Origin: Burkholderia sp. BCC0506
Lineage (GTDB): Bacteria > Pseudomonadota > Gammaproteobacteria > Burkholderiales > Burkholderiaceae
Direction: 5' to 3'
Length of the DNA: 54,860 nucleotides
NCBI RefSeq assembly: GCF_902833145.1
Contig: NZ_CADFEN010000022.1
Span: 1-54,860 of the forward strand
This document shows positions 1 to 54,860 of the stretch, one piece after another (the stretch's first letter is position 1; every line of letters starts with the position of its first letter). The notes beneath the pieces were generated by a model. That model worked only from the letters and a program-made list of their open reading frames with translations, had not been told where the DNA came from and searched no databases. The position numbers and the translations under genes were made by a program.

Positions 1-99
1 AACACCATCAAGGTCATCAAGCGTCGAGCTTACGGGTACCGCGACGACGAATACTTCTTCCTCAAGATTCGCGCCGCGTTCCCCGGTAATCCTCGATGA
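1..99 (+). CDS. ISL3-family transposase, C-terminal fragment
   Basis: This is an open frame of 32 codons ending in TGA at 97-99; its start lies outside the window. The residues include the run KVIKRRAYGYRDDEYFFLKI, the characteristic C-terminal end of the DDE transposases of the ISL3 (IS204/IS1001/IS1096/IS1165) family. The gene is cut only by the window edge, and nothing here shows that the full copy is broken. Family assignment comes from recall of the conserved tail and would be settled by a profile search. Confidence 0.8.
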   Translation, partial: NTIKVIKRRAYGYRDDEYFFLKIRAAFPGNPR

Positions 100-102
100 A
101 CC
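1..102 (+). mobile_element. Right end of an ISL3-family insertion sequence
   Basis: The window opens inside an IS element. It contains the transposase C-terminus and then the right terminal repeat. The reverse complement of 80-102 starts GGTTCATCGAGGATTACC. This matches, with a few mismatches and a one-base gap, the sequence starting at 54763 near the right edge (GGTTCATCGCAGGAAACC), so the two are read as the IRR and IRL of one element type. The element stops at about 102, directly against the A tract of the secF terminator. The bases at 103-110 (T followed by seven A) are a plausible 8-bp A/T-rich target duplication, as ISL3 elements usually make. Confidence 0.75.
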
Positions 103-103
103 T

Positions 104-131
104 AAAAAAAGCCGGCCCGAACGGGCCGGCT
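104..131 (-). terminator. Rho-independent terminator of the yajC-secD-secF transcript
   Basis: On the minus strand a stem made of 122-131 and 110-119 (agccggcccg against cgggccggct) has a tiny AA loop and is followed by a run of seven T (104-110 read in reverse). It lies 29 bp past the secF stop codon. The IS element at the window start begins immediately after the T run. Confidence 0.85.
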
Positions 132-159
132 GTGCGTCGATGCCGAAACGGCGTGGCGC

Positions 160-1110
160 TCAGACCTGCGCGCCGGCGTTCGGATCGTCCGGATCGTGCG
201 CGGTCTTCTTTTCCTTGATCAGGTCTTCGCGCTTGATGCCGAGCCACATCGCGAGCGAGCCCGCGACGAACACCGACGAGTAGATGCCGAACATGATGCC
301 GACCGTCAGCGCGAGCGCGAAGTAGTGCAGCGTCGGGCCGCCGAAGAAGAACATCGACAGCACCATCATTTCCGTCGACGTGTGCGTGATGATCGTGCGC
401 GACATCGTGGTCGTGATCGCGTGGTTGATCACTTCCTGCACGCTCATCTTGCGTTCGCGGCGGAACGTTTCGCGGATCCGGTCGAAGATGACGACCGACT
501 CGTTGACCGAGTAGCCGAGCACCGCGAGGATCGCCGCGAGCACCGCCAGCGAGAACTCCCACTGGAAGAACGCGAAGAAGCCGAGAATGATCACGACGTC
601 GTGCAGGTTGGCGATGATGCCCGCCACCGCGTACTTCCATTCGAAGCGGAACGACAGGTAGATCACGATGCCGATCACGACGCACGCGAGCGCGAGCAGG
701 CCGTCGGTCGCGAGCTCGCGGCCGACCTGCGGGCCGACGAACTCGACGCGCTGCAGCGTGACGTCCGGGCTCTGCGCCTTCAGCGCGCCCATCACCTGGT
801 CGCTCTGCTGCGCGGACGTGAGGCCTTCCTTCAACTGCAGGCGGATCAGCACGTTGCGCGACGTGCCGAAGTTCTGCACCTGCGCGTCGGCGTAGCCGAG
901 CTTGCCGAGCGTCGCGCGCACGGGTTCGAGCTCCGCGGCCTGCTGGTACTGGACCTCGATCACCGTACCGCCGGTGAATTCGACGGACAGGTGCAGCCCG
1001 CGGTGGAACAGGAAGAACACGGCGGCGAGGAACGTGACCAGCGAGATCACGTTGAACACCAGCGCGTGCCGCATGAACGGAATGTCTTTACGGATGCGGA
1101 AAAATTCCAT
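160..1110 (-). CDS. secF: Protein translocase subunit SecF
   Basis: This 316-residue inner-membrane protein works with SecD and YajC as the accessory complex of SecYEG. The complex uses the proton-motive force to pull secreted proteins through on the periplasmic side. The N-terminus has one membrane segment (about residues 15-36), then the family signature VEFTGGTVIEVQ opening the periplasmic domain, then a block of five hydrophobic segments that includes the conserved stretch VNESVVIFDRIRE. Length is normal for SecF (about 310-325). The ATG is 18 bp downstream of the secD stop, so the two are co-transcribed. The tail is hydrophilic and acidic (HDPDDPNAG). Confidence 0.97.
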   Translation of the reverse strand: MEFFRIRKDIPFMRHALVFNVISLVTFLAAVFFLFHRGLHLSVEFTGGTVIEVQYQQAAELEPVRATLGKLGYADAQVQNFGTSRNVLIRLQLKEGLTSAQQSDQVMGALKAQSPDVTLQRVEFVGPQVGRELATDGLLALACVVIGIVIYLSFRFEWKYAVAGIIANLHDVVIILGFFAFFQWEFSLAVLAAILAVLGYSVNESVVIFDRIRETFRRERKMSVQEVINHAITTTMSRTIITHTSTEMMVLSMFFFGGPTLHYFALALTVGIMFGIYSSVFVAGSLAMWLGIKREDLIKEKKTAHDPDDPNAGAQV

Positions 1111-1128
1111 GGCTTCGTCTCCGGGGCC

Positions 1129-3150
1129 TTATTGGGTCGAGCCCGGTTTCTTCGGCGACACGCCCTGCTGCGCGCGGTTGCGCAGTTGCGGCTTGCCGGC
1201 GCGCGGTGCGTTGCCCTTCGCCGGGGCGGCGAGCTTCGCGGCGCGCGCGGTGTCGGTCGATTCGTCCGCGTCGGCGAACGACGCGGCGGCAGCGGCGCCT
1301 TCCGGCTTCCACACCTGGCCGATCGCGAGCGACTTCAGCTTCTTGCGGCCGCCGTACCAGAGGTTGACGATCCCGCGCGAGAAGAACACCGCCGAGAACA
1401 TCGACGTCAGGATACCGAGGCAGTGCACGATCGCGAACGCGCGAACCGGGCCCGAGCCGAACGCGAGCAGCGCGAGGCCGGCGATCAGCGTCGTGACGTT
1501 CGAGTCGAGAATCGTCGCCCACGCGTGCGCGTAGCCGGACTGGATCGCGAGCTGCGGCGGCTGGCCGGCGCGCAGTTCTTCACGCACGCGCTCGTTGATC
1601 AGCACGTTGGAGTCGATCGCCATGCCGAGCGCGAGCGCGATTGCCGCGATACCGGGCAGCGTGAGCGTCGCCTGCATCAGCGACAGCACCGCGACGAGCA
1701 GCAGCAGGTTCACCGACAGGCCGATCACCGAGATCACGCCGAACAGCATGTAGTACGCGATCATGAACACGGCGATCGCGCAGAAGCCCCAGATCACCGA
1801 GTGCACGCCCATCTTGATGTTGTCGGCGCCGAGGCTCGGGCCGATCGTGCGTTCCTCGATGATGTCCATCGGCGCCGCGAGCGAGCCGGCGCGCAGCAGC
1901 AGCGCGAGGTCGGCCGCGGCCTGCGGCGTCGGCTGGCCCGTGATCTGGAAGCGGTCGCCGAGTTCGGACTGGATCGTCGCGACCGTCAGCACTTCGCCCT
2001 TGCCCTTCTCGAACAGCACCATCGCCATCGGCTTGCCGATGTTCTCGCGCGACACCGCGCGCACCGAGCGGCCGCCCGCCGAGTCGAGGCGGATGTTGAC
2101 CGACGGACGCTGGTGTTCGTCGAAGCCGGCGGACGCGTCGATGATGCGGTCGCCGGTGAAGATCACGTCCTTCTTCAGCAGCACGGGCGCCTGGTTGCCC
2201 TGCGTGAACAGCTCCTCGCCCGGCGGCACGGGGTCGTTCGGGTTCGGGTGCGTGTTGATCGGGTCGGCCAGGCGCGCCTCGAGCGTCGCGGTGCGGCCGA
2301 TGATGTCCTTCGCCTTCGCGGTGTCCTGCACGCCCGGCAGTTCGACGACGATGCGGTCGTTGCCTTGCTGCTGCAGGATCGGCTCGGACACGCCGAGCTC
2401 GTTCACGCGGTTGTGGAGCGTCGTCAGGTTCTGCTTGAGCGCGGCGTCCTCGACGGACTTCTGCACGGCCGGCGTGAACGTGCCGACCACCTGCGTGCCG
2501 CCGCCGCCGGGCTGCGTCGCCCATTGCAGCTCGGTGATCGACGCGGCGAGCACCTTGCGGGCGTCTTCGGCCGTCTGCGCATCGCTGAAGTTGACGACCA
2601 CGGATTGCTCGACGCGGCTCACGCCGCCGTCGCGGATGTTCTTGTCGCGCAGCAGCGAGCGCGCGTCGGACGCGTCGGAGTCGAGCTTCTTCGTGAGCGC
2701 GCCCGTCATGTCGACCTGGAGCAGGAAGTGCACACCGCCGCGCAGGTCGAGGCCGAGATACATCGGCAGCGCGTGCAGCGCGGTCAGCCAGCGCGGCGAC
2801 GCGCTCTGCAGGTTCAGTGCGACGACGTACTGCGGATCGTTCGGGTCGGCGTTCAGCGACTTCTGCAGCAGGTCCTTGACGCGCAGCTGCGTATCGGTGT
2901 CCTTCAGGCGCACGCGGATGTTCGCGTTGGTCGCCGTGTTCTCGAAGGTGACGTCGTCCGGCTTGATCTGCGCGGCGGCGAGCGCCGATTCGACCTGGGT
3001 CAGCGTGGTCGAGTCGAGCTTGACCGTGGCCTTGCCGCTCGACACCTGCACCGCCGGCGCTTCGCCGAAGAAGTTGGGCAATGTGTACAGAAGGCCGATG
3101 GCGAGCGCCACGACCATCACGACATATTTCCAGAGTGGATAACGATTCAT
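1129..3150 (-). CDS. secD: Protein translocase subunit SecD
   Basis: This 673-residue membrane protein is the partner of SecF. It has an N-terminal membrane segment (residues about 7-25), a large periplasmic region containing LDLRGGVHFLLQVD, and a C-terminal bundle of membrane segments with the conserved MAIDSNVLINERVREE. It helps preprotein movement through SecYEG, driven by protons. It is longer than the E. coli protein (615) because of extra periplasmic sequence and a hydrophilic, Ala/Lys-rich tail of roughly 60 residues after the last membrane helix. It sits between yajC (106 bp upstream) and secF (18 bp downstream). Confidence 0.97.
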   Translation of the reverse strand: MNRYPLWKYVVMVVALAIGLLYTLPNFFGEAPAVQVSSGKATVKLDSTTLTQVESALAAAQIKPDDVTFENTATNANIRVRLKDTDTQLRVKDLLQKSLNADPNDPQYVVALNLQSASPRWLTALHALPMYLGLDLRGGVHFLLQVDMTGALTKKLDSDASDARSLLRDKNIRDGGVSRVEQSVVVNFSDAQTAEDARKVLAASITELQWATQPGGGGTQVVGTFTPAVQKSVEDAALKQNLTTLHNRVNELGVSEPILQQQGNDRIVVELPGVQDTAKAKDIIGRTATLEARLADPINTHPNPNDPVPPGEELFTQGNQAPVLLKKDVIFTGDRIIDASAGFDEHQRPSVNIRLDSAGGRSVRAVSRENIGKPMAMVLFEKGKGEVLTVATIQSELGDRFQITGQPTPQAAADLALLLRAGSLAAPMDIIEERTIGPSLGADNIKMGVHSVIWGFCAIAVFMIAYYMLFGVISVIGLSVNLLLLVAVLSLMQATLTLPGIAAIALALGMAIDSNVLINERVREELRAGQPPQLAIQSGYAHAWATILDSNVTTLIAGLALLAFGSGPVRAFAIVHCLGILTSMFSAVFFSRGIVNLWYGGRKKLKSLAIGQVWKPEGAAAAASFADADESTDTARAAKLAAPAKGNAPRAGKPQLRNRAQQGVSPKKPGSTQ

Positions 3151-3256
3151 GAGGGGGCCGAACGGGTGGTTGGCGTGAAAGCGTCGCGTCCGGCGCCGCG
3201 GCGGCCCGCTCTCTCAGGCGGGCACGGCGCGGGGAGCCGGACGCTCGGTGAAAGCC

Positions 3257-3580
3257 TTACAGCGACTTGATCGTGCCCTTCGGCAGAATGGTCGTGACGG
3301 CAGCCTTCTGCACGGTGATTTCGGTGCCTTCGGCGATTTCGACGCCGATGTAGCCTTCGGTGACCTTCGTCACCTTGCCGACGAGGCCGCCGCTCGTGAC
3401 GACTTCGTCGCCCTTCGCCATGGCCGCGAGCATGTTGCGGTGTTCCTTCTGGCGCTTCATCTGCGGACGGATCATGATGAAGTACAGCACCGCGAACATC
3501 AGGATGAGCGGCAGGAAGCTCATCAGGCTCGATTCGGCGCCACCGGCACCTTGCGCGAAGGCATTGGAAATGAACGGCAC
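3257..3580 (-). CDS. yajC: Preprotein translocase subunit YajC
   Basis: This small (107 residue) single-span inner-membrane protein associates with SecD and SecF. It has a short N-terminus, one strongly hydrophobic segment (about residues 19-36, including FLPLILMFAVLYFIMI) and a basic cytosolic stretch with the family signature RPQMKRQKEHRNML. The start is GTG, with a GGAGAG ribosome site about 7 bases upstream; no in-frame ATG precedes it. It heads the sec genes of this strand, downstream of tgt. Confidence 0.95.
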   Translation of the reverse strand: MPFISNAFAQGAGGAESSLMSFLPLILMFAVLYFIMIRPQMKRQKEHRNMLAAMAKGDEVVTSGGLVGKVTKVTEGYIGVEIAEGTEITVQKAAVTTILPKGTIKSL

Positions 3581-3621
3581 GTTGGTCTCTCCGTAGGGGA
3601 AGATCGAAAAATAAGCCGGTT

Positions 3622-3627
3622 ATTCTA
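3622..3627 (-). promoter_or_regulatory. Possible -10 element for yajC-secD-secF
   Basis: On the minus strand TAGAAT lies about 40 bases upstream of the yajC GTG, within the 235-bp tgt-yajC gap. No good -35 hexamer was found at 16-18 bp, so this is a weak call. The rest of the gap (3628-3815) shows no gene and no convincing tgt terminator, so read-through from tgt is also possible. Confidence 0.3.
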
Positions 3628-3815
3628 CCACCGGCCCCATGCGCAAACGGCTCGGCAAATGCGCTTTCGGATCAAGCTGTTAAAGCATGATCCGATACCG
3701 TTGCGACTTGTATGGAAAGGCAATTGTAATGTTTGGCGCCGGCAACCGGCACCCGGAACCCGTTTTTTAGTACTCGTCCTATGCGGCCGGCCGCCGCGCG
3801 CGGGCTGCCGCCCCG

Positions 3816-6329
<2,514 letters not shown>

Positions 6330-6330
6330 C

Positions 6331-6337
6331 TATTGTA
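6331..6337 (-). promoter_or_regulatory. Possible -10 for queA in the queA/recG divergent region
   Basis: The sequence TATTGTA reads TACAAT on the minus strand, a good -10 about 135 bases before the queA ATG. Read on the plus strand it gives TATTGT, 30 bases before recG. No convincing -35 is seen on either strand, so the direction served is uncertain. Confidence 0.3.
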
Positions 6338-6366
6338 CTTGCCTTGCGAAGCACCCAGACGATCCG

Positions 6367-8679
6367 ATGCCTGTGTCACCACGCCGTTCCCCCGCTGCCG
6401 TTGCCGATTCCGCCGATCCGTTCGACGCGGACGATGCCGCCACGCCCGCGCCGTCCGCGGCTGGCCCCGGCGTGCGCCGCGCCGGCCCGAAGCGCGGCGC
6501 CGACGGACGGCTCGCGCAGCCCGCGGCCGCCGCGCCCGAGGCCGACGGCGCCGCCGCGAGCGACGAAGCAGGTGCACCGGGCACGAAACGCAAGAAGAAG
6601 CCGGCCGCCGACAAACCGGTGAAAACCGCCGACAAGCTCGCGAAGCTCGGCCTCACGCGTTCGATCGATCTCGTGCTGCATCTGCCGATGCGCTACGAGG
6701 ACGAAACCACGCTCACGCCGATCGGCGAGCTGCTGCCGGGCGGCATCGCGCAGACCGAAGGCGTCGTGTTCGACAACGAGGTCGCGTACCGGCCGCGCCG
6801 CCAGCTCGTCGTGAAGATCCGGGACGACGACGGCGAGCAGCTCGTGTTGCGCTTCCTGAATTTCTACGGGTCGCAGGTCAAGCAGATGGCCGTCGGCCAG
6901 CGGCTGCGCGTGCGCGGCGACGTGCGCGGCGGCTTCTTCGGGATGGAGATGGTGCATCCGGCCGTGCGCGTCGTCGAGGCCGACGCGCCGCTGCCGCAGG
7001 TGCTCACGCCGGTCTACCCGAGCACGGCCGGCGTGTCGCAGGCGTATCTGCGCAAGGCGATCGAGAACGCGGTCGAGCGCACGTCGCTGCCCGAACTGCT
7101 GCCGCCCGAGATCCAGCGCGATTACCTGAAGCCGCTCGACGTGCCGTCGCTCGAGCAGGCCGTGCGCATCCTGCACCACCCGGGCGTCGATTCCGACGAA
7201 GCCGCGTTGATGGACGGCTCGCATCCGGCGTGGACGCGCATCAAGTTCGAGGAGCTGCTCGCGCAGCAACTGTCGCTCAAGCGGGCGCACGAGGAGCGCC
7301 GCACGCGCGCGGCGCCCGCGATGCCGCGCCGCGCCGCGAGCGACGCCGACGCGCTGACCACGCGCCTTTACGCGGCGCTGCCGTTCACGCTGACGGGCGC
7401 GCAGGCGCGCGTCGTCGACGAGATCGCGCACGACCTCACGCTCGCGCACCCGATGCAGCGCCTGCTGCAGGGCGACGTCGGCAGCGGCAAGACGGTCGTC
7501 GCGGCGCTGGCCGCCACGCAGGCGATCGACGCCGGCTACCAGGCCGCGCTGATGGCGCCGACCGAAATCCTCGCGGAACAGCACGCGCGCAAGCTGCGCG
7601 CGTGGCTCGAGCCGCTCGGCGTCACGGTCGCGTGGCTCGCCGGCAGCCTGAAGGCGAAGGAGAAGCGCGCGGCGATCGAGGCGGCCGCGCTCGGTACCGC
7701 GCAGCTCGTGATCGGCACGCACGCGATCATCCAGGACACGGTCGAATTCGCACGGCTCGGCCTCGTGATCGTCGACGAGCAGCATCGCTTCGGCGTCGAG
7801 CAGCGTCTCGCGCTGCGCGCGAAGGCCGCGAACGCGGCCAACGGCGCGCGCGACTTTCAGCCGCACCAGTTGATGATGTCGGCCACGCCGATCCCGCGCA
7901 CGCTCGCGATGACGTACTACGCGGATCTCGAAGTGTCGACGATCGACGAACTGCCGCCCGGCCGCACGCCCGTGCTGACGCGCCTCGTCGGCGACGCGCG
8001 GCGCGACGAGGTGATCGCCCGCGTGCGCGAGGCCGCGCTGACCGGGCGCCAGGTGTACTGGGTGTGCCCGCTGATCGAGGAGAGCGAGACGCTGCAGCTG
8101 CAGACGGCCGTCGAAACCTACGAGACGCTCGCCGCGGCGCTCCCCGAGCTGAAGGTCGGCCTCGTGCACGGCCGGCTGTCGCCGGCCGACAAGGCGGCCG
8201 TGATGGACGCGTTCACGCGCAACGAAGTGCAACTGCTCGTCGCGACGACCGTGATCGAGGTCGGCGTCGACGTGCCGAACGCATCGCTGATGGTGATCGA
8301 GCACGCGGAGCGTTTCGGCCTCGCGCAGTTGCACCAGCTGCGCGGCCGCGTCGGGCGCGGCACCGCCGCGTCGGTGTGCGTGCTGCTGTACACCGGGCCG
8401 CTGTCGATCGCCGGCCGCGAGCGGCTGAAAACGATGCGCGAGACGACCGACGGCTTCGAGATCGCGCGGCGCGACCTCGAGATCCGCGGCCCCGGCGAAT
8501 TTCTCGGCGCGCGCCAGTCGGGCGCGGCGATGCTGCGCTTTGCGAACCTCGAGACCGACGGCTGGCTGATCGAGCCGGCCCGCGAGGCCGCGGCGCGGCT
8601 GATTGCCGCGTATCCGGAGGTGGTCACGCAGCATCTGGCGCGCTGGCTCGGCGCGCGCGAGCAGTACCTGAAGGCGTGA
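6367..8679 (+). CDS. recG: ATP-dependent DNA helicase RecG
   Basis: This 770-residue branch-migration helicase regresses stalled forks and processes Holliday junctions and R-loops. After a wedge (OB-fold) domain come the SF2 motifs: Walker A GDVGSGKT at residues 369-376, the DExH box DEQHRFG at about 470, motif [19 protein letters not shown], and the C-terminal [15 protein letters not shown] and QLRGRVGRG. It is longer than the E. coli protein (693). The first ~75 residues are an Ala/Pro/Asp-rich low-complexity stretch ending in a lysine patch ([10 protein letters not shown]), and are probably disordered. The start could lie further downstream, but this ATG opens the frame. Confidence 0.97.
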
Positions 8680-8765
8680 TCCGACCCATATGGGGCCGGA
8701 TCGAAGAACCGCCGGTCGATGCAGCGCGATGCAGAGAAAGTTGGCGAACCGGGGCCAACAGGTGT

Positions 8766-8802
8766 ATAAATTAAACCTATCGCCTGTATATCTCTGATTG
8801 AC
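8766..8802 (+). promoter_or_regulatory. OxyR-like operator upstream of oxyR
   Basis: Four tetranucleotides spaced by 7 bases follow the OxyR pattern ATAG-N7-CTAT-N7-ATAG-N7-CTAT: ATAA at 8766, CTAT at 8777, ATAT at 8788 and TGAC at 8799. The first three match at 3, 4 and 3 of 4 positions; the last is poor. The site ends 5 bases before the oxyR ATG and overlaps the only A/T-rich, -10-like sequence (TATAAATT). It fits negative autoregulation, which is known for OxyR and many LysR-type regulators. Confidence 0.55.
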
Positions 8803-8807
8803 CCACA

Positions 8808-9767
8808 ATGACGCTGACTGAACTGAAATACATCGTCGCGGTTGCGCGCGAGCGGCATTTCGGCCGCGCGGCGGAAGCGTGCTTCGTGAGCCAGCCGACG
8901 CTGTCGGTGGCGATCAAGAAGCTCGAAGACGAGCTCAACGTGCAGATTTTCGAGCGCGGTGCGAGCGAAGTGAGCGTGACGCCGATCGGCGACCAGATCG
9001 TGACCCAGGCGCAGCGCGTGCTCGAGCAGACCTTCGCGATCAAGGAGATCGCGAAGCAGGGCAAGGATCCGCTCGTCGGCCCGTTCCGCCTCGGCGTGAT
9101 CTACACGATCGGGCCGTACCTGCTGCCCACGCTCGTCAAGCAGATGATCCAGCGGGTTCCGCAGATGCCGCTGATGCTGCAGGAGAACTACACGCTGAAG
9201 CTACTCGAACTGCTGAAGCAGGGCGAGATCGACGCCGCGATCATGGCGCTGCCGTTCCCCGAAACCGGCCTGATGGTGCGGCCGCTGTACGACGAGCCGT
9301 TCGTCGTCGCGCTGCCGGCCGGCCATCCGTGGGAGAAGCGTGACGAAATCGACGCCGAGGACCTGAAGCAGGAAACCATGCTGCTGCTCGGCAACGGCCA
9401 CTGCTTCCGCGATCACGTGCTCGGCGTGTGTCCGGAACTGATGCGTTTCTCGCAGACGGCCGACGGCATCCAGAAGACCTTCGAGGGCTCGTCGCTCGAA
9501 ACCATCCGCCACATGGTCGCGAGCGGCGTCGGCATCACCGTGCTGCCGCGGATGTCCGTTGCCGAGATCGGCCCGCGCGCGAACGGCCCCGATGCCGAGC
9601 TGCTGTCGTACGTGCCGTTCAACGAACCGGTGCCCGATCGCCGCGTGGTGCTCGTGTGGCGCAAGAGCTTCACGCGCATGCCCGCGATCGACGCGATCAG
9701 CGACGCGATCGCCGCGTGCGAACTGCCGGGTGTCGCGAAGCTCGACATGCCGGCCACGATGAACTGA
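8808..9767 (+). CDS. oxyR: Hydrogen-peroxide-sensing LysR-type regulator OxyR
   Basis: This 319-residue regulator has an N-terminal winged helix-turn-helix (MTLTELKYIVAVARERHFG, then SQPTLSVAIKKLEDEL) and a C-terminal effector domain. The redox pair is present in GHCFRDHVLGVC at Cys199 and Cys208, the same numbers as in E. coli. This separates it from an ordinary LysR protein. Oxidation to the disulfide switches it to the activating form. It lies directly upstream of katG and dps, its classic targets. It has its own terminator and an OxyR-like box just before its ATG. Confidence 0.96.
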   Translation: MTLTELKYIVAVARERHFGRAAEACFVSQPTLSVAIKKLEDELNVQIFERGASEVSVTPIGDQIVTQAQRVLEQTFAIKEIAKQGKDPLVGPFRLGVIYTIGPYLLPTLVKQMIQRVPQMPLMLQENYTLKLLELLKQGEIDAAIMALPFPETGLMVRPLYDEPFVVALPAGHPWEKRDEIDAEDLKQETMLLLGNGHCFRDHVLGVCPELMRFSQTADGIQKTFEGSSLETIRHMVASGVGITVLPRMSVAEIGPRANGPDAELLSYVPFNEPVPDRRVVLVWRKSFTRMPAIDAISDAIAACELPGVAKLDMPATMN

Positions 9768-9805
9768 CACGGGCACGCCCGAGCACGCCTGGTGGCAGCG
9801 TAATG

Positions 9806-9837
9806 AACGGGGTCTTGCGACCCCGTTTATTTTTCCC
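9806..9837 (+). terminator. Rho-independent terminator of oxyR
   Basis: A 9-bp perfect stem (AACGGGGTC at 9806-9814 with GACCCCGTT at 9819-9827), a TTGC loop and a T-rich tail (TTTATTTTT) lie 39 bp after the oxyR stop codon. Confidence 0.9.
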
Positions 9838-9843
9838 TATCGC

Positions 9844-9891
9844 ATAGATGAAATTTATCAAATTCAAATAATTGATAGATATAGATAGAAT
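9844..9891 (+). promoter_or_regulatory. Candidate OxyR-controlled promoter for katG
   Basis: This is the only A/T-rich stretch between oxyR and katG. It offers a -35 TTCAAA (9863-9868), a 17-bp spacer and a -10 TAGAAT (9886-9891). Just upstream is ATAG-N7-TTAT (9844-9858), a good OxyR half-site, with weaker matches at the next 7-base steps. This places the regulator against the -35 region, as expected for activation. Transcription would begin about 490 bases before the katG ATG, giving a long leader. The rest of the 626-bp oxyR-katG gap holds the oxyR terminator and the small ORF at 9962; the remainder shows nothing recognised. Confidence 0.5.
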
Positions 9892-9961
9892 CCTCTACAT
9901 GGATCGGCGTCGAGCCGACGTGCGGGATGCACGGTGAATGCAAGCGTCAAAGGAGGATGTT

Positions 9962-10099
9962 ATGATGCGGTCGGTATGGCAGCACGCGCAGCGGAACATC
10001 CCGTCGCGCGACACGGTCGTACATCGCGCCAGGGCCGCGGTTCGCAGCCTGCGCCCGATTGCGTTCGCGTACCTGGCGGACCGTGTGCATGGCGGATGA
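9962..10099 (+). CDS. Putative 45-residue small protein in the katG leader
   Basis: No family is recognised. The ORF begins ATGATG five bases after a perfect AGGAGG (9951-9956), one of the strongest ribosome sites in the window, and ends in TGA at 10097-10099. The product is basic, with 9 Arg, 3 His and only 2 acidic residues. It begins MMRSVWQHAQRNIPS and has a mildly hydrophobic, possibly amphipathic stretch (IAFAYLADRV) near its end. It lies 70 bp after the predicted OxyR-responsive promoter and 294 bp before katG, so it would be the first translated unit of that transcript. It could be a stress-induced small protein, a leader peptide affecting katG expression, or an unused ORF. An overlapping ORF in another frame lacks a comparable ribosome site. 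Confidence 0.5.
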   Translation: MMRSVWQHAQRNIPSRDTVVHRARAAVRSLRPIAFAYLADRVHGG

Positions 10100-10381
10100 G
10101 TGCCGCCGCACCGGCCCGGTGTTCCCCCGATTCACCTGTCGTCGAGCCATGAGCGAGCATTGCATGTCCGATCCCCGACAAACCGCCCGCCTCGCCGGCA
10201 CGATGCTCGCCGGTAGCCGCTTGCGCGAGCGCCCCGCCTGCGGCGCGTTGCGTCGGGAATGCGTGCCGCAGGCCGCGCACGACCACCCCTAGTACGACAG
10301 GAGGACCCGCCTGTTCCGTTTCTTACCCCCCGCAATGCACCACGAACCGCGCCCGGCACGTGGGGGCCTACGAGCAAGTAA

Positions 10382-12580
<2,199 letters not shown>

Positions 12581-12623
12581 ACCCGGCCGCAGGCTGATGC
12601 AGTAGCGCAGTAACGCAGTACGT

Positions 12624-12658
12624 GAAGCGGCCGGCCGAACGACCGGCCGCTTCTTTTC
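12624..12658 (+). terminator. Rho-independent terminator of katG
   Basis: An 11-bp perfect stem (12624-12634 with 12643-12653; GAAGCGGCCGG and its complement) has an 8-base loop and the T-rich tail TTCTTTTC. It lies 43 bp after the katG stop. Some read-through into dps is likely, given the known katG-dps co-transcription in the genus. Confidence 0.85.
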
Positions 12659-12689
12659 TGAACGATGTCTTGTCCAAGGAGTGACGACC

Positions 12690-12836
12690 ATGACGCAAAT
12701 GATGCTCAACATGCGTGCCGCAGCGTCGCCCATTCTGCGATCGCCGCTCGAGCTGGCGCGCTACGCCGTCGGCTTCGCGATCGTCGCCGGCGGGGCGGCG
12801 GAGCTGCTCTCGCAGGCGCTGCACGCGCTCGCGTAG
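12690..12836 (+). CDS. Putative 48-residue small membrane-associated protein between katG and dps
   Basis: No family is recognised. The ORF starts at ATG 12690 with an AAGGAG 8 bases upstream (12676-12681) and stops at TAG 12834. The first 15 residues are Met-rich (MTQMMLNMRAAASPI), followed by LRSPLELARYAVGFAIVAGG, a moderately hydrophobic, Ala/Gly-rich helix that could lie in or on the membrane. The ORF fills most of the 375-bp katG-dps gap, just past the katG terminator and 119 bp before dps. Its position inside an OxyR-regulated block suggests co-expression with dps. The alternative is chance coding in GC-rich DNA, but the ribosome site and codon pattern argue for a real gene. Confidence 0.55.
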   Translation: MTQMMLNMRAAASPILRSPLELARYAVGFAIVAGGAAELLSQALHALA

Positions 12837-12955
12837 GGCGACGACGGCTTCGCGACGCTCGACTGGCGAGTCGCGAACGGATGCCGGACGATGCGGCATG
12901 CGGATTGCTCGACACATTTTCGCCGGTTCAACATTTCGAATGAGGAGTCCCGAAG

Positions 12956-13444
12956 ATGGCCAAGAAAGGCAACGCCACGCAGATCAACATCGGTATCAGC
13001 GACAAGGACCGCAAGAACATCGCGGACGGCCTGTCGCGCCTGCTCGCCGATACGTTTTCGCTGTACCTGAAGACCCACAATTTCCACTGGAACGTGACCG
13101 GACCGATGTTCAACACGCTGCACCTGATGTTCGAGGAGCAGTACAACGAACTGTGGCTCGCGGTCGATTCCGTCGCCGAGCGCATTCGCACGCTGGGCGT
13201 CGTCGCGCCCGGCACGTTCGCCGATTTCGCGAAACTGTCGTCGGTGCCGGAAGCGAAGGGCGTGCCGGCCGCCGAGGAGATGATCCGCCAGCTCGTCGAA
13301 GGGCACGAGACGGTCGTGCGCACCGCGCGCGAAATCTTCCCGATCGCCGACGCGGCGAGCGACGAGCCGACCGCGGACCTGCTGACCCAGCGCCTGCAGA
13401 CGCACGAAAAGACCGCATGGATGCTGCGGTCGCTACTGGCGTAA
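12956..13444 (+). CDS. dps: DNA-binding ferritin-like protein Dps
   Basis: This 162-residue protein forms a dodecameric shell that oxidises iron with hydrogen peroxide and coats DNA, so preventing Fenton damage. The ferroxidase residues are visible: His44 in THNFHWNV, His56 in NTLHLMFEE, and Asp71 and Glu75 in VDSVAERI. The short lysine-containing N-terminus (MAKKGN) may contact DNA. A GAGGAG ribosome site precedes the ATG. It is the last gene of the oxyR-katG-dps stress block. Confidence 0.97.
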
Positions 13445-13519
13445 GCCCGGGCGCGGCGAAGCCGGCAGGCTGGCTCGCACCGGCCCGTATTTGACCCTGT
13501 CCCCCGATTGATGCGCGTC

Positions 13520-13560
13520 GCCGTGCAGCCGCGTGCAGCGGGCCGCCGCGGCTGCACGGC
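13520..13560 (+). repeat. Perfect 14-bp inverted repeat between dps and ubiA
   Basis: GCCGTGCAGCCGCG (13520-13533) and its exact reverse complement (13547-13560) flank a 13-base loop. No T tract follows, so it is not a textbook terminator. It lies 75 bp after the dps stop and 34 bp before the ubiA -35 region. It may end or stabilise the dps mRNA. Confidence 0.6.
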
Positions 13561-13593
13561 CCGCCGCGGCCACCGGCCGCGGGTCGCACCGAC

Positions 13594-13623
13594 ATGACGC
13601 GGAGCGCCGCTCGGCTCTAAAAT
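13594..13623 (+). promoter_or_regulatory. Candidate sigma-70 promoter for ubiA
   Basis: The elements are ATGACG (-35, 13594-13599), an 18-bp spacer and TAAAAT (-10, 13618-13623). The predicted transcript has a leader of about 20 bases before the ATG at 13652. Confidence 0.45.
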
Positions 13624-13651
13624 GCCGGGATTCCGTTCCCGGTGCTTCGCC

Positions 13652-14515
13652 ATGCTTGCCCGCTTTCCCCTGTATCTGCGGCTCGTCCGGATGGACAAGC
13701 CGATCGGCAGCCTGCTGCTGCTGTGGCCGACGCTCAACGCGCTGTGGATCGCGTCGGACGGCCACCCGCGCTGGCCGCTCGTCGTGATCTTCATGCTCGG
13801 CACGCTGCTGATGCGCTCGGCCGGCTGCGCGATGAACGACTACGCCGACCGCGATTTCGACCGCCACGTAAAGCGCACGGCCGACCGGCCGCTGACGTCG
13901 GGCAAGATCCGCGCATGGGAAGCCGTCGCGATCGCGGTCGGGCTGTCGTTCATCGCGTTCCTGCTGATCCTGCCGCTCAATACGCTGACGAAGGAACTGT
14001 CGGTGGTCGCGCTGTTCGTCGCCGGGTCCTATCCGTTCATGAAGCGCTTCTTCGCGATTCCGCAGGCGTATCTGGGCATCGCGTTCGGCTTCGGCATCCC
14101 GATGGCGTTCGCGGCCGTGCAGGACACGGTGCCGGCGCTCGCCTGGGTGATGCTGGTCGCGAACATCTTCTGGTCGGTCGCGTACGACACCGAATATGCG
14201 ATGGTCGATCGCGACGACGACATCAAGATCGGCATCCGCACGTCCGCGCTGACGTTCGGCCGGTTCGACGTCGCGGCCGTGATGGCGTGCTACGCGGTGA
14301 CGCTCGGCATCTACGTGTGGATCGGCGTGACGCTCGGCTTCGGCCTCGCGTACTGGGCGGGCTGGGCGGCGGCGGTCGGCTGCGCGCTGTATCACTACAC
14401 GCTGATCAAGGATCGCGAACGGATGCCGTGCTTCGCGGCGTTCCGCCACAACAACTGGCTCGGCGGCGTGCTGTTCGCGGGCATCGCCGCGCATTACCTG
14501 CTGGCGGGCAGTTGA
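13652..14515 (+). CDS. ubiA: 4-hydroxybenzoate octaprenyltransferase
   Basis: This 287-residue polytopic inner-membrane prenyltransferase attaches the polyprenyl tail to 4-hydroxybenzoate in ubiquinone synthesis. Both Asp-rich motifs are present: [20 protein letters not shown] and [17 protein letters not shown]. Several hydrophobic segments cover the rest. The frame opens 10 codons earlier, but [20 protein letters not shown] is the family N-terminus and the upstream codons overlap the promoter leader. The gene is monocistronic, between dps and the convergent proC. Confidence 0.96.
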
Positions 14516-14553
14516 ACGACACCCCGCGCGTTCTTGCGCGCGGCGCCAACGAC

Positions 14554-14579
14554 AAAGCGACCTGACGGTCGCTTTTTTT
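14554..14579 (+). terminator. Rho-independent terminator of ubiA
   Basis: AAAGCGACC (14554-14562) pairs with GGTCGCTTT (14567-14575) across a TGAC loop and is followed by more T residues. It lies 38 bp after ubiA, in the convergent ubiA/proC gap. On the opposite strand the U run is only three long, so it serves ubiA mainly. Confidence 0.9.
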
Positions 14580-14616
14580 ACGTCCGGCGCCGGTTGTGCC
14601 GGCGCCGCTGCCGCGC

Positions 14617-15429
14617 TTACGCGCGGCCGAGCTCGTCGCCCATCTCCTTCGCGCGCGCTTCGGCCGCGAGCGCGCCGCGCACGATCGCTTCCTTCACGCC
14701 TTGCGCATCGAACGCCGCGAGCGCGGCGGCCGTCGTGCCGCCCTTCGACGTCACGCGTTCGCGCAGCACGCTCGCCGGTTCGCCCGACTGCGCGGCGAGT
14801 TGCGCGGCGCCCGCGAACGTCGCGACGGCGAGCGCGCGGCCCTGCTCGTCGTTCATGCCGAGGCGGCGTGCGGCCTCCTGCAGCGCTTCGATGAAATAGA
14901 ACACGTACGCGGGGCCGCTGCCCGAAATCGCGGTGACCGCGTCGAGCTGCGATTCGTCGTCGAACCAGACGATCTCGCCGACCGCGCCGAGCACGCTCGA
15001 CGCGAGTTCGCGGCCTGCGGCGTCGACGCCCGGCAGCGCGGCGAGGCCCGTCACGCCCATGCCGACCAGCGCGGGCGTGTTCGGCATCGTGCGCACGACG
15101 CGCGCGTAACCGCCGAGCCAGCGGGCGAGATCCGTGCCGCGGATGCCGGCCGCGATGCTGACCACGAGCTGCGACGTCAGGTGCGGCGCGAGCGCCCGCG
15201 CGACGTCGTGCAGCACCTGCGGCTTCACCGCGAGCACGATCGCGTCGTAATCGGCGAGCGTCGCGTCGATCGCCGCGCCGGTGCGCACGCCGAATTGCTG
15301 CGCCGCGCGCGTGCGGACCTCTTCGTTGACGTCGATGGCATACAGGCCGTCCGCGGCGACGCCGCGCTTGATCAGGCCGCCGATCAGGGCCGCGGCCATG
15401 TTGCCGCCGCCGATGAATGCGATTTTCAT
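14617..15429 (-). CDS. proC: Pyrroline-5-carboxylate reductase
   Basis: This 270-residue cytosolic enzyme makes proline from pyrroline-5-carboxylate using NAD(P)H. It has an N-terminal Rossmann motif FIGGGNMAAALIGG, VVRTMPNTPALVG, and the C-terminal dimerisation/substrate motif DAVTAISGSGPAYVFYFIEA followed by VTSKGGTTAAAL. The start MKIAFIGGGN is the usual one; the longer upstream frame is yggS antisense or shadow sequence. It lies 53 bp after yggS, a common pairing in proteobacteria. Confidence 0.97.
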   Translation of the reverse strand: MKIAFIGGGNMAAALIGGLIKRGVAADGLYAIDVNEEVRTRAAQQFGVRTGAAIDATLADYDAIVLAVKPQVLHDVARALAPHLTSQLVVSIAAGIRGTDLARWLGGYARVVRTMPNTPALVGMGVTGLAALPGVDAAGRELASSVLGAVGEIVWFDDESQLDAVTAISGSGPAYVFYFIEALQEAARRLGMNDEQGRALAVATFAGAAQLAAQSGEPASVLRERVTSKGGTTAAALAAFDAQGVKEAIVRGALAAEARAKEMGDELGRA

Positions 15430-15482
15430 GATGTCGGGAATGAGCGAGTGAGTGAACGGAAAGGCGGAACAGGGCGCGGTGG

Positions 15483-16181
15483 TCAGTGCGCGTAATCGCG
15501 CGCGCCGAAGATCGCGGTGCCGACGCGCACGATCGTCGCGCCTTCGAGCACGGCCGCCTCGAGATCGGCGGACATGCCCATCGACAGCGTGTCGAGCGGC
15601 AGGCCGCCGGCGCGCAACGTGTCGAACAACGCACGCAGCGCGCGATGCGGCGCGCGTTGCGCGTCGGTGTCGTCGGCCGGTTCGGGAATCGCCATCAGGC
15701 CGCGAAAGCGCAGCGACGGCAGTGCGGCGACCGCACGCGCGACCTCGGCCACGTCGGCCGGCGCGACGCCGCTCTTCGACGCCTCGCCGCTGATGTTTAC
15801 CTGCACGCACACGTTGAGCGGCGGCAGGTGCGCGGGGCGCTGTTCCGACAGGCGCTGGGCGATCTTCAGCCGGTCGACCGAATGGACCCAGTCGAAGCGC
15901 TCGGCGACGGGGCGCGTCTTGTTCGATTGCAGCGGGCCGATGAAATGCCATTCGAGGCTCGCGCGCAGGTCGGCGAGCGCGTCGATCTTGTCGACCGACT
16001 CCTGCACGTAGTTCTCGCCGAACGCACGCTGCCCGGCCGCATGCGCGGCGCGCACGTCGTCGGCCGGAAACGTCTTCGACACGGCGAGCAGCGAGACGGT
16101 GGCGGGATCGCGGCCGGCCGCGCGGGCGGCGTCGGCGATGCGGCGATGAACGGAGTCGAGGCGGGCGGCGAGATCGGACAT
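15483..16181 (-). CDS. yggS: PLP homeostasis protein, YggS/PLPBP family
   Basis: This 232-residue single-domain TIM-barrel protein binds pyridoxal phosphate and buffers it, influencing amino-acid metabolism; it has no clear enzymatic activity. The PLP lysine is Lys36 in [13 protein letters not shown]. Other signatures are [19 protein letters not shown] and the C-terminal [12 protein letters not shown] and [19 protein letters not shown] is chosen as the start because it gives the usual family length; an upstream in-frame start adds only seven residues. It precedes proC. Confidence 0.95.
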
Positions 16182-16230
16182 GACGGGCACGAAAGCAGGC
16201 ACGGAAGCAGCACGGAAGCGGGCATGAAAC

Positions 16231-16271
16231 CGATGCGCCGCGATACGCGGCGCATCGATCCGCTCATTATA
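16231..16271 (-). promoter_or_regulatory. yggS-proC promoter with a 12-bp palindrome at the start site
   Basis: On the minus strand a perfect -10 TATAAT (16266-16271) is followed 8 bases later by a 27-bp perfect hairpin: CGATGCGCCGCG (16246-16257 read in reverse), a 3-base loop and its complement (16231-16242). The predicted transcript would begin with the stem-loop, or the palindrome could be an operator over +1. It may also act as the end of the glcF transcript, although the T content after it is poor. No good -35 is seen. Confidence 0.5.
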
Positions 16272-16311
16272 CGGACGCCGCGCGCCCGCCCGTTGTTAGC
16301 GGGAACCGGCG

Positions 16312-17538
16312 CTAGCCGTACAGCAAATGCTCGACGAGCTGGACCCAGTGGGCGACCGGCACCTGCGTGCCGCTTTGCAGGTGCGCGATGCAGCCGATGT
16401 TGCCGGACACGATCATCTGCGGCTCGAGCGCCTGCAGCTTCAGCAGCTTCTGCTTGCGCAACCGGTACGACAGCGACGGCTGCGTCAGCGAGTAGGTGCC
16501 GGCCGAGCCGCAGCACAGGTGGCTGTCGGCCGGCAACCGCACGTCGATGCCGAGCGTCTCCAGCAGGCGCTCGACCTTGCCGCGCGACTGCTGGCCGTGC
16601 TGCAGCGTGCACGGCGGGTGGTAGGCGACCGTATGGATCGCGCGGCGCCGTGCGATCGTCGCGAGTTCGGCCTCGAACGCGAGCAGCACGTCGGAGATGT
16701 CGCGCGTCAGCGACACGATGCGCTGCGCCTTCTCCGCGTAGGCCGGATCGTCGCGCAGCAGGTGCGCGTACTCGAGCACCGTCGCGCCGCAGCCCGACGC
16801 GTTCATCACGATCGCCTCGACGCCCTGTTCGACGTGCGGCCACCACGCGTCGATGTTGCGGCGCGCATCGTCGAGCGCTTCGTCGTGATAGTTCAGGTGC
16901 AGGCGGATCGCGCCGCAGCAGCCCGCGTCGGGTGCGACGACCGTCTCGATGCCGAGCGCGTCGAGCACGCGTGCGGTCGCGATGTTGATGTTCGGCAGCA
17001 TCGACGGCTGCACGCAGCCGCCGAGCATCAGCATCTTGCGCGTATGCGTGCGGTGCGGCCATTCGAGCAGCCGCGTGCGCGGCGGCACCTTGTCGCGCAG
17101 CCGCTTCGGCAGCAGCGGCCGCACGTGCTGGCCGAGCCGCATCATCGGCGAGAACAGCGCGGCGTTCGGCACGAGGCTCGCGAGCACGCGGCGCATCAGC
17201 CGCTGCTGCGCGGGGCGCTGCACCTGCGCCTCGACGTGCTTGCGGCCGATCTCGACGAGCCGGCCGTACTGGACGCCGGACGGGCAGGTCGTCTCGCAAC
17301 TGCGGCACGTGAGGCAGCGGTCGAGATGCTGTTGCGTGCTGCGCGTGACGGCCGCGCCCTCGACCATCTGCTTGATCAGGTAGATGCGGCCGCGCGGGCC
17401 GTCGAGTTCGTCGCCGAGCAGTTGATAGGTCGGGCAGGTCGCGGTGCAGAACCCGCAGTGCACGCACTTGCGCAGGATCGCGTCGGCCTCGTCGCCGTCG
17501 GGCGTGTTGCGGATGAAATCGGCGAGGTTCGTTTGCAT
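16312..17538 (-). CDS. glcF: Glycolate oxidase iron-sulfur subunit GlcF
   Basis: This 408-residue electron-transfer subunit of membrane-associated glycolate oxidase passes electrons from the GlcD/GlcE flavoproteins toward quinone. Two [4Fe-4S] ferredoxin motifs are seen: CVHCGFCTATCP (Cys25/28/31/35) and CLTCRSCETTCPSG (Cys75/78/81/85). They are followed by two CCG-type domains (DAGCCGAIR, HLCCGSAGTYS) typical of heterodisulfide-reductase-like subunits. It lies 7 bp after glcE, so the two are translated from one message. Confidence 0.95.
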   Translation of the reverse strand: MQTNLADFIRNTPDGDEADAILRKCVHCGFCTATCPTYQLLGDELDGPRGRIYLIKQMVEGAAVTRSTQQHLDRCLTCRSCETTCPSGVQYGRLVEIGRKHVEAQVQRPAQQRLMRRVLASLVPNAALFSPMMRLGQHVRPLLPKRLRDKVPPRTRLLEWPHRTHTRKMLMLGGCVQPSMLPNINIATARVLDALGIETVVAPDAGCCGAIRLHLNYHDEALDDARRNIDAWWPHVEQGVEAIVMNASGCGATVLEYAHLLRDDPAYAEKAQRIVSLTRDISDVLLAFEAELATIARRRAIHTVAYHPPCTLQHGQQSRGKVERLLETLGIDVRLPADSHLCCGSAGTYSLTQPSLSYRLRKQKLLKLQALEPQMIVSGNIGCIAHLQSGTQVPVAHWVQLVEHLLYG

Positions 17539-17545
17539 CCTGCCC

Positions 17546-18634
17546 TCAGAGCTCGGGGTAAAGCCAGCCGCGGTTGAAGATGCGCGCGGGATCGAACGCG
17601 CTCTTCAGCCCGCGATGGATCTTCATCATCGGCGCGGGCAGCGGCGTGAACACGCCCGCGCTCCGGTCGTAGGTGTCGCCCGCGCGGAACAGCGTCGCAT
17701 GGCCGCCGGCCTGCTTCGCGCTCATGCGCACGGTTTGCGCGTCGGCGTCGGTGATCCACCAGCGCTGCGCGCCGCCCCATTCCATCAACTGGGTGCCGGG
17801 CAGGTGCATCGGTTCGGTGATCGACGGCAGCGACAGACGCCACAGCGCATAGCCGGGCGGGATGCCGTTGAAGAACGGATCGGTGTGCTCGCGCAGGCCG
17901 GACCAGAAGCGCTCGGCCTCGACCGCGTCGACGACTTCGCCGCCGAGCAGCGTTTTCGCGGATTTGACGGCGGCTTCCGCGCCCGACAGGCGCAGCACGA
18001 GCGTGCCGTTGCGCCACGCGCTCGCGCTGAGCGGCAGCGGATGGCCGCCCCATTCGTTGAGCTTGCGTACCGCGTCGGTCGCGCTCATCTCGAACTTCAG
18101 CGTGACTTCGGCGACGGGCATCGGCAGCACCTTGATCGACAGGTCGAGCATCAGCCCGAGCGTGCCGAGCGCGCCGGCCATCAACCGCGACACGTCGTAG
18201 CCGGCGACGTTCTTCACGACCTGCCCGCCGAAGCGCAGCATTTCGCCGCGGCCGTTCATCAGCGTCGTGCCGAGCACGAAATCGCGCGGTGCGCCGCAAG
18301 TGGCGCGGCGCGGGCCCGCGAGGCCGGCCGCGATGCAGCCGCCGACGGTGGCCGCCCGGCCGAAATGCGGCGGCTCGAACGGCAGCATCTGGCCGCACTC
18401 GGCGAGGACGGTTTCAAGCTGCGCGAGCGGCGTGCCCGCGCGGACCGTGACGACGAGTTCGGCCGGGTCGTACGACACGACGCCCTGAAACGCGCGCGTG
18501 TCGAGTATTTCGCCCTCGAGCGCCTGGCCGTACCAGTCCTTGGTGCCGCCACCCCGAATCCGCAGCGGCCGGCCGTCGGCACTGGCGGCACGGATGCGCT
18601 CGGCCCATCCGGCGACGATGTCGTCCTCTTCCAT
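17546..18634 (-). CDS. glcE: Glycolate oxidase FAD-binding subunit GlcE
   Basis: This 362-residue FAD-binding (PCMH/VAO-type) protein has the nucleotide-binding features RIRGGGTKDWYG, FEPPHFGRAATVGGCIAAG and RFGGQVVKNVAGYDVSRLMA. It partners GlcD and GlcF in oxidising glycolate to glyoxylate. It is shorter than GlcD, as usual, because the C-terminal cap is reduced. It is separated from glcD by 185 bp that contain a possible promoter, and from glcF by only 7 bp. Confidence 0.93.
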   Translation of the reverse strand: MEEDDIVAGWAERIRAASADGRPLRIRGGGTKDWYGQALEGEILDTRAFQGVVSYDPAELVVTVRAGTPLAQLETVLAECGQMLPFEPPHFGRAATVGGCIAAGLAGPRRATCGAPRDFVLGTTLMNGRGEMLRFGGQVVKNVAGYDVSRLMAGALGTLGLMLDLSIKVLPMPVAEVTLKFEMSATDAVRKLNEWGGHPLPLSASAWRNGTLVLRLSGAEAAVKSAKTLLGGEVVDAVEAERFWSGLREHTDPFFNGIPPGYALWRLSLPSITEPMHLPGTQLMEWGGAQRWWITDADAQTVRMSAKQAGGHATLFRAGDTYDRSAGVFTPLPAPMMKIHRGLKSAFDPARIFNRGWLYPEL

Positions 18635-18660
18635 GTTCCGTTGCTTTCTCGTTTCGTTGT

Positions 18661-18699
18661 CCGGTCGATTGTACCGGGGTGGCGCGATTCCACATCGCG
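18661..18699 (-). promoter_or_regulatory. Possible internal promoter/operator for glcE-glcF
   Basis: Within the glcD-glcE gap, on the minus strand, TACAAT (18668-18673) is a good -10 about 35 bases before the glcE ATG. It is flanked by CCGGT/ACCGG arms (18661-18677). Just upstream is the inverted repeat CGCGAT-N5-ATCGCG (18683-18699) where a -35/operator would lie. No strong -35 hexamer is present. Confidence 0.35.
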
Positions 18700-18819
18700 A
18701 CTATCCCTAAGCCCGGTATCGCGGGCGGCAAGCGCGCCCGGCGTCCGGCACGCGCCGCGCAGGCACGGCCGACCCGCCGCCCCGCGGCGGCCGGTGCGGG
18801 GCGCGACCCGCCGCGCCGC

Positions 18820-20313
18820 TCAGAAGCGCGGCAGGTCGGGGTGCGGCAGCAGCCCGCCGCGCACGTGCTGGCGGCCGTATTCGGCGCAGCGCGCGCGCGT
18901 CGGGATGCCCTTGTCCGGGTTCAGCAGCCCGGCCGGATCGAACGCGCGCTTGACCGCGAAGAACGCATCGCGCTCCTGCGGCGAGAACTGCACGCACATC
19001 GAATTGAGTTTTTCGATGCCCACGCCGTGTTCGCCCGTCACGCTGCCGCCGAATTCCACGCAGCATTCGAGGATTTCCGCGCCGAACTGCTCGGCGCGGT
19101 GCAACTCGTCCGGATCGTTCGCGTTGTACAGGATCAGCGGATGCATGTTGCCGTCGCCCGCATGGAACACGTTGATGCAGCGCAGCCCGTAGCGCGTTTC
19201 GAGCTGCTCGATGCGCGCGAGCAGCGGCCCGATCGCGCGGCGCGGCACGGTGCCGTCCATGCAGTAGTAATCGGCGGAAATGCGCCCGGCGGCCGGAAAC
19301 GCGTTCTTGCGGCCGGACCAGAAGCGCAGCCGCTCGTGTTCGTTGCGCGACACCTGGATGCGCGTCGCGCCGTGTTCGCGCAGCACGGCCGTCATCCGCA
19401 CGATTTCCTCGGCGACTTCTTCCGGCGTGCCGTCCGATTCGCACAGCAGGATCGCCTTCGCATCGAGGTCGTAGCCCGCGTGCGTGAACGCCTCGACCGC
19501 CTGCGTGGCCGGCTTGTCCATCATCTCGAGCCCGGCCGGGATGATGCCCGACGCGATGATCGCGGCCACCGCCTCGCCGCCTTTCACGACGTCGTCGAAG
19601 CTCGCCATCACGAGCTGCGCGGTCTGCGGCTTCGGGATCAGCCGCACCGTGACCTCGGTGACGATCGCGAACATCCCTTCGCTGCCGATCATCACGGCGA
19701 GCAGGTCGAGGCCCGGCATGTCGAGCGCGAGCGAGCCGAATTCGACGATCTCGCCGTCGATCGTCACCGCGCGCACGCGCATCACGTTGTGCACGGTCAG
19801 CCCGTATTTCAGGCAGTGGACGCCGCCGGAATTTTCCGCGACGTTGCCGCCGATCGTGCAGGCGATCTGCGACGACGGATCGGGCGCGTAATACAGGCCG
19901 TACGGCGCGGCCGCCTCGGAGATCGCGAGGTTGCGCACGCCGGGCTGCACGGTGGCCGTGCGCGCGTACGGGTCGACTTCGACGATGCGCGTGAAGCGCG
20001 CGAGCGACAGCACGACGCCGAGCGCGATCGGCAGCGCGCCGCCCGACAGGCTCGTGCCGGCGCCGCGCGGCACGATCGGCACTTCCATGCGGTGGCAGAT
20101 CTGCACGATCCGCTGCACCTGCGATTCCGTCTCGGGCAGCGCGACCGCGAGCGGCAGCCGGCGGTACGCGGACAGGCCGTCGCATTCGTACGGCGCCGTG
20201 TCCTCGTCGCGGTACAGCAGGCAGTGCGTCGGCAGCACGGCCATCAGCGCCTGCACGACTTCGCGCTGGCGCTGCGCGCGGGCCGCGCTCGACAGTTCGA
20301 CGGGAGCGTTCAT
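18820..20313 (-). CDS. glcD: Glycolate oxidase catalytic subunit GlcD
   Basis: This 497-residue FAD-linked oxidase is the catalytic subunit for glycolate (and often D-lactate) oxidation. It has the FAD-binding stretches VPRGAGTSLSGGALPI, SQIACTIGGNVAENSGG and DLLAVMIGSEGMFAIVTEV. The C-terminal FAD-linked-oxidase domain has CINVFHAGDGNMHPLILY and VTGEHGVGIEKL. The ATG at 20311 has a GGAGAC ribosome site. An open frame of over 1600 codons extends further upstream, but only as a GC-rich shadow across neighbouring genes. It lies 38 bp after a second FAD oxidase on the same strand. Confidence 0.95.
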   Translation of the reverse strand: MNAPVELSSAARAQRQREVVQALMAVLPTHCLLYRDEDTAPYECDGLSAYRRLPLAVALPETESQVQRIVQICHRMEVPIVPRGAGTSLSGGALPIALGVVLSLARFTRIVEVDPYARTATVQPGVRNLAISEAAAPYGLYYAPDPSSQIACTIGGNVAENSGGVHCLKYGLTVHNVMRVRAVTIDGEIVEFGSLALDMPGLDLLAVMIGSEGMFAIVTEVTVRLIPKPQTAQLVMASFDDVVKGGEAVAAIIASGIIPAGLEMMDKPATQAVEAFTHAGYDLDAKAILLCESDGTPEEVAEEIVRMTAVLREHGATRIQVSRNEHERLRFWSGRKNAFPAAGRISADYYCMDGTVPRRAIGPLLARIEQLETRYGLRCINVFHAGDGNMHPLILYNANDPDELHRAEQFGAEILECCVEFGGSVTGEHGVGIEKLNSMCVQFSPQERDAFFAVKRAFDPAGLLNPDKGIPTRARCAEYGRQHVRGGLLPHPDLPRF

Positions 20314-20351
20314 GAGGTCTGTCTCCTGCGCGAGGCGCGACGTCCGCCGGG

Positions 20352-21761
20352 TCAGCACGTGAAAATCTTGCCGGGATTCATCAGGTTGCGCGGATCGAGC
20401 GCGAGCTTGATCGCGCGCATCGTGTCGATCGCGTTGTCGCCGTGCTCCTTCGGCAGGAAGCGCATCTTGTGCAGCCCGACGCCGTGTTCGCCGGTGCAGG
20501 TGCCGCCCAGGCGCAGCGCGCGCTCGACGATCCGGTCGTTGATGTGTTCGGCCTCGGCGAGCTCCTCGGGCTGGTCGGGATCGATCAGGATCGCGACGTG
20601 GAAATTGCCGTCGCCGACGTGGCCGACGATCGGGCAGGGCAGCGACGACGCGCGCAGGTCGGCCTCGGTTTCCTCGACGCATGCGGCGAGTTGCGAGATC
20701 GGCACGCACACGTCGGTGGTCACCGCGCGGCAGCCGGGTTTCAGCTGCAGCATCGCGAAATACGCGTTGTGGCGCGCGGACCAGAGCCGGCTGCGGTCCT
20801 CGGGGCGTGTCGCCCATTCGAAGCCCTGGCCGGCGTTCTGGGCGGCCAGCGCCTGCACGAGTTCGGCCTGCTCCTTCACGCCGGCGTCGGTGCCGTGGAA
20901 TTCGAAGAACAGCGTCGGCGCTTCGGTCAGCGTCAGGTTCGAGTGGCGGTTGATCGAGCGCACCGCGAGCGCATCGACGAATTCGACGCGCGCGATCGGC
21001 ACGCCGATCTGGATCGTCTCGATCACGGTGCGCACCGCGTCGCCCATCGTCGGGAACGTGCAGATCGCGGCCGACACGGCCTCGGGCAGCGGGTGCAGGC
21101 GCAGCGTGATCTCGGTGATCACGCCGAGCGTGCCTTCGGAGCCGACGAACAGGCGCGTGAGGTCGTAGCCGGCCGACGACTTGCGCGCGCGCGAGCCGGT
21201 CTTGACCACGCGGCCGTCCGCGAGCACCGCGGTCAGGCCGAGCACGTTCTCGCGCATCGTGCCGTAGCGCACGGCGTTGGTGCCCGATGCGCGGGTCGCG
21301 GTCATCCCGCCGATGCTGGCGTCGGCGCCCGGATCGATCGGGAAGAACAGGCCGGTGTCGCGCAGCGCTTCGTTGAGCGCCTTGCGCGTGATGCCCGGCT
21401 CGACCGTCACGGTCAGGTCTTCGGCGTTGATCGACAGCACGCGGTTCATTTCCGACAGGTCGAGCGACACGCCGCCGCGCACCGCGAGCAGGTGGCCTTC
21501 GAGCGACGAGCCGGCGCCGTACGGGATCAGCGGCACGCTGTAGAGCGAGCACAGCGACACGACTTCGCGCACCTCGTCGGTGTTGTGCGCGAACACGACG
21601 GCGTCGGGCAGTTGCGGATCGAACGGGGATTCGTCGCGGCCGTGATGGGCGCGGATCGCGTCGGCGGTCGACACGCGCTCGCCGAAGGCGGCGCGCAGCG
21701 CATCGAGCATGGCGGGGGGCAGCGGGCGGCGCATGGCGGCCGGCGGGGCAGGGTGATTCAC
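20352..21761 (-). CDS. FAD-linked D-2-hydroxyacid (probably D-lactate) dehydrogenase
   Basis: This 469-residue VAO-family flavoprotein resembles the LDHD/Dld class of respiratory D-lactate dehydrogenases and GlcD. It has VPLIPYGAGSSLEGHLLAVR (FAD pyrophosphate loop), GADASIGGMTATRASGTNAV, RLFVGSEGTLGVITEITLRL and the C-terminal IVGHVGDGNFHVAILIDP with CTGEHGVGLHKMRFL. The start is GTG, chosen because an AGGAGA lies 5 bases upstream; an ATG nine codons in is the alternative. It is first in the row leading to glcD-glcE-glcF, so glycolate and D-lactate use are probably co-expressed. Substrate cannot be fixed from sequence. Confidence 0.88.
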   Translation of the reverse strand: MNHPAPPAAMRRPLPPAMLDALRAAFGERVSTADAIRAHHGRDESPFDPQLPDAVVFAHNTDEVREVVSLCSLYSVPLIPYGAGSSLEGHLLAVRGGVSLDLSEMNRVLSINAEDLTVTVEPGITRKALNEALRDTGLFFPIDPGADASIGGMTATRASGTNAVRYGTMRENVLGLTAVLADGRVVKTGSRARKSSAGYDLTRLFVGSEGTLGVITEITLRLHPLPEAVSAAICTFPTMGDAVRTVIETIQIGVPIARVEFVDALAVRSINRHSNLTLTEAPTLFFEFHGTDAGVKEQAELVQALAAQNAGQGFEWATRPEDRSRLWSARHNAYFAMLQLKPGCRAVTTDVCVPISQLAACVEETEADLRASSLPCPIVGHVGDGNFHVAILIDPDQPEELAEAEHINDRIVERALRLGGTCTGEHGVGLHKMRFLPKEHGDNAIDTMRAIKLALDPRNLMNPGKIFTC

Positions 21762-21897
21762 GAATGTCTCCTGACTGCTTGTCGAACTGTCGGCTCATTC
21801 TACGCCGTAACGTCCGCTGCGCCTTGCGCCGCGGGCTGCGATAATCGCGTTCCAGCCAACCGGGCCGCGCGGCGGCCGCGCACGAGAGGACATTCGC

Positions 21898-22449
21898 ATG
21901 GGCAACCGCTTGAGCAAGATCGCGACGCGCACGGGCGACGACGGCACCACGGGCCTCGGCGACGGGCGGCGCATCGGCAAGGACGACGCGCGGATCGCCG
22001 CGATCGGCGACGTCGACGAACTGAATTCGAATCTCGGCGTGCTGCTGGCCGAGACGCTGCCGGACGACGTGCGCACGGCGCTCGTGACGATCCAGCACGA
22101 CCTGTTCGATCTCGGCGGCGAACTGTGCATTCCCGGCCATACGGTGATCGACGACACGCATCTTGCCCGCCTCGACCAGTGGCTCGCCGACTACAACGCG
22201 ACGCTGCCGCCGCTGAAGGAATTCATCCTGCCGGCCGGCTCGCGCGCGGCGTCGCTCGCGCACGTCTGCCGGACCGTGTGCCGCCGCGCGGAGCGCGCGA
22301 TCGTCGCGCTCGGGCGCGGCGACACGCTCAATGATGCGCCGCGGCGGTACGTGAACCGGCTCTCCGACCTGCTGTTCGTGCTGGCGCGCGTGCTGAACCG
22401 CGCCGACGGCGGCGCCGATGTGCTGTGGGAGCGCGGGCGCGTCCGCTAG
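21898..22449 (+). CDS. PduO-type cob(I)alamin adenosyltransferase
   Basis: This 183-residue enzyme transfers the adenosyl group of ATP to cob(I)alamin, giving adenosylcobalamin. The ATP-binding N-terminal signature TRTGDDGTTGLGDG is present, then DVDELNSNLG, and the C-terminal helical part with CRRAERAIVAL and RYVNRLSDLLFVLAR, all diagnostic of the PduO/MMAB family. It is divergent from the FAD-oxidase/glc genes and 96 bp upstream of hmp. A GATAAT at 21840 could be its -10. No cobalamin riboswitch is visible upstream. Confidence 0.93.
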   Translation: MGNRLSKIATRTGDDGTTGLGDGRRIGKDDARIAAIGDVDELNSNLGVLLAETLPDDVRTALVTIQHDLFDLGGELCIPGHTVIDDTHLARLDQWLADYNATLPPLKEFILPAGSRAASLAHVCRTVCRRAERAIVALGRGDTLNDAPRRYVNRLSDLLFVLARVLNRADGGADVLWERGRVR

Positions 22450-22504
22450 GGCCTGCCGTCGCGTTTTTGCGCACTGCGACAATTTGCCCGGCAGGTGCGC
22501 GCGT

Positions 22505-22533
22505 TTAAACATGTATCGTATGTGCATGTTTAA
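22505..22533 (+). promoter_or_regulatory. NsrR-like operator upstream of hmp
   Basis: There are 9-bp perfect arms (TTAAACATG at 22505-22513, CATGTTTAA at 22525-22533) around an 11-base centre. The inner 17 bases, ATGTATCGTATGTGCAT (22511-22527), match the general NsrR pattern ATGYATTTNAAATRCAT at 13 of 16 defined positions. The site ends 12 bases before the hmp ATG. Binding there would block transcription or initiation, and nitric oxide would lift it. Regulator assignment is by motif and by hmp being the best-known NsrR target. Confidence 0.6.
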
Positions 22534-22545
22534 CGGAGAACGAAC

Positions 22546-23754
22546 ATGACCCACCTCACCGCTGACCAGATGGCCCGTGTGAAGGCCACCGCCCCCGTCC
22601 TCGCCGAGCACGGCGCGACGATCACGAAGCACTTCTATCAGCGCATGTTCGCGCGTCATCCGGAACTGAAGAACCTGTTCAACCAGACGCACCAGCAGAC
22701 CGGCAGCCAGCCCGAGACGCTCGCGAAGGCCGTCTATGCGTATGCGGCGAACATCGACAACCTCGGCGCGCTGGGCGGCGCGGTGTCGCGCATCGCGCAC
22801 AAGCACGCGAGCCTGAACATCCGTCCCGAGCATTACCCGATCGTCGGCGAGAACCTGCTCGCGTCGATCGTCGAAGTGCTCGGCGACGCGGTGGATGCCG
22901 ACACGCTGGAAGCCTGGCGCGTCGCGTACGGCCAGCTCGCGCAGATCATGATCGGCGCGGAGGCCGACCTGTACGCGAACGCCGCGTGGAGCGGCTACCG
23001 CCCGTTCAAGGTCGCACGCAAGGTGCGTGAAAGCGACGAGATCACGTCGTTCTACCTGACGCCCGCCGACGGCGGACAAGCACCGACGTTCGAGCCGGGC
23101 CAGTACGTCACGGTGAAGCGCTTCGTCGGCGATCTCGGCGTCGACCAGCCGCGCCAGTACAGCCTGTCCGATGCACCGCACGGCAAGTGGCTGCGCATTT
23201 CGGTGAAGCGCGAAGCCGGCAAGCCGGAAGCGATCCCGGCCGGCAAGGTGTCGACGCTGATGCACGACGGGGTGGAAGAGGGCGCGATCGTCGAGGTGAC
23301 CGCGCCAATGGGCGACTTCGCGCTGAAGCGCGATGCCGATACGCCGGTCGTGCTGATTTCGGGCGGCGTCGGCATCACGCCGATGATGTCGATGGCGTCG
23401 ACGCTGATCGCCGAAGGCAGCAAGCGCGACGTGCGATTCGTCCATGCGTGCCGTTCGGGCGCGGTGCACGCGTTTCGCGACTGGCTGAACGACGCGGCGC
23501 GCGAGCACGCGAACGTCAAGCGTACGGTGCTGTACGAAGTGGTCGGCCCGGACGATCGCGTCGGCATCGACCACGACCTCGAAGGGCGCCTCACGTCGGA
23601 ACGCGTGCAGCAGTACGCACTGGTGCCGGAAGCCGATTACTACATCTGCGGGCCGGTCGCGTTCATGAAGGCGCAGCGCGACGCGCTCGTCGCGCTCGGC
23701 GTCGCGCCGGAACGCGTGCACACCGAGATCTTCGGGTCGGGTGCGATCGAGTGA
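22546..23754 (+). CDS. hmp: Flavohaemoprotein (nitric oxide dioxygenase)
   Basis: This 402-residue cytosolic enzyme converts NO and oxygen to nitrate using NAD(P)H. A globin domain (about 1-140) carries Tyr31 (HFYQRMF) and the proximal His87 (RIAHKHASL), two positions later than the E. coli Tyr29 and His85. A ferredoxin-reductase module follows, with the FAD motif RQYSLSD, the NAD motif LISGGVGITPMMSM and the C-terminal YYICGPVAFM and HTEIFGSGA. The ATG has GGAG eight bases upstream, directly after an NsrR-like palindrome. It is convergent with the toxin gene, with which it shares a terminator. Confidence 0.97.
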   Translation: MTHLTADQMARVKATAPVLAEHGATITKHFYQRMFARHPELKNLFNQTHQQTGSQPETLAKAVYAYAANIDNLGALGGAVSRIAHKHASLNIRPEHYPIVGENLLASIVEVLGDAVDADTLEAWRVAYGQLAQIMIGAEADLYANAAWSGYRPFKVARKVRESDEITSFYLTPADGGQAPTFEPGQYVTVKRFVGDLGVDQPRQYSLSDAPHGKWLRISVKREAGKPEAIPAGKVSTLMHDGVEEGAIVEVTAPMGDFALKRDADTPVVLISGGVGITPMMSMASTLIAEGSKRDVRFVHACRSGAVHAFRDWLNDAAREHANVKRTVLYEVVGPDDRVGIDHDLEGRLTSERVQQYALVPEADYYICGPVAFMKAQRDALVALGVAPERVHTEIFGSGAIE

Positions 23755-23788
23755 TGTGCTGACGGCCGGTCCCTGCCAGTGCAACGAC

Positions 23789-23828
23789 GCAAGCAAAAAG
23801 CCCGGCGCGAGCCGGGCTTTTTGCTTGC
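23789..23828. terminator. Bidirectional terminator between hmp and the PIN toxin gene
   Basis: An 18-bp perfect stem (23789-23806 with 23811-23828) has a GCGA loop. The outer part of the stem carries A5/T5 tracts, so either direction ends in a GC hairpin plus U run. It is 34 bp after hmp and 23 bp after the end of the toxin gene on the other strand. Confidence 0.9.
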
Positions 23829-23851
23829 TTGCGGCGCCGTGGGGGGCGACT

Positions 23852-24241
23852 TCAGGCGCGCAACATCAGCGTTGCGTGGTAGCGCCACACCTTCGGATCG
23901 GCACTGACGAGCGGCATGCCTTCATGCAGTGCCTGCGCGACCATCATGCGGTCGAACGGATCGGCATGGTCCGGGAAATCCGGCAACGCGGCGACTGCCT
24001 CGGCGTGATCGCTGCTGATCGGCAACTCCGCAAAACCTGCAAGCCGAAATGCCGAACGCGCATCTCTCGGATGGACGGGCAGATTGCCTTTGCGGTATTT
24101 GATCGCGATTTCCCAAATCGACGCGGCGCTGACGTACAGCGTGTTTTGGGGATGTTCGATCAATGCGGCCGCGGTTGCCGAAAGTTGCGGCGCGCCTTCA
24201 GCCGCCCAGAGCGCGATGTGCGTATCGAGCAGCAGCTTCAC
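23852..24241 (-). CDS. Type II toxin, PIN-domain ribonuclease (VapC-like)
   Basis: This 129-residue PIN domain carries the acidic metal-binding set at the expected places: Asp6 (LLLDTHIALW), Glu44 (SIWEIAIK), Asp94/Asp97 (ADPFDRMMVAQA) and Asp115 (LVSADPKVW). PIN toxins of this kind cleave tRNA or rRNA when not bound by the antitoxin. The start is GTG, overlapping the antitoxin stop by 4 bases (GTGA), so translation is coupled. It is less GC-rich in codon use than its neighbours and sits between two conserved metabolic genes, which suggests acquisition. Confidence 0.9.
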   Translation of the reverse strand: MKLLLDTHIALWAAEGAPQLSATAAALIEHPQNTLYVSAASIWEIAIKYRKGNLPVHPRDARSAFRLAGFAELPISSDHAEAVAALPDFPDHADPFDRMMVAQALHEGMPLVSADPKVWRYHATLMLRA

Positions 24242-24507
24242 GGTGCAAGCCCTTGGTCCGAGCTGGCATCGAAGTCGGCGGCGATCGATTCATCGCCGGC
24301 ATTGAATGCCTCGACGCTTGTCGGAATGTTCAGTCCGGCAAGCAATTGACGGGCTGCGCCGATCCGCTTCGGCGCGGTGTACGGAACGATCCGGGCGACC
24401 GGATGACCATTGCGGGCGATCACGACTTCGGCTTCGCGCCCCGACTCAAGCGCTTCCACGAGGCTGGAAAGCCGCGACTTGGCATCGTGCATGTTGACGG
24501 TCGACAT
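24238..24507 (-). CDS. Type II antitoxin, Phd/YefM family
   Basis: This 89-residue protein has the Phd/YefM N-terminal DNA-binding fold, STVNMHDAKSRLSSLVEALE then EVVIARNGHPVARIVPY. The C-terminal tail is acidic and probably disordered (AGDESIAADFDASSD), the part that would wrap the toxin. An AGGGGAT ribosome site precedes the ATG. It overlaps the toxin gene by 4 bases and lies just downstream of a pair of direct repeats that look like its own operator. Confidence 0.9.
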   Translation of the reverse strand: MSTVNMHDAKSRLSSLVEALESGREAEVVIARNGHPVARIVPYTAPKRIGAARQLLAGLNIPTSVEAFNAGDESIAADFDASSDQGLAP

Positions 24508-24520
24508 GGTCGATCCCCTG

Positions 24521-24543
24521 GTTAGCTAGATGATGTTAGCTAG
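24521..24543 (-). promoter_or_regulatory. Direct-repeat operator of the toxin-antitoxin pair
   Basis: GTTAGCTAG occurs at 24521-24529 and again at 24535-24543, a 14-base period, with a further partial TCTAGC following. Each copy contains the palindromic core TAGCTA. The repeats are 14-36 bases before the antitoxin ATG, over the expected promoter. This fits autorepression by the antitoxin or toxin-antitoxin complex. Confidence 0.6.
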
Positions 24544-24631
24544 TCTAGCAGAGCGACACGCCGACCGCAGGCTGGCCGCATGGCCATTTCGCCGCCAGGC
24601 GGGGCCATACGGTCAGCCTGTTGACGTTCGA

Positions 24632-25705
24632 TCAGTTACCGCTGCCGCGCGCGACGCGGCGCGCCTTCACCGATTCCGCGAGGCCTTCGAGCACCTTCAC
24701 GCTGTCGTCCCACGCGATGCACGCGTCGGTGATGCTCTGGCCGTAAGTCAGCGCGCAGCCTTCCTTCAGGTCCTGGCGGCCCTCGACGAGGTGCGACTCG
24801 ATCATCACGCCGACGATGCGCTCGTCGCCGGCCGCGATCTGGCGGCCGATGTCGGCGCACACGGGAATCTGGTTCTCGTGCTTCTTCGAGCTGTTCGCGT
24901 GGCTCGCGTCGATCATCAGGCGCGCGGCGAGGCCGGCCTTGCCGATGTCCGCGCAGGCGGCGTTCACGCTGTCCGCGTCGTAGTTCGGCGCCTTGCCGCC
25001 GCGCAGGATCACGTGGCAGTCCTCGTTGCCGGCCGTCGACACGATCGCCGAATGGCCGCCCTTCGTCACCGACAGGAAATGGTGCGGCTGCGACGCGGCC
25101 TTGATCGCGTCGACCGCGATCTTCACGTTGCCGTCGGTGCCGTTCTTGAAGCCGACCGGGCACGACAGCCCCGACGCGAGTTCGCGGTGCACCTGCGACT
25201 CGGTCGTGCGCGCGCCGATCGCGCCCCACGAGATCAGGTCGGCGATGTACTGCGGGCTGATCATGTCGAGGTATTCGGTCGCGGCCGGCAGCCCCATTTC
25301 GTTGATCTGCAGCAGCAGCTCGCGCGCGGTGCGCAGCCCTTCGTTGATCTTGAAGCTGTTGTCGAGGTGCGGATCGTTGATGAGCCCCTTCCAGCCGACC
25401 GTCGTGCGCGGCTTCTCGAAGTACACGCGCATCACGATTTCCAGTTCGCCCTTGAAGCGCTCGCGCTCCTTGACGAGCCGGCCCGCGTATTCGATCGCCG
25501 CCTTCGTGTCGTGGATCGAGCACGGCCCGATCACGACGATCAGCCGGTCGTCCATCCCGTGCAGGATGCGGTGCATCGACTGACGCGAGTGATAGATCAG
25601 CTCGGACGCGGCTTCGGAGCACGCGAATTCGCGGATCAGGTGGGCGGGCGGCGTCAGTTCCTTGAGTTCGCGAATGCGGACGTCGTCGGTATTGTGCGGG
25701 GGCAT
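24632..25705 (-). CDS. aroG: 3-deoxy-7-phosphoheptulonate (DAHP) synthase, class I
   Basis: This 357-residue enzyme condenses phosphoenolpyruvate and erythrose-4-phosphate, the committed step to all aromatic amino acids. Class I AroG/F/H signatures are seen: VVIGPCSIHD, MRVYFEKPRTTVGWKG, GARTTESQVHRELASGLS, VGFKNGTDGN, ILRGGKAPNYD and DASHANSSK. Length and sequence fit the Phe- or Tyr-sensitive type; which one cannot be told safely. The ATG follows a good AAGGAG by 7 bases. The gene is monocistronic, and its 290-base leader contains an aromatic leader peptide and a terminator, so transcription is probably controlled by attenuation. Confidence 0.97.
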   Translation of the reverse strand: MPPHNTDDVRIRELKELTPPAHLIREFACSEAASELIYHSRQSMHRILHGMDDRLIVVIGPCSIHDTKAAIEYAGRLVKERERFKGELEIVMRVYFEKPRTTVGWKGLINDPHLDNSFKINEGLRTARELLLQINEMGLPAATEYLDMISPQYIADLISWGAIGARTTESQVHRELASGLSCPVGFKNGTDGNVKIAVDAIKAASQPHHFLSVTKGGHSAIVSTAGNEDCHVILRGGKAPNYDADSVNAACADIGKAGLAARLMIDASHANSSKKHENQIPVCADIGRQIAAGDERIVGVMIESHLVEGRQDLKEGCALTYGQSITDACIAWDDSVKVLEGLAESVKARRVARGSGN

Positions 25706-25834
25706 GCTGTTTCTCCTTGGTTCCGGGCGCCGTTCGGTCAGCGGGCGTGCGGCAGATGCATCGATTCAGGTCGTTCAGTGGTGTCGGTCGGGGCTGCGGT
25801 GCGGCTTGCGGCGTCGACCGGCTGGCGAAGGGCG

Positions 25835-25867
25835 AAAAAAAACCGCCGGGTTCGCCGGCGGTTTTTT
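25835..25867 (-). terminator. aroG attenuator (intrinsic terminator in the leader)
   Basis: Read on the minus strand, CCGCCGG and CCGGCGG form a GC stem with a 5-base loop (25850-25854), extended by A/U pairs and followed by eight U (25835-25842). It sits 29 bp after the leader ORF stop and 130 bp before the aroG ATG. Its 5' arm CCGCCGG can instead pair with CUGGCGG inside the leader ORF (25911-25917), one G-U pair included, which would be the antiterminator. The nearest upstream gene, tldD, is on the same strand, so the hairpin might also end that transcript. Confidence 0.8.
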
Positions 25868-25896
25868 CGGGAATTTCGGTTGCGCTTTGCGCGCCA

Positions 25897-25962
25897 TCAA
25901 CCCTCTCGATCCGCCAGCGGTCTGAGATACCAAAAAAAGTAAAAGTAAAACTTGGCGGACAT
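25897..25962 (-). CDS. aroG leader peptide, aromatic-rich (21 residues)
   Basis: The ORF starts with ATG at 25962 and stops with TGA at 25897. Residues 5-12 are FYFYFFWY: four Phe, three Tyr and one Trp in eight consecutive codons. All four Phe codons are TTT, the disfavoured codon in this GC-rich genome. The remaining codons (residues 13-21) hold the CUGGCGG segment complementary to the attenuator. A ribosome starved for charged aromatic tRNA would stall over codons 5-12, free this segment and prevent termination. The ribosome site is weak (GACGAG, about 13 bases upstream). Promoter, leader ORF, alternative pairing and terminator are all in the right order. The function is inferred from this arrangement and from known trp and phe leaders. 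Confidence 0.85.
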   Translation of the reverse strand: MSAKFYFYFFWYLRPLADREG

Positions 25963-25999
25963 GACGGAAATTCGGCTCGTCAAAAAAGTTGATTCGGAA

Positions 26000-26028
26000 T
26001 TTATACCGCGTCCCCGCACGGCTGGCAA
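26000..26028 (-). promoter_or_regulatory. Sigma-70 promoter of the aroG leader
   Basis: On the minus strand, TTGCCA (-35, 26023-26028), a 17-bp spacer and TATAAA (-10, 26000-26005) place the start of transcription near 25993, about 30 bases before the leader ATG. It lies between the tldD stop and the leader ORF. It is the best consensus match in the region. Confidence 0.75.
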
Positions 26029-26102
26029 CCGGGGGCGGTCAAAAATGCGGACAATCCGCGCGTTTTAGTCGAAATGCGCGGATTGTCTGCGCTGCGATGC
26101 GG

Positions 26103-27569
26103 TTATGCCGTACCGCCGACCGTCATCTTGTCGATCCGCAGGGTCGGCTGGCCGACGCCGACCGGCACGCTCTGGCCCTCTTTGCCGCATACGCCGACGC
26201 CCGTGTCGAGCGACATGTCGTTGCCGATCATGCTCACGTACTTCAGCGATTCCGGGCCGCTGCCGATCAGCGTCGCGCCCTTCACCGGGTAGGTGACCTT
26301 GCCGTTCTCGATCATGTAGGCCTCGGACGCCGAGAACACGAACTTGCCGTTCGTGATGTCGACCTGGCCGCCGCCGAAGTTCACCGCGTACAGGCCGTTC
26401 TTCACCGATGCGATGATTTCCTGCGGATCCTTGTCGCCGTTCAGCATGTACGTGTTCGTCATGCGCGGCATCGGCAGCGCCGCGTACGACTCGCGCCGCG
26501 CGTTGCCCGTGACCGGCATCTTCATCAGGCGCGCGTTCAGCGTGTCCTGGATGTAGCCCTTCAGGATGCCGTCCTCGATCAGCGTCGTGCACTGCGTCGG
26601 GTTGCCTTCGTCGTCGATGTTCAGCGAGCCGCGGCGGTTCGGCAGCGTGCCGTCGTCGACGACGGTCACGCCCTTCGCGGCGACCTGCTCGCCGATCCGG
26701 CCCGCGAACGCGGACGAGCCCTTGCGGTTGAAGTCGCCTTCGAGGCCGTGGCCGATCGCCTCGTGCAGCAGCACGCCCGGCCAGCCCGGCCCGAGCACGA
26801 CCGTCATCGCGCCGGCCGGCGCGGGGCGCGCGTCGAGGTTGACGAGCGCCGCGTGCACGGCGTCGTCGACATAGCGCGCCAGCACTTCGTCGGTGAAGTA
26901 GCCGTAGTCGAAGCGGCCGCCGCCGCCGCCCGAGCCGATCTCGCGGCGGCCGTTCTGCTCGGCGATCACCGTGACCGACACGCGCACGAGCGGGCGGATG
27001 TCGGCCGCGAGCGCACCGTCGCTGCGCGCGACCAGCACGACGTCGTATTCGCCGGCGAGGCCCGCCATCACCTGCGTGACGCGCGGGTCGCGCCCGCGCG
27101 CCATCTGCTCGATGCGTTCGAGCAGCTTGACCTTGGCCGTCGCGTCGAGCGACGCGAGCGGATCGGACGGCAGGTACAGGTCGCGGCCCGAGATGCCCGT
27201 CAGCGACGTGGCTGCCTTGATCTTCTGGCGGCCGCCGCCGGCCGCCGCGATCGCCTTGGTCGCGGCGGCGGCTTGCGCGATCGCTTCGGGCGACAGGTCG
27301 TCCGAGTACGCGAACGCGGTGCGGTCGCCCGCGACCGCGCGCACGCCGACGCCCTGGTCGATGCTGAAGCTGCCCGATTTGACGATGCCTTCCTCGAGGC
27401 TCCACGCTTCGCTGCGGGTCGCCTGGAAGTACAGGTCCGCGTAGTCGACGCGATGCGTGAAGATGTCGGCGATCGTGCGCGTGAGCAGGCTTTCGTCGAG
27501 GCCGTACGGCGTGAGCAGGATGTCCTTCGCCAGCGCGAGGTTGCGGATGCCGGGTTCGATGATGTTCAT
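26103..27569 (-). CDS. tldD: Metalloprotease TldD
   Basis: This 488-residue zinc protease subunit, with TldE/PmbA, degrades unfolded peptides and processes microcins and CcdA-type antitoxins. The metal site [15 protein letters not shown] (HExxxH) is intact, and the C-terminal part shows the family stretch [19 protein letters not shown] and [17 protein letters not shown]. The ATG at 27569 ([10 protein letters not shown]) is preferred; an upstream TTG would add seven residues. TldE is not in the window. It follows the nitrilase gene by 87 bp. Confidence 0.95.
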
Positions 27570-27656
27570 GCGGATATCGGGGGTTCTCAAAAGGTTGTCG
27601 GGTGCTGCCGCGCAGATGGGTGGGCCGCGCGGCGTTTCAAGCGGTTCGGGGCGGAT

Positions 27657-28484
27657 TCAGGTCAGCACGCGGTGCCGCCACGCGGGCAGGCTCTGGCGTA
27701 CGTCGGCGATGCGTTGCGGATCGATCGTGCCGAGCACGACGCTCGCGCCCTCGTCGCGCACCGCGACGATGTCGCCCCACGGGTCGATCAGCATGCTGTG
27801 GCCCCACGTGCGCCGGCCGTTCTCGTGCTTGCCGCCCTGCGCGGCCGCGAGCACGTAGCACTGGTTCTCGACGGCCCGCGCGCGCAGCAGCATGTCCCAG
27901 TGCGCGCGGCCCGTCGTATACGTAAACGCCGACGGCACGACCATCAGCGCGCAGTCGCCCATGCGGCGATACAGCTCCGGAAAGCGCAGATCGTAACAGA
28001 CCGACAGGCCGACCCGCCCGAACGGCGCGTCGAACGCGACGACCGTGTCGCCCGCGCGGATCGTGCGCGCCTCGTCGAACGATTCGTCGCCTTTCTCGAA
28101 GTTGAACAGGTGGATCTTGTCGTAGCGGGCGGCCTCTTGGCCGGACGGATCGAACACGAGCGTCGTGTTCAGCACGCGATCGGGTTCCGGCGCCTTCAGC
28201 GGCAGCGTGCCGCCGATCACCCAGATGCCGTGGCGGCGCGCGGCGTCGGCGAGGCACTGCTGGATCGGGCCGTCCCGGTACGGTTCGGCGAGCGCGAGCT
28301 TGTCGGTGTCGCGGTGGCCCATGAAGCAGAAATACTCGGGCAGCAGCACGAGCTGCGCGCCTTCGCCGGCGGCCTCCGCGATCAGGCGGCGCGCTTCGGC
28401 GAGATTGCGGGTGACGTCCGGCGTGCTCACCATCTGCAGCGCGGCGACCTGGAAGGGCGTGGCGGATCGGGCGTGGTCGGTCAT
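27657..28484 (-). CDS. Carbon-nitrogen hydrolase, Nit1/deaminated-glutathione amidase type
   Basis: This 275-residue nitrilase-superfamily amidase has the catalytic triad Glu50 (LLPEYFCFMG), Lys123 (RYDKIHLF) and Cys163 (LSVCYDLRFPELYR). The pattern around the cysteine and GKHENGRRTWGHSMLIDPWG fit the Nit1/YbeM-type enzymes that hydrolyse deaminated glutathione, a metabolite repair role. The substrate is inferred. The start is set at MTDHARSATP for family length; the frame continues 22 codons further. It lies between yhdP and tldD on the same strand. Confidence 0.9.
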   Translation of the reverse strand: MTDHARSATPFQVAALQMVSTPDVTRNLAEARRLIAEAAGEGAQLVLLPEYFCFMGHRDTDKLALAEPYRDGPIQQCLADAARRHGIWVIGGTLPLKAPEPDRVLNTTLVFDPSGQEAARYDKIHLFNFEKGDESFDEARTIRAGDTVVAFDAPFGRVGLSVCYDLRFPELYRRMGDCALMVVPSAFTYTTGRAHWDMLLRARAVENQCYVLAAAQGGKHENGRRTWGHSMLIDPWGDIVAVRDEGASVVLGTIDPQRIADVRQSLPAWRHRVLT

Positions 28485-28546
28485 CGCGGAATCGGTTGCG
28501 TCATAAATGGGGTGCGGCCCGGCGCCTTGCACGGTTCGATGCGCGC

Positions 28547-31500
28547 TCAATGGCTCGATGCATCGGCCGGACCGTGATCCATCTTACCCTGATCGCCCCG
28601 CACCCGCTTGATGTGCGGGTGCGCCCACGAGCCGGTGATCGCGTAGTCGAGCGCGAACGCGTGCGACAGCGTCTCGGACAGCGCGTAGTTCGCCGCCAGC
28701 ACGCCGACGCCGAGCAGCGGGTTGATGATGGCCGCGCCGATCGCGGCCGCGCCCGCGCTGATTTTCGGCGCGACGTGCGCATGCAGGTCCTGCGTCTCGG
28801 CGCCGAGATCGACCGCGCCGCGCACGGTGACGTTCGCGGGGCCCGTCATCATCGAGAAGTCGTCGGTGCGCGCGATCCCGTTCGAAATCCGGCCGGTCCC
28901 GGTGATCTTGTCGAACGGCAACCCCTTGCCGACCACGTCGCGGAAGTTCAGCGTCAGGAAGCGCGCGAGGCTCTGCAGGCTCAGCACGCCGAGCAGTTTC
29001 GCCGCGCCCGGGTCGACCTTCAGGATCTTGCCGTGCTCGAGGTCGAGCGCGACCTGGCCGCCGAGCGACGGGAAGTCGAGCGCGGTCGGGCCGCCGCGCC
29101 AGCCGACCTTGCCCGTGACCGAGCCGTGCCCGTCCGCGAGCGTGCGCGGCAGGCCGACGCGATCGAGCAGCGCGCCCGCGTTGTCGATGTCGAGCTTGAA
29201 GTCGAACACGGTGCGGCGCGGCGCGTCGCTTTCGTCGGCGCCGCGGGCGAGCGCGCGGCGCGACGTGCGCCAGTTGCCGGTCGCCGTCAGCTTCGCGGCC
29301 GGGTTCGACAGCTCCAGCTTGTCCAACTGCCACACGGGCGTGCCGTCTTCGTCGATGTTGCGCGCGTTGACGACGAGCCGGCCGATGTCGTGATCGCGCG
29401 CGACGACCTGGTCGACGATCAGGTCGATCGACGGCATCGGGCGGTCGGTCGGCGTCGGCAGGTTCATCGCGCGGCCGACGAGATCGTGCTGCGCACTCTG
29501 CGGCACGACGAGTTTCGCGAGCCGTGCATTCAGCACGCCCGCGCCGTTGTGACCGCCGCCCGGCGCCCACGACAGGTAGCCCGACACCTGGTTCGACGCG
29601 ATGTTCGCCTGCCAGAGATCGTCGACGTGCGATGCGCCGACGATCACGTTCTCCCAGTTGCGCTTGAGCAGCTTCAGCGTGCCGAAATGGAACGCGAAGC
29701 GCTTCGGCGCGAAGCTCGCGAAATCGACGCGCGGCGCGGCCGGCGGCGCGGGCGCGCGCGGCGTGTCGGGCTGCAGCGTGCGGGCGAGGGCGAGCCACGC
29801 GTCGGCGTCCAGCTCGGCGACGTCGACGGCCGCGCTCACGCCGTCCTGCGGCATGTCGGGCATCCGGTGGATGCCCATCGCGCCGCGCACCGCGCGCAGC
29901 GGCTGGCCGGGCGTCGCGTCGAGCAGGTAGGTCGCGGCCACCGGGCCGAGCGTCAGGTCGGCGTGTTCGAGGCGCTTGCCGTCCGCCTGCGGCGCCGGCT
30001 GCAGCGTGAAGCGGAACGGCATCGGCGTGCCGGCCGCTTTCGCGAACGGCGCCGGGAAGTTCAGCGCGACGCCCGTCAGGTCGGATTGCGCGCTGACGTC
30101 GGGCAGGTGGCCCGGCGCGCCGCGCACCGCGACCGTGTACGGCGCGTCGCCGACCACGTGCTCGAGCAGCGCGGCGGCCGTGCCGTGCAGGTTCAGGCCG
30201 CGCGCCGCGTCGAGCGCGAGCCGGCCGTCGACGTCCACCGCGTACGGGCCGTGCGACTGGAAGGTGCCGTTCGCGCGCACCGGGCCGCCGAGGAAGCGCC
30301 CCGACAGCGCGTGCAGCGACGCGCCGGCCTCGGTGAAGCGGACGCTGCCGCGCAGGGCCGACAGCGGCGGCACGCCGCTCGTCGACAGCGTGTTGCCGCC
30401 GAATGCGAGCGTGCCTTCGACGTGGGTGTGCGGATGGGCGACGTGCTGCGGAATCGTGATCTTGAGCGCGAGCGACGCGGGGCCCTGCGCATCGATCCGC
30501 TCGCCGATGTGGTGGCTCATCGTGCCGAGCGAGCTGTTGTCCGCGTAGTCGATCAGGTCGGCGAGCGGGCCCTGCGCATGGCCGTCGATGATCAGCGGCG
30601 AGTGCGACGGATTGCCGAGATCGTCGATGCGGCCCGCGACCTTCGTCACCGCGACGCGCTTGTAGTGCCCGCGCTCGATGTCGAAGCGCAGCTTGTTCTG
30701 CGCGAGCTCGAACACGCCGTCGATCCCGTCGAGCGCCGGCCAGACGCTCGGCGTGCCGTTCGCGAGCTTGCGCGGCGGGTACGGCGTCGGCTCGAAGCGC
30801 CCGCCGGTGAACGGCGCGACGATGTGGAACACGCCGGCGTCCGGCTCGTGCTCGAACGGGAATTTCTCGAGCGGGCCGCGCGCGACGATCGACGCGCCCT
30901 TGGTCACCTTGCCGTCCTGCAGCGCGTGGCCCAGATAGTCGCGCAGGTGCTCGGACATCCCGGTCGGCAGGTAGCGCGGAATGCGCGCGACCGACGCGCG
31001 CGCGAAATCGGCGCGCAGGTCGAGCGAGCCGCGGCCGTGGCCGGGGTTCGTGTACGAGCCCGACACCGCGATTTCGGCATCGGGGTTCGACACGAGCAGG
31101 TCGGGCAGCGACACGTCGACGCGCGCATGCTTGTCGCCGGGCGCGGGCGTGATCGTCCATCTGGCGTTGCCGCGCAGCCGGTCGAACGTCAGGCGCGGCT
31201 CGTCGAATTCGCCGGGCACGGTGACGGCCGCGTTCACGGTGTCGATATGCGCGGCGCCGCCCGTCTCGGTCGCATCGACGCGGCCCCACAGGTTCTCGAC
31301 GCCCGGCCAGCCGGCGCGCGGGTGGCCGCGCGGCGAGAGCCCGGGCGGCGGCTCCTGCGCGGCGAAGCTGATGCCTTGCAGATCGCCGAGGAAGCGGTAG
31401 CGGACGATCGGCGCGGCGCCCATGCGCCGCTCCTCGTCGGCGAGATCGGCGTGCGCGGGCTTCGCGCGCTCGACCTCGATGTGATAGTTCGACACCATCC

Positions 31501-32746
31501 CGCGCGGGTCGAGCTTGACCAGTTCGTTGCGCAGCCGCGCCGGCAGCGGCAGCCCGCGGATGAATTCGCTGAGGATGCCGAGGTCGACGCGGTCGCCGAC
31601 GACGCTCAGCAGTTGCCCCTGGTTCGCGGTCGGCACGCGGTAGCGGGCCGTCAGCGTCGACAGCGCGAGCGAGCGGGCGAGCGGCGTGCCGTCCGGCAGC
31701 GGCGGCTGGCCGAGCTCCGCGTTGAAGCGCGTCAGGTGCAGCGTGTAGTCGTGGCCCGCGTCGAGCACCATGTCCCAGCCGAAGCCGACCGTCGGCACGT
31801 CGAGCCGCGGCTGCGTCGGGCGCACGCGCAGCGCGACGTCGGCGCCTTGCAGGTCGCCGCCCGCCGAGCGCAGGTGGCCGTCGCCGAAGGTCGCCCAGAT
31901 CGCGTTGTCGATCCGGCCCGCGTGGATCGTGAGCGGCACGTCGAGATAGCGCGTGAGCGTCTGCAGGTCGACGGGGCCGGTCGACAGGTACGCGTCGCCG
32001 GTCCAGTTCGCCGGCTTGCCGATCGGCGCGAGCGGCTTGTGCCGGAAGTGCGTGCGGAAATCGAGCGGGCCGAGCAGCAGCGTGCCGTTCGCGGGCGCCT
32101 GCAGCGCGGCCTTGTGCACGCGGCCGTCGTTGAGCACCGCGAGCCGGATGCCCGACAGCACGAGCTCCGGCGCATCGTGCTGCGCGTCGCGCCAGCGCAG
32201 CGTGCCGCCGCGCAGCACGATCGCCTCCTGCTTCAGCAGCCAGGTGCCGAACGTGTCGTTGCCGCCGTGGGTGGTGGCGACGCCGACGCCCGCGACGCTC
32301 AGCGAGCCGTCGGCCGCCCGCGCGACGACGAGGTCGGGCTGGTCGACGATCAGGCTCGACAGCGCGGGCGATAGCCGCAGCAGCGACATCCACGACAGCG
32401 CGGCCGTCGCATGCGGCACCGACAGCGCGACCTTGCCGTCACGGCCGCGGATCGTCAGGTTCGTGAGCTCGACGCCCGGCTGCATGCCGGACCAGTTCGG
32501 GGAAAGCTTGCCGATCGAAAGCTGCGCATGGAGCTTGTCGGACACGGTGCGCTCGATGCGCGGGCGGAATTCGTCGATGCGGGGCAGCAGCACGTAGCGC
32601 AGCCCGAGGAGGGCGCCGGACGCGACGAAGTAGGTGCCGATCCCGACTGCCAGCGTCACCCTGAACACGCGACGCAGGACCGGATGATCGTGCTTCGGAG
32701 GTCCCGCTTCGGGCGCAGCTACGGCGGATTCCTGACGGTCGGACAT
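28547..32746 (-). CDS. yhdP: YhdP family AsmA-like envelope protein
   Basis: This is a very long protein (1399 residues) with one N-terminal membrane segment (about 28-50, AVGIGTYFVASGALLGLRYV) and a huge periplasmic remainder of the AsmA/DUF3971 type, dominated by beta repeats. In E. coli YhdP works with TamB and YdbH to carry phospholipids to the outer membrane. Recognisable stretches include the N-terminal DEFRPRIERTVSDKL and GKLSPNWSGMQPGV, and near the C-terminus GVLSLQSLARFLTLNFRDV followed by KGLPFDKITGTG. It heads the yhdP-nitrilase-tldD row and is divergent from glnE. Confidence 0.93.
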   Translation of the reverse strand: MSDRQESAVAAPEAGPPKHDHPVLRRVFRVTLAVGIGTYFVASGALLGLRYVLLPRIDEFRPRIERTVSDKLHAQLSIGKLSPNWSGMQPGVELTNLTIRGRDGKVALSVPHATAALSWMSLLRLSPALSSLIVDQPDLVVARAADGSLSVAGVGVATTHGGNDTFGTWLLKQEAIVLRGGTLRWRDAQHDAPELVLSGIRLAVLNDGRVHKAALQAPANGTLLLGPLDFRTHFRHKPLAPIGKPANWTGDAYLSTGPVDLQTLTRYLDVPLTIHAGRIDNAIWATFGDGHLRSAGGDLQGADVALRVRPTQPRLDVPTVGFGWDMVLDAGHDYTLHLTRFNAELGQPPLPDGTPLARSLALSTLTARYRVPTANQGQLLSVVGDRVDLGILSEFIRGLPLPARLRNELVKLDPRGMVSNYHIEVERAKPAHADLADEERRMGAAPIVRYRFLGDLQGISFAAQEPPPGLSPRGHPRAGWPGVENLWGRVDATETGGAAHIDTVNAAVTVPGEFDEPRLTFDRLRGNARWTITPAPGDKHARVDVSLPDLLVSNPDAEIAVSGSYTNPGHGRGSLDLRADFARASVARIPRYLPTGMSEHLRDYLGHALQDGKVTKGASIVARGPLEKFPFEHEPDAGVFHIVAPFTGGRFEPTPYPPRKLANGTPSVWPALDGIDGVFELAQNKLRFDIERGHYKRVAVTKVAGRIDDLGNPSHSPLIIDGHAQGPLADLIDYADNSSLGTMSHHIGERIDAQGPASLALKITIPQHVAHPHTHVEGTLAFGGNTLSTSGVPPLSALRGSVRFTEAGASLHALSGRFLGGPVRANGTFQSHGPYAVDVDGRLALDAARGLNLHGTAAALLEHVVGDAPYTVAVRGAPGHLPDVSAQSDLTGVALNFPAPFAKAAGTPMPFRFTLQPAPQADGKRLEHADLTLGPVAATYLLDATPGQPLRAVRGAMGIHRMPDMPQDGVSAAVDVAELDADAWLALARTLQPDTPRAPAPPAAPRVDFASFAPKRFAFHFGTLKLLKRNWENVIVGASHVDDLWQANIASNQVSGYLSWAPGGGHNGAGVLNARLAKLVVPQSAQHDLVGRAMNLPTPTDRPMPSIDLIVDQVVARDHDIGRLVVNARNIDEDGTPVWQLDKLELSNPAAKLTATGNWRTSRRALARGADESDAPRRTVFDFKLDIDNAGALLDRVGLPRTLADGHGSVTGKVGWRGGPTALDFPSLGGQVALDLEHGKILKVDPGAAKLLGVLSLQSLARFLTLNFRDVVGKGLPFDKITGTGRISNGIARTDDFSMMTGPANVTVRGAVDLGAETQDLHAHVAPKISAGAAAIGAAIINPLLGVGVLAANYALSETLSHAFALDYAITGSWAHPHIKRVRGDQGKMDHGPADASSH

Positions 32747-32980
32747 GCGGCGGACGGGCGGCGATATGGTAGTTTTGCAGACTGACGTTGAAATGTATCA
32801 CACGGGTCCGTGCCGGCGGCCGTCGCGGCTGTACGGCACGGGCTTTCCGGCGCGCGGCGTCGCGACGGGCGCACGGGCGTCCGGCGACGCCGCGCCGAGT
32901 CCATGAGGCCGGTCGGCCGCGGGGGTGCGCGCACGTGCCGGCCCGCTGCCGGCCAGCCTTTCCGCCAGGCCCGCTTCTCG

Positions 32981-35785
32981 ATGACCGACGCTTCCGCCCT
33001 GATCAGCACGTCCTATTCCCGATATCTTGCCCGCGCGGCAGCCGCGCGGCCCGCGCTGGCTGAGCAGGTCGCCGCGTGGGCGGCCGCGCCGCTCGGCCGC
33101 GCGCAGCTCGATGCGCGCCTCACCGAGCTGCTCGCGACGCCGGCCGGCGCGGCCGCGCCGAGCGAGGAGCAACTGAAGCGCGCGCTGCGGCAATTGCGCA
33201 CCGAGGCGTTCGGCGCGGTCGCGGAGCGCGACCTGCGCGGGCTGGCGGACGTCGCCGAGGTCACGGGCGCGATGACCGACCTCGCCGAGGTGGCCGTGCA
33301 GCGCTCGCTCGCGCTGCTGTCGGCCGAACTCGAGGCGCTGTACGGCGAGCCGCGCGGCGCCGACGGCCAGCGCGTCGTGCTCGGCGTGGTCGGGATGGGC
33401 AAGCTCGGCGGCCGCGAGCTGAACGTGTCGTCGGACATCGACCTGATCTTCGTCTACGAGGACGACGGCGAGACCACCGGCGGCACGCGTTCGCCGCTGT
33501 CCACGCAGGAATACTTCACGCGGCTCGGCCGGCGCCTGATCGGCGTGCTGTCCGAGGTCACCGCCGACGGCTACGTGTTTCGCGTCGACATGCGGCTGCG
33601 CCCGAACGGCGATTCGGGGCCGCTCGTCTGCAGCATCGGGATGCTCGAGGAATATTTCTACGTGCAGGGGCGCGAGTGGGAGCGCTATGCGTGGATCAAG
33701 GGGCGGCTCGTGTCGGAAGGCGACAGCGACGCGGCGCAGCGGCTCGCGGCGCAGCTGGAGTCGATCGTCAAGCCGTTCGTCTACCGTCGCTATCTCGATT
33801 TCGGCGTGATCGGCGCGATTCGTTCGCTGCACCAGCAGATCCGGCACGAAGCCGCGCGGCGCGCGTCGATGCGGCCCGACAAGGCCGACGACATCAAGCT
33901 CGGGCGCGGCGGGATCCGCGAGATCGAGTTCAGCGCGCAGGTGTTCCAGTTGATCCGCGGCGGCCAGGATGCGGAGTTTCGCGTACGGCCGACGCTCGCG
34001 GTGCTGCGGCATGCGCAGGCGCGCGGGCTGATCGGCGACGACGTGTGCGCGCGCCTGACCGCTGCCTACCATTTCCTGCGCACGCTCGAGCACCGGCTGC
34101 AGTACCGCAACGACGCGCAGACCCACGCGATGCCGGTCGAGCCCGATGACCGCGCGGCGCTGGCCGCGTCGCTCGGGTTTGCCGACTACGCGGCGCTGAT
34201 GGCGGTGCTGGACGAGCACCGGAACTTCGTCGAGGCGCAGTTCGACCAGATCTTCGCGGACAAGGTGAAGGGCGGCGGCCCTTGCACGGCGGGCGACGAC
34301 ACGGCGGCCGCGTGGATCTGGAGCGGCGCGCTGGCCGACGACGGCGAGGACGATGCGCTGGTCGCGCGCCTCGACGGCCTGGGCTTCGCCGATCCGGCCG
34401 CCGTGCTCGCGCGGCTGCGCGCGATCTGGCAATCGTCGCGCTACACCGGGCTGCCGGAAAAGAGCCGGCAGCGCTTCGACAGTGTCGCGCAGCGCGCGCT
34501 CGACGCCGCGCCGACGATCGACGCCGCGCGCCGCGACGACACGATCGTGCGCCTGTTCGACCTGCTGGAGACGGTGAGCCGGCGCGGCGTCTATCTCGCG
34601 CTGCTGACCGAATATCCGGCCGCGCTCGACCGCGTGCTGTCGGTGCTCGGCGCGACGCGCTGGGGCGGCGGCTACCTGATCCGCCACCCGCAGCTGCTCG
34701 ACGAGCTGCTCGACGACGAGGCGATCGCGAGCCCGTTCGACTGGCCTGCGTTCAAGGATGCGCTGCGCGCGCGGCTCGCGGCGGCCGACGGCCCCGAACA
34801 GCAGATGGACCTGCTGCGCCATGCGCAGCACGCGGAGGTGTTCCGGATCCTGCTGATCGATCTGGCCGGCCAACTGTCGGTCGAGCATGTCAGCGACCGG
34901 CTGTCGGAGCTCGCCGATGCGGTGCTCGACGTGACGATCGAAGTCGTCTGGTCGCAGCTCGCGAAGCGCCATCGCGACGTGCCGAAATTCGCGGTGATCG
35001 CGTACGGCAAGCTGGGCGGCAAGGAGCTCGGCTATGCGTCGGATCTCGACCTGATCTTCCTGTACGACGACCCGGACGAGCGTTCGGCGGACGTCTACAC
35101 GACCTTCACGCGGCGCCTGATCACGTGGCTCACGACGGCGACCGGTGCGGGCGCGCTGTTCGACATCGACCTGCGGCTGCGGCCGAACGGCGAGGCCGGG
35201 CTGCTCGTCACCGATCTCGACGCGTTCCGCCGCTATCAGCTGCGCGAGGGCGACGCCGCGAACACCGCGTGGGTGTGGGAACACCAGGCGCTGACGCGCG
35301 CCCGCTACAGCGCGGGCGACGCGCAGATCGGCGCGGCGTTCGAGGCGATCCGCCGGCAGGTGCTGACGACGCCGCGCGACGCGGCGGTACTCGCGAAGGA
35401 GATCGTCGACATGCGCGGCAAGGTGTTCGCCGGCCACCCGAACCAGACCGCGCTGTTCGACCTGAAGCACGATCGCGGCGGGATGGTCGACATCGAGTTC
35501 ATCGTCCAGTACTGGGTGCTGCTGCATGCGTCGAGCGACGCCGAGCTGATCCGCAATACCGGCAACATCGCGCTCTTGCGCGAGGTCGCGCGCTTCGGGC
35601 TGATGGGCGCGGACGAGGCCGAGCGCGTCGGCGCGGCCTACCGCCAGTACCGGAAGCTGCAGCACAAGCTGCGGCTCGACGGGATGGAGAAGGCGCGTGT
35701 GGACCCCGCGGTGGTCGCCGACGAGCGGGCGGCCGTGACGGCGCTGTGGGAGCGCGTGTTCGGCGCGGTCGAAACGGGCGTTTGA
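32981..35785 (+). CDS. glnE: Glutamine synthetase adenylyltransferase/deadenylase
   Basis: This 934-residue bifunctional enzyme attaches or removes AMP on glutamine synthetase in response to PII and glutamine. Two nucleotidyltransferase domains are visible. The first has GMGKLGGRELNVSSDIDLIF (N-terminal deadenylase). The second has YGKLGGKELGYASDLDLIFL (C-terminal adenylylase). Each is followed by a helical GlnD-UR-like domain. The ATG at 32981 (MTDASALISTSYSRYL) is chosen; the frame is open for 57 codons upstream, but that part is Arg/Gly-rich without similarity. It is divergent from yhdP, and the 234-bp gap shows no strong promoter. Confidence 0.95.
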   Translation: MTDASALISTSYSRYLARAAAARPALAEQVAAWAAAPLGRAQLDARLTELLATPAGAAAPSEEQLKRALRQLRTEAFGAVAERDLRGLADVAEVTGAMTDLAEVAVQRSLALLSAELEALYGEPRGADGQRVVLGVVGMGKLGGRELNVSSDIDLIFVYEDDGETTGGTRSPLSTQEYFTRLGRRLIGVLSEVTADGYVFRVDMRLRPNGDSGPLVCSIGMLEEYFYVQGREWERYAWIKGRLVSEGDSDAAQRLAAQLESIVKPFVYRRYLDFGVIGAIRSLHQQIRHEAARRASMRPDKADDIKLGRGGIREIEFSAQVFQLIRGGQDAEFRVRPTLAVLRHAQARGLIGDDVCARLTAAYHFLRTLEHRLQYRNDAQTHAMPVEPDDRAALAASLGFADYAALMAVLDEHRNFVEAQFDQIFADKVKGGGPCTAGDDTAAAWIWSGALADDGEDDALVARLDGLGFADPAAVLARLRAIWQSSRYTGLPEKSRQRFDSVAQRALDAAPTIDAARRDDTIVRLFDLLETVSRRGVYLALLTEYPAALDRVLSVLGATRWGGGYLIRHPQLLDELLDDEAIASPFDWPAFKDALRARLAAADGPEQQMDLLRHAQHAEVFRILLIDLAGQLSVEHVSDRLSELADAVLDVTIEVVWSQLAKRHRDVPKFAVIAYGKLGGKELGYASDLDLIFLYDDPDERSADVYTTFTRRLITWLTTATGAGALFDIDLRLRPNGEAGLLVTDLDAFRRYQLREGDAANTAWVWEHQALTRARYSAGDAQIGAAFEAIRRQVLTTPRDAAVLAKEIVDMRGKVFAGHPNQTALFDLKHDRGGMVDIEFIVQYWVLLHASSDAELIRNTGNIALLREVARFGLMGADEAERVGAAYRQYRKLQHKLRLDGMEKARVDPAVVADERAAVTALWERVFGAVETGV

Positions 35786-35857
35786 GTCGCCCGTTCGAAT
35801 CCGGCCGTACGATCCGGCGGCGCGGGGCGGGTGCGAGCGAGCGGCCGTGCGTCCGTA

Positions 35858-35887
35858 ACAAAAAAGACCGGCGCATGCGCCGGTCTT
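35858..35887. terminator. Bidirectional terminator between glnE and recN
   Basis: A 24-base perfect palindrome (35864-35887, AAGACCGGCGCATGCGCCGG and so on) lies between convergent genes. On the minus strand it is followed by a run of U (A-rich 35858-35865), a strong terminator for recN. On the plus strand the tail CTTCTTGC is weaker for glnE. Confidence 0.85.
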
Positions 35888-35926
35888 CTTGCATTCGGCC
35901 AACGTGCGGTCAATGCGGTGCCGGCG

Positions 35927-37576
35927 TCAGGCCGCCAGCATTTCCTTCGCGTGCTTGCGTGTGGTGGCGGTGATTTCGAGCCCGCCGAGCATCCGCGCGA
36001 CTTCCTCGACGCGGCTCGCCTTGTCGAGCGCGACGACCGACGACACGGTGCCGCCGCGCTCGTCGGCCCCCTTCGCCACCTGGAAATGATGGTCGCCGCG
36101 CGCGGCGACCTGCGGCAGGTGCGTCACGCACAGCACCTGGCGTTCGCGCCCGAGCTGGTGCAGCAGGCGGCCGACCACTTCGGCGACGCCGCCGCCGATC
36201 CCCGTGTCGACTTCGTCGAAGATCAGCGTCGGCGTCGGGCTCGCGGCGCTCGCGATCACCGCGAGCGCGAGACTGATCCGGGCGAGTTCGCCGCCCGACG
36301 CGACTTTCGCGAGCGGCCGCAGCGGCACGCCCGGGTGCCCGGCCACGCGGAATTCGACCTGCTCGAGCCCGTGCGGGCCGCCGTCGGCGAGCGGCACGAG
36401 CGCGACTTCGAAGCTCCCGCCCGCCATCGACAGTTCCTGCATGCCGGCCGTGACGGCCGTGCCGAGCGCCTTGGCGGCCTGCGCACGCGCCTTCGACAGG
36501 TGTTTCGCGTCGGCGAGATACGCGTCCCATGCCTTCGCCTGCGCGGCTTCGAGCGCGCCGAGGTCGGCCGCCGCGTCGAGCGCGGCGAGCTGGGCGCGCC
36601 GCGCCGCGTGTTCCTCGTGCAGCGTGTCGGGCGGCAGCCGGAACTTGCGGGCGGTCGAATGCAGCGCGTCGAGACGCGCCTCGACCTGCGCGAGTCGCGC
36701 GGGGTCGAGATCGAGGCGCTGCGCGTAGTGCGACAGCGAATAGACGGCTTCCTGCAACTGGATCTCGGCCGGCTCCAGCGACGCGAGCGCGTCGCCGAGC
36801 CCGGCGTCGTAATCGGCCAGGCTGCGCAGCTTGGACACGATCGCGCCCAACTGCGGCAGCATCGCATCGTCGGCCTCGGACAGCGCGTTGAGCGCGCCCT
36901 GCACGCCGGCGATCAGGTTCGCCGAATGCGACAGCCGCTTGTGCTCGCTGCCGATTTCGTCCCATTCGCCGGGTTGCGGCGCGAGCTTGTCGAGTTCGGC
37001 GAGCTGCCACGCGAGCTTTTCGCGTTCGAGCTGCAACTCGCGCTCGTGCGCCTTCGCGGCGTCGATCGCCTGCGTCGCGTCGCGCCACACGCGCCACGCG
37101 CGCGCGACGTTCGCGGCGTCGGCGACGAGCCCCGCGTGCGTGTCGAACAGCTCGCGCTGCGCGTCGGGCCGCATCAGCAGCTGGTGCGCATGCTGGCCGT
37201 GGATGTCGACGAGCATCTCGCCGAGCTCGCGCAGTTGCGCGAGCGTCGCGCTGGTGCCGTTGATGAAGGCGCGCGAGCGGCCGTTCGCGTCGATCACGCG
37301 GCGCAGCATCACGGTGTCCTCGGCGTCGAACGCATGTTCGTCGAGCCAGCGCGCGACGCGGTCGTGCGGCGTGAATTCGGCCGTGATGTCGGCGCGGCCG
37401 CAGCCGGTGCGCACGACGCTCGCGTCGGCGCGCTCGCCGAGCGCGAGCGCGAGCGCGTCGATCAGGATCGATTTGCCGGCGCCGGTTTCGCCGGAAAAGA
37501 CGGAAAAGCCGCTGTCGAATTCGAGATCGAGCGCGGCGACGATGACGAAGTCGCGGATCGAGAGGTGGCGGAGCAT
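35927..37576 (-). CDS. recN: DNA repair protein RecN
   Basis: This 549-residue SMC-like ATPase acts in double-strand-break repair and in bridging broken DNA. It has Walker A GETGAGKS at residues 29-36, a long central coiled-coil region rich in Ala/Leu/Glu, the ABC signature VASGGELARISLALAV, Walker B LIFDEVDTGIGG and the following CVTHLPQVAARGDHHF. It lies 19 bp after nadK on the minus strand, a usual proteobacterial pairing. Its end faces glnE. Confidence 0.97.
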   Translation of the reverse strand: MLRHLSIRDFVIVAALDLEFDSGFSVFSGETGAGKSILIDALALALGERADASVVRTGCGRADITAEFTPHDRVARWLDEHAFDAEDTVMLRRVIDANGRSRAFINGTSATLAQLRELGEMLVDIHGQHAHQLLMRPDAQRELFDTHAGLVADAANVARAWRVWRDATQAIDAAKAHERELQLEREKLAWQLAELDKLAPQPGEWDEIGSEHKRLSHSANLIAGVQGALNALSEADDAMLPQLGAIVSKLRSLADYDAGLGDALASLEPAEIQLQEAVYSLSHYAQRLDLDPARLAQVEARLDALHSTARKFRLPPDTLHEEHAARRAQLAALDAAADLGALEAAQAKAWDAYLADAKHLSKARAQAAKALGTAVTAGMQELSMAGGSFEVALVPLADGGPHGLEQVEFRVAGHPGVPLRPLAKVASGGELARISLALAVIASAASPTPTLIFDEVDTGIGGGVAEVVGRLLHQLGRERQVLCVTHLPQVAARGDHHFQVAKGADERGGTVSSVVALDKASRVEEVARMLGGLEITATTRKHAKEMLAA

Positions 37577-37595
37577 GGTGTCGGGGGCAGCGGTG

Positions 37596-38498
37596 TCAGG
37601 ACGCCTTGTCGTCTTCGTTCGATGCGTGTTCGTTCCAGTGCAGCTTCTTGCGCAGCGTCGTGTAGTAGCTGTAGCCGATCGGGTGCAGGAACGGCACCGT
37701 GTGCTTCGAGCGGCGCACCTCGATCGTATCGTTCAGTTCGAGCGACGTGAACGACTGCATGTCGAAGTTCACGTTGACGTCGCGGCCGCCGACGATCTGG
37801 ATCGCGATCTTCGAATCGTCGGGCAGCACGATCGGCCGGTTCGACAGTGCGTGCGGCGCGATCGGCACGAGCACGATGCCCGCCAGCTGCGGATGGAGGA
37901 TCGGGCCGGCCGACGACAGCGCATAGGCGGTCGAGCCGGTGGGCGTCGCGACGATCAGGCCGTCCGAGCGCTGGTTGTACATGTAGCGGCCGTCGACCGA
38001 CGCGCGCAGCTCGACCATCCCGGAGAAGCCGCTGCGGTTCACGACGACGTCGTTGAACGCGAGCGCGTGGTAGATCGGTTCGCCGTCGCGCACGATCCGC
38101 GCCTCCAGCAGCGAGCGCTCCTCGCGCTCGAACTTGCCGGCCAGCATCACGGGCACGAGCGCCTGCATGTCGGATGCCGCGATGTCGGTGATGAAGCCGA
38201 GCCGCCCGTGGTTGATCCCGATCAGCGGTGTCCGGTACGGCGCAAGCTGGCGGCCGATGCCGAGCATCGTGCCGTCGCCGCCGAGCACGATCGCCACGTC
38301 CGCTCGCGCCCCGATTTCGGCCGGGGTGAGCGCCGGGTAGCCGGCGATGCCGATTTCCCGCGCGGTATCGCCTTCGAACACGACCTCGAAGCCGAGCGTG
38401 GCGATGCTGTCCGCCAGCGTGGCGAGCGGCTCGGCGATGCCGGGCGTGTTGCTCCGGCCGACGAGCGCGACAGTATTGAACTGATTACCGGTTTTCAT
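37596..38498 (-). CDS. nadK: NAD kinase
   Basis: This 300-residue ATP-NAD kinase makes NADP. The catalytic motif [16 protein letters not shown] gives Asp75. [13 protein letters not shown], the NE/D-type motif [10 protein letters not shown] and the glycine-rich [18 protein letters not shown] are all present. [12 protein letters not shown] is taken as the start; the frame extends 50 codons upstream without similarity and would overlap the hrcA promoter region. It is divergent from hrcA and co-directional with recN. Confidence 0.97.
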
Positions 38499-38629
38499 GC
38501 CGGCATTACACCATAGCTCGTTGACGAAAAGAACCGGCTGTGCGCCGACGGGGCCGGATCGGGCCGGCCCGTGCAACGGTGGCGGACGCCACTCGCCGTG
38601 CTCGCACGGTTGCGCTAAAATTTTCCACC

Positions 38630-39652
38630 ATGCTAGATCCTCGCGCACGAACCCTCCTGAAAACCCTGATCGAACGGTATATCGCCGACGGTCAGCCGGT
38701 CGGATCGCGCACGTTGTCCCGTTACTCCGGGCTCGAGTTGAGCCCGGCGACGATCCGCAACGTGATGTCCGACCTGGAGGAGCTCGGCCTCGTGTCGAGC
38801 CCGCACACGTCGGCCGGCCGCGTGCCGACGCCGCGCGGCTACCGGCTGTTCGTCGATACGATGCTGACGGTCGAGGCGCCGATCGACGCCGAGGCCGTCG
38901 CGCGCCAGGTACAGAACACGCTGCAGGCCGGCGAGCCGCAGCAGCGGGTGGTCGCGGCCGCCGCGAGCGTGCTGTCGAACCTGTCGCAGTTCGCGGGCGT
39001 CGTGCTGACGCCGCGCCGCAGCCACGTGTTCAAGCAGATCGAGTTCATGCGGCTGTCCGACAAGCGGATCCTGCTGATCATCGTCACGCCCGAGGGCGAC
39101 GTGCAGAACCGCATGCTCGCGACGCCGCGCGACTATTCGCCGTCGCAGCTCACCGAGGCGTCCAACTACATCAATGCGCATTTCGCCGGCCTGTCGTTCG
39201 ACGAGGTGCGCCGCCGCCTGCGCGACGAGATCGACCAGCTGCGCGGCGACATGACGACGCTGATGCACGCGGCCGTGACGGCCAGCACCGAGGTGCCCGA
39301 CACCGAGGACACCGTGCTGATTTCCGGCGAGCGCAACCTGCTCGAAGTGGCGGATCTCTCGTCCGACATGGCGCGGCTGCGCAAGCTGTTCGACGTATTC
39401 GACCAAAAGACGGGCCTCCTGCAACTGCTCGACGTATCGAGCCACGCCCAGGGCGTGCAGATCTTCATCGGCGGCGAATCGACGCTCGTGCCGATCGAGG
39501 AAATGAGCGTCGTGACCGCACCATACGAGGTGAACGGCAAGATCGTCGGCACGCTCGGCGTGATCGGCCCGACCCGCATGGCGTACAACCGCGTGATACC
39601 GATCGTCGACATCACCGCGCGCTTGCTGTCGCTCACGCTGAGCCAGCAATAG
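38630..39652 (+). CDS. hrcA: Heat-inducible transcription repressor HrcA
   Basis: This 340-residue repressor binds CIRCE elements and needs GroEL to fold. It has an N-terminal winged helix ([40 protein letters not shown]), the loop [19 protein letters not shown] and a C-terminal GAF-like domain ending [27 protein letters not shown] (38616-38621) just before the ATG could be its -10. No CIRCE sequence (TTAGCACTC with its inverted copy) is visible near it or before grpE, dnaK or dnaJ, so its targets probably lie elsewhere, such as groESL. Confidence 0.96.
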
Positions 39653-39739
39653 CCCGCGTCGCCAGCCCGATCCCGCCCCGCTATCGTGCCGCGTCGCCGC
39701 GCGCGGCGACAGTCGGCCGAACGGCACGGGGCGGCCCGC

Positions 39740-39745
39740 TATAAT
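39740..39745 (+). promoter_or_regulatory. Possible -10 of hemH
   Basis: A perfect TATAAT lies 42 bases before the hemH ATG, in the hrcA-hemH gap. The -35 region is poor (CCGAAC around 39717). Confidence 0.4.
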
Positions 39746-39786
39746 TGAGGGCCGTCCGGTCCCGTGCCCCGAGCACGTTCTTGCCC

Positions 39787-40851
39787 ATGCGTTTCGATCT
39801 TGAGCCGCCTTCGAGCGTCGCGGCCGCCCATCGCATCGGCGTGCTGCTGATCAACCTCGGCACGCCCGACGCCCCGACACCGCGCGCGGTGCGGCGCTAT
39901 CTGGCCGAATTCCTGTCGGATCCGCGCGTCGTCGAAATCCCGCAGGCCGTCTGGCAGGTGCTGCTGCGCACGCTGATCCTGCCGCTGCGCGGCCGCGCGT
40001 CCGCGAAGAAATACGCGGCCGTCTGGATGCCCGAGGGTTCGCCGCTGCGCGTGTACACCGAGCGCCAGACCGACAGCGTGCGGCATCTGCTCACGTCGAA
40101 CGGTTATCACGTGATGGTCGACTACGCGATGCGCTACGGTAGCCCGAACATTGCCCAGGCACTCGCGCAGTTCAAGCGCGCGGGCGTCGAACGCGTGCTG
40201 CTGATGCCGATGTATCCGCAGTATTCGGCATCGACCACGGCCACCGCGTTCGATGCCGCATTCGACGCGCTCGCGCGCATGCGCAATCAGCCGGAAGTAC
40301 GCACGGTGCGGCACTACGCCGACCATCCGGCCTATATCCACGCGCTGGCCGAACAGGTGCGCCAGTACTGGGCGCAGCACGGCCGCCCGGATTTCGCGGC
40401 CGGCGACAAGCTCGTGCTGAGTTTCCACGGCGTGCCGAAGCGCACGCTCGACCTCGGCGACCCGTACCACGACCAGTGCCAGCAGACGGGCGCCTTGCTG
40501 ATGGCCGCGCTCGGGCTGTCGGCCACCGAGTGCCGCGTCACGTTCCAGTCGCGTTTCGGCAAGGCCGAATGGCTGCAGCCGTACACCGCGCCGACGCTGC
40601 GCGAATTCGGCGAGGCCGGCGTGCGGCGGGCCGACGTGTTCTGTCCCGGCTTCACGGCCGATTGCCTGGAGACGATCGAGGAAATCGGCATGGAAGTGCG
40701 CGACGAATTCCTCGCCGGCGGCGGCAAGACCTTCCACCGGATTCCGTGCCTGAACGGCGCGTCCGCGTGGATCGGCGCGCTCGGCGAGATCGTCGCGGAG
40801 AATCTGCAGGGCTGGCCCGTCAAGGCCGCGCAGCCCGAACCGGTAAACTGA
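39787..40851 (+). CDS. hemH: Ferrochelatase
   Basis: This 354-residue enzyme inserts ferrous iron into protoporphyrin IX, the last step of protohaem synthesis. Conserved parts include [48 protein letters not shown], the catalytic-His region [13 protein letters not shown] and the C-terminal [17 protein letters not shown]. The ATG at 39787 gives the normal length; a TTG upstream is in frame but overlaps the -10. It is followed 2 bp later by hslR. Confidence 0.96.
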
Positions 40852-40853
40852 TC

Positions 40854-41261
40854 ATGAACTACAGGATTTCGACCGAGCCGGGCGCGAAGCTGCGCATCGA
40901 CAAGTGGCTGTGGGCGGCCCGGTTCTTCAAGACGCGCTCGCTCGCGGCCGACGCGGTCGACAAGGGGCACGTGAAGATCGGCGGCGCGGCGGTCAAGCCG
41001 GCGAAGGACGTGCGGGTGGGCGACGAGGTCGAGATTGCGATCGACGGCATCGTCTGGCACATTGCCGTGCTGGGCGTGTGCGACGTGCGCGGGCCCGCGA
41101 GCGTCGCGCAGACGCTCTACGCGGAAACGGAAGCGGGGCGGGCCGCGCGGCTCGCCGAACTGGAGCGGCGCCGCACGTATCGCGAGCCGGCGGCCGAACT
41201 GCACGGCCGGCCGACGAAGCGCGACCGGCGCATCATCGACAGATTTTCTGGTGGGCGCTGA
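40854..41261 (+). CDS. hslR: S4-domain RNA-binding heat shock protein 15
   Basis: This 135-residue protein has an S4 RNA-binding domain at the start (RIDKWLWAARFFKTRSLAAD, then GHVKIGGAAVKPAKDVRVGDEV) and a basic C-terminal tail (RPTKRDRRIIDRFSGGR). Hsp15 recognises free 50S subunits carrying a nascent chain and helps recycle stalled ribosomes. It begins 2 bp after hemH and is translationally linked to it. It stands next to the heat-shock genes grpE-dnaK-dnaJ. Its last 29 bases overlap a small ORF on the other strand. Confidence 0.93.
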   Translation: MNYRISTEPGAKLRIDKWLWAARFFKTRSLAADAVDKGHVKIGGAAVKPAKDVRVGDEVEIAIDGIVWHIAVLGVCDVRGPASVAQTLYAETEAGRAARLAELERRRTYREPAAELHGRPTKRDRRIIDRFSGGR

Positions 41262-41394
41262 ACATCTGGTCGAACGTCGCGCGCGCGCTGCCGTATTCGG
41301 TCGTGCGGTCGGTGACGGCTCCCGACAGGCAGATGGTGGTGGTGCCGGCAATGAGTACCAGCGCGACCACCGATATCGCAAAGGTCAGTTTCAC
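41233..41394 (-). CDS. Putative 53-residue exported or membrane-anchored small protein
   Basis: No family is recognised. GTG start at 41392-41394 with an AGGGGAG ribosome site 5 bases upstream; stop TGA at 41233-41235. The N-terminus is Lys2 followed by a strongly hydrophobic run (LTFAISVVALVLIAGTTTIC, residues 3-22), a signal peptide or single membrane anchor. Cys22 is preceded by TTI, not a proper lipobox. The polar remainder ends in SAHQKICR. It overlaps the 3' end of hslR by 29 bases tail to tail. The typical small-envelope-protein organisation supports a real gene, although the overlap and length leave doubt. Confidence 0.55.
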   Translation of the reverse strand: MKLTFAISVVALVLIAGTTTICLSGAVTDRTTEYGSARATFDQMFSAHQKICR

Positions 41395-41638
41395 GGTACT
41401 CCCCTCGAGAACAAGGGTGAAAACGGCGCCAGGTGGATGTCGGGCGACGGTCAGCTAGGGGTAAACACGCTTTTCCGACGCGTGAGTGGAGTGTAGTGCA
41501 GCGGGCCCGCGCGGAGCTAGTCTCTGCCCGGTAAGCGTTGTTACAGGCCGTTTCGCGCGAACCGGCCAACTATGCGGCGCCCGCACCGGAAAACGCGCGG
41601 TTGTTTCGCGGCATTGGCGAATGCCGGCGAATGACCCT

Positions 41639-41666
41639 CTTGAAATCGTAGTTTTCGCCCTTATTT
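41639..41666 (+). promoter_or_regulatory. Sigma-32-type heat-shock promoter of grpE
   Basis: CTTGAAA (41639-41645) is a perfect sigma-32 -35. After 12 bases comes CCCTTATTT, a partial match to the -10 pattern CCCCATNT. It lies about 80 bases before the grpE ATG in the 353-bp gap after the small minus-strand ORF; the rest of that gap (41395-41638) shows nothing recognisable. Confidence 0.65.
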
Positions 41667-41747
41667 GCACCAGTAATGTGCGGTGCCGCCGGGTATACGT
41701 CCGGCGGTTGCCGATTTGGCTTCAACCTCTAATCGACTTTCAGCGAC

Positions 41748-42293
41748 ATGGAAAACACGCAAGAGAACCCGGCTACCCAATCGGCCGACGACATCGGCAG
41801 CGAAAAGCAGGCGGCGCAAGGCGCCGCACCCGCTGCCGAAGCTGCCGACGCGGCGCTCGCGGAGGCTCAAGCCAAGGTCGCCGAGCTCCAGGAAAGCTTC
41901 CTGCGGGCGAAGGCCGAGACCGAGAACGTGCGCCGGCGCGCGCAGGACGACGTGTCGAAGGCGCACAAGTTCGCGATCGAGAGCTTCGCGGAACACCTGC
42001 TGCCGGTGCTGGACAGCCTGGAAGCGGCCGTCAGCGATACCTCCGGCGACATCGCGAAGGTGCGCGAAGGCGTCGAGCTGACGCTGCGTCAGCTGACGAG
42101 CGCGCTCGAGAAGGGCCGTGTCGTCGCGATCAACCCGGTCGGCGAGAAGTTCGATCCGCACCAGCACCAGGCCATTTCGATGGTCCCGGCCGAGCAGGAG
42201 CCGAACACCGTCGTCACGGTGCTGCAAAAGGGTTACATGATCGCCGACCGCGTGCTGCGCCCGGCGCTCGTCACCGTCGCGCAGCCGAAGTAA
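41748..42293 (+). CDS. grpE: Nucleotide exchange factor GrpE
   Basis: This 181-residue co-chaperone releases ADP from DnaK. The first ~45 residues are acidic and disordered, then comes a long helix ([20 protein letters not shown] and on), then the head domain with [33 protein letters not shown] and the C-terminal [20 protein letters not shown]. The start follows a sigma-32-like promoter. It is first of the grpE-trx-dnaK-dnaJ row, 10 bp before the thioredoxin-like gene. Confidence 0.97.
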
Positions 42294-42303
42294 GGCGGCC
42301 GCC

Positions 42304-42735
42304 ATGGTGCCCGCCGGCATCGATCCGGCCGCGTTCGACGCGTTCGACATGCAGGCGCTCGACGCCGGCACGTTCGACGCGGCCGTCGACGGTGCGGGCG
42401 ACGCGCTGGCCGTGGTGTTCTTCTGGGGCGTCGACTGCTTCAACTGCGAGATCGCGAAGAAGGCGATGCTCGCGCAGCCCGACGCGATCCGCGCGCTGGG
42501 CCTGAAGTGGTTCCATTGCAACGTGTACGAACACCGCGAGCTGGGGCGCCGCTTCGGGCTGCACGGCGTGCCGACGTGGTTCTTCTTCCATCGCGGCAAG
42601 CGGCTGGGCCGCGCGACCGGCTGGCATGGCCTCGCGCAGTTCCAGGCCGCCGTCGCGGCGGCGCGCGCGAAGATCGCCGCGGCGGCCGGTGCGCCGTCCG
42701 GCGGCGCGCACGATCCGCTGGCCGGCGGCGATTGA
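42304..42735 (+). CDS. Thioredoxin-like protein with CFNC active site
   Basis: This 143-residue protein has a thioredoxin fold: VVFFWGVDCFNCEIAKKAML with the redox pair Cys45/Cys48, and the cis-proline loop FGLHGVPTWFFFHRGKRLG (Pro90). It has no signal peptide, so it is cytosolic. The CFNC motif is unlike the CGPC of thioredoxin, and the trailing ~30 residues are Ala/Gly-rich. It lies only 10 bp after grpE and 148 bp before dnaK, so it is co-expressed with the DnaK system. A redox role in protein quality control is inferred from position only. Confidence 0.85.
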   Translation: MVPAGIDPAAFDAFDMQALDAGTFDAAVDGAGDALAVVFFWGVDCFNCEIAKKAMLAQPDAIRALGLKWFHCNVYEHRELGRRFGLHGVPTWFFFHRGKRLGRATGWHGLAQFQAAVAAARAKIAAAAGAPSGGAHDPLAGGD

Positions 42736-42766
42736 AAAAATTTAATATCCGCATCGCTCGTCGGGT

Positions 42767-42794
42767 CTTGAAAACGGATCGGGCGGACGCATTT
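42767..42794 (+). promoter_or_regulatory. Sigma-32-type heat-shock promoter of dnaK
   Basis: CTTGAAA (42767-42773), a 13-base spacer and ACGCATTT (42787-42794) match the sigma-32 pattern CTTGAAA / CCCCATNT at 7 of 7 and 6 of 8 positions. It lies 90 bases before the dnaK ATG and would let dnaK be induced apart from grpE. Confidence 0.7.
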
Positions 42795-42883
42795 CGGGAA
42801 CAGCGTTGAATTCTGGCGTGCGAAACCGCCCAAAAACGTGGCGTTTCGTGCAGCAAACAAGCATTTCTGGAGATTAGGAAAAA

Positions 42884-44836
42884 ATGGGAAAGATCATCGG
42901 TATTGACCTCGGCACCACGAACTCGTGCGTCGCCATCATGGAAGGCAACCAGGTCAAGGTCATCGAGAACTCGGAAGGCGCGCGCACCACGCCGTCGATC
43001 ATCGCGTACATGGACGACAACGAAGTGCTCGTCGGTGCGCCGGCCAAGCGCCAGTCGGTGACCAACCCGAAGAACACGCTGTTCGCCGTGAAGCGCCTGA
43101 TCGGCCGCCGCTTCGAAGAGAAGGAAGTCCAGAAGGACATCGGCCTGATGCCGTACTCGATCATCAAGGCCGACAACGGCGATGCATGGGTCGAAGCGCA
43201 CGGCGAGAAGCTCGCGCCGCCGCAAGTGTCGGCCGAAGTGCTGCGCAAGATGAAGAAGACCGCCGAAGACTACCTCGGCGAGCCGGTCACGGAAGCCGTG
43301 ATCACGGTGCCGGCGTACTTCAACGACAGCCAGCGCCAGGCGACCAAGGACGCCGGCCGCATCGCGGGCCTCGAAGTCAAGCGGATCATCAACGAGCCGA
43401 CCGCGGCCGCGCTCGCCTTCGGCCTCGACAAGGCCGAGAAGGGCGACCGCAAGATCGCCGTGTATGACCTCGGCGGCGGTACGTTCGACGTGTCGATCAT
43501 CGAGATCGCGGACGTCGACGGCGAAATGCAGTTCGAAGTGCTGTCGACCAACGGCGACACGTTCCTCGGCGGCGAAGACTTCGACCAGCGCATCATCGAT
43601 TACATCATCGGCGAGTTCAAGAAGGAACAGGGCGTCGACCTGTCGAAGGACGTGCTCGCGCTGCAGCGCCTGAAGGAAGCCGCGGAAAAGGCGAAGATCG
43701 AGCTGTCGTCGAGCCAGCAGACCGAAATCAACCTGCCGTACATCACGGCGGACGCGTCGGGCCCGAAGCACTTGAACCTGAAGATCACCCGCGCGAAGCT
43801 GGAAGCGCTGGTGGAAGACCTCGTCGAGCGCACGATCGAACCGTGCCGCATCGCGATCAAGGACGCCGGCGTCAAGGTGTCGGACATCGACGACGTGATC
43901 CTGGTCGGCGGCCAGACGCGCATGCCGAAGGTCATGGAGAAGGTGAAGGAATTCTTCGGCAAGGATCCGCGCCGTGACGTGAACCCGGACGAAGCCGTCG
44001 CGGTCGGCGCGGCGATCCAGGGCCAGGTGCTGTCGGGCGACCGCAAGGACGTGCTGCTGCTCGACGTGACCCCGCTGTCGCTCGGCATCGAGACGCTCGG
44101 CGGCGTGATGACGAAGATGATCAGCAAGAACACGACGATCCCGACGAAGCACTCGCAGGTGTATTCGACGGCGGACGACAACCAGTCGGCCGTGACGATC
44201 AAGGTGTTCCAGGGCGAACGCGAAATGGCAGCGGGCAACAAGCTGCTCGGCGAGTTCAACCTCGAAGGCATCCCGCCCGCACCGCGCGGCGTGCCGCAGA
44301 TCGAAGTGACCTTCGACATCGACGCGAACGGCATCCTGCACGTCGGCGCGAAGGACAAGGCGACCGGCAAGGAAAACAAGATCACGATCAAGGCGAACTC
44401 GGGCCTGTCCGAGGCTGAAATCGACCAGATGATCAAGGACGCGGAAGCGAACGCAGCGGAAGACCACAAGCTGCGCGAGCTGGCCGATTCGCGCAACCAG
44501 GGCGACGCGCTGGTCCACAGCACGAAGAAGGCGCTGACCGAGTACGGCGACAAGCTCGACGCCGGCGAGAAGGAAGCGATCGAAGCGGCGCTGAAGTCGC
44601 TCGAGGACGTGCTGAAGGATACGTCGGCCGACAAGGCTGCGATCGACGCGAAGGTCGAGGAGCTCGGCAAGGTCTCGCAGAAGCTCGGCGAGAAGATGTA
44701 CGCCGACATGCAGGCCCAGCAGGCGGGTGCGGCCGGCGCGGCCGGTGCGGCGGAAGGCGCGGCCCACGCGGGCGGTGCGCAACAGACGGCCGACGACGTC
44801 GTCGACGCCGAGTTCAAGGAAGTGAAGAAGGACTAA
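42884..44836 (+). CDS. dnaK: Molecular chaperone DnaK (Hsp70)
   Basis: This 650-residue Hsp70 has the ATPase-domain motifs [29 protein letters not shown] and [13 protein letters not shown], the linker [19 protein letters not shown], the substrate-binding domain and a lid. The C-terminus is an Ala/Gly-rich tail ending [12 protein letters not shown], the usual conserved Hsp70 end. It acts with DnaJ and GrpE, both here. A clear sigma-32-like promoter precedes it. Confidence 0.98.
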
Positions 44837-44859
44837 GCCAGGTTGCAATGGCACCGCAT

Positions 44860-44882
44860 GCCGCGCGCGAAACGCGCGCGGC
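44860..44882 (+). repeat. Strong 10-bp stem-loop after dnaK
   Basis: GCCGCGCGCG (44860-44869) pairs perfectly with CGCGCGCGGC (44873-44882) over an AAA loop, starting 23 bases after the dnaK stop. No U tract follows directly. It may attenuate or stabilise the dnaK message before the 264-bp gap to dnaJ. A later GGGCC-TTGC-GGCCC hairpin with TTTGTTTTTT some 15 bases beyond (about 44955-44986) could finish termination. Confidence 0.55.
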
Positions 44883-45100
44883 GCGACTGACCAGCGGCTG
44901 AAAAGCGGTCTGTCTTTCCTTCCGGATGGCCGGATCGACTCCACGCCTGGCGGGCCTTGCGGCCCTCCGGGCACATTTGTTTTTTGGCGGGTGCTGCGCG
45001 AGCCGTCCGCGGACGGTGCAGCGCCAGACGAGTCGAGAGACTTTACTGCGGGCGAAAGGAGCCGCCGCGTGCGCGATGCGTGGCGGCACAGTGAATCGAT

Positions 45101-46237
45101 ATGGCGAAACGGGATTACTACGAGGTTCTGGGCGTCGCGAAGAATGCGAGCGACGACGAAATCAAGAAGGCATATCGCAAGCTTGCGATGAAGTATCACC
45201 CTGACCGCAATCCGGACAACAAGGATGCGGAAGAGCATTTCAAGGAGGCGAAGGAAGCCTATGAAATGCTGTCGGACGGTCAGAAGCGGGCGGCGTACGA
45301 CCAGTACGGCCACGCGGGCGTCGATCCGAACATGGGCGGTGCGGGCGCACAGGGCTTCGGCGGCTTCGCGGATGCATTCGGCGACATCTTCGGCGACATC
45401 TTCGGCCAGGCCGCGGGCGGTGCCGCGCGCGGCGGCCGCGGCGGCCCGCAGGTGTACCGCGGCGCCGACCTGCGCTACAGCATGGAAATCACGCTCGAGC
45501 AGGCCGCGCACGGCTACGACACGCAGATCCGCGTGCCGAGCTGGGTGTCGTGCGAAGTCTGCCACGGGTCGGGCGCGAAGCCCGGCACGAAGCCGGAAAC
45601 CTGCCCGACCTGTCACGGCCAGGGCACGGTGCGCATGTCGCAGGGCTTCTTCAGCATCCAGCAGACCTGCCCGAAGTGCCACGGCACCGGCACCTACATC
45701 CCCGAGCCGTGCGTGCATTGCCACGGGTCGGGCAAGGTGAAGGAAACCAAGACGCTCGAAGTGAAGATCCCGGCCGGGATCGACGACGGGATGCGGATCC
45801 GCTCGGCCGGCAACGGCGAGCCGGGCATCAACGGCGGGCCGCCGGGCGACCTGTACGTCGAGATCCACATCAAGCCGCACGCGGTGTTCGAGCGCGACGG
45901 CGACGATCTCCACTGCCAGATGCCGATCCCGTTCACGACCGCCGCACTCGGCGGCGAGATCGAGGTGCCGACGCTGGCCGGCCGTGCGTCGTTCCCGGTG
46001 CCGGAAGGCACGCAGTCGGGCAAGACGTTCCGCCTGCGCGGCAAGGGCATCAAGGGGCTGCGTTCGAGCATCGCGGGCGATCTGTACGTGCACGTGCAGG
46101 TCGAGACGCCCGTGAAGCTGACCGACCAGCAGCGCGACCTGCTCAAGCAGTTCGAGAAGTCGCTGGCCGAAGGCGGCGCGCGTCACAGCCCGCAGAGCAA
46201 GAGCTGGTTCGACCGGGTGAAGAGCTTCTTCGAGTAA
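45101..46237 (+). CDS. dnaJ: Co-chaperone DnaJ (Hsp40)
   Basis: This 378-residue type I Hsp40 has a J domain with HPD at residues 33-35 ([10 protein letters not shown]), a Gly/Phe-rich linker (about 75-115), and four zinc-finger CxxCxGxG motifs ([32 protein letters not shown]). The C-terminal substrate-binding domains follow. It stimulates DnaK ATPase and hands over substrate. No convincing sigma-32 or CIRCE element is seen in the gap before it, so it probably depends on dnaK read-through. Only four bases separate its stop from pabB. Confidence 0.98.
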
Positions 46238-46241
46238 CGGC

Positions 46242-48152
46242 ATGACTGAAGGCAACGAGAGCGCGTCGTTCGCGCTCTTGGACGATTGCGACTCGACCGC
46301 GTCCGCGCGGTCGAGTCGTTTGTATTCGGGCTTCGTGCGCGAACGCGTGTGCACGGACCCGGTGCAGCTCGACGCCGTCGATGCGGCGCTCGCGCAGGAC
46401 CTGCGCGACGGGCTGCATGCGGTCGTCGTCGGCGATTACGAATTCGGACGCAACCTGCAACGGGCGCAGCCGGGCGATGCCCCGCTGCGCTTTTTGCTGT
46501 ATGCGCGCTGCGAGCGCCTGTCGCGCGACGAAGTCGACGCGTGGCTCGCGCGGCAGGACGGCGGCGGCCCGCCGTCGATCGCGGGTGTCGCGCATGTCGC
46601 GAAGAGCGTGTCGCGCGACGCGTTCGACGCGGCGATCGGCGCGGTGCACGACGCGCTGCGCGCCGGCGATTCGTATCAGGTCAACTACACGTACCGGCTG
46701 AATTTCGACGTGTTCGGCACGCCGCTCGCGCTGTACCGGCGGCTGCGCGCGCGTCAGCCGGTGCGCTACGGCGCGCTGATCGCGCTGCCCGGCGGCGTGT
46801 GGGTCGTCTCGTGCTCGCCCGAGCTGTTCGTCGAGAAGCACGGCGACGTGCTGCGCGCACGGCCGATGAAGGGCACCGCGCCGCGTTCGGCCGACCCGCG
46901 CGACGACGCGGCGGCCGCCGCGTTCCTCGCGAGCGATCCGAAGAACCGCGCGGAAAACGTGATGATCGTCGATCTGCTGCGCAACGACGTGTCGCGGATC
47001 GCGCGCACGGGCACCGTCAAGGTGCCGGCGCTGTTCTCCGTCGAGCCGTATGCGTCCGTGTGGCAGATGACGTCGACGGTCGAGGCCGGCTGGCGCGACG
47101 GCACGACGTTCGCGCAGATGCTGCGCGCGCTGTTTCCGTGCGGATCGATCACCGGCGCGCCGAAGCACAAGACGATGGAATTGATCGACGCGATCGAATC
47201 GACGCCGCGCGGGCTCTATACGGGCGCGATCGGCTGGCTCGATGCGCCGAAGGCGGCGGCCGCGCACGCCGGTGCGGCCGCGCCCGGCGCCGCGGCCGGT
47301 TGCGGCGATTTCTGCCTGTCGGTCGCGATCCGGACGCTGACGCTCGATCCGGCCGGCGTCGACAACGACGCGGACGGCACGCATACCGCCACCGCCGGCC
47401 GGCGACGCGGTACGATGGGCGTCGGCGCGGGCATCGTGCTCGACAGCGTCGCGGCCGACGAATATGCGGAGTGCGAATTGAAAGCGCGATTCCTGACGGA
47501 CGCCGACCCCGGCTTCCAGTTGTTCGAAACGACGGCCGCCACGCGGGCGGACGGCATCCGCCATCTCGATCGCCACCTCGCGCGGCTGCAGCGCAGCGCC
47601 GATGCATTCGGTTTTCGCTTCGACGCCGACGCGCTGCGCCGCGAGATCGATGCGCGCTGCGCGGCGCTCGACGGCGACGGCGCGTACCGGATGAAGCTCG
47701 CATTGGCGAAGGACGGCACGGTCGAGATCGTCGCGGCGCCGCTCAAGCCGCTGCCGGCGGGGCCGGTCGGCGTGCTGCTGGCCGCCGGGCACGGCTTCGC
47801 GCCGACCCGCGCGAGCGATGCGCTGTTGCTGCACAAGACCACGCGCCGCGCCGAATACGACCGTGCGTGGCAGGCGGCGGAGGCGCTCGGCGGGTTCGAC
47901 ATGCTGTTCGTCAACGAGCGCGGCGAGGTGACGGAAGGCGGGCGCTCGAACCTGTTCGTGAAGCTCGATGGTCAGTGGGTGACGCCGCCGCTGGCGTCCG
48001 GCGTGCTGCCGGGCGTGATGCGCGGCGTGCTGCTCGACGATCCGGCATTCGGGGCCGTGGAGCGCGTCGTGACCCGCGACGATCTGGCCCGCGCGCAGGG
48101 GCTGCTGCTGACCAATGCGCTGCGCGGTGCACTCGACGCGGTGCTGAAGTGA
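46242..48152 (+). CDS. pabB: Fused aminodeoxychorismate synthase component I and 4-amino-4-deoxychorismate lyase (PabB-PabC)
   Basis: This 636-residue protein makes p-aminobenzoate for folate. The N-terminal two thirds is PabB: FALLDDCD..SRLYSGFVRE, AGDSYQVNYTYRLNF, SCSPELFVEK, RPMKGTAPR, NRAENVMIVDLLRNDVSRIA, PCGSITGAPKHKTMELI, then VGAGIVLDSVAADEYAECELK. After about residue 420 a PabC/branched-chain-aminotransferase-type PLP domain follows (FQLFETTAA, HLDRHLARLQRSADAFGF, LLLHKTTRRAEYD with the PLP Lys, VTEGGRSNLFVKLDG). Fusion removes the need for a separate lyase. An Ala/Gly-rich insertion lies near residue 340. It starts 4 bp after dnaJ, and a strong hairpin lies within its first codons. 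It supplies the pathway of folK, also in this window. Confidence 0.95.
   Translation: MTEGNESASFALLDDCDSTASARSSRLYSGFVRERVCTDPVQLDAVDAALAQDLRDGLHAVVVGDYEFGRNLQRAQPGDAPLRFLLYARCERLSRDEVDAWLARQDGGGPPSIAGVAHVAKSVSRDAFDAAIGAVHDALRAGDSYQVNYTYRLNFDVFGTPLALYRRLRARQPVRYGALIALPGGVWVVSCSPELFVEKHGDVLRARPMKGTAPRSADPRDDAAAAAFLASDPKNRAENVMIVDLLRNDVSRIARTGTVKVPALFSVEPYASVWQMTSTVEAGWRDGTTFAQMLRALFPCGSITGAPKHKTMELIDAIESTPRGLYTGAIGWLDAPKAAAAHAGAAAPGAAAGCGDFCLSVAIRTLTLDPAGVDNDADGTHTATAGRRRGTMGVGAGIVLDSVAADEYAECELKARFLTDADPGFQLFETTAATRADGIRHLDRHLARLQRSADAFGFRFDADALRREIDARCAALDGDGAYRMKLALAKDGTVEIVAAPLKPLPAGPVGVLLAAGHGFAPTRASDALLLHKTTRRAEYDRAWQAAEALGGFDMLFVNERGEVTEGGRSNLFVKLDGQWVTPPLASGVLPGVMRGVLLDDPAFGAVERVVTRDDLARAQGLLLTNALRGALDAVLK
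46289..46318 (+). repeat. 13-bp perfect hairpin inside the 5' coding part of pabB
   Basis: CGACTCGACCGCG (46289-46301) and its reverse complement (46306-46318) enclose a TCCG loop and are followed by TTTGT. The hairpin begins 51 bases after the dnaJ stop. It occupies about codons 16-26 of pabB, the variable stretch between the conserved FALLDD and SRLYSG. It looks like a dnaJ terminator or attenuator absorbed into the next reading frame. Confidence 0.6.
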
Positions 48153-48225
48153 CGGTGTGACGGAGCCGGCGCCCGTATGCTTGCTCCGGTGCTGCAAACC
48201 CGGTCATTCCACGCGGAGACCCCAC

Positions 48226-48265
48226 AAAAAAGCGCGGCGCCCCGCACAGGGCGCCGCGCTTTTTT
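48226..48265. terminator. Bidirectional terminator between pabB and panB
   Basis: A 17-bp perfect stem (48226-48242 with 48249-48265), with six A on one side and six T on the other, has a 6-base loop. It works for both convergent genes. Confidence 0.92.
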
Positions 48266-48282
48266 ACATCCGGCGTTCTACG

Positions 48283-49098
48283 TCAGAACGAATGCTCCGG
48301 CCCCGGGAACGAGCCGTCCTTCACCGCACGCACGTACGCTTCGACGGCCGCCTGAATGTTCGGCTGTCCCTGCATGAAATCCTTCACGAAACGCGGCCGC
48401 TTGCCCGGGAAAATGCCGAGCATGTCGTGCAGCACGAGCACCTGCCCCGAGCAGTCGGCGCCCGCGCCGATGCCGATCGTCGGAATCTTCAGCATGTGCG
48501 TGACTTCGGACGCGACGAGCGTCGGCACGGCTTCGAGCACGACGAGCTGCGCACCGGCATCCTCGATCGCGCGCGCATCGCGCAGCAGTTGCGCGGCGCC
48601 GGCTTCGGTCTTGCCCTGGACCTTGAAGCCGCCGAACGCATGCACCGACTGCGGCGTGAGGCCGAGGTGCGCGCAGACGGGCACCGAGCGTTCGACGAGG
48701 AAGCGGATCGTATCGGCGAGCCATTCGCCGCCTTCGAGCTTGACCATCTGCGCGCCCGCGCGCATCAGCTTGACCGCATTCGCGAACGCGTCGACCGGCG
48801 TTCCGTACGTGCCGAACGGCAGATCGGCGACGACGAGCGCGCGCGGCTGGGCCCGTGCGACACAGGCGGTGTGGTACGCGATGTCGTCGAGCGACACGGG
48901 CAGCGTGGTCGTGTGGCCCTGCAGCACGTTGCCGAGCGAATCGCCGATCAGCAGCACGTCGGTGCCGGCGCGATCGAGCAGCGCGGAAAAGCTCGCGTCG
49001 TAGCAGGTGAGCATCGCGATCTTCTCGCCGGCGTCGCGCATCGCCTGCAGCTTGGGTACCGTCACGGCAGGCCGGCTCGATTCCTGGAGATAGGTCAT
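48283..49098 (-). CDS. panB: 3-methyl-2-oxobutanoate hydroxymethyltransferase
   Basis: This 271-residue first enzyme of pantothenate synthesis transfers a hydroxymethyl group from methylene-tetrahydrofolate to ketoisovalerate. Family motifs are [58 protein letters not shown], the catalytic VVLEAVP and [32 protein letters not shown] is the start by family length; the frame is open upstream without similarity. It is last of the hda-HAD-pcnB-folK-dgk-panB row, 47 bp after the kinase gene. Confidence 0.97.
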
Positions 49099-49145
49099 GG
49101 GAAATCCGGGTCGATGGGTGAGGAACGACAGGCGAGGAGGACGCG

Positions 49146-49832
49146 TCAGCGCGTCGTCTCGCCCTTGACGAAGAATTCCTTGCGGCCGCGCATCGTCTCG
49201 ATGCGCTCGACCAGCAGGGCGAGATCTTCGGGGGAATCCAGCGGGTTCAGGTGTTCGGCTGCGACCGTCAGCACCGGCGTGCGGTCGTAGTGGTAGAAGA
49301 ATTCGTTGTACGCGTCGACGAGCGAGCGCAGGTACGCGTCGCTGATCTGCAGCTCCATCGGCAGCCCGCGCTTCTGGATGCGCGAGAACAGCACTTCGGG
49401 GCTCGCCTGCAGGTAGACGACGAGGTCGGGCGACGGCGCCTGCGGCACGTCGACGTGCGCGGCGACCGAGCGGTACAGCTGCCACTCGTCTTCCGGCAGG
49501 TTCAGCCGCGCGAAGATGTCGTTCTTCTGCGTCATGAAATCGGCGATGACGGGGCGGCCCGTGTCGAGCGCGCCGATCAGTTCGCGCGCCTGCTGCGCGC
49601 GCTGCAGCGCGAACGACAGCTGGACCGGCAGCGCGTAGCGCGCGGTGTCGCGGTAGAAGCGTTCGAGAAACGGGTTGTCCTGCGGACGCTCGAGCAGCAT
49701 CTGCATCGACCAGCGCTCGCCGAGCAGCCGTGCGAGCGTCGTCTTGCCGACGCCGATCGGGCCTTCGATCACGAGATAGCGGTGCGGGGCGCGCAGGTCG
49801 GGCGCGGTGACGGTCAGCGGAGTCGAGTTCAT
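49146..49832 (-). CDS. Deoxynucleoside kinase (deoxyadenosine/deoxyguanosine kinase family)
   Basis: This 228-residue P-loop kinase has [20 protein letters not shown] (Walker A), the [14 protein letters not shown] segment and a [20 protein letters not shown] lid/DRS-like region, as in the dGK/dCK family. It salvages deoxynucleosides to monophosphates. The exact base preference cannot be read. Its ATG overlaps the folK stop by 4 bases (ATGA), so the two are translationally coupled, a conserved arrangement in betaproteobacteria. Confidence 0.9.
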
Positions 49833-50371
49833 CGGCAGCGGGTCTTGTCGGCGTCTTCGCCGGCAGCGAGCGCCTTCTGCATCAGGCACTGGCAGGTCTG
49901 CACCTTTTCGACGCGCTGATCCGCGACGGCGGCGAGAAAGGCGTCGGCCCGGCCGCGCGCGGGGATGTCGAGCGTCGGCTCGATCTCGACGAGCGGCACG
50001 AGCGCGAATGCGCGGTCGGTGAGGCGCGGGTGCGGGACGATCAGGTCGGGTTCGTCGATCGAATCGGCGCCGTACAGCAGGATGTCGAGGTCGAGCGTGC
50101 GCGGCGCATTGCGATACGGGCGCTCGCGGCCGAAGTGATGTTCGATCTTCTGGCAGAGCGCGAGCAGCTCGCGGGCCGACAGCGTCGTGTCGAGCTTGAC
50201 GACGCAGTTGTAGTAGTCGTCGCCGCCCGCTTCGAAAGGCGCCGTGCGATACAGGCTCGACTTGCCGAGGATCGAGATGGTGCGCTGCTGCGCGAGGCAC
50301 ACCACCGCGTCCTTCAGCGTCTGGCGCGCATCGCCGAGATTCGCCCCCAGTCCGATATATGCAACCGTCAT
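49829..50371 (-). CDS. folK: 2-amino-4-hydroxy-6-hydroxymethyldihydropteridine diphosphokinase
   Basis: This 180-residue HPPK activates the pterin with ATP before joining to p-aminobenzoate. Motifs are [25 protein letters not shown], the catalytic [11 protein letters not shown] and [19 protein letters not shown]. The C-terminal ~20 residues ([19 protein letters not shown]) exceed the common fold end. It overlaps the kinase gene by 4 bases and lies 35 bp after pcnB; folK next to pcnB is a widely kept pair. Confidence 0.96.
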
Positions 50372-50406
50372 GGCATCACTTCCTACGTCGTTCGCCGGCG
50401 CGCGCG

Positions 50407-51963
50407 TCAGTCGTCGGAACCGCTCGCGGTATCGCTCGCGGTATCCGGCGCCTGCTCGGCGGCACCTTCACCCGGCTTGCGGTTTCGCGCACCGCCGCGG
50501 CGGCGCCGTTTGCGGGGCGATTTTTCCTTCGAGCCGCCCTGCGTGAGCAAGGCCTCGCGAGCGGCCGCGTCGCCTTCGATGAAATCCGTCCACCACTGTC
50601 CGACTTCCGCATCGAGCTCGCCGGATTCGCAGCGTAACAGGAGGAAATCATACCCCGCTCTAAACCTTTGGTGTTCCAGCAGCCGCATCGCGCTGCGGCC
50701 CGAGCGTTTCTCGAGGCGCAGCTGCAGGCCCCAGATCTCGCGCATGTCGGCCGAATAACGCTTGTGGATCGCGAGTTTCTCGGTCTGCATGTCGAGCACG
50801 TCGTCCATCGCGCGATGGAGCGCCGGCACCGGGATTTCGCCCGCGGCCGTGTATTGCTCGAAGCGCTGGCGCATGTCGTGCCACAGCAGCGTCGCGAACA
50901 GGAAGCCCGGCGACACCGGCTTGCCGGCGCGCACGCGCGCGTCGGTGTTGTTCAGCGCGAGCGTGATGAACTTCTCGCCCTGCGGCTGTTCGAGCACGAC
51001 GTCGAGCAGCGGCAGCAGCCCGTGGTGCAGCCCTTCCTTGCGCAGCCGCTGCAGGCACGCGAGCGCGTGGCCCGACAGCAGCAGCTTCAGCATTTCGTCG
51101 AACAGGCGTGCGGCCGGCACGTTGTTGATCAGGTCGGCGAGCGCGTGGATCGGCTCGCGCGTATGCGGCTCGATCTCGAAGCCGAGCTTCGCCGCGAAAC
51201 GCACGACGCGCAGCATCCGCACCGGATCCTCGCGAAAGCGCGTGGCCGGATCGCCGATCATCCGCAACAGGCGGGCGCGCACGTCGGCCATCCCGTCGTG
51301 ATAGTCGAGCACCGTCTGCGTCGACGGGTCGTAGTACATCGCGTTGATCGTGAAGTCGCGGCGCGCGGCGTCCTCGTGCTGCTCGCCCCACACGTTGTCG
51401 CGCAGCACGCGGCCGCTCGCGTCGACCGCGTGCGTGCGGCGATCGAGCTCGTCGCGCTTCAGGCGACGCGGCGGCTCGGCCGTGGCCGCGGCCGCCTCGG
51501 GCGGCGCGTCGACCAGCGCGCGGAACGTCGACACCTCGATCAGCTCCTGGCCGAACTGCACGTGGACGATCTGGAAGCGGCGGCCGATCAGGCGCGCGCG
51601 GCGGAACAGGCGCTGCACCTCGGTCGGCGTCGCGTCGGTCGCGACGTCGAAGTCCTTCGGCGCGATGCCGAGCAGCAGGTCGCGCACCGCGCCGCCGACG
51701 ATGAACGCGCGAAAGCCCGCCTGCTGCAGCGTGTCGGTCACGCGCACCGCGTTCTTCGAGATCAGCGCCGGGTTGATGCCGTGCACGCTGGCCGGCACGA
51801 CGGTCGGCTCATGGTTGCTGCGCGGTTTCTTCGCGCCGCCGCCGCGGGCGCCCTTCGGCGCGCGCGGGGCAGCAGGGGCCGCTTCGTCGGCGAGGGCCGC
51901 GGCGGGAGGCGTTTGCTCGGTTTCGTCCTGGCCGAGCAGCTTGCGGATGAATTTTTTGATCAC
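50407..51963 (-). CDS. pcnB: Poly(A) polymerase I
   Basis: This 518-residue enzyme adds 3' poly(A) tails that promote RNA decay. It belongs to the class II nucleotidyltransferases: FIVGGAVRDLLLGIAPKDFD (catalytic Asp pair), then RRARLIGRRFQIVHV, RRDFTINAMYYD and FREDPVRMLRVVRFAAKLGF. Between the short N-terminus and the core is a Pro/Ala/Gly-rich stretch, and the C-terminus is a very basic tail (KSPRKRRRRGGARNRK) likely to bind RNA. The GTG at 51961-51963 begins IKKFIRKLLGQ, the family N-terminus, and is 5 bp after the HAD gene. No in-frame ATG is near. Confidence 0.94.
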   Translation of the reverse strand: MIKKFIRKLLGQDETEQTPPAAALADEAAPAAPRAPKGARGGGAKKPRSNHEPTVVPASVHGINPALISKNAVRVTDTLQQAGFRAFIVGGAVRDLLLGIAPKDFDVATDATPTEVQRLFRRARLIGRRFQIVHVQFGQELIEVSTFRALVDAPPEAAAATAEPPRRLKRDELDRRTHAVDASGRVLRDNVWGEQHEDAARRDFTINAMYYDPSTQTVLDYHDGMADVRARLLRMIGDPATRFREDPVRMLRVVRFAAKLGFEIEPHTREPIHALADLINNVPAARLFDEMLKLLLSGHALACLQRLRKEGLHHGLLPLLDVVLEQPQGEKFITLALNNTDARVRAGKPVSPGFLFATLLWHDMRQRFEQYTAAGEIPVPALHRAMDDVLDMQTEKLAIHKRYSADMREIWGLQLRLEKRSGRSAMRLLEHQRFRAGYDFLLLRCESGELDAEVGQWWTDFIEGDAAAREALLTQGGSKEKSPRKRRRRGGARNRKPGEGAAEQAPDTASDTASGSDD

Positions 51964-51968
51964 GACGT

Positions 51969-52646
51969 TCAGAAGAGATCGAGGATGCGCCAGCCGCGCG
52001 CGTTTGCATGCGCGCGCAGCGTGTCGTCGGGGTTGGTCGCGATCGGGTCGGTGACTTTCTCGAGCAGCGGGATGTCGTTGTGCGAGTCGCTGTAGAAGTA
52101 GCTGTGTTCGAAGTCGTCCCAGTGCTTGCCGAGCGACGCGAGCCATGCTTCGGTGCGCACGATCTTGCCTTCGCGATAGCTCGGCGTGCCGGTCGGCCGG
52201 CCCGTGTACGGCGAATCGGGATGCCCGTCGGTCGTTTCGACCTCGCACGCGATCAGCGTGTCGACGCCGAACGCGGTCGCGATCGGACGCGTGATGAATT
52301 CGTTGGTGGCCGTCACGACGCAGCACAGGTCGCCCGCATCGAGGTGCTTGCGCACGAGTTCGAGCGCCGCGGGCGTCATCGCGGGGCGGATCACCTCGTG
52401 CATGTACTGCTCGTGCCATTCGGCCAGTTGCGCGCGCGAATACTTCGCGAGCGGCGTGAGCATCGCGCACAGGTACGCGTGGATGTCGAGCTTGCCGGCC
52501 TTGTAGTCGGCGAAGAACTGGTCGTTCTGACGCGAGAAGCTTTCCGCGTCGACGATGCCGAGCTTCACCATGAAGCGGCCCCATTCGTGGTCGCTATCGG
52601 TCGGGATCAGCGTGTGATCGAGGTCAAAGAGTGCCAGATTAGTCAT
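51969..52646 (-). CDS. HAD-superfamily hydrolase, subfamily IB
   Basis: This 225-residue phosphatase-like protein has the HAD nucleophile motif LALFDLDHTLIPTD (Asp8, Asp10), motif II CCVVTATNEFI and motif IV YFYSDSHNDIPLLEKV, the SerB/IB arrangement. It resembles phosphoserine-phosphatase-like and CicA-type proteins; the substrate cannot be inferred. ATG at 52644-52646; a longer open frame upstream is a shadow of hda. It lies 11 bp after hda and 5 bp before pcnB. Confidence 0.92.
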   Translation of the reverse strand: MTNLALFDLDHTLIPTDSDHEWGRFMVKLGIVDAESFSRQNDQFFADYKAGKLDIHAYLCAMLTPLAKYSRAQLAEWHEQYMHEVIRPAMTPAALELVRKHLDAGDLCCVVTATNEFITRPIATAFGVDTLIACEVETTDGHPDSPYTGRPTGTPSYREGKIVRTEAWLASLGKHWDDFEHSYFYSDSHNDIPLLEKVTDPIATNPDDTLRAHANARGWRILDLF

Positions 52647-52657
52647 GGAAGCGCATT

Positions 52658-53401
52658 TTACTCGAAGCGGTTCGGGCCCGTGCCCGGTGGGGTGATGTCG
52701 TCGCCCGGACGCGCGAGCATCCGGCGCAGCAGCGGCAGCGTGACCGCGCGTTTCTGCTCGAGCGAGAAGCGGTCGAGTGCGTCGAGCAAGGCCATCAGGC
52801 TCGGCATGTCGCGGCGGAAATGGGTCAGCAGGTACGCGGCGATGTCGTCGGTGAGCGCGATCCCGCGCTCCTTCGCCGCGAGCTTGAGCACCGCGATCTT
52901 GCCGGCGTCGGACGGCGGCGACAGGTGGAACACGAGCCCCCAGCCGAGGCGCGTGCGCAGATCCTCGCGCACGTCGAGCGCGAGCGGCGCCGCCGGGCCC
53001 GCCGCGACGAACGCGCTCGACGGGTGCGCGCGCACTTCGTTGAACAGGTTGAACAGCGCGACCTGCTGCGTGTCGCTCATCCGGTCGCAGTCGTCGATCG
53101 CATAGATGCCGATGCGCGGGTCGAACGTGAACGCGCCGAGCGGGCTCTGCGGCGTCAGGTAGCGCGCATAGCCGTACGACGCGTCGCTCACGAGCGCCTG
53201 CAGCAAGTGGGTGCGGCCGCTGCCGGGCTCGCCCCAGATATAGAACGACCGGTCCGGCACCGGGCCGGCCGCGAGCGCGAGATCGAGCTTCTGCAGGCGC
53301 GTGACGAGCTCGTCGTTCTCGTCGCTCATGATGAAGTTGTCGAACGTGGCGGGCGGCGGCGTGCCGAGATCGAGCGTCAGTTGACGGGACACAGCAGTCA
53401 C
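52658..53401 (-). CDS. hda: DnaA regulatory inactivator Hda
   Basis: This DnaA-like AAA+ protein, with the sliding clamp, makes DnaA hydrolyse its ATP after initiation and so prevents re-initiation. It begins with the clamp-binding motif RQLTLDLG, followed by Walker A WGEPGSGRTHLLQAL (Arg replaces Lys as in other Hda), Walker B-type IYAIDDCDRM and the sensor/arginine-finger part LRTRLGWGLVFHL. Two GTG starts are possible (53401 or 53392; 247 or 244 residues); there is no ATG near and no clear ribosome site. It is first of a six-gene minus-strand row and divergent from purM. Confidence 0.93.
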   Translation of the reverse strand: MTAVSRQLTLDLGTPPPATFDNFIMSDENDELVTRLQKLDLALAAGPVPDRSFYIWGEPGSGRTHLLQALVSDASYGYARYLTPQSPLGAFTFDPRIGIYAIDDCDRMSDTQQVALFNLFNEVRAHPSSAFVAAGPAAPLALDVREDLRTRLGWGLVFHLSPPSDAGKIAVLKLAAKERGIALTDDIAAYLLTHFRRDMPSLMALLDALDRFSLEQKRAVTLPLLRRMLARPGDDITPPGTGPNRFE

Positions 53402-53604
53402 AATGCGGATCGGTTGAAAAAACGCGTGCCGTACGCCGGGCACGCGCGGGGGACGGCGCCTCGGCGGGCTTCACGCGCGACCGTACGCACGGCGCGGCGC
53501 GGGTTTCGGCGCGCCTCGCCCGGCGATGAAAACGGGGACGTGTTGACCAAGATGCAATCCCTGACGATTCGGTGCTGGGAATTCCGGCCAACGGGCCGGC
53601 TTCG

Positions 53605-53623
53605 GGTAAAATCGCATTTTACC
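53605..53623 (+). promoter_or_regulatory. Palindrome over the purM promoter
   Basis: GGTAAAAT-CGC-ATTTTACC is a perfect 8-3-8 inverted repeat, 19 bases before the purM ATG. It contains a -10-like TAAAAT (53607-53612). No PurR-box resemblance is seen. It may be an operator or a chance symmetric -10. Confidence 0.5.
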
Positions 53624-53642
53624 GACCTTCTCGCATTCCCCC

Positions 53643-54698
53643 ATGAATCCTCCGAAATCCGCTCCCGACGCTCAGGGTCTGTCCTATCGCGACGCAGGCG
53701 TCGACATCGACGCAGGCGACGCGCTCATCGACAAGATCAAGCCTTTTGCGAAGAAAACCCTGCGCGACGGCGTGCTCGGCGGCATCGGCGGGTTCGGCGC
53801 GCTGTTCGAAGTGCCGAAGAAGTACCAGGAGCCCGTGCTCGTGTCGGGCACCGACGGCGTGGGCACCAAGCTCAAGCTCGCGTTTCATCTGAACAAACAC
53901 GACACCGTCGGCCAGGATCTCGTCGCGATGAGCGTGAACGACATCCTCGTGCAGGGCGCCGAGCCGCTGTTCTTCCTCGACTACTTCGCGTGCGGCAAGC
54001 TCGACGTCGACACGGCCGCCACCGTCGTCAAGGGCATCGCGCAGGGCTGCGAACTGTCGGGCTGCGCGCTGATCGGCGGCGAAACGGCCGAAATGCCGGG
54101 CATGTACCCGGACGGCGAATACGACCTGGCCGGCTTCGCGGTCGGCGCGGTCGAGAAGAGGAAGATCATCGACGGCAGCACGATCGCCGAGGGCGACGTG
54201 GTGCTGGGCCTCGCATCGAGCGGCATCCACTCGAACGGCTTCTCGCTCGTGCGCAAGATCATCGAGCGCGCGAACCCGGACCTGTCGGCCGATTTCCACG
54301 GCCGCTCGCTTGCCGACGCGCTGATGGCGCCGACGCGCATCTACGTGAAGCCGCTGCTCGCGCTGATGCAGAAGCTGACGGTGAAGGGCATGGCGCACAT
54401 CACCGGCGGCGGGCTCGTCGAGAACATTCCGCGCGTGCTGCGCGAAGGCCTCACCGCCGAGCTCGACCAGCACGCATGGCCGCTGCCGCCGCTGTTCAAG
54501 TGGCTGCAGGAGCACGGCGGCGTCGCCGACGCGGAAATGCACCGCGTGTTCAACTGCGGGATCGGCATGGCCGTGATCGTGTCGGCGGCCGATGCCGACG
54601 CGGCGATCGCCGACCTGACCGCCGCCGGCGAACAGGTGTGGAAGATCGGCACCGTGCGTGCGACCCGCGAAGGCGAGGCGCAGACGGTCGTGGTCTGA
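53643..54698 (+). CDS. purM: Phosphoribosylformylglycinamidine cyclo-ligase (AIR synthetase)
   Basis: This 351-residue enzyme closes the imidazole ring in purine synthesis using ATP. Family features are [84 protein letters not shown] and [17 protein letters not shown]. Length is normal. It is divergent from hda, and is followed by a strong terminator and then the IS element. Confidence 0.98.
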
Positions 54699-54727
54699 CG
54701 CATCGCCGCAGCAGAATGCAGTACGGA

Positions 54728-54762
54728 AAGCCGCCCGGAATCGCTCCGGGCGGCTTTTTTTT
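54728..54762 (+). terminator. Rho-independent terminator of purM
   Basis: A 12-bp perfect stem (54728-54739 with 54745-54756) has an ATCGC loop and a run of eight T (54755-54762). It lies 30 bp after purM. The next base starts the IS terminal repeat. Confidence 0.92.
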
Positions 54763-54860
54763 GGTTCATCGCAGGAAACCGTGGAGGGTTTGAGAGCAAT
54801 TGCGTAACCTGACGCCTGACTTTAAGGACGTCAGGAGAGGCAATTGCTCGATCGCAAGGC
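54763..54860 (+). mobile_element. Left end of an ISL3-family insertion sequence
   Basis: The terminal repeat begins GGTTCATCGCAGGAAACC, matching the inverted right end at 80-102. It is followed by a short non-coding lead and the start of a transposase frame at 54844. It has the same orientation as the fragment at the left edge. The eight T just before it (54755-54762) are a plausible 8-bp target duplication. Confidence 0.65.
54844..54860 (+). CDS. ISL3-family transposase, first codons (cut by window edge)
   Basis: A TTG start, 5 bases after GAGAGG and within reach of AGGAGAG (54833-54839), gives M-L-D-R-K, a usual N-terminus of ISL3 transposases in Burkholderia-type elements. Only five full codons are inside the window, so the call rests on the terminal repeat, the ribosome site and the matching transposase tail at the other edge. 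Confidence 0.5.

Follow-up and report, generated by a model that had tools for sequence, protein, structure and literature searches.

Expression of aroG in Burkholderia sp. BCC0506 is most likely controlled by a ribosome-mediated transcription attenuator of the trp/phe type, a reading to which we assign a probability of roughly 90%. Sequence reading placed a putative promoter, a 21-codon ORF, an antiterminator arm within this ORF and an intrinsic terminator one after the other on the minus strand, all 5' of aroG, in the space between tldD and aroG of the window (the whole stretch of 54,860 nucleotides that was analysed). What characterizes an attenuator is found here: an ORF with a codon run, a terminator in front of a biosynthetic gene, an antiterminator that covaries and is exclusive with the terminator, and a geometry that fits a translating ribosome.

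Organization of the leader and proposed mechanism

The gene aroG (24632..25705, minus strand, ATG at 25705) encodes a 3-deoxy-7-phosphoheptulonate (DAHP) synthase of 357 amino acids, which is an equivalog match of NF006723 (5.1e-183) and of TIGR00034 (8.8e-167). This enzyme catalyses the first step of the shikimate pathway. The leader, of which all coordinates below refer to the minus strand, begins with a putative sigma-70-like promoter, TTGCCA-17-TATAAA (26000..26028), with the -35 hexamer TTGCCA at 26028-26023 and, after a spacer of 17 nt, the -10 hexamer TATAAA at 26005-26000. Transcription would then start some 31 nt 5' of the leader ATG, giving a 5' untranslated region of about 31 nt. 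This promoter did not appear in the output of a simple consensus scan, because the scan rule needs a T at position 6 of the -10 hexamer, which is an A here; the terminator was absent from the output as well, probably because its A-tract pairs with the U-tract and too few free T residues remain. A terminator-like site that the scan listed at 26059-26047, between tldD and the aroG promoter, would end the tldD transcript and thus separate the two transcripts.

The leader peptide ORF (25897..25962; 21 codons and a TGA stop) encodes MSAKFYFYFFWYLRPLADREG, for which no Pfam or NCBIfam match was found. Its codons 5-12 (25927..25950) are TTT TAC TTT TAC TTT TTT TGG TAT and specify Phe-Tyr-Phe-Tyr-Phe-Phe-Trp-Tyr (FYFYFFWY). 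Eight aromatic codons out of eight are found only once in the six frames of the window, and the maximum in 200 order-1 Markov randomisations was six out of eight. All four Phe codons in the run are TTT, a codon that is indeed disfavoured, as had been claimed before: in aroG and four neighbouring ORFs 3 TTT codons were counted versus 80 TTC.

Behind the run, codons 16-18 include arm 2, CUGGCGG (25911..25917), the antiterminator arm, which can pair with arm 3, CCGCCGG (25855..25861). Arm 3 is common to the antiterminator and the terminator, and is joined by the terminator loop CGAAC to arm 4, CCGGCGG (25843..25849), the 3' arm of the terminator. A tract of eight U residues (25835..25842) follows and is the predicted 3' end of the terminated leader RNA. 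The folding of the 159-nt leader is better than that of 200 shuffled sequences (z -3.47, none as good). The promoter, the 21-codon ORF with its aromatic codons and the GC hairpin with eight U had been described in an earlier note on this DNA, and sequence reading confirmed all details. The note further proposed that CUGGCGG and CCGCCGG form an antiterminator and that the aromatic leader controls aroG, which is supported by the conservation, arm covariation and gene linkage discussed below.

The leader is proposed to work as follows. If charged tRNA for Phe, Tyr or Trp is short, the ribosome would stall in codons 5-12 and leave arm 2 free, which would pair with arm 3 once this has been made; the terminator formed by arms 3 and 4 would then come too late, and aroG would be transcribed. 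If charged tRNAs are plentiful, the ribosome would proceed and cover arm 2, and pairing of arms 3 and 4 would terminate transcription near 25835.

Conservation and spread of the leader

Conservation was examined at the taxonomic ranks of the host genome, to which the terms family, order and class refer throughout. An AroG protein is present in 143 of 150 sampled genomes of the family. The upstream regions of 90 of these were read, one per genome, comprising the 30 best AroG matches and 60 that were hand-picked down the list of 143; the 53 AroG-positive genomes left out of this sample include all of genus g12, three genomes of which gave no covariance model match. The earlier note had suggested that relatives be searched for the aromatic ORF and for compensatory changes, and both were encountered: the leader core occurs in 87 of the 90 upstream regions, and compensatory changes are present in arms 2:3 and 3:4. 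The terminator with its T-run was recognized by pattern in 86 of the 87 loci. As to the three exceptions, L089 keeps the leader with one codon lost and misses the pattern, L088 has a decayed leader (model score 70.9 bits) and L091 is without leader. Decayed leaders 5' of an intact-looking aroG were seen in L088, which belongs to a genome of 1.2 Mb, and in L258 (Candidatus Burkholderia humilis); genome reduction seems to go along with loss of the switch.

The peptide in the family is mostly M-x-x-K-F-Y-F-Y-F-F-W-[YH]-L-x-P-L-A-[DE]-x-E-G. In 81 distinct family sequences, codons 13 (CTC), 17 (GCG) and 20 (GAG) do not vary at all and codon 16 (CTG) always has the same third base, whereas third-base conservation is only 0.54, 0.57 and 0.51 at codons 6, 8 and 9 of the run. 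Since freezing of third positions tells conservation at the RNA level from that at the peptide level, the arm-2 codons are seen to be frozen while those of the run vary. This bears on a TnaC-like mechanism, in which the peptide itself arrests the ribosome and not a scarce charged tRNA. The high conservation of MSAKFYFYFFW[YH]LxPLADREG within the family would agree with such an arrest, but outside the family the peptide varies freely while the aromatic run and the arms persist. Furthermore, the conserved C-terminus is explained by the RNA arm, which is kept behind the stop in L086 and L092, where an in-frame TGA truncates the peptide before GAG, and is also retained in L294 (Caballeronia megalochromosomata), where the frame shifts after the run. 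Arrest by the nascent peptide is thus very unlikely, and stalling due to poorly charged tRNA is the reading that we follow.

For searches beyond the family, a covariance model (R1) was built from the family leaders and applied to 300 genomes of the order and 275 of the class at E 0.01, which yielded matches in 69 and 11 genomes, respectively. The order search gave 74 places, three of which were left out; 67 of the 71 that were checked lie 5' of a DAHP synthase gene, and the four without such a gene downstream are all at E 1.8e-4 or weaker. In the class search, outside the order, L123, L124, L125 and L127 precede a DAHP synthase gene and L128-L131 do not. With a second model (R2), a full-length match at E 2.6e-6 or better was obtained in 77 of the 300 order genomes, each time before a DAHP synthase gene; an AroG homologue (E 1e-60 or better) is present in 227 of these 300 genomes, and about two thirds of the AroG-positive genomes are therefore without a detected leader. 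Outside the class, R2 gave strong matches at 18 loci at the level of the phylum (L191-L206, L210, L229), all before a DAHP synthase that is 58-69% identical to AroG. An example of their leaders is MITVATNYFWYFSYDSSLAAGGSRSI, and near-identical leader peptides suggest that the families concerned are rhizobia. In L218 and L219 the RNA element stands before aroG, yet no aromatic ORF was detected by the script. One genome of the order (G378) contains two DAHP synthase genes, each with a leader (L151, L162), but since its assembly is 5% contaminated the two leader-bearing genes may reflect a mixture.

Linkage to DAHP synthase was also evident with a DNA pattern that is blind to aroG and to the aromatic codons, CTGGCGG-N32..62-CCGCCAG-N2..14-CTGGCGG-Y-TTTT, which describes three arms and has no coding requirement. 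A scan of one genome per species, covering 84,980 species, gave at least 119 stretches, 80 of them among the matches listed. Of these 80, 76 are followed after 32-141 nt by a DAHP synthase gene of the same orientation, two (L264, L278) lie at contig ends behind an aromatic leader, and two (L259, L272) are unrelated. The listed matches include Paraburkholderia, Caballeronia, Trinickia, Cupriavidus, Pandoraea, Bordetella, Achromobacter, Xanthomonas and Stenotrophomonas, as well as Bradyrhizobium, Mesorhizobium, Rhodopseudomonas and Phenylobacterium.

The weak model matches raise the question whether the leader could be an ordinary intergenic terminator with a chance aromatic ORF and without any regulation. 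Terminators alone are common, and many weak matches are terminator-only or unrelated: no DAHP synthase gene is found downstream of L128-L131, L155, L159, L165, L169, L222-L228, L230 and L172-L183, the last being the extra weak matches in the class (E 3.5e-5 or weaker), all 12 of which are without DAHP synthase nearby. These weak matches are mostly due to chance or represent other attenuators. A plain terminator would leave it to coincidence, however, that the run of eight aromatic codons exceeds what was reached in any of the 200 randomisations, that this run and arm 2 are conserved together across families, and that the arms covary, which makes this explanation highly improbable compared to an attenuator of aroG.

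Two kinds of weak match are of interest in their own right. L222 has a Leu-rich short ORF and a terminator before an HMGL-like (leuA-type) gene and is probably a Leu attenuator. In L224 and L225 an aromatic leader (MITFSAVFNAYFYWYRSSRRLQGASLD) and a terminator stand before an ORF of 206 amino acids instead of a DAHP synthase gene; a search with the ORF of L224 gave no Pfam match.

The start of the leader mRNA may differ between groups. In 46 of the 87 family loci, 34-39 nt separate the end of the best -10-like hexamer from the leader ATG; this distance is 6-9 nt in 38 of 62 leaders outside the family (L099-L171). A Shine-Dalgarno-like site before the leader ATG (25981-25963 in the window, and the same region in relatives) was found at -4 kcal/mol or better in none of the 46 distinct family leaders, and at -4 kcal/mol in 6 of 56 leaders outside the family. 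Outside the family, the leader mRNA may well be leaderless, as trpL of Sinorhizobium meliloti is described to be (PMC10117765, PMC7298713).

Pairing of the arms and position of the ribosome

In the 81 family rows, 99.5% of the cells of arms 2 and 3 are paired, and at one pair both sides are changed in three sequences; for arms 3 and 4 the figure is 99.4%, with 14 cells changed on both sides. More variation is offered by alignment A4, which holds 77 sequences (14 from the family, 63 other) fitted to model R1, the structure of which contains 3:4 and not 2:3. For arms 2:3 of A4, 16 cells are changed on both sides versus 6.3 +- 2.0 in shuffles that keep relatedness (0/500), and for arms 3:4 the numbers are 35 and 9.8 +- 2.3. 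If the 2:3 register is slid along A4, pairing drops from 90.7% in place to at most 52.2% when shifted. A single 2:3 pair may serve as illustration: it is U-A in 36 sequences, C-G in 13 and U-G in 3, and unpaired in 15. The counts indicate that arms 2:3 and 3:4 both covary, which should be regarded as evidence rather than proof, since the shuffles keep relatedness.

The specificity of the antiterminator is also visible if arms are exchanged between species (70 species, 64 from outside the family and 6 drawn from it). Own 2:3 arms pair at -15.72 kcal/mol versus -14.52 +- 0.24 kcal/mol for permuted arms, with 0/2000 permutations as good, and they are better than both swaps in 11 of 16 families, the exceptions being f7, f11, f22, f38 and f42.

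The earlier note had assigned the role of protector to a small hairpin, GGUU..GCGC-GCAAA-GCGC..AACC. This hairpin is present in the sequence, but the spacer has this form only in L003-L017, all of the same genus, among the 87 loci. Moreover, the hairpin sits between arms 2 and 3 and overlaps and competes with neither, and it was rejected as protector. A better candidate is arm 1, UCCGCCA in codons 2-4 (25953..25959), which in the MFE structure pairs with UGGCGGA in codons 16-18 (25916-25910). Pairing of arms 1 and 2 occurs in 85.5% of cells in the 81 family rows, in which covariation of these arms is absent, and across species 346/2000 permutations do as well. Without a ribosome, the two alternatives are nearly balanced in the window leader, with P(1:2) 0.50 versus P(2:3) 0.48.

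Other structures around arm 2 were considered. CUC (codon 13) and GAG (codon 20), invariant in 81/81 family rows, flank arm 2 as UCUC...GAGA (25923-25898 in the window). The local UCUC..GAGA/CCG..CGG hairpin that can be drawn from them is nearly invariant in the family (99.1% paired), and pair counts can therefore not test it. Every distinct leader, 46 from the family and 58 others, has a hairpin of at least 4 bp between arms 2 and 3 in its MFE structure, a bare count from which we conclude nothing. With a shuffled spacer, arm 3 still pairs upstream in 56% of cases, versus 100% for the real spacer. The purine-rich tract 3' of arm 2, which also occurs in other families, was considered as an internal Shine-Dalgarno brake. 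In the family its binding to the anti-Shine-Dalgarno sequence is -7.17 versus -6.07 kcal/mol when shuffled (40/46 leaders), and in other families -6.19 versus -5.93 kcal/mol, with only 27/58; because the effect outside the family hardly goes beyond shuffles, so that composition may suffice, this idea was judged weak.

Modelling of the ribosome position assumed that a ribosome shields the RNA as far as 12 nt 3' of the point where the A-site codon starts. In the window leader, arm 2 is free if the A site is at codons 2-12, with P(2:3) of 0.99-1.00 before arm 4 has been made, and it is covered if the A site is at codon 13 or beyond. Over all 151 leaders, the MFE structure contains 2:3 in 150 when the A site is placed one codon before the final aromatic codon and in 143 when it is placed on that codon; in the latter position, arm 2 is at least partly covered in 20 of the 64 leaders from other families. 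At equilibrium, the terminator is favoured in every ribosome state of the window leader (P 0.94-1.00), and the switch must therefore be kinetic. The energy gap in favour of the terminator is 5.0 kcal/mol in the family, 10.6 in other families, and 4.8 to 6.0 kcal/mol in three known Phe leaders. The stop codon follows GGCGG at a distance of at least 25 nt in 17 of the 87 family leaders and in 28 of the 64 leaders from other families. A ribosome waiting at such a distant stop would not cover arm 2, which means that passing ribosomes would have to act.

Amino acids that may be sensed, known leaders and meaning

The run contains Phe, Tyr and Trp in 76 of the 128 distinct leaders, Phe and Tyr in 42, Phe and Trp in 4, and Phe alone in 6. 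In the family, TTT makes up 217 of 262 Phe codons in the leaders and 5 of 187 in the aroG genes behind them; the corresponding numbers outside the family are 181 of 298 and 29 of 214. The codon counts show selection of the run for aromatic codons and, as regards Phe, for the less common codon, and the choice of TTT perhaps serves slow decoding or an unstructured, U-rich stretch. Phe is the sole residue that occurs in the run of all 128 leaders, as Tyr or Trp can each be absent, and it is well conceivable from this and from the strong TTT bias that the attenuator senses only or mainly Phe, with the Tyr and Trp codons as passengers. The AroR leader of Corynebacterium glutamicum, with Phe-Tyr-Phe, reportedly reacts to Phe, while Tyr has no effect (PMC11802643). 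On the other hand, the run keeps Tyr in 118 and Trp in 80 of the 128 leaders, far above the level of these residues elsewhere. We consider the Phe-only variant a serious possibility, although an unlikely one, and prefer an attenuator in which Tyr and Trp may be sensed as well as Phe.

Attenuation in front of a DAHP synthase gene is already known from aroR-aroF of C. glutamicum, where an aromatic leader peptide also precedes the gene and attenuation is ribosome-mediated; according to PMC11802643 and PMC4046766, which describe this system of Neshat et al. 2014, the leader responds to Phe limitation, and Tyr is without effect. Compared by description, AroR has Phe-Tyr-Phe only and belongs to the Actinobacteria, whereas the run of the leaders discussed here, which belong to proteobacteria, can reach eight aromatic codons in a row and frequently includes Trp. 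Similarly, uORFC-13-1 upstream of aroF of Acholeplasma is predicted to combine a uORF with Phe codons and a terminator before a DAHP synthase gene, but its 24 representatives, as described, come only from Acholeplasma and environmental sequences (PMC8632094); the same source notes that attenuation was once hypothesized for aroF of E. coli. In a further paper (PMC1173090), a web list of predicted attenuators is cited that includes DAHP synthase-tyrA operons of Vibrio, and this list may hold Burkholderia entries. No description of a proteobacterial aroG leader family was found in the full text of freely accessible journal papers. It is therefore the widespread proteobacterial family that we call new.

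The Phe leader RF01859 (pheL of pheA, pheM of pheST) shares the aromatic codon run, the arms and the terminator with the aroG leader, but controls pheA or pheST. Model R2 also detects known Phe leaders, as L207 and L208 match RF01859, and L208 and L209 precede pheS. The E. coli trp attenuator and trpL/rnTrpL of S. meliloti likewise have competing arms around a codon run, with Trp only and before trpE(G); the window leader differs from the leaderless S. meliloti transcript in its predicted 5' UTR of about 31 nt. The aroG leader has no match in Rfam 15: at gathering score no family, RF01859 included, was found in the window region or in L003 and 13 other aroG loci, and RF01859 did not appear in the window region up to E 5. 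The leader is well folded and ends in a terminator, as a metabolite-binding riboswitch or a T-box would be, which could act without translation of the ORF. However, with no Rfam family at these loci, and with conservation that resides in a reading frame with its codon run and in the arms, such an RNA sensor is extremely unlikely, and attenuation by a translating ribosome remains the preferred reading.

The earlier note went further in stating that the leader gates the whole shikimate pathway. This is too strong, as a second gene for DAHP synthase in this genome (G000:C8) has no aromatic leader in the 400 nt upstream, and control of pathway entry by the leader would therefore be partial.

In E. 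coli, the DAHP synthase genes are described to be under control of TyrR and TrpR (PMC11802643), regulators that are reported to be conserved in many gammaproteobacteria and absent from other classes (PMC5343134). A far-reaching scenario, which we regard as improbable in its entirety, starts from one ancestral attenuator family that was passed on together with the gene for DAHP synthase. It would respond jointly to how well all three aromatic tRNAs are charged and would control the first step of the shikimate pathway in beta-proteobacteria, Xanthomonas relatives and rhizobia, with TyrR and TrpR reported missing outside the gammaproteobacteria; its terminated product, in many species a leaderless small mRNA, would in addition act in trans like rnTrpL/peTrpL of S. 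meliloti. Apart from this scenario, the leader is very probably a starvation-sensing switch that is common to many proteobacteria. For beta- and alphaproteobacteria it offers a concrete answer to the question by what means the first step of the pathway could be adjusted, namely a single RNA switch with which three amino acids may be read together. The spread over Cupriavidus, Paraburkholderia, Mesorhizobium and Bradyrhizobium, genera of which laboratory strains exist, makes the leader directly testable, and it could become a new Rfam family and be used in these hosts to engineer overproduction of aromatics.
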